From the IMG/VR virus record IMGVR_UViG_3300017917_000908, positions 1 to 28,033 of that record: 28,033 bases of DNA. One strand, 5' to 3'. Within the stretch, counting starts at the first letter, position 1. Each line of letters starts with the position of its first letter. Made by a program: the position numbers and the translations under genes. This stretch comes from a virus. Below the pieces are notes generated by a model that had not been told where the DNA came from, ran no database searches, and saw only the letters and a program-made list of their open reading frames with translations. Of this stretch, positions 1 to 28,033 are shown piece by piece.

Positions 1-399
1 GACACTGTAAAGATACTGAGATTCAACACAGATCGTCCCATCACAGTTCGCCCACACCCACGTTGCAGACTGGTGTTACCAGAATTGCCACCAGACGTAA
101 CTGTGGAGATTCCAAATAAACTACAAAACACATACGACAGCTTTGATATGCATTTTGATTGTCATGCTGTGGTTAACTATAACTCAGGGCCGGGCATACA
201 AGCAGCCATAGCAGGAGTACGCCCAATTGTTGAATCAACCAGCCTGGCATATCCTGTGGCAGTGGGGTTCGCTGATATTGAGCAATCCTACACTGTAGAT
301 CGAGAGCTATGGTTACAACAAATATGTCACACAGAATACACTGTAGATGAACTAAGAAGAGGCTTATGGCTAAAAAGAATAGAACCCGCTCTGACTTGA
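1..399 (+). CDS. Glycosyltransferase, capsule/Kdo-transferase-like (5' partial)
   Basis: The frame is open from base 1, so this is the C-terminal ~132 residues of a gene that begins outside the window. What is visible is a 'TVRPHPR' strand followed ~45 residues later by 'VVNYNSGPGIQAAIAGVRPI'. This pairing (an 'RpHP' loop, then 'NSg.giqAal.G.rpi') is typical of the nucleotide-sugar binding half of GT-B-like capsular polysaccharide and Kdo-type transferases, in which the second motif forms the donor-binding turn. The family assignment is from motif shape only. The gene ends 34 bp inside the next glycosyltransferase gene, so the two are probably cotranslated and may act together, either on host surface sugar, on phage structural proteins or on modified DNA. 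The acceptor cannot be read from the sequence. Confidence 0.6.
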   Translation, partial: DTVKILRFNTDRPITVRPHPRCRLVLPELPPDVTVEIPNKLQNTYDSFDMHFDCHAVVNYNSGPGIQAAIAGVRPIVESTSLAYPVAVGFADIEQSYTVDRELWLQQICHTEYTVDELRRGLWLKRIEPALT

Positions 400-1106
400 T
401 CCGTGATGTTGCGTGTGTGATTCACAGCACAGGATATGACTGGGTGTACGTAGAGCGACTCTACAACATGTTATTGCGTGTAATGCCACAAGGTATTAGA
501 TTCCACGTCTACACAGAACACGATAGATCGGTACCACCACACATGATCAAACACTGTCTTGAAGATTGGGCAGGTATTGGCGGACCCAAAAAGTCTTGGT
601 GGTACAAAATGCAGTTGTTTAATCCTGAGCATTTTGCAGGCGATTTGTTGTATTTAGATTTGGATGTGGTTGTAGCACGTGAGCTAGACTGGCTTGATAA
701 TTGCAATACTGATTACTTTTGGGCCATACGAGATTTTCGATACCTACAAAAAACCAATTTCAATCTAATGAACTCCAGTATGATGTATTGGAACGTTTCA
801 AAGTATTCTTGGATTTGGGATAGATTTCGCAAAGAAGATATCAATCAAATCACACGTCAGTTTCCTGGCGACCAAGACTACTTGAGCCACAACATAGATC
901 ATAACCGTCGACGTTTCTTTGAAGATCGTTACTTTGAAAGTTATCGTTGGCAATGTCTTGATGGTGGATATAACTTTAGTCTGCGTAGACATCATGCCCC
1001 GGGTTCGGGGGTGACCATACAAGGCGACACCAGCGTCATAGTGTTCCACGGCAACCCCAAGCCACACACAGTGTCGGCACCAGAAATAGCAGAACTTTGG
1101 CGGTGA
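366..1106 (+). CDS. Glycosyltransferase, GT8-like (GT-A fold)
   Basis: The 246-residue protein has a hydrophobic strand ending in a DxD motif ('LYLDLDVVV', D98/D100), which binds the metal and sugar nucleotide in GT-A enzymes. 'FPGDQDYLS' (~166-174) resembles the 'DQ..lN' motif of GT8-type enzymes, and 'VIVFHGNPKPH' (H228) matches the C-terminal 'HxxG..KPW' metal-binding motif. Length is normal for a single-domain GT8. The ATG at 366 lies inside the preceding glycosyltransferase gene (34 bp overlap), which suggests translational coupling. It ends immediately before the stop codon of the convergent endonuclease gene. T4-like phages often carry such enzymes; the natural acceptor is unknown. Confidence 0.7.
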   Translation: MAKKNRTRSDLIRDVACVIHSTGYDWVYVERLYNMLLRVMPQGIRFHVYTEHDRSVPPHMIKHCLEDWAGIGGPKKSWWYKMQLFNPEHFAGDLLYLDLDVVVARELDWLDNCNTDYFWAIRDFRYLQKTNFNLMNSSMMYWNVSKYSWIWDRFRKEDINQITRQFPGDQDYLSHNIDHNRRRFFEDRYFESYRWQCLDGGYNFSLRRHHAPGSGVTIQGDTSVIVFHGNPKPHTVSAPEIAELWR

Positions 1107-1628
1107 TTAATGCTTGTGGTATATAGGAAACGTATTTACAGAGGTTTCTTCCCTGCAATGTAAACAACTAATTCGATTTTGTTTTTGTCCAAACATAGGA
1201 TTGTTAACACCTTGTTTAACTAAACTCTGTGTAACTTTGGTTTCGAGGGTATGACTTTTTCCATAAAAAGTGTTTTTATCACCTGGCCTACTTGCCCAGG
1301 GCTTGGGCTTTCCTGCTTGGAATAAACTAATTTTTTTCTTATGTGACTCGGTTAATTTTGCACCAGATGCACCTTCGCCACCATCAGTTCGATTGTATAA
1401 AATTCCAGTGCCTAAATCTTTACGGCCGTACCAACGAATTAAACGACGTTCTATTGCACAAGATCCAAGATTGGTTAAATTTTGTTCAACTAAAATAATT
1501 TTTGATTTATCTTTGGGAATAGATACACTATGCTTTCCCTTCCAAGCTCGCTTCCTTTTTCCTTTGCCGATATAATAAGGTGTGCCATCTGATCTTAGAT
1601 AGGCGTAGACATAATATTGTAAATACAT
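1107..1628 (-). CDS. GIY-YIG homing endonuclease with NUMOD3 motifs
   Basis: This 173-residue protein starts 'YVYAYLRSDGTPYYIGKGK' (residues 6-24), a GIY-YIG core with YVY and YYIG halves. The putative catalytic glutamate is E60 in 'CAIERRLIRWYG', with arginines after the YYIG strand. The middle has NUMOD3-type DNA-binding repeats ('GKPKPW', 'NTFYGKSHTLE', 'NNPMFGQKQ'). The C-terminus, 'CLHCREETSVNTFPIYHKH', looks like a small Cys2-His2 zinc-binding unit seen in phage Seg-type enzymes. It is a free-standing gene on the strand opposite its neighbours, inserted between glycosyltransferase and cyclotransferase genes, as expected for a mobile element. Its mRNA start carries a TAAATA late motif, a hairpin and a GAAGGAG ribosome binding site (see those entries). 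Confidence 0.88.
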   Translation of the reverse strand: MYLQYYVYAYLRSDGTPYYIGKGKRKRAWKGKHSVSIPKDKSKIILVEQNLTNLGSCAIERRLIRWYGRKDLGTGILYNRTDGGEGASGAKLTESHKKKISLFQAGKPKPWASRPGDKNTFYGKSHTLETKVTQSLVKQGVNNPMFGQKQNRISCLHCREETSVNTFPIYHKH

Positions 1629-1654
1629 TGCTGATGCTCCTTCATAGCATTAGA

Positions 1655-1684
1655 GTAGTTGGGGATTCCCGTCCCGCGAACTAC
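1655..1684 (-). promoter_or_regulatory. 5' leader hairpin of the homing endonuclease gene
   Basis: On the minus strand the leader contains GTAGTT (1684-1679) pairing with AACTAC (1660-1655), with an inner GGGA/TCCC pairing. The hairpin lies between the late motif and the ribosome binding site. T4 homing endonuclease genes are known to use leader hairpins plus late promoters to limit translation; the analogy is inference. Confidence 0.4.
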
Positions 1685-1689
1685 ACTTT

Positions 1690-1695
1690 TATTTA
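1690..1695 (-). promoter_or_regulatory. Late-type promoter motif TAAATA for the homing endonuclease
   Basis: Minus-strand TAAATA (1695 to 1690), preceded by GC, lies 61 bp upstream of the endonuclease ATG. It resembles the T4 late consensus TATAAATA and matches motifs in front of the structural genes in this window. The expected transcript start is near 1684, at the base of the leader hairpin. Confidence 0.4.
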
Positions 1696-1702
1696 GCATT
1701 GG

Positions 1703-1731
1703 TTGACCAATAAAGACTGATCGTATATAAT
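1703..1731 (+). promoter_or_regulatory. Sigma70-type early promoter, leaderless
   Basis: TTGACC (1703-1708), 17 bp spacer, TATAAT (1726-1731). Six bases separate the -10 box from the ATG at 1738, so the expected +1 is the A of the start codon and no ribosome binding site is possible. GGTTGACCAATAAA is shared exactly with the promoter at 2467. Confidence 0.82.
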
Positions 1732-1737
1732 TTAGGC

Positions 1738-2175
1738 ATGAAAAATACACTTTTGATGTTCGCATACGGGATGAACACCAACTCACAGGGCATGGCCTGG
1801 CGCTGTCCGGCTGCTGTGAGCCACGGTCGTGCGGTTTTACTTGATCATGTATTTCGCTTTGCTGGCCCTGCTGATGTGGTCAAGTGTTCTGACAGCTATG
1901 TTGATGGCGTGCTATGGACCATCACGCCTGAGTGCCTCAAAGCCCTGGACCTGTTGGAAGGGTTCCCGCACTACTACAATCGTCGTAACAAGAAAGTATT
2001 ACATCAAGGGCGTGTGGTAAACGCCATGACTTACTTTATGCAACCTGGGCATTTAGACAGCCCGCCAAGCGATGGGTATTTCAACATAGTGCTAGAGGGC
2101 TATCGAGAGCATGGTGTGCCCACAGAACAGCTCTACAATTCTGTATACTTTAGTACTACCGTAGAACCCTACTAA
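1738..2175 (+). CDS. Gamma-glutamylcyclotransferase-like protein
   Basis: The 145-residue protein opens with 'LLMFAYGMNTNSQGM' (5-19), the FAYG-type substrate-binding loop of the gamma-glutamylcyclotransferase (GGCT/AIG2-like) fold. 'VDGVLWTITPECLKALDLLE' (55-74) matches the family motif that ends in the catalytic glutamate, here E74 before 'GFPHYY'. Known members release 5-oxoproline from gamma-glutamyl amino acids or amines; the phage substrate is unknown and might be a glutathione-derived peptide or a gamma-glutamyl polyamine. It has its own strong promoter directly at the ATG and a terminator that starts within its last codons, so it is a single-gene transcription unit expected early in infection. 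Confidence 0.78.
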   Translation: MKNTLLMFAYGMNTNSQGMAWRCPAAVSHGRAVLLDHVFRFAGPADVVKCSDSYVDGVLWTITPECLKALDLLEGFPHYYNRRNKKVLHQGRVVNAMTYFMQPGHLDSPPSDGYFNIVLEGYREHGVPTEQLYNSVYFSTTVEPY

Positions 2176-2190
2176 ATTAGTAGGGTTTTT
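2165..2190 (+). terminator. Rho-independent terminator after the cyclotransferase-like gene
   Basis: A perfect 10-bp stem, AACCCTACTA / TAGTAGGGTT (2165-2174 with 2178-2187), with a 3-base loop and T-run 2186-2190. The stop codon TAA lies at 2173-2175, inside the hairpin. The next promoter's -35 box begins 5 bp downstream. Confidence 0.85.
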
Positions 2191-2194
2191 CTGC

Positions 2195-2223
2195 TTGACC
2201 AATTATTCCCAATATGCTATAAT
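2195..2223 (+). promoter_or_regulatory. Sigma70-type early promoter
   Basis: TTGACC (2195-2200), 17 bp spacer, TATAAT (2218-2223). The expected start near 2230 gives a ~23-nt leader holding AAAGG (2241-2245) before the ATG at 2253. Confidence 0.82.
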
Positions 2224-2252
2224 AATGGCATATTAAGTAGAAAGGTAAACAA

Positions 2253-2477
2253 ATGGACGCTATCCAAAAAACAGCACTCAAAGAAACTGTCAAAACCCTT
2301 GCAGGACTTGCCGCAATCTCCATCCTGGTACCGGCTGCAATTTATCTAATTCCCTTTGAAGTACTTGGTGGTATTTTCAGCATAGGTGCCCTGTGCTTTG
2401 CTACCAAAATGATCTATGATGTCAAACTTAGTCAAGCAAAATTTGACGCAGAGTTTGGCAAAAAGGTTGACCAATAA
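2253..2477 (+). CDS. Small membrane protein, unknown function
   Basis: This 74-residue protein has a short polar N-terminus, then two hydrophobic segments (about residues 15-32 and 36-53) separated by 'PFEVLGG', and a charged C-terminal tail ending 'FGKKVDQ'. It is therefore probably a two-pass inner-membrane protein with a short loop. No family is recognised. It has its own promoter and an AAAGG ribosome binding site 7 bases before the ATG. Its last codons hold the -35 box of the next promoter, so the reading frame and the downstream promoter share sequence. Small early membrane proteins of T4-like phages often modify host membrane functions; there is no direct evidence for a role here. Confidence 0.7.
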   Translation: MDAIQKTALKETVKTLAGLAAISILVPAAIYLIPFEVLGGIFSIGALCFATKMIYDVKLSQAKFDAEFGKKVDQ

Positions 2478-2495
2478 ATCAATATCAGCTATAAT
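2467..2495 (+). promoter_or_regulatory. Sigma70-type early promoter for the AAA+ ATPase gene
   Basis: TTGACC (2467-2472), inside the final codons of the membrane-protein gene, then a 17 bp spacer and TATAAT (2490-2495). The leader is about 25 nt and has AGGAG (2517-2521) before the ATG at 2527. Confidence 0.82.
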
Positions 2496-2526
2496 ACAAT
2501 TTTAACGCACAAAACAGGAGCCAACT

Positions 2527-3549
2527 ATGAGTGCAATTCGTGTTATTAACGGTTCGTATCGCGGTTACAAAATTCAAAACACCGAGTTTGAACTGGTGTC
2601 CGGTTACCAGACTGGCGCCAAAGGTGGGTATGTTACTGTTAAAAATGCAGGACATTTCCCCAAGTTTGGCAGTACGATCCGAATCCTTGTTGACAACATC
2701 TCAGACATCGAGTATACTAACGGCATGACACAAGACAACACCGTAAAATTTGAACAGCCCGCAACGCCTGCAGAAACTGACGAACAAGCAATGGATCGTA
2801 TCCGCGAGCGTTTTGATATCCTGCATGAGATGACAAAGGCCACAGTGTCAGGCGACATTCGTGCTATGATTGTGTCAGGCCCTCCTGGCGTTGGTAAATC
2901 GTTTGGTGTAGAGCAAGAGATTGAGAAGGCATGTTTGTTTGACAAGCTCGCAGGCAAGCGTCTCCGTGCCGAAGTAGTCAAAGGCAGTGCTACACCTATC
3001 GGCCTGTACCAAACTCTGTACAAATATTCTGACACCAATTGTGTGATTGTGTTTGACGACTGTGACAGCATCTTGCTTGATGACGTGGCACTGAACTTGC
3101 TCAAGGGTGCATTGGACTCTGGTAAGAAGCGTACTATTAGCTGGTTGAGTGAGAGCTCTGCTCTGCGCCGCGAAGGCATTCCAGATCGTTTTGAGTTCAA
3201 AGGCAGTGTTATCTTTATTACCAACTTGAAGTTTGACACGATGAAGTCGCAAAAGTTGCGTGATCACTTGGACGCACTGCAATCGCGCTGTCACTACCTG
3301 GACTTGACCTTGGATACCATGCGTGACAAGGTCCTGCGCATCAAACAAATTGCCAAAGACGGTGTGTTGTTTGCAGACTACGACTTTGACGAGTGTGTAC
3401 AAGATGAGATCATCAACTTCATGCAAGACAATCAAAATCGTCTGCGTGAGATGAGCTTGCGTATGGCGCTGAAGATTGCTGACTTGCGTAAGATGTCAGT
3501 GTTGAACTGGAAGCGTTTGGCAGAAACAACTTGCATGAAGTCAGCATAA
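2527..3549 (+). CDS. Phage AAA+ family ATPase
   Basis: The 340-residue protein has a beta-rich N-terminal region (~1-70) without recognised motifs, then an AAA+ core. Walker A is 'GPPGVGKS' (118-125), Walker B is 'VIVFDDCD' (173-180), and a sensor-1 asparagine lies in 'VIFITN'. The segment 'RREGIPDRFEFKG' resembles AAA+ loops that recognise polymeric substrates. Similar stand-alone ATPases occur in T4-like phages with unsettled roles; this is not a convincing gp44 clamp loader because the SRC/arginine-finger region cannot be identified. It is expressed from a strong early promoter with an AGGAG site. Two tiny ORFs follow. A role in DNA or nucleoprotein remodelling is inference. Confidence 0.8.
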   Translation: MSAIRVINGSYRGYKIQNTEFELVSGYQTGAKGGYVTVKNAGHFPKFGSTIRILVDNISDIEYTNGMTQDNTVKFEQPATPAETDEQAMDRIRERFDILHEMTKATVSGDIRAMIVSGPPGVGKSFGVEQEIEKACLFDKLAGKRLRAEVVKGSATPIGLYQTLYKYSDTNCVIVFDDCDSILLDDVALNLLKGALDSGKKRTISWLSESSALRREGIPDRFEFKGSVIFITNLKFDTMKSQKLRDHLDALQSRCHYLDLTLDTMRDKVLRIKQIAKDGVLFADYDFDECVQDEIINFMQDNQNRLREMSLRMALKIADLRKMSVLNWKRLAETTCMKSA

Positions 3550-3550
3550 C

Positions 3551-3643
3551 ATGGCTTGGTGGGGTGTCATACTGTTAATCTTTGTAGGGCACCCCGGTCT
3601 TGCAGTATTTCTAGCATTCTTAATTTTGGTTTTTGGAGATTGA
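3551..3643 (+). CDS. Tiny hydrophobic peptide (30 residues), tentative
   Basis: An ATG one base after the ATPase stop opens a 30-codon frame encoding 'MAWWGVILLIFVG' and a second hydrophobic run ending 'LILVFGD'. Nearly the whole peptide could span a membrane. There is no clear ribosome binding site, but the position immediately downstream of the ATPase gene would allow reinitiation. It is too short to assign and could be chance. Confidence 0.35.
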   Translation: MAWWGVILLIFVGHPGLAVFLAFLILVFGD

Positions 3644-3644
3644 T

Positions 3645-3761
3645 ATGTTTGAAATTTGGGATGGTGATTTGTATCTGTACAATGTGGATACACCGTACGA
3701 AGCAGACGAAGCACGTGAAGCAGGCTTTACAGTAAAGAGCCTGGAATATTACGGAGCATAA
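3645..3761 (+). CDS. Small acidic protein (38 residues), unknown function
   Basis: The ATG follows the upstream tiny ORF stop by one base and is preceded by GGAG (3634-3637). The product, starting 'MFEIWDGDLYLYNVDT' and ending 'SLEYYGA', is acidic and rich in aromatics, with normal amino-acid use rather than random composition. It resembles no family known to me. Gene order (ATPase, membrane peptide, acidic peptide, then terminator) suggests one early transcript. Confidence 0.5.
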   Translation: MFEIWDGDLYLYNVDTPYEADEAREAGFTVKSLEYYGA

Positions 3762-3865
3762 GATTACCCCGCAGTGTGCGTAAGGGCAATGTCAATAAGA
3801 CCCTTCCGATAAACAGTTTTCCTTTCCCCTGGGCAACAACGGTTGGCTCCGGCCCAGGTTTTACA
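3762..3865 (+). other. Structured non-coding stretch, possible small RNA or 3' UTR
   Basis: There is no credible ORF here. It holds AAGGG (3782-3786) facing CCCTT (3801-3805), and CCTGGGC (3828-3834) facing GCCCAGG (3852-3858). The terminator hairpin follows directly, so the region has the form of two stem-loops plus a terminator. It may be a trailer of the ATPase transcript or a separate small RNA; no promoter was found inside it. Confidence 0.3.
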
Positions 3866-3891
3866 CAGGCACTTCGGTGCCTGTTTTTTTT
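3866..3891 (+). terminator. Rho-independent terminator with UUCG tetraloop
   Basis: The 7-bp stem CAGGCAC / GTGCCTG (3866-3872 with 3877-3883) is closed by TTCG and followed by eight T residues (3884-3891). The next promoter's -35 box overlaps the end of the T-run. Confidence 0.9.
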
Positions 3892-3918
3892 GACTTTTTG
3901 TTGCGGTAAGTATATACT
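3890..3918 (+). promoter_or_regulatory. Sigma70-type early promoter, leaderless
   Basis: TTGACT (3890-3895), 17 bp spacer, TATACT (3913-3918). Six bases separate the -10 box from the ATG at 3925, so the expected +1 is the start codon A. The -35 box shares bases with the terminator T-run. Confidence 0.78.
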
Positions 3919-3924
3919 AGTACC

Positions 3925-4788
3925 ATGCCCCAACACATGTTTATCCGTCTGGGACAAGACGGAGACCTCACATTGAAATTTCAAATACGTTCTAGCCCCG
4001 TTGCCGAGCTCTGGGTAGAACGCATGTTGGCTCGAACCTCGTGGCAGTTAGACCACCCCAATAGATTCTATGGTTTTGGCACTCCAGCACAAGAGCGTGA
4101 CCGTGCTATTGCAGACATTCAACAATGCATTGCCATAATAAACGCACATGAGCCAATCATACATCGTCAGTTTGAATACACACAAGACTGTCTTAATTAC
4201 TTGCACAGTATATTTGAACGTTATCACGGATTGTTAGATCAGCAAAACACACCTTATTGGCAACAGGCTCCAGAACCAGTAAAAAAGGCACTCGCCGAAC
4301 TTAACCTTGCAGTGCATCGATGCGAGTCAGTTGCGGCAGGCGCCCACCCGAGATTTGTTTGCACCTGGTACGGCATGCCCAAGACGCATACATTAGATCC
4401 AGAGCTACAGGGTCGGTACGGAGATTGGCGTATTAAATTTGGCACAGTGTATCTCAATTACTGCGAAATAGGTAAAACAGTAGAAGATCTAGCACACGAT
4501 AACGATAAGTACATAGGTGATGATGCATTTCGTCCATTCAGTCACTACAGCGCCGACTTCAATGTGTCCTTTTACAATCGTGACCTAAGTGAAATTTATG
4601 GGTCAGTGCAAAACTATATTGACCAACATAGAGATTTTTTTGTTGCACACAACATCACAAGTGTGTATAATATAAAGGCGCAACCCTTGCGCTTTCCTGT
4701 TGCTGAATTGGTCTATGCTGGCAACAGAGAAGAATTACTATTCCAAATAGCACGCCGACAGTGGGTGCATGAAGTTATATTAGAATGA
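3925..4788 (+). CDS. Conserved-looking phage protein of unknown function
   Basis: This 287-residue soluble protein has no recognised domain. It has a helical N-terminal half (e.g. 'ERDRAIADIQQCIAIINAHE', ~57-76, and 'PVKKALAELNLAVHRCESVA') and a mixed C-terminal half with 'FGTVYLNYCEIGKTVEDLAH' and several His, Asp and aromatic residues ('HYSADFNVSFYNRDL'). It starts at the predicted +1 of its own promoter, so it looks leaderless. It overlaps the UvsW-like helicase gene by 4 bp (ATGA), which couples the two and points to a role in replication or recombination; that is inference from context only. Confidence 0.75.
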   Translation: MPQHMFIRLGQDGDLTLKFQIRSSPVAELWVERMLARTSWQLDHPNRFYGFGTPAQERDRAIADIQQCIAIINAHEPIIHRQFEYTQDCLNYLHSIFERYHGLLDQQNTPYWQQAPEPVKKALAELNLAVHRCESVAAGAHPRFVCTWYGMPKTHTLDPELQGRYGDWRIKFGTVYLNYCEIGKTVEDLAHDNDKYIGDDAFRPFSHYSADFNVSFYNRDLSEIYGSVQNYIDQHRDFFVAHNITSVYNIKAQPLRFPVAELVYAGNREELLFQIARRQWVHEVILE

Positions 4789-6254
4789 AACAAGCAACTA
4801 TAGTCATCAAAGATGAAGTCAATATCAAGATTGAAGGTCTAGATCTAGACGCTCGCAAAGCCCTAGTGAAAGCGTTCAAGTATGAATTACCATACGCTCG
4901 TCATTTGCCCGCAGTTCGATTGGGACGCTGGGATGGCACTGTAAGTTATTTCCAACTTGGTGGTAGCACTTACACAAACCTGCTGCCAGAGATTATTCCC
5001 ATCCTGGAAAAGTTCAACTATGATATTGATTTAGATGATCAACGAACCTACAGTAATCAATTTCAATTTGACACCATGTTGGAGGATACATTTTCTGCAA
5101 CTACATGGCCCAAGGGTCATCCCATGGAAGGGCAACCAATTGCGTTGCGTGACTATCAAGTTGAGATCATCAACAACTTCTTAGAGAATCCTCAATGCAT
5201 TCAGGAAGTTGCCACAGGTGCAGGTAAAACAATTATGACTGCATCCTTGAGTTGGAACGTGCAAAAGTATGGACGAAGCATTGTTATTGTGCCCAACAAG
5301 AGTTTGGTAACACAAACAGAAAAAGACTATGTTAATCTAGGACTAGACGTTGGCGTGTACTTTGGCGACAGAAAAGACTACAACAAAACACACACTATCT
5401 GCACATGGCAAAGTCTAAACAACTTGCTAAAAGAAACCAAAGCAGGCACTGCTGACTTTACTATCCAAGACTTCTTGGAAGATGTTGTATGCGTCATGGT
5501 GGACGAAGTACACATGGCCAAAGCAGATGCACTCAAGACCTTGCTCACAGGGGTAATGGCACATATCCCAATTCGTTGGGGACTGACAGGTACTGTGCCC
5601 AAAGAAAAGTTTGAAAGCCAAGCACTGTTAGTAAGCCTTGGTCCAGTGGTCAGTAAACTGTCAGCAAATGAACTACAGCAACAAGGTGTGCTGGCAAACT
5701 GCCATGTAAACATTGTGCAGTTAATTGATCATGTAGAGTACAAAGACTATCAAAGTGAACTAAAGTACTTGCTGGAAGAATCAGGTAGACTAGATACCAT
5801 GGCGTCACTGATTGAAAAAGTCAATGCTACAGGCAACACTCTAGTGTTGGTTGATAGAACTGAATGTGGTAGGCAACTTGTGGCCAGACTAGGCGAACGT
5901 GCTGTGTTTGTGTCAGGTGCTACCAAAGCAAAAGACAGACAGGATGAATATGATGAAGTTGCAGAAGCCACTGATAAAATCATTGTGGCCACATACGGTG
6001 TGGCTGCGGTTGGAATTAACATTCCGAGAATTTTTAATCTTGTGCTGGTTGAGCCTGGCAAGAGTTTTGTTAGAGTCATCCAGAGCATTGGTCGAGGCAT
6101 CAGAAAAGCAGAAGACAAAGATCATGTGCAAATTTGGGACCTCACATCAACCTGCAAATTTGCAAAAAGACACTTGACCAAACGCAAGCAGTTTTATAAA
6201 GAAGCCAACTATCCTTTCTCACAAGAAAAACTAGACTGGATGAAGGTGGCCTAA
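4785..6254 (+). CDS. uvsW: UvsW-like superfamily 2 DNA/RNA helicase
   Basis: The 489-residue length is close to T4 UvsW (~500). The N-terminal ~110 residues form the small UvsW-type DNA-binding region. The SF2 motifs follow in order: 'RDYQVEIINNFL' (Q-motif area), Walker A 'ATGAGKT' (143-149), Walker B 'VDEVH' (D240-H243), motif III 'GLTGT', motif IV-V 'LVLVDR' and 'ATYGVAAVGINIPR', and motif VI 'QSIGRGIRK'. UvsW unwinds branched DNA and R-loops and helps switch T4 from origin-dependent to recombination-dependent replication. Here it is the second gene of an operon that starts at the leaderless promoter at 3890, with 4-bp and 1-bp overlaps on either side. Confidence 0.93.
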   Translation: MKQATIVIKDEVNIKIEGLDLDARKALVKAFKYELPYARHLPAVRLGRWDGTVSYFQLGGSTYTNLLPEIIPILEKFNYDIDLDDQRTYSNQFQFDTMLEDTFSATTWPKGHPMEGQPIALRDYQVEIINNFLENPQCIQEVATGAGKTIMTASLSWNVQKYGRSIVIVPNKSLVTQTEKDYVNLGLDVGVYFGDRKDYNKTHTICTWQSLNNLLKETKAGTADFTIQDFLEDVVCVMVDEVHMAKADALKTLLTGVMAHIPIRWGLTGTVPKEKFESQALLVSLGPVVSKLSANELQQQGVLANCHVNIVQLIDHVEYKDYQSELKYLLEESGRLDTMASLIEKVNATGNTLVLVDRTECGRQLVARLGERAVFVSGATKAKDRQDEYDEVAEATDKIIVATYGVAAVGINIPRIFNLVLVEPGKSFVRVIQSIGRGIRKAEDKDHVQIWDLTSTCKFAKRHLTKRKQFYKEANYPFSQEKLDWMKVA

Positions 6255-6844
6255 TGGGAAGAGTATATCAACACATTGGCACATACTTAGAGCCTAGCGC
6301 CAATGGTGTGTTGGTTGAAATAGGTTCAGATCGCGGCGAAGGCAGCACCCAATGGCTAGACGCCCTGGCAGCAGAACACAATAAAAAACTTATCACAGTA
6401 GACATAAGCAGTAAGGCAAAAAGTCACTGGGAAGCAAAGTTGCCCAATACAGAATTTGTAGTGCAGTCAGGCTCTGATTGGGCAGACGACTTTGCATTTA
6501 ACTGGACTGATGTTGATGCGCTGTATTTGGATAACTTTGATTACATCTGGGACATCGACGATGTACGGCCAGCAATCAAAATGCAAATGGCTGAATATGC
6601 TGACCGTGGCGTTGTAATGTCCAATCAACAGTGCCAGACAGAACACTTGAAACAACTGTTGCTGATATATCCTTGTTTGGCACCAAGAGCAGTGGTAGCA
6701 TTTGATGACACCTATTGCTATAACGATTGCTGGATTGGTAAATGCGGCCCTGCTGTGGTGTATTTGCTGGCCTGTGGCTGGGAAGTGGTTCATCAAACCT
6801 TGGACTGCGGTGTCATACTAAAAAGACTTGACAAAAACAAATAA
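6254..6844 (+). CDS. SAM-dependent methyltransferase-like protein
   Basis: The 196-residue protein has a Rossmann-type motif I, 'VLVEIGSDRGEGSTQWL' (19-35), followed by 'KLITVDIS' with the acidic residue expected to bind the SAM ribose. 'DALYLDNFDYIWDID' fits motif IV. This is the pattern of class I methyltransferases of the Methyltransf_24 kind. No target-recognition domain is visible, so the substrate is unknown. The start is TAATG, sharing one base with the helicase stop. The last codons contain the -35 box of the next promoter. Confidence 0.62.
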   Translation: MGRVYQHIGTYLEPSANGVLVEIGSDRGEGSTQWLDALAAEHNKKLITVDISSKAKSHWEAKLPNTEFVVQSGSDWADDFAFNWTDVDALYLDNFDYIWDIDDVRPAIKMQMAEYADRGVVMSNQQCQTEHLKQLLLIYPCLAPRAVVAFDDTYCYNDCWIGKCGPAVVYLLACGWEVVHQTLDCGVILKRLDKNK

Positions 6845-6856
6845 ACTCTGTATACT
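6828..6856 (+). promoter_or_regulatory. Sigma70-type early promoter, near-leaderless
   Basis: TTGACA (6828-6833), 17 bp spacer, TATACT (6851-6856). The ATG at 6866 lies only nine bases after the -10 box, leaving about three leader nucleotides and no room for a ribosome binding site. Confidence 0.82.
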
Positions 6857-6865
6857 GATTAACAT

Positions 6866-7366
6866 ATGAGAATTCTAACTTTAGACAATAACTTCTATGA
6901 CCTTGATCATCTTCCTGAAGAAGTAGATGACATGCGTTTTGCTATCCTTGACAATAGTAACCCAGCAGATCCAGACTATCATTTTATCCCGCTGATATTT
7001 CTTGAATCGTTTAACAGCCCTGCACTGGTTTTGCGTATAGGTGAAACCACAATCAAAATGCCCATGGATTGGCAAATATTGATAGGTGAGCCTGACATTG
7101 GCGACCTAGAAGTGTTGCCCTTGACCAGCATCAATGATAGGGGCTTCAGAGTATTCCAGTTCAATCCGCTGTCAAGCTACAGACCCAGTTTCCCTGATAT
7201 TGAAATACTAGACGTATATCATGAAGTAAACTGGTACGCACCCAAGCTCAAGAATGGACAGATGTTGGCCGTGCCTCTTAACGACGATCCCGAACCTGAC
7301 TGTGTGTACTTTGTCAAAGACATCAGTCGTAACTGCGAGATAGTGGACTACAACAAGGCTTGGTAA
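6866..7366 (+). CDS. Conserved T4-like phage protein, unknown function
   Basis: The 166-residue beta-rich protein has blocks such as 'MPMDWQILIGEPDIGDLEVL', 'SINDRGFRVFQFNPLSSYRP' and 'YAPKLKNGQMLAVPL'. These look like strongly selected segments, and I believe similar ones recur in marine and freshwater T4-like phages, but no function is known to me. It is the first gene of the unit led by the near-leaderless promoter at 6828 and is followed one base later by the cupin gene. There are no membrane segments or signal peptide. Confidence 0.75.
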   Translation: MRILTLDNNFYDLDHLPEEVDDMRFAILDNSNPADPDYHFIPLIFLESFNSPALVLRIGETTIKMPMDWQILIGEPDIGDLEVLPLTSINDRGFRVFQFNPLSSYRPSFPDIEILDVYHEVNWYAPKLKNGQMLAVPLNDDPEPDCVYFVKDISRNCEIVDYNKAW

Positions 7367-7367
7367 C

Positions 7368-7712
7368 ATGGAACTTCATTTTAACAACACAGACATAGGT
7401 GGCGACACCATTAAAGATGACGACACATACATTGTAAAAGACAATAAAACTTTAACTAATCTTGTTGTCAGTAGCACAAGACTGTATCGTGGAAAACAAA
7501 CTCGTGGACACAGGCATCCGGGGCAAGAAGAAGTCTATGTGTTTGTACAAGGATTTGGTAAGATGATAGTTGGCAACGAAGATACTGAACCATTCAACGT
7601 GGGGCCTGGCAGTGTTGTGCTTATTCCTGACGGTGCTTTTCATCGTGTGATCAACGACGGCGACAGCAATATGCTTTTCAACTGTGTTTTTCAAGGCGCA
7701 AGGAATCACTAA
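7368..7712 (+). CDS. Single-domain cupin protein
   Basis: The 114-residue protein has both cupin motifs nearly complete. The first is 'GHRHPGQEEVYVFVQGFG' (47-64), with metal ligands H48, H50 and E54 or E55. The second is 'GSVVLIPDGAFHRVIN' (81-96), fitting G-x5-P-x-G-x2-H-x3-N with H92. It should therefore bind a divalent metal in a beta-barrel. Small cupins act as isomerases, dioxygenases or sugar-binding proteins; the substrate here is unknown. It sits in a tight operon (1-bp spacing upstream, TAATG overlap downstream) that ends in a radical SAM enzyme, and with the upstream methyltransferase-like gene hints at a modification pathway, which is inference. Confidence 0.85.
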   Translation: MELHFNNTDIGGDTIKDDDTYIVKDNKTLTNLVVSSTRLYRGKQTRGHRHPGQEEVYVFVQGFGKMIVGNEDTEPFNVGPGSVVLIPDGAFHRVINDGDSNMLFNCVFQGARNH

Positions 7713-7966
7713 TGGGCACACTTACTCCTGGCGCTACTTACATTTACGAACGTGCCGACGGCATCGTGTATGCTCGAGAGTTTGGCAAAACTGAACGGCA
7801 AGTGGTTGGTTATGAATCTGGCAAAGATTATGATCTCAATGGTGCTAACAAACGCATGTTGAGTGAACTCAACGAAGTTGTTCGAATGTGTGAGACGGAT
7901 CCAGCAATGAAAGAGATGTTGGATCAGTTATTTGTAATGTATAATTTAAAGAAAACGCATGAGTAA
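7712..7966 (+). CDS. Small conserved-looking phage protein, unknown function
   Basis: The 84-residue protein begins 'MGTLTPGATYIYERADGIVY' and ends in a helical, charged tail ('LSELNEVVRMCETDPAMKEM'). The N-terminal block looks beta-structured and conserved. There is no membrane segment. It is translationally coupled to the cupin gene (TAATG) and overlaps the radical SAM gene by 8 bp, so it could be an accessory partner of that enzyme. No function can be assigned. Confidence 0.72.
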   Translation: MGTLTPGATYIYERADGIVYAREFGKTERQVVGYESGKDYDLNGANKRMLSELNEVVRMCETDPAMKEMLDQLFVMYNLKKTHE

Positions 7967-9020
7967 CGTGTACTGCAAAGCACCTTGGGTCAGTGTGAGC
8001 TATATGCCTGGCGGCAAGTATTCACCTTGCTGTGCCTGGGGCGGTGGAGGATTTGACAGTCAACAACAAATGACAGACACAGTTGGTGGTGCATTTTTGC
8101 GTGGTGAAGTACCTAAAGAATGCAAAAATAGTTGCGCCCCTGATCGCAGTGGCTGGCGAGATATGTTTGCTAGATTTGAAACAGACTGTCAAACACATCA
8201 AATACAATTTTTAGATTTCCGTAACAACAATCTCTGCAACATGAAATGTCGTAGTTGTGGCCCGGGCTTCAGTACATCTTGGGCCAGCGAAGCAGGACAA
8301 AAAGAAATTGTGCTACACGAAGCCACTCCCATTGATGACATGGATCTAAGTCAGTGCCAAGAAGTGTATTTTGCTGGCGGCGAACCTTTGTTGAATCCAC
8401 AACACTATCAAGTGTTGGAAAAGCTCATTGCACAAGGAAGTAATCCTGGATTGATGTACAGCACCAACATGAGTGTGCTGGGTTACAAAAACAAACGTGT
8501 GCAAGACTTGTGGCCCTACTTTCGACGCATCAATGTTCATGCCAGTATTGATGCTGTGGGCGCTTATGCTGAAATTGTACGAAGCGGTAGTGATTGGACT
8601 GCAATTGAAAGCAACTTAAAGTGGGTGTTGACACAACCCAACATCAGTGTGCGTGTGGCCACAGTCATCAGTGCAATCAACATTTGGTTCTTGCCTAGTT
8701 TGTTAGAATACTTTGATTGGTTGGCAGCACCGCATGCATTCGAACCTGTGTTGGCCAATGTGGACAGTGTAATTGGTCTAGGATCAATACCTACACATTT
8801 TAGACCACCCTTGATTGAAATGCTAGAGCAATGCAGATTTTCTGAGCACATCAACATACGTGGTGCCATTGACGCACTCCGCAATCAACAGTATAATAAA
8901 GCACACTGGCATCAATTTCTAGCACAGCAATTGATACAAGACAACTACAGAAACGAAAAATGGTTTGACAGCATGCCTATAAAACACCAAATCTACAGAG
9001 AGGTATTGCAAATTGGATAA
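7959..9020 (+). CDS. Radical SAM protein with Cys-rich N-terminal (twitch/SPASM-like) region
   Basis: In this 353-residue protein the canonical 4Fe-4S motif CxxxCxxC is C93, C97 and C100 ('NLCNMKCRSC'). 'VYFAGGEPLL' (~137-146) is the GGEP motif that contacts SAM. 'HASIDAVGAYAEIVR' matches the later 'SiDg....e..R' strand. Before the radical SAM core lies a Cys-rich segment (C6, C24, C25, C55, C59; 'KAPWVSVSYMPGGKYSPCC') that resembles a twitch/SPASM auxiliary cluster fold placed N-terminally. Such proteins occur in phages with no assigned substrate; peptide or nucleotide modification are both possible. It needs Fe-S clusters, which is relevant because iscU and iscA are carried in the same window. 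Confidence 0.88.
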   Translation: MSNVYCKAPWVSVSYMPGGKYSPCCAWGGGGFDSQQQMTDTVGGAFLRGEVPKECKNSCAPDRSGWRDMFARFETDCQTHQIQFLDFRNNNLCNMKCRSCGPGFSTSWASEAGQKEIVLHEATPIDDMDLSQCQEVYFAGGEPLLNPQHYQVLEKLIAQGSNPGLMYSTNMSVLGYKNKRVQDLWPYFRRINVHASIDAVGAYAEIVRSGSDWTAIESNLKWVLTQPNISVRVATVISAINIWFLPSLLEYFDWLAAPHAFEPVLANVDSVIGLGSIPTHFRPPLIEMLEQCRFSEHINIRGAIDALRNQQYNKAHWHQFLAQQLIQDNYRNEKWFDSMPIKHQIYREVLQIG

Positions 9021-9474
9021 GCTCAGTATTGCCAATGAGATGAAACAGTTTGATCTCAAGAACAGAGAGTTCTATGACGAACTCACGCCCGAAGAACGTA
9101 AGAAGTTTAGTACATTTTTAATGTTGCGCTGGGGCTCGGCGGTAGACGTCAAACACCATCCCAAAGGGGATTTGTTAGAACAATATTATCTACAAAATTG
9201 TAACGAAAATCTCAACAAACACTTTTTTTCTGTTAGTAAACATCCTAAACTGCAATGGCTCATGGCCACAACGGTTAGTCCAGGAGCAGGTACATTCAAA
9301 CACAATTGGATTGCACCCAAGAAGAAAGAAGCAGGACTCAGCGCCAAACGCAAGGCCTTGATGGAAATATATCCCACATACAAAGATGATGAGATTGACG
9401 TCATGGCACAAATTACAACTCAAAAAGACATTGATGCTTGGTTCCGAGCAGCAGGGCAAGATAAGAAAAAATGA
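9013..9474 (+). CDS. Possible clamp-loader small subunit (gp62-like), tentative
   Basis: The TTG start at 9013 overlaps the radical SAM stop by 8 bp; the next in-frame ATG (9040) would remove nine residues. The 153-residue protein has 'ERKKFSTFLMLRWGSAV', 'NLNKHFFSVSKHPKLQWLMA' and a C-terminal 'DIDAWFRAAGQDKKK'. The order (FxxFLxxR block, N..N..F block, basic core, helical tail) resembles phage clamp-loader A subunits such as T4 gp62, which work with a AAA+ subunit to load the sliding clamp. I recall similar blocks annotated this way in other T4-like phages, but I cannot verify it here. If wrong, it is a conserved protein of unknown function. Confidence 0.5.
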   Translation: MDKLSIANEMKQFDLKNREFYDELTPEERKKFSTFLMLRWGSAVDVKHHPKGDLLEQYYLQNCNENLNKHFFSVSKHPKLQWLMATTVSPGAGTFKHNWIAPKKKEAGLSAKRKALMEIYPTYKDDEIDVMAQITTQKDIDAWFRAAGQDKKK

Positions 9475-10181
9475 TCGAGCAGTTAGTAGTCAATGGTTGC
9501 AGCTATATGGAGGTTTACTCTCGAGGACTCGGGCATATTAATCTCGCTGCAAGATTGAATATTTCAAAAGTATATTCACTAGCGATCGGTGGTAGTGCTA
9601 ATTCTAGAATTATTCGCAGCACTCTAAAACACAGTTACGCTTCTGTAATTCCTACACTGTACGTACTGGGAATAACTTTTATGAGTCGCTGGGAATTACC
9701 TATTTTGGCAGAACCACGCGGATTTGAGGGGCGTTGGTTAAACCCGCAGGCACAAAAACCTGACAAAGATATATTATTTAATTGGACGCCTGAAGACACA
9801 GAAGTATTCAAGGACCTTCAATTTAAAGCAGTGGCACTAGCACAAGAAGATCAACTTGAAGATCTAATGTATAGATTATTGAGTATGTTGCATGATTTGC
9901 GCAGCAGAGGTCACAATGCAATAATTTACAATCAAGCAGATAACATAATCCCTGATTTTATCAACAACCCAAAATTTCAGTTAATACATGCTGAGCATAG
10001 TTTTGTTCATGCATTGTCTTGGTTAGCTATTCCCTGGCAACAAAAGCAAGGCGCACCAGTTAAGGAATACCCACCAGGGCAAGAACCCCCACCAGAATTC
10101 CGTCATATCGCTCCAAAACATCATCATTATCTAAATGCCTTCTTGACAGACTATATTAAAGAGCATAAAATATTGACATGA
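9471..10181 (+). CDS. SGNH-hydrolase-like phage protein
   Basis: The 236-residue protein opens with 'QLVVNGCSYM' (4-13), corresponding to the GDS block where the serine nucleophile would be S11. It continues with 'SLAIGGSANSRIIRST' (block II-like Gly and the Asn) and 'TLYVLGITFMSRWE' in place of the GxND block. The last block, 'IAPKHHHYLNAFLTDYI', supplies a possible catalytic His. The fold assignment is from this order of blocks. GDSL-type enzymes hydrolyse esters, and phage versions may act on surface glycans or simply be scaffolds. It overlaps both neighbours by 4 bp (ATGA), so is part of a coupled operon. Confidence 0.6.
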   Translation: MIEQLVVNGCSYMEVYSRGLGHINLAARLNISKVYSLAIGGSANSRIIRSTLKHSYASVIPTLYVLGITFMSRWELPILAEPRGFEGRWLNPQAQKPDKDILFNWTPEDTEVFKDLQFKAVALAQEDQLEDLMYRLLSMLHDLRSRGHNAIIYNQADNIIPDFINNPKFQLIHAEHSFVHALSWLAIPWQQKQGAPVKEYPPGQEPPPEFRHIAPKHHHYLNAFLTDYIKEHKILT

Positions 10182-10852
10182 CTTACCAATGCAATTACTG
10201 TAAAAAAGTATTTGTCAAAGAAACCAGTATTGAAGCTCACATGTGTGAGAAGAAACGTCGACATACCAGTCAGCATGAGCCAGGTATTCGCATGGGCTTT
10301 CAGGCCTTTGTGCGTTTTTATCAAATAGCTCAAGGTACTGGCAAAGTCAAAACGTTTGATGACTTTGTGGACAGTGCATATTACAAAGCGTTTGCAAAGT
10401 TTGGGCGCTATTGTGTTGACACCAAAGCAATACAACCCGCAAGGTTTGTTGAATGGTTACTGAAGCAACACAAGAAAATCGACACTTGGTGTAGCGACAG
10501 AGTGTACACAGAGTATCTGTTGTATTATCTCACCGTGGAAGCTGTGGATGATGCACTGGCCAGAGCAATTGAATACAGCATTGATTGGAATGAGAAAACA
10601 TTGCATCCAGCACATGATTGTTTGCGATATGGCAATACCAATGCAATATGCTATGCAATAACAACAGGCAGAATCAGTCCTTGGGTGATTTACAATTGCG
10701 AGTCAGGGCAAAAGTTTTTGAGTACACTGACACCAGATCAGCTCAGTATGATTTGGAGTTATATCAACAGTGACGTATGGCAACGCAAGTTCAGCGACAA
10801 CATCAAGGATCGTGCGTATGCACAGGAAATATTAACAAAAGCAGGATGGTAA
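10178..10852 (+). CDS. Protein with N-terminal C2HC zinc finger, conserved phage type
   Basis: The N-terminus has a compact finger C5-x2-C8-x12-H21-x-C23, followed by a basic stretch ('EKKRRH'), which suggests nucleic-acid binding. The remaining ~195 residues are mostly helical, with blocks such as 'FDDFVDSAYYKAFAKFGRYC', 'CLRYGNTNAICYAITTGRIS' and 'PWVIYNCESGQKFLSTL' that look strongly constrained. I believe proteins of this shape recur in T4-like cyanophages, always without a known role. Total length is 224 residues. It is coupled by ATGA to the SGNH-like gene. Confidence 0.72.
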   Translation: MTYQCNYCKKVFVKETSIEAHMCEKKRRHTSQHEPGIRMGFQAFVRFYQIAQGTGKVKTFDDFVDSAYYKAFAKFGRYCVDTKAIQPARFVEWLLKQHKKIDTWCSDRVYTEYLLYYLTVEAVDDALARAIEYSIDWNEKTLHPAHDCLRYGNTNAICYAITTGRISPWVIYNCESGQKFLSTLTPDQLSMIWSYINSDVWQRKFSDNIKDRAYAQEILTKAGW

Positions 10853-10853
10853 T

Positions 10854-11216
10854 ATGATCAAAAGTATTAATGGCAGCAATGGAATAACAATTAGCGGTGG
10901 CTATTCAACTTGGCCACAATTCTATAACAATAATTCGTCTAATACTCTCGTTGGGCAAGTTAGATACAACGGCAGCAGTCAAAACATAGAAGTGTATGAC
11001 GGTTCTACTTGGCTTACAATGACTTCGTCATACCCAACAGTGGAACTCAGCGGCGATGTACAAAGTGTGTTGAACTGGGCTAGAGCAAAGATGATGGAAG
11101 AATCACGGCTCAAAGAACTTGCAGCCAAACATCCAACAGTGGCAGATGCACTTGAAGCGGTAGCAAAAGCCGAAGAGCAAGTTCGCATTGTGGCAGCATT
11201 GGTAGATACTGAATGA
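10854..11216 (+). CDS. Small protein with beta-rich N-terminus and helical C-terminus, possible virion protein
   Basis: Residues 1-60 are rich in Gly, Ser, Asn and Tyr ('GQVRYNGSSQNIEVYDGSTW'), a pattern often found in phage fibre or virion proteins. Residues 65-120 are a charged helical region ('VLNWARAKMMEESRLKELAA') that could form a coiled coil. No family is assigned. The gene overlaps the DnaE-like gene by 4 bp (ATGA) and begins one base after the zinc-finger gene. Confidence 0.65.
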   Translation: MIKSINGSNGITISGGYSTWPQFYNNNSSNTLVGQVRYNGSSQNIEVYDGSTWLTMTSSYPTVELSGDVQSVLNWARAKMMEESRLKELAAKHPTVADALEAVAKAEEQVRIVAALVDTE

Positions 11217-11782
11217 GCGCAGATATCGATTTGGACTTTGCTGATAGAGAAGCAGTGCTGAAATTGATTCAGCACGTTCCTGCACGACAAAGCAACGATA
11301 AAAAACATATTTCTGGTGTGTATGTCACAGACATACCACAAGATGTCATCAAAGGTTGTGCAGCAATTGATTATGAAACTGCCGAACACCGTGGCTACTT
11401 TAAACTAGACTTTTTGAACATGAGTGTGTATCAGTTGATCCGTGATCCTGAGCACTATGAACAAATGCTGACAGCTACGCCACCTTGGGCAAGGCTGTGG
11501 CAAGATAGACCTTGGGCCTCTCAGCTGGTACACGTGGGAAACTACACAGATTTACTAAAGGTAATGAAACCAGATTCGATACCCAGGATGGCTGCTTTTA
11601 TATCAATTATTCGTCCAGGAAAAGCACATTTACAAACACGCCCTTGGGCAGAAGTGTTTGCGTCAGTTTGGGATGGTGATGATAGTCAGGGCTACACATT
11701 TAAGAAAAGCCACGCAATCAGTTACGCGGCTTTGGTAGCATTACATATGAATTTAATCAACACGCCTGACCAAGGTAATTGA
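11213..11782 (+). CDS. Condensed DnaE (Pol III alpha)-like protein
   Basis: In only 189 residues this protein shows five motifs of bacterial DnaE in the correct order. 'DIDLDFADREAVLKLI' (4-19) matches the palm block DFDVDF that carries two catalytic aspartates (D6 and D8 here). 'KKHISGVYVT' (30-39) matches KHAGGVVI. 'RGYFKLDFLNMSVYQLI' (60-76) matches GLVKFDFLGLRTLTII with the third aspartate (D66). 'KPDSIPRMAAFISIIRPGK' (119-137) matches the 'P..feDm.Al.AL.RPGP' finger block, and 'YTFKKSHAISYAALVALHMN' (161-180) matches YGFNKSHSAAYALVSYQT. The PHP, thumb, beta-binding and OB regions are absent. Known DnaE proteins are ~1,100 residues, so this is far below a normal polymerase. Whether it polymerises, nicks, or mimics host Pol III is unknown. 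The last 30 bp overlap the convergent gene on the other strand. Confidence 0.65.
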   Translation: MSADIDLDFADREAVLKLIQHVPARQSNDKKHISGVYVTDIPQDVIKGCAAIDYETAEHRGYFKLDFLNMSVYQLIRDPEHYEQMLTATPPWARLWQDRPWASQLVHVGNYTDLLKVMKPDSIPRMAAFISIIRPGKAHLQTRPWAEVFASVWDGDDSQGYTFKKSHAISYAALVALHMNLINTPDQGN

Positions 11783-12130
11783 TTTGCGTTTGCTTTTCTT
11801 GCGAGCAATATCTAGCAAACTGCAAGCAGGGCCGTGTAAGATTTCTAAATCTTTGTTGACAAATGTTCGCAACGTGGGGCGGAATTTTTCCCAGTCTCTG
11901 CGCAGGAATATGTTTATGGGTATGCTACGATTGCTCTCCCACCACCAAGTGCTGGCTAGCTCTAAAAATTCTAGTTTATCTTCTTGGCCCTGTACACTAC
12001 CAAAGTCGTAGATAGTGGTAACTATATCGTCCCTGTTCTGCACAACTCCTACATATTCTTGGTTGGCGTAGACGCAAAGTGTTATAAACGGGTATTTTTC
12101 CGTCAGTTTTTCAAATATATTATTGCCCAT
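11753..12130 (-). CDS. Conserved minus-strand phage protein, unknown function
   Basis: The 125-residue protein has segments that look strongly conserved: 'YVGVVQNRDDIVTTIYDFGS', 'FLELASTWWWESNRSIPINI' and 'FLRRDWEKFRPTLRTFVNKD', with a basic tail ('ARKKSKRKSITLVRR'). I judge it real, and not the overlapping plus-strand frame, because of this coherent composition and because I recall a similar Trp-rich protein in T4-like cyanophages. Function is unknown; the basic tail could bind nucleic acid. It converges on the DnaE-like gene with a 30-bp overlap. Its start codon shares sequence with the late motif of the divergent virion gene. Confidence 0.72.
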   Translation of the reverse strand: MGNNIFEKLTEKYPFITLCVYANQEYVGVVQNRDDIVTTIYDFGSVQGQEDKLEFLELASTWWWESNRSIPINIFLRRDWEKFRPTLRTFVNKDLEILHGPACSLLDIARKKSKRKSITLVRRVD

Positions 12131-12135
12131 AAATA
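12130..12135 (+). promoter_or_regulatory. Late-type promoter motif TAAATA
   Basis: ATAAATA (12129-12135) resembles the T4 late consensus. It lies 16 bp before the ATG at 12152 of a virion-type gene and overlaps the start codon of the divergent gene. The expected leader of ~11 nt holds GAGGA. Confidence 0.5.
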
Positions 12136-12151
12136 CTGTTCGAGGATTCCT

Positions 12152-13222
12152 ATGTATTCAACCACTGCGTACTTATATCAACAAATCATCCGTGTACTTT
12201 TGATAGACACCAGCGGCGGATACTTTACTATGAGGTATGACCCAGTGTATGCAAAACAACTAACTGTCAACAAGGGCGTAGACAACGTCTTACTGTTTGA
12301 ATTTATCAACCAAGATCAAAAGCCCGTAAACATCACGGGCAGCACATTCCGTTTCCGCTTGTTGAACCAAGCTGGTGATCGCTTGTTGTTGGAAAAAGAC
12401 ATGGATATTTTAAGTGCAACTCTGGGCCGTGTCAAAGTAGTTTTGACCCCAGCAGATACCAATGTGATCACAGCACAACCGGGCAGCTACAGTATACAAC
12501 GCACAGCAGGCAACTACGTGCAGGCAGCATTTACTGATGCCAACGCAGGTGCGCGAGCAGATTGCAACATAGTAGATTCAGTGCTACCACAGTTTATTCC
12601 CAGTGCCGAATGCACTGTGCCAGATATGTATGGTAAAAACAATTATGTTGGCACAGCACCGTCGCAATGGCCAGATTGGGCTTTGACTCCGCAGCCACAA
12701 AACTCTATCCAACAAACAGAATTTTATTCAAGTTTCATGCCCACAAATGGATCTAGTTTGACCACAGTTAAGTTTGATCTAGTGGGTTACACTGGCACAG
12801 CCAAAATACAAGCAGCGCAGAACTATGAATCAGTTTGGGTTGATGTTACAGAATCAAGAGAATACTTCAATGCAACAGTGAGTGATTATTTCAATGTAAT
12901 CGGATTTCATCCCTTGTTGAGATTGGCCTTAAACAACTCAATTGGTTATGGCGCCAGCGGCAATGTACAGGTCACTGATGGAGTGGTCACTGGAATCACC
13001 ATCACCAATCCAGGTTACAATTATGTGGCACCACCGCACATTCAAATTTTGGGTAATGGTGCTGGTGCCGAAGCTACATGTACCATCAGTGATGCTGGTG
13101 TAATTGCTGGTGTTACCATTGTCAGCGGCGGCTCTGGCTACTTGCCGACACAATTCCAAGGCTCAATTTCGGCCACTGCAATATTCACAAACGGAAGAAT
13201 ACAAAACGTCCAGTATCGTTGA
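12152..13222 (+). CDS. Virion or tail-associated structural protein
   Basis: I chose the ATG at 12152 because it follows GAGGA (12142-12146) with good spacing and lies beyond the minus-strand gene; the frame stays open to 11984, but that part would lie antisense to a real gene. The product is 356 residues. The N-terminal ~110 residues are beta-rich ('DNVLLFEFINQDQKPVNITG'), like phage baseplate or fibre-attachment domains. The C-terminal part has Gly-rich repeats ('VVTGITITNPGYNYVAPPHI' and 'VIAGVTIVSGGSGYLPT'), a pattern common in phage tail and virion proteins. Late motif TAAATA lies upstream. Its stop codon lies in the -35 box of the primase promoter. Confidence 0.72.
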   Translation: MYSTTAYLYQQIIRVLLIDTSGGYFTMRYDPVYAKQLTVNKGVDNVLLFEFINQDQKPVNITGSTFRFRLLNQAGDRLLLEKDMDILSATLGRVKVVLTPADTNVITAQPGSYSIQRTAGNYVQAAFTDANAGARADCNIVDSVLPQFIPSAECTVPDMYGKNNYVGTAPSQWPDWALTPQPQNSIQQTEFYSSFMPTNGSSLTTVKFDLVGYTGTAKIQAAQNYESVWVDVTESREYFNATVSDYFNVIGFHPLLRLALNNSIGYGASGNVQVTDGVVTGITITNPGYNYVAPPHIQILGNGAGAEATCTISDAGVIAGVTIVSGGSGYLPTQFQGSISATAIFTNGRIQNVQYR

Positions 13223-13247
13223 TTTAGTATAACTAATCTGTTATACT
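13219..13247 (+). promoter_or_regulatory. Sigma70-type early promoter, leaderless, for primase-helicase
   Basis: TTGATT (13219-13224, containing the stop codon of the upstream gene), 17 bp spacer, TATACT (13242-13247). Six bases separate the -10 box from the ATG at 13254, so the expected +1 is the start codon. Confidence 0.75.
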
Positions 13248-13253
13248 GTATAG

Positions 13254-14243
13254 ATGCTTGATATCCTTGCTTACTTGCCCGCAAAAAGAAAACGTAGCCC
13301 AAATGGTTGGCTGAGTTTCAACGCGGTGTGTTGTCCACACAATGGCGAAAGCTCTGACACAAGGCAACGAGGCGGACTCAAAGTTACTGATCAAGGTTGG
13401 AGCTATCACTGTTTCAACTGTTCATACACTGCTAGTTTTGTATTAGGTAGAACTCTGGGATTCAAAGTTCGACGACTGCTTGGTTGGATGGGTGTACCTG
13501 ATTCCGACATAGACATGTTGAATCTAGAAAGTATGCGACATCGTAACATACATGGTATACTGGAAGATCGACAAAAGACCTTCAATATTTTATCAAACAT
13601 TGCATTTGAAGAATTTGATGACTTACCACCATTCTCAGAAGTAGTAACACCAGAATTAAAACATCATTGGGATTATTTGCGTTCAAGAAAAGTACCTGAA
13701 GACTATCCTTGCATGACTGCCATACAAAATGATGGTATCCACTGGGTCAGGCCACACATCACAATACCGTTTACATACAATGACCAAGTGGTGGGTTGGA
13801 CTGCTAGATTCCTTGATAATAAAATACCCAAGTACATCAACCACACGCAGACAGGATATGTGTTTGGCACAGATTTGCAAAAGCCTGAGTGGGAGCATGT
13901 GTTGGTCATGGAAGGTGTAATCTGTGCGCTGAGTATATCTGGTTTGGCTGTGATGCACAACACTGTCAGTGATGCACAGGCAAGATTGATTCGCAGCCTA
14001 GGTAAACCAGTTACAGTGGTGCCCGATCAAGATCAAGCTGGACTAGAATTGATAGATCGTGCCATGGAGCTTGGCTGGGCGGTAAGTATACCTAGCTGGG
14101 GCAATCACAACAAAGATGTCAACGACTCAGTGGTAGAGCATGGCAAATTAGCAACACTGTTAATGATCATGCAGTCTAGAGAAACAAGTAAAATTAAAAT
14201 TGAAATAAGGAAAAAACAACTTGCTAAAAGAATACGGGCTTAA
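13254..14243 (+). CDS. 61: DNA primase, T4 gp61-like
   Basis: The 329-residue length is close to T4 gp61 (~340). The N-terminal zinc-binding site uses C26/C27, H29, C53 and C56 ('CCPHNG' and 'YHCFNCS'). The TOPRIM catalytic core follows: 'VLVMEGVICALSISG' with E220 and 'VTVVPDQDQAGLELIDRA' with D258/D260. Primases of this type make the short RNA primers for lagging-strand synthesis and work inside the gp41 helicase ring. The gene is leaderless from its promoter and overlaps the helicase gene by 23 bp, so the two are coupled. Confidence 0.92.
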   Translation: MLDILAYLPAKRKRSPNGWLSFNAVCCPHNGESSDTRQRGGLKVTDQGWSYHCFNCSYTASFVLGRTLGFKVRRLLGWMGVPDSDIDMLNLESMRHRNIHGILEDRQKTFNILSNIAFEEFDDLPPFSEVVTPELKHHWDYLRSRKVPEDYPCMTAIQNDGIHWVRPHITIPFTYNDQVVGWTARFLDNKIPKYINHTQTGYVFGTDLQKPEWEHVLVMEGVICALSISGLAVMHNTVSDAQARLIRSLGKPVTVVPDQDQAGLELIDRAMELGWAVSIPSWGNHNKDVNDSVVEHGKLATLLMIMQSRETSKIKIEIRKKQLAKRIRA

Positions 14244-15663
14244 TGTCCAACGTTTATTTCTTGAGATGATGTTAGAAGATGCACAGAGCTATGTGCGTGT
14301 TCAAAACATTTACAATCCGCAGAACTTTGACAAGAGTTTGAGACCTGCGGCTGAGTTCATCAAAGAACACAGTGACAAATACAAAACCCTGCCAGATCGC
14401 ACACAAATTGCAGCCGCATGCAACATCACGCTGGCGCATGTACCTGACTTAAATGAAGGACACTTTGAATGGTTCATGACTGAGTTTGAATCATTTACCA
14501 AACGACAAGAACTAGAACGTGCTATTTTGAAAGCCGCAGATTTACTTGAAAAAGGCGAATATGATCCAGTTGAAAAACTTATCAAGGATGCGGTACAAAT
14601 ATCACTCACTAAAGACATGGGCACAGACTACTTTGCTGATCCTAAGTCTCGCATTGAGAAATACTTCAACTCGGGTGGACAAGTAAGCACAGGCTGGCCG
14701 CAACTGGATAGACTGTTGTATGGTGGGTTTAGTCGTGGTGAACTAAACATCTTTGCAGGTGGATCAGGTTCAGGTAAGTCACTTGTGATGATGAACATTG
14801 CACTAAACTGGTTGCAACAAGGACTCAGCGGTGTTTACATTACACTAGAACTTTCAGAAGAACTTACTAGTTTGCGTACTGATGCTATGTTGACAAACAT
14901 GAGTACCAAAGACATCCGCCGAGACGTAGATACAACAGAACTCAAAGTCAAGATGGTTGCTAAAAAGAGTGGCAACTATCAAGTCAAGGGTTTGCCAGCA
15001 CAGAGCAACATCAACGACATTCGTGCTTATTTGAAAGAATATCAAATTCAAACAGGCAAGAAGGTAGATTTTGTTATGATTGACTACTTGGACTTGCTGA
15101 TGCCTGTCAGCGCCAAGGTCAGCCCCAATGATTTGTTTGTCAAAGACAAGTATGTTTCAGAAGAACTCCGTAATTTAGCCAAAGAGCTAGGAATCCTAAT
15201 GGTAACTGCATCGCAGTTAAACAGATCCGCTGTGGAAGAGATTGAGTTTGACCACTCGCACATCTCGGGTGGTATTTCAAAGATCAACACAGCAGATAAC
15301 GTGTTTGGTATCTTTACAAGTCGCTCAATGAAAGAAAAGGGCAAGTATCAGATCCAGTGTATGAAGTCACGAAGCTCGACCGGCGTTGGTCAAAAAATTG
15401 ATTTGGAGTACAACATTGAAACTATGCGCATTACTGATGAAGGCGGGGACGAAGGAACTGGATACAATAGACCACAAAGTTCCATCATGGATTCAATCAA
15501 AGCCAAAAGCCAAGTCAAGGCTGCTGACACCAGTGACGAAGGAACTGCTCCAAAATGGGAACGTGCAACAGGAACCCCTGCGTGGGAGCAGGGGCCTAAG
15601 ATAACAGCAGATGTTCAAAGTGCAAAACTAAAACAACTGCTGGGTCAGATCAAATCTAATTAG
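14221..15663 (+). CDS. 41: Replicative DnaB-family helicase, T4 gp41-like
   Basis: The 480-residue protein starts at TTG (14221), preceded by AAGGA (14207-14211); no ATG occurs until 14266 and an in-frame later start would remove the conserved N-terminus. Residues 1-110 form the N-terminal helical domain that packs in the hexamer. The RecA-like core has Walker A 'GGSGSGKS' (180-187), 'GVYITLELSEE' (motif 1a), Walker B 'VDFVMIDYLDLL', and 'ILMVTASQLNRSA' (motif 3). The C-terminus is a long acidic, low-complexity tail. It unwinds the fork and interacts with the primase encoded directly upstream. It ends 4 bp inside the convergent fibre gene. Confidence 0.94.
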   Translation: MLKEYGLNVQRLFLEMMLEDAQSYVRVQNIYNPQNFDKSLRPAAEFIKEHSDKYKTLPDRTQIAAACNITLAHVPDLNEGHFEWFMTEFESFTKRQELERAILKAADLLEKGEYDPVEKLIKDAVQISLTKDMGTDYFADPKSRIEKYFNSGGQVSTGWPQLDRLLYGGFSRGELNIFAGGSGSGKSLVMMNIALNWLQQGLSGVYITLELSEELTSLRTDAMLTNMSTKDIRRDVDTTELKVKMVAKKSGNYQVKGLPAQSNINDIRAYLKEYQIQTGKKVDFVMIDYLDLLMPVSAKVSPNDLFVKDKYVSEELRNLAKELGILMVTASQLNRSAVEEIEFDHSHISGGISKINTADNVFGIFTSRSMKEKGKYQIQCMKSRSSTGVGQKIDLEYNIETMRITDEGGDEGTGYNRPQSSIMDSIKAKSQVKAADTSDEGTAPKWERATGTPAWEQGPKITADVQSAKLKQLLGQIKSN

Positions 15664-17273
15664 GTAATAGAACCTTTGATCACAGCATAGCGCAACACAA
15701 TAGCTTCGCCCAGTGTGCCGCCTGTGATGTTTCTAACAGAAATAACTGCTGATCCTGCCGAACAAGTTGCATCTAAATTGTATGCAGCTCCTGTAGCAAC
15801 ACCACCCACAATGTTCAGTATCATAACGTCTCTAGCACCGATGGTGCTGTTGGTCAGTGTAAATTGAACAGTGGTATCTGCGGCCAAGTTGGTGTTCTGC
15901 ATGGTGATTTCGCCCGCAGGTTTGTTTAATGTAACACCAGTGGATTTATTACCGCCCTGACTTACTGTGCCTCCAGCACCAGTATTGTAGCCCAGTGTGC
16001 CACCATCGGTCAAACCAATACCGCCCGTGCCAGCTACACTAATATTACCAGGCACTGTGAGTCCAGTGGTTGCAATAGTAGCACTCAGCGTTCTCACATT
16101 GCTGGTCAGTGGTGCATTGTAAAACTGTATGGTAGATCCTTGCGCAGTGGTACTAAACGTTTCTGCGGCCACAAAGTCTATGCCGCAGGGTGCAGTGCCA
16201 CCAGATGTGGGGCCATAACCACCTGAACCGTTCCATCCTACACCAACAAATCTTGACAACACATCATTGGCCTGCGGCGGTGTTGGACTGTCCACGGTAC
16301 CTCGAGCCATGCGACCCACATACGCAGGATTAGCGCCAGTGCCAAATGCATCGTTGGTAATTCTACTGGCCACACCTTCGTTGCCAGTGATGTGTATCAT
16401 GCCGCCAGCGTTGGTCACTGCTTGATAGTTACCTGTGGTAGAACCCACAATATTCAGTGCGCCTGCTGAGTTGGCAGCAATGGCTGTGGGTGCCTTGAAC
16501 TGCACAATACCGCTGTCTAATACTTGGAAGGAAACATTGCCTGTGCTAGTGTATGTTTTAAAGTTGCTGCCAACGTTTAAGTTGCCTGCGATACCCACCC
16601 CGCCTGTGACAGTCAGCGCACCAGTTGTGGTGCTAGTACTCACGGTGTTGGAGGTTATGGCTAATGGGACATTGATCGCTCCGGGTGCTCTGCTGTCGTC
16701 AAAAACCCAAACAGTAGTGCCACCGTCAATGGTCACAAATTCAAAAGCATAGTTGCCAGCAACACCAAATGTAATGGTATTTGACACACCAGGGGTTCCT
16801 GGACTTATGCCGGCAATCGATGCAACACCTTGGCTCACAGCAGCTGGCAGCGTAACTGTGTATGCAACGTTTGTGATGTTGAATGCTACTCGCACAGAGC
16901 CTGCTGAACCTGACGCAGGCCAGTTTGAGAAACTCAAACTCACTGAGCCTGTGGTGTTGATTTGTTGGAAAGGTGCTGCTGAGTAGTCAATATCAATACT
17001 GCCCGAAGTGGCAGTTAAGGGCAAATATGTATAACTAACGTCATTTAGTTTGACAGCATACAACAAGTTGTCATTCATGTTGTTGTCTAGTGTAGTACCA
17101 CTCAGCGCAGCCTTTAACACAGCTTTGCTCTGCAGATCAGAGATTTCTGTGGCTGCAGAGCTAAAATTGGTTTTGATATTGGTAAAATTGTCCCGAAAAC
17201 CTTGGGTATTGTTGGGGACTCCAGAAACTGGGTAGTTTCCGTCTATGTTATTTGGGTTAATGGCGCTGGTCAT
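15660..17273 (-). CDS. Tail-fibre-like structural protein
   Basis: The 537-residue protein begins 'INPNNIDGNYPVSGVPNNTQ' and continues 'GFRDNFTNIKTNF', an N-terminal block I associate with fibre proteins of T4-like aquatic phages. The rest is rich in Gly, Thr, Ser and Ala with short beta-repeats ('TTTGALTVTGGVGIAGNLNV'). This is the usual composition of trimeric fibre shafts. No enzymatic motif or chaperone domain is visible at the C-terminus. It is the only large minus-strand gene and lies convergent to the helicase gene (4-bp overlap, shared stop region). Upstream on its strand are AATAAATA and AAGGA before the ATG. Confidence 0.8.
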   Translation of the reverse strand: MTSAINPNNIDGNYPVSGVPNNTQGFRDNFTNIKTNFSSAATEISDLQSKAVLKAALSGTTLDNNMNDNLLYAVKLNDVSYTYLPLTATSGSIDIDYSAAPFQQINTTGSVSLSFSNWPASGSAGSVRVAFNITNVAYTVTLPAAVSQGVASIAGISPGTPGVSNTITFGVAGNYAFEFVTIDGGTTVWVFDDSRAPGAINVPLAITSNTVSTSTTTGALTVTGGVGIAGNLNVGSNFKTYTSTGNVSFQVLDSGIVQFKAPTAIAANSAGALNIVGSTTGNYQAVTNAGGMIHITGNEGVASRITNDAFGTGANPAYVGRMARGTVDSPTPPQANDVLSRFVGVGWNGSGGYGPTSGGTAPCGIDFVAAETFSTTAQGSTIQFYNAPLTSNVRTLSATIATTGLTVPGNISVAGTGGIGLTDGGTLGYNTGAGGTVSQGGNKSTGVTLNKPAGEITMQNTNLAADTTVQFTLTNSTIGARDVMILNIVGGVATGAAYNLDATCSAGSAVISVRNITGGTLGEAIVLRYAVIKGSIT

Positions 17274-17304
17274 TTATAATCCTTGTGCTATAATGCATAC
17301 TAGA

Positions 17305-17310
17305 TATTTA
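17305..17310 (-). promoter_or_regulatory. Late-type promoter motif for the fibre gene
   Basis: Minus-strand AATAAATA (17312 to 17305) lies 31 bp upstream of the fibre ATG, with AAGGA in between. It forms a back-to-back pair with the plus-strand motif at 17329. Confidence 0.5.
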
Positions 17311-17328
17311 TTGCAACCGCCGATCCGC

Positions 17329-17334
17329 TAAATA
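17329..17334 (+). promoter_or_regulatory. Late-type promoter motif TAAATA
   Basis: GCTAAATAGT lies 19 bp before the ATG at 17354. AAAGG (17339-17343) would be the ribosome binding site. It opens the plus-strand late block. Confidence 0.45.
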
Positions 17335-17353
17335 GTTCAAAGGCCCTGATCAA

Positions 17354-17602
17354 ATGCAGAAAAAGACCCGGAGTATATTAGAAGAACTAGACTCAATGTA
17401 TGTAGAGCGAGATCGCCGCCTCTTAATTGAAAACCGTGCTAGTAATGTCATTGCTAGCGCCATACGTCTAGTTGAACAAATAGAAGCTGAGTACTCAGCA
17501 GAACAAGCTGAAAATCTCACACGTAAACTGCTGAATGCAATACGTACCAAGGATGCTGGTAAGTTTTCTAGGTCAGTAAGGAGAACCCATGCAGATTCAT
17601 GA
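17354..17602 (+). CDS. Small helical, highly charged protein, possible prohead core or internal protein
   Basis: The 82-residue protein is almost entirely helical and charged ('SILEELDSMYVERDRRLLIE', 'LVEQIEAEYSAEQAENLTRK'), so a coiled coil or core scaffold is likely. Length and composition recall the small prohead core proteins of T4 (gp67/gp68), but I see no firm motif. It is the first gene of the late block and overlaps the next gene by 14 bp. I therefore call it a probable late virion or scaffold protein. Confidence 0.6.
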   Translation: MQKKTRSILEELDSMYVERDRRLLIENRASNVIASAIRLVEQIEAEYSAEQAENLTRKLLNAIRTKDAGKFSRSVRRTHADS

Positions 17603-18353
17603 ACTAACACGTCGACGTCCCATTAAAGAAGCCAGCACCGGAGCCCTGGGCGCTTTGGGGTCAGCAGTGGCTTCAGCGGCCAGCAATGCAGTTTATGGAA
17701 AAGACGTCACCAGTTCAGGCTTTGCTGGAGATGCTGTTACAGATCGCCGCCTTGGGGCTACTCAACAAAACGCAGCTTTGATCGAGCCCTTGGCCCAACA
17801 ACTCAGCACAGGCTGGGCACAAACAGTTGCGGCCGAACTCAAAGACGCTGTTGATGCTGATGGTGCAGGTGGCGCTACCAGTGTTACTCAACTAGATGCA
17901 ACCAGTCAAAACGGACTCAAAGCTAAATTGGCAACTATGGTCAACAAAATGGTGTACCCACAAGGCAGCGGCAACTACACCAGTTTACCAGCCACAGCAG
18001 GCATGACCCCAGAAGACAAAGCCGAAGCAGAAAACGCAGTCAAGGCCATTGACATGGGCACTGAAGCAGTGTGGCGCACAACAGTAAGTCCTACACCAGA
18101 TACCAAAGCCACCATGGCAGCATTTACAGCCATGGTCCGAGATGGCATTTTGCCTGCACAGAACATTGCACGATTTGTACTTGGCCAACGCAGCAAAACT
18201 GGTGCAGCCGGGATGCCAGTCAGTGGCGCAGCAAAACAAGCCGCAACAGACATGGATCTTGATCAAGCAGAAATCAAGGCCATGCAAGCATACTTTGCTA
18301 AAAATGGCGGCGTACTGACTCCTGCTGCAAAAGAATTGTTTGGTTTAAAATGA
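17589..18353 (+). CDS. Ala-rich late protein with capsid-targeting-like N-terminus
   Basis: The 254-residue protein begins 'MQIHELTRRRPIKEA'. The first six residues fit the pattern M-x-(I/L)-x-E-(L/F) shared with two other proteins of the block and resemble T4 capsid-targeting sequences, which the prohead protease cuts after Glu in (I/L)xE. The body is rich in Ala, Gly, Thr and Lys with predicted helices ('KAEAENAVKAIDMGTEAVWR', 'MDLDQAEIKAMQAYFAKNGG'). No enzyme motif is seen. It overlaps the nucleotidyltransferase-ligase gene by 4 bp, so the two products are probably made together and could be packaged or assembled together. Confidence 0.65.
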   Translation: MQIHELTRRRPIKEASTGALGALGSAVASAASNAVYGKDVTSSGFAGDAVTDRRLGATQQNAALIEPLAQQLSTGWAQTVAAELKDAVDADGAGGATSVTQLDATSQNGLKAKLATMVNKMVYPQGSGNYTSLPATAGMTPEDKAEAENAVKAIDMGTEAVWRTTVSPTPDTKATMAAFTAMVRDGILPAQNIARFVLGQRSKTGAAGMPVSGAAKQAATDMDLDQAEIKAMQAYFAKNGGVLTPAAKELFGLK

Positions 18354-20254
18354 AATATCTACTAGAAGGCGGCAACGTATTTAAAGACAAGCAAGGCAAC
18401 CCCTTGACACAGCGTATCAATCAAGCTGATGTGCCTGGCACCATCCAATGGCTAGAAGCAGTGTTGGGCATGGACTTGACTGGCGAAGATGATCCTAGAA
18501 CTGGTTATCCAAGCCGTTGGTTAGGCAGCACAGGTAAGAACCCCACATCTGGTGACTTGGATATTGCCATTGACATCAACGAAGCCAGCAAAGAAGATAT
18601 TGCTGCCAAGCTCACACAGTTTGTGACCAGCCAAGGCCAGGATCCCAGAGAGTGGGTGGCAAAAAAGGGCGAAGTGCATTTCCGCACTCCCATCAATGGC
18701 GATCCCAATCAAGGCTTTGTGCAAACAGACTTTATGTTTTTCCCTAATTTAGATTGGGGACAGTTTTTCTACAGTGGCGGCATTGACTCAAATTACAAAG
18801 GCGCAAACCGCAACATTTTGATGAGTTCAATTGCCAAGAGCCTGGGACTCAAAGTGGGTGCCAACGGTGTGTTCAGCAGAGCCACAAATGAATTGTTGAG
18901 CTTGGATCCTGATCAAACAGCAGAGTGGTTGTTGGGTGCAGGCAATGATCGTAGCAGTTTGAAAAACGTTGAAACAATCTATCAAACCATTGCCAACGAC
19001 AAAGACCGTGATGCCAAGCTAAATGACTTCCGTGAATACCTCAAACGTGAAGGTCTAGCGGAGCCACAAGTCAACGTAAAAGAAAATGACGTTAGCTTCT
19101 TGGCACGACTACGTGATCGTATTGTGAATCAAGGCTATGTTGCCTTGGTTGAAGCCGAAGAAGCTGGTGTTGGCGGTAGAGCCAAGGGCATTGAACACTT
19201 GGAAGATCTTGTGTTTCGTCGTGGCACACAGGGCATCAAGGATGCCCTGGAAATTGTCAAGCATGCCACAGCAGAACCTCGAACAGTCACAGCCAAATGG
19301 GACGGCAAACCTGCTGTGATATTTGGACGTAAACCCAGCACTGGTGAGTTTGTGCTCACAGATGGGTCGGGCTTTGAAGCCAAGGGCTATGATGGCCTGG
19401 CCACAAGTCCAAGAATGATGGCTGATATACAGAGCAAACGTTCGGGCGATAGAACTGAACTTATCAATATCTATGCCAAACTGTTCCCTGTGTTGGAAGC
19501 AGCTTTGCCTGCAGGTTTTAGAGGCTACGTCAAAGGCGATTTGCTATACATGCAAACTCCTCCAGTGGTTGCTGGCAACTATGTGTTCAAGCCCAACACA
19601 ATTGAATACAAAATACCTGCCAAATCTGCCCTGGGGCAACGCATTGGCAACAGTGAAATTGGTGTTGCTGTGCATTCAATGTATGCTGATCGTGGTGATG
19701 CACGTCAGCCCTTGACCGGTGTGACATTTAATGAAGTACCAGGATTGTTGTTGGAAAAACCTGCTAGCCCTAGAGCACTGCAAACTGAAACCAATGCTGA
19801 AAAACGCTTGCGACAGTTGATCAAAACTCAAGGCAAAAATATCAACACACTGTTTAATCCTGCAGAATTACGTGCTCACAAGATCACAGACTTGGCCAAG
19901 TTGTGCGTGGACTTTATCAACACCAAAGTTGGTGCTCCACTAAACGGGGCAACATTGCTACCTGAGTTTGGCACCTGGTTACAGAGCAAAGTAACTCCCA
20001 GCAAGTTCAACAACATTGTAGAATACCTGCGTAGCCCAACATCCAACACAGAAGCCATTGCTGCGGCTTTTGAAGCGTTTATTATCCTGCATGATCTCAA
20101 GATGCATTTGTTGCGCCAAGCCGATACAGAACATCCTGGGCAAGAAGGCTGGGTCATGGCCACCCCTGCAGGCTATGCAAAAGCAGTGAATCGCTTTGAT
20201 CCCAATGCATTTGCAGCTCAAAATAGATTGCAAAACAACCCTCAACAGGCGTAA
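18350..20254 (+). CDS. Fusion of a Pol-beta-type nucleotidyltransferase and a KxDG ligase-like domain
   Basis: In the 634-residue protein residues ~50-135 form a nucleotidyltransferase site: 'LGSTGKNPTSGDLDIAID' with G59-S60 and metal-binding D69/D71, and the third acid D127 in 'FVQTDFMFF'. Residues ~285-440 resemble the adenylation domain of ATP-dependent DNA/RNA ligases: motif I 'TAKWDGKPAVIFG' with candidate lysine K316, a motif III-like 'YVKGDLLYM' (D397 where Glu is usual), and a motif IV-like 'IEYKIP' (E419). The last ~170 residues are helical. The ligase-like part matches a family of uncharacterised phage proteins (I believe DUF6267). One chain could thus add nucleotides and seal ends, as in RNA or DNA end repair; this is inference. 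It starts 'MKYLLEGG', possibly a prohead-protease site, and lies in the late block. Confidence 0.7.
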   Translation: MKYLLEGGNVFKDKQGNPLTQRINQADVPGTIQWLEAVLGMDLTGEDDPRTGYPSRWLGSTGKNPTSGDLDIAIDINEASKEDIAAKLTQFVTSQGQDPREWVAKKGEVHFRTPINGDPNQGFVQTDFMFFPNLDWGQFFYSGGIDSNYKGANRNILMSSIAKSLGLKVGANGVFSRATNELLSLDPDQTAEWLLGAGNDRSSLKNVETIYQTIANDKDRDAKLNDFREYLKREGLAEPQVNVKENDVSFLARLRDRIVNQGYVALVEAEEAGVGGRAKGIEHLEDLVFRRGTQGIKDALEIVKHATAEPRTVTAKWDGKPAVIFGRKPSTGEFVLTDGSGFEAKGYDGLATSPRMMADIQSKRSGDRTELINIYAKLFPVLEAALPAGFRGYVKGDLLYMQTPPVVAGNYVFKPNTIEYKIPAKSALGQRIGNSEIGVAVHSMYADRGDARQPLTGVTFNEVPGLLLEKPASPRALQTETNAEKRLRQLIKTQGKNINTLFNPAELRAHKITDLAKLCVDFINTKVGAPLNGATLLPEFGTWLQSKVTPSKFNNIVEYLRSPTSNTEAIAAAFEAFIILHDLKMHLLRQADTEHPGQEGWVMATPAGYAKAVNRFDPNAFAAQNRLQNNPQQA

Positions 20255-20269
20255 ATTTAGTCACTTTGG

Positions 20270-20275
20270 TAAATA
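20270..20275 (+). promoter_or_regulatory. Late-type promoter motif TAAATA
   Basis: GGTAAATAAG lies 45 bp upstream of the ATG at 20320. The leader carries AAAGGAA (20306-20312), a near-perfect ribosome binding site, 7 bases before the ATG. Confidence 0.5.
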
Positions 20276-20319
20276 AGTGCAGGGGTTTAATATCCCAACT
20301 AACCTAAAGGAAATTAAAA

Positions 20320-20727
20320 ATGGCTATTTTTACAAAAGTTAATGGTACAACACAACCAGTATTTGCACTTGACGTTGCAAACGGTAGTATCGCTGGAACA
20401 GCTAACGTTGCTGCTCAAGGTCCAGTTCAGATCCAAGGTCCTAAACTAGACTTCTTCACTTTGACTGCTAACGCTGCGTTGACAAACGCTGGTAACGTTA
20501 ACGGTTACTTGAACAACGTTTTGACCGCTGTTCAACAAAACGGTACAATCGCAATTTATCAAGCTGGTGCTACAGCTGGTACAATCAGCATTGCTATCTA
20601 CCCAAGCGGTGCTTACACTACAGCTACTTTGGTTGCTGCTGCTCAAACAGCTAACGCAACTGGTGGTTTGAACATTGGTATCCCAACTGCCAACGTTTCT
20701 AACACAGCTAGCTTCACAAGCCTGTAA
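20320..20727 (+). CDS. Probable abundant small virion protein
   Basis: The 135-residue protein is rich in Ala, Asn, Thr and Val ('KLDFFTLTANAALTNAGNVN', 'GTIAIYQAGATAGTISIAIY'), with alternating beta-strand patterns. Its codon use differs from its neighbours: almost every Asn is AAC, almost every Gly is GGT, and GCT dominates Ala, as in highly expressed genes. It has a strong ribosome binding site and its own terminator, and stands alone between a late motif and that terminator. These signs suggest a very abundant structural component such as a decoration protein or a tail or head surface protein. No family is known to me. Confidence 0.7.
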   Translation: MAIFTKVNGTTQPVFALDVANGSIAGTANVAAQGPVQIQGPKLDFFTLTANAALTNAGNVNGYLNNVLTAVQQNGTIAIYQAGATAGTISIAIYPSGAYTTATLVAAAQTANATGGLNIGIPTANVSNTASFTSL

Positions 20728-20746
20728 TCAGTTACTGACTGAAAGC

Positions 20747-20780
20747 AACCCTGGACATAAAAACTCCAGGGTTTTCTTTT
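20747..20780 (+). terminator. Rho-independent terminator after the abundant-protein gene
   Basis: A perfect 9-bp stem, AACCCTGGA / TCCAGGGTT (20747-20755 with 20765-20773), with a 9-base loop and a T-rich tail (20772-20780, one C interruption). Confidence 0.85.
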
Positions 20781-20785
20781 GGCCT

Positions 20786-20791
20786 TAAATA
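20786..20791 (+). promoter_or_regulatory. Late-type promoter motif TAAATA
   Basis: CTTAAATACCC lies just after the terminator and only 3 bp before the ATG at 20795. The expected start near 20797 falls at the second ATG (20798), so the mRNA may be leaderless. Confidence 0.4.
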
Positions 20792-20794
20792 CCC

Positions 20795-21220
20795 ATGATG
20801 AAAGTTTTGTGTAAAACATTTTTTGATTGTGGGCGTACTGGGGTAACAGGTAATTTTCGAATCGGAGAATTGCCGTTTCGTGACCGGGATGGTCAACAGG
20901 TTGAAAACTTTGAGGACTGGAATCGCAGCCGTAACCAACAACGCAACTATGAAACGTTGGTGCAGATTTTTGGATTGAGAACTCAGCCCATGGACATCAC
21001 ACAGCCAACACACAACAACGACGAATGGACGTTTGAATTTGACAGTGAAAACGCTGAAGTATTCAGTAGATTTGAAGATCCTGATCCCTTGGCCAGTTTA
21101 AAAGCTGATTGTGAAGGTGTGCCCATGATGACCAATCTAAGAGAACGCACAGGATTGATTCCCACATTGTCAGTGTCGGGACCCGATCAAAATATTTGGT
21201 TTGAATTGGTAAATATTTGA
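20795..21220 (+). CDS. Conserved-looking late phage protein, unknown function
   Basis: The 141-residue protein starts MMKVLCKTFFDCGRTG; the second Met (20798) is the better start if transcription begins at the late motif. Blocks such as 'NRSRNQQRNYETLVQIFGLR' and 'GPDQNIWFELVN' look strongly conserved. I believe similar proteins occur in aquatic T4-like phages but I know no function. It is soluble and acidic with no signal peptide. The last codons contain another TAAATA, ahead of the holin-like gene. Confidence 0.7.
   Translation: MMKVLCKTFFDCGRTGVTGNFRIGELPFRDRDGQQVENFEDWNRSRNQQRNYETLVQIFGLRTQPMDITQPTHNNDEWTFEFDSENAEVFSRFEDPDPLASLKADCEGVPMMTNLRERTGLIPTLSVSGPDQNIWFELVNI
21210..21215 (+). promoter_or_regulatory. 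Late-type promoter motif TAAATA
   Basis: GGTAAATATT lies inside the final codons of the preceding gene, 7 bp before the ATG at 21223. Its presence in coding sequence makes it weaker evidence than the intergenic sites. Confidence 0.3.
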
Positions 21221-21222
21221 TC

Positions 21223-21486
21223 ATGGTAGACACAACAGACATTGAAAAAAAGAGCCTTGAGGCACACGTTGAGCTTTGCGCTGAACGTTATCGGGCTTTA
21301 GAATCTCGTATCGACGACATAAAGATTGATACAGCAGAATTAAAAACCACCATTCAAGATGTGCATGCTATGGTGCATAAAATGGCCGATCGTCGCAATA
21401 CACAGATAATCGGCTGGGGCGTTGGGGTCATTGGATTTTTAACAGCAGCCCTGGGGTATGTTATCAGTCATTACGTATTAAAATGA
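21223..21486 (+). CDS. Holin-like protein with coiled coil and C-terminal membrane segment
   Basis: I chose the ATG at 21223; the frame also opens at a TTG at 21217, two codons earlier. The product is 87 residues. Residues ~8-55 form a charged heptad-type helix ('RALESRIDDIKIDTAELKTT'), and residues ~63-82 are one hydrophobic segment ('IIGWGVGVIGFLTAALGYVI'). This matches the XhlA/haemolysin-type accessory holins, which sit at the inner membrane in lysis. The assignment is by architecture; an unrelated membrane-anchored coiled-coil protein is possible. It overlaps the next gene by 4 bp. Confidence 0.6.
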   Translation: MVDTTDIEKKSLEAHVELCAERYRALESRIDDIKIDTAELKTTIQDVHAMVHKMADRRNTQIIGWGVGVIGFLTAALGYVISHYVLK

Positions 21487-21959
21487 ACAAACAACAAAAG
21501 CTAGAAAAATGGGCCGAAAAGGAAATCAAGCGCAATCTAGATCACATGATTGTAAATGACGACAACGGTGGATATGTAGCTTTTGGAAAGTATCACTTGG
21601 AGCCACAGACACATGGGGTACAAGTAAGCACTTGGGACCGTACCATACATGTATTTGCCAACAAGCGCACAGCATTGAGCTGGTGTGTAGCTGATAAGTA
21701 CAATCAGTTTTCTGTGGCCAACAACATTTTAGTGCTGGATCGCAAAAAACAGTTGCTGGCAGCGGACATACATTGCCGCCGTGGCATGGCTGAACGTGGA
21801 CGCACATCTTTGTTTTACGAAACAGTAAATACAAAGATTGAGCCCAAGGTGGCTCAGTATAATTCTGTAAATGCCGAATTGGAGAAATGTATAAATTCGG
21901 CTAAATACATGCAAATTAGAGGATTCAATAATGAAACTGCAAGAACTAGCGGCACCTAA
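21483..21959 (+). CDS. Late phage protein, unknown function
   Basis: The 158-residue protein has a charged helical N-terminus ('QKLEKWAEKEIKRNLDHMIV'), a central beta-rich part ('TWDRTIHVFANKRTALSWCV') and a helical tail. No motif or membrane segment is recognised. It is coupled to the holin-like gene (ATGA), and its 3' end overlaps the next gene by 29 bp. A TAAATA motif is embedded near its 3' end. A lysis or head-related role is only suggested by position. Confidence 0.68.
   Translation: MNKQQKLEKWAEKEIKRNLDHMIVNDDNGGYVAFGKYHLEPQTHGVQVSTWDRTIHVFANKRTALSWCVADKYNQFSVANNILVLDRKKQLLAADIHCRRGMAERGRTSLFYETVNTKIEPKVAQYNSVNAELEKCINSAKYMQIRGFNNETARTSGT
21902..21907 (+). promoter_or_regulatory. Late-type promoter motif TAAATA
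   Basis: GCTAAATACAT lies 23 bp before the ATG at 21931, inside the preceding coding region. AGAGGA (21918-21923) is the ribosome binding site. Confidence 0.4.
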
Positions 21960-22872
21960 GCCAACAAAACAAATAGCCAAAGTATTTGAAAGTTATTTTG
22001 GCGATAAGATCAGCTTTGACCGCTTATCACCTCGTCAAACATTTAGTATGTTACAACGTGTGCGTGGTATCCTAGGCGAACACCGTAGCACACCTGCACG
22101 CCACCAAAGCGAGCAAAACCCCAATTATCTCAAATTGGTAATGATGGAGCAGGCTTTGGCAAGTCGTCTCAAAGAACAAATGCCTCCTGCGCCTGGCACT
22201 GGTGCTGCTGGTACTCCCCCAACTCCGCAAGCCGCAGTTGCCAATGGCAAGCCTGCTGTGGCTGGCGCAGTTGCTAAAGATCCAAAGTTGGCTGCTGCTC
22301 TCAAGAAGAGCCAAAGCGGCCAGACATTAAATCCTGAAGAACAAAAATTAGTGGCCGGAGCCGCAATGATGCAAGCTGAAAGCCGCTTGCGCAGAGCATA
22401 TCAAATGTTGAAAGAAAGTGAAGTTCAACAAGCTCAAGTTGTGTTGGCTGCTCAAGACATGGTTGACAAAATGCAAGGCATGTTGGAAGATGTAAGTGAA
22501 TTGCAATTCAAAGAACTACCAGCTCTTGTTGATTCAATCAAGAACCAAGTTGGCATGGACCAGGCCGCACAATTTAATCAAGACGCCACAGCCGCATTGA
22601 CTGGGTTATTGCAAAACATTCAAGGTGCCAAGCAACAACTCGACGCTGCATTAGGTGTAGTAACTGGCCAAACTCCAAGCGGTGTTGCGGCTGCTGGTGC
22701 CGCCGGTGCTGACATGGCTGCTGCCGCCGGTGCTGACATGGCTGCTGCTGGAGATATGGCTGCTGCCGGAGATGAAATGGGTGACATGGCTGCTGAACCA
22801 GCAGTTGACGACCTAAGTGCTGAACCAGGTGCAGAACCCACTGCTGCTGCTCTAGGCCGCGCCAAGAGATAA
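21931..22872 (+). CDS. Ala-rich late protein with C-terminal acidic repeats and capsid-targeting-like N-terminus
   Basis: The 313-residue protein begins 'MKLQELAAPKPTKQI', fitting the M-x-(I/L)-x-E-(L/F) pattern. Residues ~140-240 are long helices ('RAYQMLKESEVQQAQVVLAA', 'LLQNIQGAKQQLDAALGVVT'), and the C-terminus (~250-300) is built of Ala/Gly/Asp/Met repeats and acidic residues. Composition is like phage core, scaffold or internal head proteins. No enzyme motif is present. The next gene starts on its stop codon (TAATG). Confidence 0.7.
   Translation: MKLQELAAPKPTKQIAKVFESYFGDKISFDRLSPRQTFSMLQRVRGILGEHRSTPARHQSEQNPNYLKLVMMEQALASRLKEQMPPAPGTGAAGTPPTPQAAVANGKPAVAGAVAKDPKLAAALKKSQSGQTLNPEEQKLVAGAAMMQAESRLRRAYQMLKESEVQQAQVVLAAQDMVDKMQGMLEDVSELQFKELPALVDSIKNQVGMDQAAQFNQDATAALTGLLQNIQGAKQQLDAALGVVTGQTPSGVAAAGAAGADMAAAAGADMAAAGDMAAAGDEMGDMAAEPAVDDLSAEPGAEPTAAALGRAKR
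22699..22794 (+). repeat. In-frame tandem repeat in the Ala-rich protein gene
   Basis: Two perfect 24-bp copies (22699-22722 and 22723-22746), encoding AAGADMAA twice, are followed by two diverged copies (22747-22764, 22765-22794) ending with the same ATGGCTGCT. Length differences are multiples of three, so the frame is kept. Confidence 0.85.
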
Positions 22873-23228
22873 TGAGATTATTTGAATTTGATTCACCACT
22901 AGAAAAGACACCACAGCCCGCACAACTCATGGGCCTGGTGTCTTTTTTGAATGGCCGTGCCGAAGACACTGACGCACAAAAACAAATTGACCAAAACACT
23001 TTTATTGAACTAGCAAGAAATTTAGGTATTGTACTCAACAAAGACATGTTGGTAGACTTAACCAATCAACCACCTTTGAGCAACGTGCTAGAACCATTTG
23101 ACCCCAATTCGGGTGTAATAACATTCAAAGGCGCTGAGCAAGCCCCGACTGCTATGCCAGTTAACAAGGCACAAGACATTGTGGCTGCTGCTGCCAAATC
23201 AGCAGCCAAAAAAGACCGCGGCGTCTAA
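22872..23228 (+). CDS. Small late protein with capsid-targeting-like N-terminus
   Basis: The 118-residue protein begins MRLFEFDSPLEKTP, fitting the pattern shared with the products of the genes starting at 17589 and 21931. The central block 'IELARNLGIVLNKDMLVDLT' is helical, followed by 'FDPNSGVITFKGAEQ'. The tail is Ala/Lys-rich ('IVAAAAKSAAKKDRGV'). No known domain. It is translationally coupled to the Ala-rich protein gene by TAATG and is the last gene before the early-type cassette. Confidence 0.65.
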   Translation: MRLFEFDSPLEKTPQPAQLMGLVSFLNGRAEDTDAQKQIDQNTFIELARNLGIVLNKDMLVDLTNQPPLSNVLEPFDPNSGVITFKGAEQAPTAMPVNKAQDIVAAAAKSAAKKDRGV

Positions 23229-23233
23229 CCGTT

Positions 23234-23256
23234 TAAGTCAACGTTTGGTTGACTTA
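23234..23256. promoter_or_regulatory. Operator-like palindrome over a -35 box
   Basis: A perfect 9-bp inverted repeat, TAAGTCAAC / GTTGACTTA (23234-23242 with 23248-23256), with a 5-bp centre. The right arm contains the TTGACT -35 box. There is no T-run, so it is not an obvious terminator; a repressor or activator site is more likely. Confidence 0.5.
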
Positions 23257-23277
23257 GAACGTTAAATATAGTATACT
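23249..23277 (+). promoter_or_regulatory. Sigma70-type promoter with TAAATA inside the spacer
   Basis: TTGACT (23249-23254), 17 bp spacer, TATACT (23272-23277). The spacer contains TAAATA (23263-23268), so this site could be read at both early and late times. The ribosome binding site AAGGAGG (23286-23292) precedes the ATG at 23298. Confidence 0.78.
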
Positions 23278-23297
23278 GCTTACATAAGGAGGCTGCT

Positions 23298-23588
23298 ATG
23301 AAAAGACTTGTTGCCCTAATACTACTCACAATGTCATTGTCTGCAATGGCACAACATCGTCCGTATCCGCATCATGGACACAGCGGGGCTCATGGTTGGG
23401 GCTGGGTAGTACCTGCTGTTATTGGCGGCACAATAGTTTATGCAGCCACAAGACCTCCTGTAGTAGTACAGCAGCCACCAGTGGTGGTGCAACAACCCAC
23501 TGACGTTGTTTACATTGACGGTGTTGCTTATCGCAAACAGTGGGTACAAATTAATGGTTACTATCAAGAAGTATTGGTAAGACTTTAA
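23298..23588 (+). CDS. Secreted or periplasmic protein with Sec signal peptide
   Basis: The 96-residue protein has a classical signal peptide: basic 'MKR', hydrophobic 'LVALILLTMSL' and cleavage site 'SAMA' before 'QHRPYP'. The mature part is His/Gly/Trp-rich ('HHGHSGAHGWGWVVPAVIGG'), with a short hydrophobic stretch, a 'VVVQQPPVVVQQP' repeat, and a final beta-rich block ('YIDGVAYRKQWVQINGYYQE'). Composition resembles small proteobacterial periplasmic or outer-membrane-associated proteins, so host origin is likely. The His-rich part could bind metal. It heads the iscU-iscA cassette, with a consensus ribosome binding site; the iscU ATG follows its stop codon after 1 bp. Confidence 0.72.
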   Translation: MKRLVALILLTMSLSAMAQHRPYPHHGHSGAHGWGWVVPAVIGGTIVYAATRPPVVVQQPPVVVQQPTDVVYIDGVAYRKQWVQINGYYQEVLVRL

Positions 23589-23589
23589 T

Positions 23590-23976
23590 ATGGCATATTC
23601 AGATAAAGTTATTGATCACTATGAAAATCCTCGCAATGTAGGTAGCTTTGCCAAGGACGACGAAGATGTCGGGACTGGCATGGTTGGTGCGCCGGCCTGC
23701 GGCGATGTTATGAAACTGCAAATAAAGGTGCAAGATGGTATCATCACGGACGCAAGATTCAAAACATACGGATGCGGCAGTGCAATTGCCTCCAGTTCTC
23801 TCGTTACCGAGTGGGTTAAAGGACGAACGCTTGACGAAGCGGCAGCTCTTAAAAATTCAGAGATTGCTGAAGAACTCGCATTGCCACCAGTCAAGATTCA
23901 TTGTTCTATTCTTGCTGAAGATGCTATAAAAGCCGCTGTAGAGGACTACAGAAAGAAGCATGATCTCGTTAACTGA
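23590..23976 (+). CDS. iscU: IscU, Fe-S cluster assembly scaffold
   Basis: The 128-residue protein follows E. coli IscU almost residue for residue. The three cluster-ligating cysteines are present in '[11 protein letters not shown]', '[16 protein letters not shown]' and '[15 protein letters not shown]', with the Asp after the first Cys and the His before the third. 'LPPVK', the recognition site for the HscA chaperone, is intact. IscU receives sulfur from the cysteine desulfurase IscS and iron, builds a 2Fe-2S cluster and passes it on with HscA/HscB. None of IscS, HscA, HscB or ferredoxin is present nearby, so the phage protein must use the host machinery. High identity with bacterial IscU suggests recent acquisition from a proteobacterial host. 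Its 3' end overlaps iscA by 17 bp. Confidence 0.97.
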
Positions 23977-24280
23977 TGCAGCCGCAAAGAAAATACAACA
24001 AACATTGGCTCGTAGAGGACACGGTGAGGGCATTCGCCTAGGAGTAAAAACCACAGGTTGCAGTGGACTTGCTTATGTGTTAGAATACGTAGATACGCCG
24101 CTGCCAGAAGATCAATTATTTGACTGTGCTGGCTGCAAAATCTTTGTTGACCCCAAGTCATGCGTTTACTTACAAGGCATGACTGTTGATTATGTACGCC
24201 AAGGGCTCAATGAAGGTTTTCAATTTAATAATCCCAATGAACGTGACCGCTGCGGATGCGGAGAAAGTTTTAGAGTTTGA
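23960..24280 (+). CDS. iscA: IscA, A-type Fe-S carrier
   Basis: The 106-residue protein matches E. coli IscA (107) in length and pattern. The ligands are all present: one Cys in '[15 protein letters not shown]' and the C-terminal pair in '[11 protein letters not shown]'. A-type carriers move clusters from IscU to target apo-proteins, especially 4Fe-4S proteins. It keeps the U-A order of bacterial isc operons. The ATG lies inside iscU, which is unusual for bacteria and suggests compaction for translational coupling. Two extra Cys in 'FDCAGCK' are not part of the usual motif. Possible clients in this window are the radical SAM protein or host enzymes. Confidence 0.95.
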
Positions 24281-24987
24281 TAGTTCAAAAATACAATTAT
24301 GCACCCCTTAGCAGAACAACAATTGAAGGCAAGCGACATTATTGTTTGCCCGATGGTAAAAAAGTACCCTCAGTTACTACTATTCTAGACAAAACAAAAC
24401 CTGCAGAAGCTCGCGAAGCCTTGGCAAACTGGAAAAAAGCCGTAGGCGAAAAACGTGCCCAAGAAATCACCACAGAAGCTGCCAACCGTGGCACACGTAT
24501 GCACGCCTATCTTGAGCAGTATATTTTATCAGATGATTTAAAACCCTTGCCCAGTAATCCTTATGCACATCCGTCATGGTTCATGGCAGCAGAAGTTATT
24601 CTCAATGGGCTGTGTCATGTTGATGAATTTTGGGGCACAGAAGTTCCTGTATATTACTCGGGACTGTATGCAGGTACCACAGACTGTTTGGGTTTGTGGA
24701 AAGGTCGTCCTGCTATCATGGACTTCAAACAAAGCAACAAAGTCAAGAAAAAAGAGTACATTTCAGACTATTTTATTCAGCTTGCAGCCTATGCAGCCGC
24801 ACACAATGAAACACACGGTACGGATATCAATCAAGGCGTTATTTTAATGGCTGTACAGCCTAAATTACTGCCAGATGGCACATACGATAAACCCCAATAT
24901 TTAGAATTTGTTATTGAAGGTGATGAGTTCAAATACTGGAGCGACGAGTGGATGAAACGTGTGGAGCTCTATTATCTAACACGCTAA
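24277..24987 (+). CDS. RecB/MGME1-like PD-(D/E)XK exonuclease
   Basis: The 236-residue protein begins at TTG (24277), overlapping the iscA stop by 4 bp. Motifs are 'VPSVTTIL' (N-terminal strand), '[15 protein letters not shown]' with the motif-I His, '[10 protein letters not shown]' with the metal-binding Asp, '[10 protein letters not shown]' (D-x-K core), and '[11 protein letters not shown]' (QxxxY). This set fits RecB-family nucleases, particularly the MGME1-like phage exonucleases that trim single-stranded ends. Three cysteines occur (in 'HYCLP', 'GLCHVD' and 'TDCLG'), so it is not the four-Cys, iron-sulfur Cas4 type. It is the last gene of the cassette. Confidence 0.85.
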
Positions 24988-24990
24988 ATA
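24985..24990 (+). promoter_or_regulatory. Late-type promoter motif TAAATA
   Basis: GCTAAATATG spans the stop codon of the nuclease gene, 23 bp before the GTG start at 25014. AAGGA (25002-25006) lies 7 bp before that start. Confidence 0.5.
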
Positions 24991-25013
24991 TGTGATATCG
25001 CAAGGACATCACA

Positions 25014-26777
25014 GTGGCAATCGTACAAATATCAAGAATTACACAACGCAAGGGTTTAGAGACTGATCTCCCACAACCACTTGCAGGCGCAGAATTTGGC
25101 TGGGCTATTGACCAGCGCAGATTGTTTATTGGTAACGGCACCTTAGCTGACGGAGCACCAGTAGTAGGCAACACTGAAGTCTTAACAGAATTTTCAGACA
25201 TTCTTAGTTTTGCCACGGAATACACATACAAAGGTGACGCCGCAGGTTACACTGTGCAAACTGGCGCCACATCAGGCACACCAGTTCAACAAAGCCTGCA
25301 GACACGTTTAGACAGCTACGCAGTTATCACAGATTTTGGCGCAACTGGCGACGGCGTCACTGACGTTACTGCTGACATCAATCGTGCCTTGTATCAATTG
25401 TACTGCCGTGAACTGAATCCGCAAATTCGTCGTAGTTTGTTCTTCCCTGCAGGAACATACATTATTACAGACACACTGAACATTCCTCCTTACTGTTCAC
25501 TGTACGGTGAAGGTATTGACAGTACAATTATCTATTTTTACGTTCAGACCTGGACCAACACCGTGGCCTATGCCGAAGGTGTGCTGGTCAAAGATGGTTC
25601 AGACTACTATCGTAGTCAGGCTGCTGTACCTATTGGAACCAACATTAACAATGCAACTTACTGGACATTGGAATCATTACCTGAATACATTGCACGTACT
25701 GCTGACAGCAATCAGCAAGTTGGCGTAAACATTGGCGTTGGCGGTGCATTGCCACCAGGTAGCCTTGACATCAGCGGAATTAGATTTGTTACAAATCAAA
25801 GCAATGACGGTTTCTTGGTAGAAGACGCTGCGCAATGCACATTTACCAACGTAGGCATTGAAGGTCCACTGACAACCACAGATCTTACAACTGCCACTGC
25901 TGATATTGCTGCTGTTCGTTGGGCAAGTACAGCCAGTTTGGTGTGTCGTAATGTTACTTGGAACAACTGTGTGTTTACTGGATTCACATACGGCACCAAC
26001 ACTCAACAGCAAATTGAAGGTGTGACGTTCAGTAACTGTAATTTTGATACACTACACCAAGGTGTTGTGCTTGGTGGTGCAAGTCCAGTGCTTGGTGGTC
26101 CCACTGGTGTTCGAATTGTACAAAACACATTCGACAACATCTATGCACAAGGTGTGGTGTTTGACGATGTAAGTTTGAACGCCACTGCTTACAACACATT
26201 CTATGACGTAGGCAACCATTTCAACGGTGCAACATTGCCGGCCAGCAGTATCATTGACATCAATGCTAATAACAACGTCAGCATTGGTGACATGTTCCAA
26301 CGCAACAATGCTCAAAGTGTGTTGTATCCACGTATAGCGTTAAACGATACTGATACTATTGCATTGAGTCAAAACGTTTCAGGCATTGCAATTTATCAAG
26401 ACGATGTACAAACAAACACAATTGGCAATAGCCTAGATCTTGGCACATATCAAATGGTCAGCGGCGTCAACGATGTGTTAACCGACAATGCCACTGCTAC
26501 ATTATTTTCGGTTACTAATGCTACAATAGCTGCATTTAAAATGAACTATACCATTGCTCGTAGCAGCAATGTTCGCATTGGAACACTGACTGTGGTTTGC
26601 GCCAATGGTGGCGTGGGATTTAATTACACAGATGATTATACAGAAAATGGCGATACTGGAATCACACTGACTCCGTCAGACTCTGGAACAGCAGTTACAG
26701 TGTCATACACTGCAACTTCAACCACAGTGGATGGCACAATCAATTACAGTATTGTTAATCTAGGACTTGGCGTTTAA
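25014..26777 (+). CDS. Tailspike with pectate-lyase-type beta-helix and inserted carbohydrate-binding-like segment
   Basis: The GTG start follows AAGGA. The 587-residue protein has an N-terminal ~65 residues with 'QRRLFIGNGTLADGAPV', a phage-tail attachment motif. From residue ~105, 'VITDFGATGDGVTDVTADIN' is the signature of Pectate_lyase_3 type tailspikes, followed by a right-handed beta-helix with short, repetitive strands ('GVTFSNCNFDTLHQGVVLGG', 'IVQNTFDNIYAQGVVFDD'). Residues ~178-219 ('YAEGVLVKDGSDYYRSQAAV' and 'YWTL') match the W-x-Y-x-G-x-V...Y.....W plan of CBM5/12-like modules inserted into the helix. The C-terminal ~100 residues are a separate beta domain. Binding or depolymerising host surface polysaccharide is likely; catalytic residues were not identified. 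It is expected late. Confidence 0.82.
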   Translation: MAIVQISRITQRKGLETDLPQPLAGAEFGWAIDQRRLFIGNGTLADGAPVVGNTEVLTEFSDILSFATEYTYKGDAAGYTVQTGATSGTPVQQSLQTRLDSYAVITDFGATGDGVTDVTADINRALYQLYCRELNPQIRRSLFFPAGTYIITDTLNIPPYCSLYGEGIDSTIIYFYVQTWTNTVAYAEGVLVKDGSDYYRSQAAVPIGTNINNATYWTLESLPEYIARTADSNQQVGVNIGVGGALPPGSLDISGIRFVTNQSNDGFLVEDAAQCTFTNVGIEGPLTTTDLTTATADIAAVRWASTASLVCRNVTWNNCVFTGFTYGTNTQQQIEGVTFSNCNFDTLHQGVVLGGASPVLGGPTGVRIVQNTFDNIYAQGVVFDDVSLNATAYNTFYDVGNHFNGATLPASSIIDINANNNVSIGDMFQRNNAQSVLYPRIALNDTDTIALSQNVSGIAIYQDDVQTNTIGNSLDLGTYQMVSGVNDVLTDNATATLFSVTNATIAAFKMNYTIARSSNVRIGTLTVVCANGGVGFNYTDDYTENGDTGITLTPSDSGTAVTVSYTATSTTVDGTINYSIVNLGLGV

Positions 26778-26788
26778 CATCAAAAACA

Positions 26789-27214
26789 ATGTGGCCTAAA
26801 ACTTTTGCCGAAAGGCTTGAGTCTTGGAATAATCTAAGACAGCGTGTGGCTCTTGCTGACCAACAAACAGCTCTTGAAGAAATCAACTCATGGTGGTTTC
26901 GAACTCCTTGGTGCGCTTACCATTTGCACTGGGATGATCGTGAAGATTGGCCAGATCCCTGGCAACTCTTGAGCGACAACATCTATTGTAGCCTTGCAAG
27001 AGGGCTAGGAATCCTATATACTATTACATTATTAGACCGTGCTGACCTGCAGGATACGGTGCTTTTAGACACGGATAGCGACAATTTAGTCCTGGTCAAT
27101 GGAAAGAAATATATACTGAATTATGACCCTGATTCGATTGTAAATATCAACCTAGGGCACTCTACTGCTTGTCACAGCGTAACTCAAGCACAAATAAAAC
27201 AACAACTAAGGTAA
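26789..27214 (+). CDS. Conserved-looking Trp-rich phage protein, unknown function
   Basis: The 141-residue protein has a very Trp-rich middle ('INSWWFRTPWCAYHLHWDDR' and 'EDWPDPWQLLSDNIYCSLAR'), followed by a beta-rich tail. I recall similar Trp-rich proteins in T4-like aquatic phages, without a known function. It is soluble, acidic, with no signal peptide. It lies 11 bp after the tailspike gene and 2 bp before nrdA, so may be cotranscribed with nrdA; no promoter was seen. Confidence 0.72.
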   Translation: MWPKTFAERLESWNNLRQRVALADQQTALEEINSWWFRTPWCAYHLHWDDREDWPDPWQLLSDNIYCSLARGLGILYTITLLDRADLQDTVLLDTDSDNLVLVNGKKYILNYDPDSIVNINLGHSTACHSVTQAQIKQQLR

Positions 27215-27216
27215 CA

Positions 27217-28033
27217 ATGAAACAGATCACAGTATTGAAACGAGACGGAACTCGTGAGCCACTTGCATTAGAAAAGTGGCAAACGCAAATTGCCAAAGTA
27301 TGCTCGGGAATTGCGGATGTTAGCCAGAGCATGGTAGAGATCAAAGCACAAGTTCATTTTTATGACGGCATCACTACAAAAGAAATTGACGGACTAACTT
27401 TGCGAGCAATAGTAGATTTGATTGACGTAGAATCAAACCCCGACGTTGGGCACACAAACTATCAATATGTGGCAGGCAAACAGCGACTCAGCATGTTGCG
27501 CAAAGACGTTTATGGTGATTACACTCCTCCACATCTTTATGAGATTGTAAAAAAGAATGTATCTGTGGGCCTATACACTCCTGAACTGCTTGAATGGTAC
27601 TCAGAAGATGATTGGAACCGCATGAATGACATGTTGGATCATGCCAAGGACGAACAATACAGCTATGCCGCAGTGGAACAACTGATTGAAAAGTATCTTG
27701 TTCGCAATCGCAGCACAAAGGAAATCTATGAAACTCCACAAGTTAGATACATGGTGGCAGCGGCCACTGTATTCCACAAAGAAGAACCTAACTCGGCTCG
27801 CATGCGTTACATCAAAGAGTATTACAACGCTGCTAGTGATGGCCTGTTTACTTTGGCCACTCCTGTTTTGGCAGGGCTGGGCACACCTACAAAACAGTTT
27901 AGTTCGTGTGTTCTCATCCGAAGCGATGACGACTTGGACTCTATATTCGCCTCAGGTGAGATGATGGCCAAGTATGCCAGCAAACGTGCAGGCATTGGTT
28001 TGGAGATTGGACGTTTACGACCTTTAGGATCAC
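27217..28033 (+). CDS. nrdA: Class Ia ribonucleotide reductase large subunit NrdA (3' partial)
   Basis: The ATG at 27217, preceded by AAGG, opens a frame that continues past the window end, giving 272 residues. It begins 'MKQITVLKRDGTREPLALEK', an ATP-cone-type N-terminus. 'ATPVLAGLGTPTKQFSSCVL' carries the active-site cysteine near the start of the catalytic barrel. 'YASKRAGIGLEIGRLRPLGS' is the next conserved block of class Ia enzymes. NrdA reduces ribonucleoside diphosphates, using a radical supplied by the di-iron NrdB, which is not in the window but is expected downstream. It provides deoxynucleotides for phage replication. Confidence 0.95.
   Translation, partial: MKQITVLKRDGTREPLALEKWQTQIAKVCSGIADVSQSMVEIKAQVHFYDGITTKEIDGLTLRAIVDLIDVESNPDVGHTNYQYVAGKQRLSMLRKDVYGDYTPPHLYEIVKKNVSVGLYTPELLEWYSEDDWNRMNDMLDHAKDEQYSYAAVEQLIEKYLVRNRSTKEIYETPQVRYMVAAATVFHKEEPNSARMRYIKEYYNAASDGLFTLATPVLAGLGTPTKQFSSCVLIRSDDDLDSIFASGEMMAKYASKRAGIGLEIGRLRPLGS

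Follow-up and report, generated by a model that had tools for sequence, protein, structure and literature searches.

Which reaction would a phage carry out with a polymerase-like and a ligase-like domain in one chain, and on which nucleic acid? The question is raised by the window, a 28,033-base IMG/VR virus fragment in which an ORF encodes a 634-aa protein that an earlier note on this DNA described as a polymerase-beta-type nucleotidyltransferase fused to a ligase-like domain. The start of the ORF overlaps the stop of the gene upstream (Table 1).

The protein is one of a large set. A scan of IMG/VR recovered 582 stretches that encode relatives, the best 80 of which were kept and are all full length with 70-81% identity. 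Across all loci gathered, both domains occur in one ORF in 201 cases. Conservation was counted over 68 diverse homologues for the polymerase domain and 54 for the C-terminal domain, DUF6267.

Table 1. Coordinates in the window of the gene for the two-domain protein, its predicted parts and its surroundings
Feature	Position	Strand	Basis or remark
Primase and DnaB-type helicase	13254..15663	+	Same pair upstream of ligase-like and polymerase genes in Phosso
TGCTATAAT, sigma-70-type extended -10, second possible operon promoter	17286..17294	+	Sequence
CTAAATA late-promoter-type element	17328..17334	+	19 bp before first operon gene
Small co-transcribed gene	17354..17602	+	Conserved counterpart at this position in Sinorhizobium phage Phosso (E 1e-22, 46% identity, 74 aa aligned)
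Upstream gene, 254 aa	17589..18353	+	4 bp overlap with fusion gene
Two-domain protein gene	18350..20254	+	ORF, 634 aa
N-terminal leader MKYLLE, candidate capsid-targeting peptide, cleavage LLE/GG	18350..18367	+	Leader comparison
Family X-type polymerase/nucleotidyltransferase domain, palm and thumb, residues 7-262	18368..19135	+	AF2, VIA, Foldseek
GS-x6-SGD-L-D metal-binding motif, residues 59-71 (D69, D71)	18524..18562	+	Conservation
Third catalytic carboxylate D127 (QTDF)	18728..18730	+	67/68
R154-N155, start of thumb helix	18809..18814	+	R154 68/68, N155 61/68
Inter-domain linker, second LxE-type site LVE/A at residues 266-269	19136..19186	+	Sequence
DUF6267 ligase-type adenylation domain, residues 281-617	19190..20200	+	Pfam PF19782, AF2, VIA
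Ligase motif I, K316-W-D-G	19295..19306	+	K, D, G 54/54
Ligase motif III, D397 (Asp, not Glu)	19538..19540	+	54/54
Ligase motif IIIa-like, N416-TIE-Y420	19595..19609	+	N, Y 54/54
Helical insert between motifs IIIa and IV, about 481-594, about 110 residues	19790..20131	+	DSSP helices 223-336 of model
Ligase motif IV, E599-G-W-V-M	20144..20158	+	Alignment, E599 53/54
Ligase motif V lysine, K611	20180..20182	+	53/54

The polymerase half

Residues 1-262 form a polymerase-beta-superfamily domain in an AF2 model that draws on 68 homologues (pLDDT 91.4, pTM 0.81). Foldseek places Thermus thermophilus PolX first among its matches (E 7e-5), followed by pol lambda and pol mu, and VIA aligns residues 12-208 of the model with residues 139-335 of pol beta (Z 11.0, 3.0 A over 164 residues). 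The latter alignment spans both subdomains, so the family X thumb that follows the palm is present in the model. The predicted fold and the structural matches thus bear out the polymerase-beta identity proposed in the earlier note. The residues it listed, G59-S60, D69, D71 and D127 along with K316-W-D-G in the second half, lie exactly where they had been placed.

The pol-beta palm signature is kept among the homologues: G59 and D71 occur in 68 of 68, D69 and D127 in 67 each, and S60 in 63. The lack of conservation at D69 and D71 that the earlier note had named as counting against its reading was not encountered. Retained across such diverse homologues, the catalytic-motif matches are not due to chance. 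The AF2 model also shows a thumb helix at residues 151-164, with R154 and N155 at its start; in family X enzymes, this region makes contact with the incoming nucleotide. One relative (L184) carries Asn in place of both D69 and D127 with its ligase motifs intact, and appears from these substitutions to be a naturally dead polymerase. The loss of two of three carboxylates beside intact ligase motifs implies that some relatives can do without the polymerase step, which counts against a joint fill-and-seal role.

Names are scarce for this domain. No family in Pfam or PHROGs names the polymerase half, a profile search of PDB chain sequences with it retrieved no related enzyme and no family X match, and NCBIfam, searched with both domains, gave no related enzyme. 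A cellular origin found no backing in a single pattern-based scan, in which 85k genomes yielded no relative of the polymerase domain, although distant ones may exist. Residues 1-57 are too short for the full N-terminal domain of family X enzymes (8-kDa lyase domain/helix-hairpin-helix). Membership in the RlaP family (PF10127) was considered and rejected: there is no Pfam match, five relatives gave none either, and hhalign gives a probability of 0.1 with the RlaP of Atu_ph07.

The DUF6267 half

Pfam assigns residues 281-616 to DUF6267 (PF19782; E 2.4e-29, 103 bits versus a cut-off of 27). No function is assigned to this family in Pfam, PHROGs (PHROG 455) or NCBIfam, and the literature searched does not name it. 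An AF2 model was obtained from an alignment of 54 diverse members (pLDDT 92.7, pTM 0.88), and the best 50 entries listed by VIA for this model are all ligases (Z 6.3-8.7 over 164-209 residues). The Naegleria RNA ligase Rnl5 comes first (Z 8.7), followed by the ligase domain of fungal Trl1 (7.4), REL1 and T4 Rnl1 (7.1), T4 Rnl2 (7.0) and human DNA ligase 1 (6.9); in this list differences below 1 are ties, and a single Z near 8 may be background. The two best matches share 10-14% identity with DUF6267 and differ from it in that the Asp of motif III and the large helical insert are its own. The structural match is weaker than that of the polymerase half (best Z 8.7 versus 11), and Foldseek, with DNA ligases and T4 Rnl1 on top, returns weak E-values from 0.04. 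The call of a ligase fold is drawn from the uniformity of the VIA list and from the motifs rather than from any single Z, and we conclude that the predicted structure of the DUF6267 half matches a ligase-type adenylation fold.

The active site was placed by sequence motifs and aligned ranges. K316, D318, G319, D397, N416, Y420, H442 and G600 are invariant in 54 of 54 members, which upholds the ligase motif I and the ligase-like domain of the earlier note. The Asp for Glu that it remarked on at motif III is real and occurs in every member. Motif IV (E599-GWV) had been missed, and motif V, which could not be identified at the time, is present as K611. Both had been overlooked because the helical insert parts them from motif IIIa. 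The sole member without E599 and K611 (L093) has lost its C-terminus by run-in to the next gene. In the DUF6267 model, whose numbering is the residue number minus 258, motifs IV and V lie on adjacent strands (342-347 and 350-354), as expected of this pair.

The domain thereby matches the covalent nucleotidyltransferase superfamily in its K-x-D-G, its acidic residues at motifs III and IV, its motif V lysine and its predicted adenylation fold. The earlier note had proposed structure prediction as a check; both domains could be modelled, and neither a missing adenylation fold nor a loss of K316 in homologues, the outcomes that it set against a ligase, was found.

Sequence searches are silent on this relationship. 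The DNA-ligase profile PF01068 does not match the 634-aa protein, hhalign comparison of DUF6267 with gp30-like ligases gave nothing significant, and a profile search of PDB chain sequences with DUF6267 found no related enzyme. Canonical DNA ligases need an OB-fold with motif VI. Such a C-terminal domain is absent here: the chain stops one helix past motif V, with no extra beta domain in the model.

The missing OB domain and the Asp at motif III of every member could also indicate a ligase-superfamily nucleotidyltransferase that acts elsewhere than at a nucleic-acid nick, for instance in capping, protein AMPylation or nucleotide metabolism. DUF6267 is fused to a cytidylyltransferase-like domain in S-PM2 and adjoins such a gene elsewhere in cyanophages, which would suit this role. 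We consider it quite unlikely, as the fusion or pairing with a family X polymerase suggests action on the ends of nucleic acids, and so does the position of the gene within replication clusters.

Gene arrangement, expression and the leader peptide

Most cyanophage members of DUF6267 are standalone, whereas the domain is here fused behind a polymerase domain. Other arrangements exist. Three loci (L209, L211 and L213) have a separate DUF6267 gene right behind that for the polymerase, and its leader or start resembles the linker of the fusion. Phages Atu_ph07 of Agrobacterium, Phosso of Sinorhizobium and PA5oct of Pseudomonas likewise encode a homologous polymerase near a ligase-like gene. They differ from the fusion in that the activities are spread over two or more separate genes with the ligase-like partner upstream, either directly (Atu_ph07 and Phosso, with EKLDG) or three genes away with two small genes between (PA5oct). 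Only the PA5oct partner shows similarity to DUF6267, and this is confined to the stretch around motifs IV-V, by hhalign (E 8.6e-5, probability 60%). The EG[YV]VI...VK[IV]VD pattern of these motifs is also found in the separate ligase-like proteins of both PA5oct and Phosso; the profile comparison of DUF6267 with the Phosso protein gave nothing significant. IMG/VR scans with RlaP and with the Phosso ligase yielded no usable set. The fusion and the repeated adjacency imply that the two activities work together. When a family X polymerase is joined to a ligase, filling followed by sealing is the simplest role to propose.

The helicase (48%) and the small gene (46%) are further neighbors common to Phosso and the window, in the same order. 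The fusion gene itself is placed among late virion genes, and a T4-like late-promoter motif supports its late expression. In a 331-kb relative (G001), no hexamer is more enriched than TAAATA within 80 bases upstream of genes (10.3-fold, with 78 copies), and the sigma-70-like GCTATAAT is 15-fold enriched upstream of genes. The window shows no excess of the exact TATAAATA; its core TAAATA alone is enriched, upstream of genes. The location in a late block, which the earlier note had named, agrees with this motif and its enrichment.

The leader that precedes GGNVF and the polymerase domain varies in length and sequence, and a Glu stands before GG in 65 of 68 homologues. The standalone homologues of Atu_ph07 and Phosso begin with MGGxAF and carry no leader. 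LLE/GG agrees with the consensus of T4-type prohead proteases, a gp21-type prohead protease (PF03420) is encoded by 3 of 5 relatives, and the gp23-type capsid protein of relatives has LLE and LKE motifs at its N-terminus, too. Genome-wide in G001, a broad [LIFVM]xE pattern shows no enrichment at N-termini; a narrower pattern, chosen after the broad one failed, is weakly positive, with 3.7-fold enrichment there (odds ratio, p 0.01). A variable leader that ends in Glu fits, rather than proves, a cleaved capsid-targeting peptide, and it is only these LxE cleavage-type motifs that suggest packaging of the fusion protein into the virion.

The only hint from virion mass spectrometry is the homologue in PA5oct, which ESI-MS/MS placed among the structural proteins in the annotation. 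This was set aside as proof of packaging, as the same list contains ribonucleotide reductase, thymidylate synthase, MazG and DNA ligase. Together with the place among late virion genes, the PA5oct entry might be taken to mean that the protein is mainly a structural or internal component of the virion whose enzyme folds are relics. That is very improbable given catalytic residues that are near-invariant over wide divergence, and given that cytosolic enzymes are found in the PA5oct list as well.

Proposed function and candidate substrates

We put the chances at a little better than even that the 634-aa protein is a single-chain break-repair enzyme, acting most likely on gaps and nicks in DNA. 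The N-terminal family X-type polymerase would supply whatever nucleotide(s) a gap or end lacks. DUF6267 would act as an ATP-dependent ligase of the covalent nucleotidyltransferase superfamily, in which K316 takes AMP and hands it on to the 5'-phosphate, after which the nick is closed. Phage DNA that contains small gaps or nicks would be the likeliest substrate, in line with PgVPolX. The protein would be made late and possibly put into the capsid once the MKYLLE leader has been removed. The computations provide two predicted folds, complete sets of conserved motifs, separate-gene versions, the gene context and a promoter motif; catalysis, DNA as the substrate, leader cleavage and packaging are what we infer from them.

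The closest precedent is PgVPolX of Phaeocystis globosa virus, which combines a pol-beta core and an NAD-dependent ligase in one chain and is active in gap repair (PMC5537341). Both proteins are viral and have an N-terminal pol-beta/family X core, with a C-terminal DNA ligase in PgVPolX, whose activities have been measured. They differ in that the PgVPolX ligase is NAD-dependent and recognizable by sequence, whereas DUF6267 is unlinked to known ligases by sequence search, and in that the enzyme described here is encoded by a tailed phage. The joining of polymerase X and ligase is a known design; what is new is the presence in it of DUF6267, a ligase-type family that sequence does not reveal. 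The fusion would show that phages independently reached a design for which an algal giant virus is the known example.

The type of polymerase and the replication-gene context favor DNA as the substrate, and we hold DNA to be the more probable one. RNA is favored by the lack of an OB domain, the RNA ligases atop the fold list, the 24 tRNAs and a separate DNA ligase. If RNA were repaired, host anticodon nucleases would cut the tRNA, the polymerase half would put back the nucleotides that were lost and the ligase half would reseal it, much as RlaP and an RNA ligase might. Pairs of RlaP with Rnl1/Rnl2 RNA ligases in jumbo phages have been proposed to counter tRNA-cutting defenses (PMC7824862), and like the fusion they bring together a pol-beta-superfamily nucleotidyltransferase and an ATP-dependent ligase.

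Several observations speak for this alternative. The Naegleria, Trl1, REL1 and T4 Rnl1/2 enzymes top the fold list, where RNA ligases stand slightly above DNA ligases within the range of ties, which also tells against DNA repair. The OB domain is absent in T4-type RNA ligases, too. The separate ligase-like gene of Atu_ph07 weakly matches the Pfam family RNA_ligase (E 0.002), UniProt gives the name RNA ligase to an Atu_ph07 protein that is equally long (324 aa), and 24 tRNA genes are encoded by G001. Against it, the polymerase half looks like a DNA enzyme of family X and has no profile similarity to RlaP, and Atu_ph07 encodes an RlaP in addition to its homologue of the polymerase half. Moreover, no kinase, phosphatase or RlaP was recognized beside the fusion gene, which instead lies beside primase-helicase genes. 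RNA repair is on these grounds possible but doubtful. Identity of the fusion with the replicative gp30 ligase of the phage was ruled out, because relatives hold a separate gp30-like DNA ligase (PF01068). With this ligase and the 24 tRNA genes, both tRNA and DNA repair survive as ideas.

The ligase reading has a bearing on cyanophages. Most relatives of DUF6267 are hypothetical proteins from phages of Synechococcus and Prochlorococcus. A 2010 review found no homologue of the g30 DNA ligase in cyanomyoviruses, left distant homologues open and judged use of the host ligase the more probable explanation (PMC2984593). The two known DNA-ligase families, PF01068 and PF01653, gave no match at E 0.1 in six cyanophages and a Methylophilales phage, seven genomes that are complete or nearly so; the same searches were positive in controls and in related jumbo phages. 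DUF6267 is a testable candidate for the DNA ligase of cyanomyoviruses. A bolder version, unlikely in our estimate, is that DUF6267 is an unrecognized DNA ligase family and the missing replicative ligase of T4-like cyanophages (Kyanoviridae), and that the fusion of freshwater jumbo phages is delivered by the virion and mends gaps or cuts in the incoming genome before phage genes are expressed.

Among phage records, the S-RSM4 DUF6267 query matched 368 named for Synechococcus, 61 named 'Cyanophage' and 24 named for Prochlorococcus, and the gp41 helicase is found in 376 Synechococcus and 61 'Cyanophage' records (counts by name, not matched record by record). A family that by these counts, close to those of gp41, occurs in nearly all cyanomyoviruses would gain a concrete, testable activity. 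Its gene lies in a cyanophage replication cluster with the order gp43-uvsX-gp41-mazG-...-DUF6267-cytidylyltransferase.

Variant and additional polymerase domains

One relative (L184) has a polymerase half that lacks two of the three catalytic carboxylates (D69N, D127N), and its ligase motifs are intact; the EGGNVF leader is absent from this protein. In Sinorhizobium phage Phosso the polymerase domain is encoded twice; the second copy has diverged and is located apart from the ligase-like gene.

DUF6267 fusions and neighbors in cyanophages

DUF6267 is fused to a cytidylyltransferase-like domain in a protein of cyanophage S-PM2 (A0A0M6VVW4, BFVD), and the same combination occurs in uncultured phages. 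A gene conserved in cyanophages (SRSM4_065 in S-RSM4) lies immediately ahead of DUF6267 and is a possible partner.

Other genes of the window phage and motifs of a relative

The overlapping IscU/NifU-type and IscA-type genes are, by their Pfam matches, phage-encoded genes for iron-sulfur cluster assembly. They co-occur in the window phage with a radical SAM-like gene. The NUMOD3-containing protein is probably of the homing-endonuclease type.

Two motif classes are strongly enriched upstream of genes in the 331-kb relative G001 (L319-L335): late-type TAAATA and sigma-70-type GCTATAAT / GGTTGACC. G001 also carries a cluster of 24 tRNA genes (L329-L330) that read most amino acids.

Coordinates and family assignments of the features discussed
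Feature	Location	Strand	Family or match
SRSM4_065, S-RSM4	L084 4829-5980		PHROG 8438, function unassigned
Relative with variant polymerase half	L184 2224-4053		
Second polymerase domain, Phosso	PV764938.1 118647-119138 (L360)		
NUMOD3-containing protein	window 1107-1628	-	NUMOD3
Radical SAM-like protein	window 7959-9020		PF04055, E 4e-6, slightly below curated cut-off
IscU/NifU-type scaffold	window 23590-23976		PF01592, E 7e-53
IscA-type carrier	window 23960-24280		PF01521, E 2e-21
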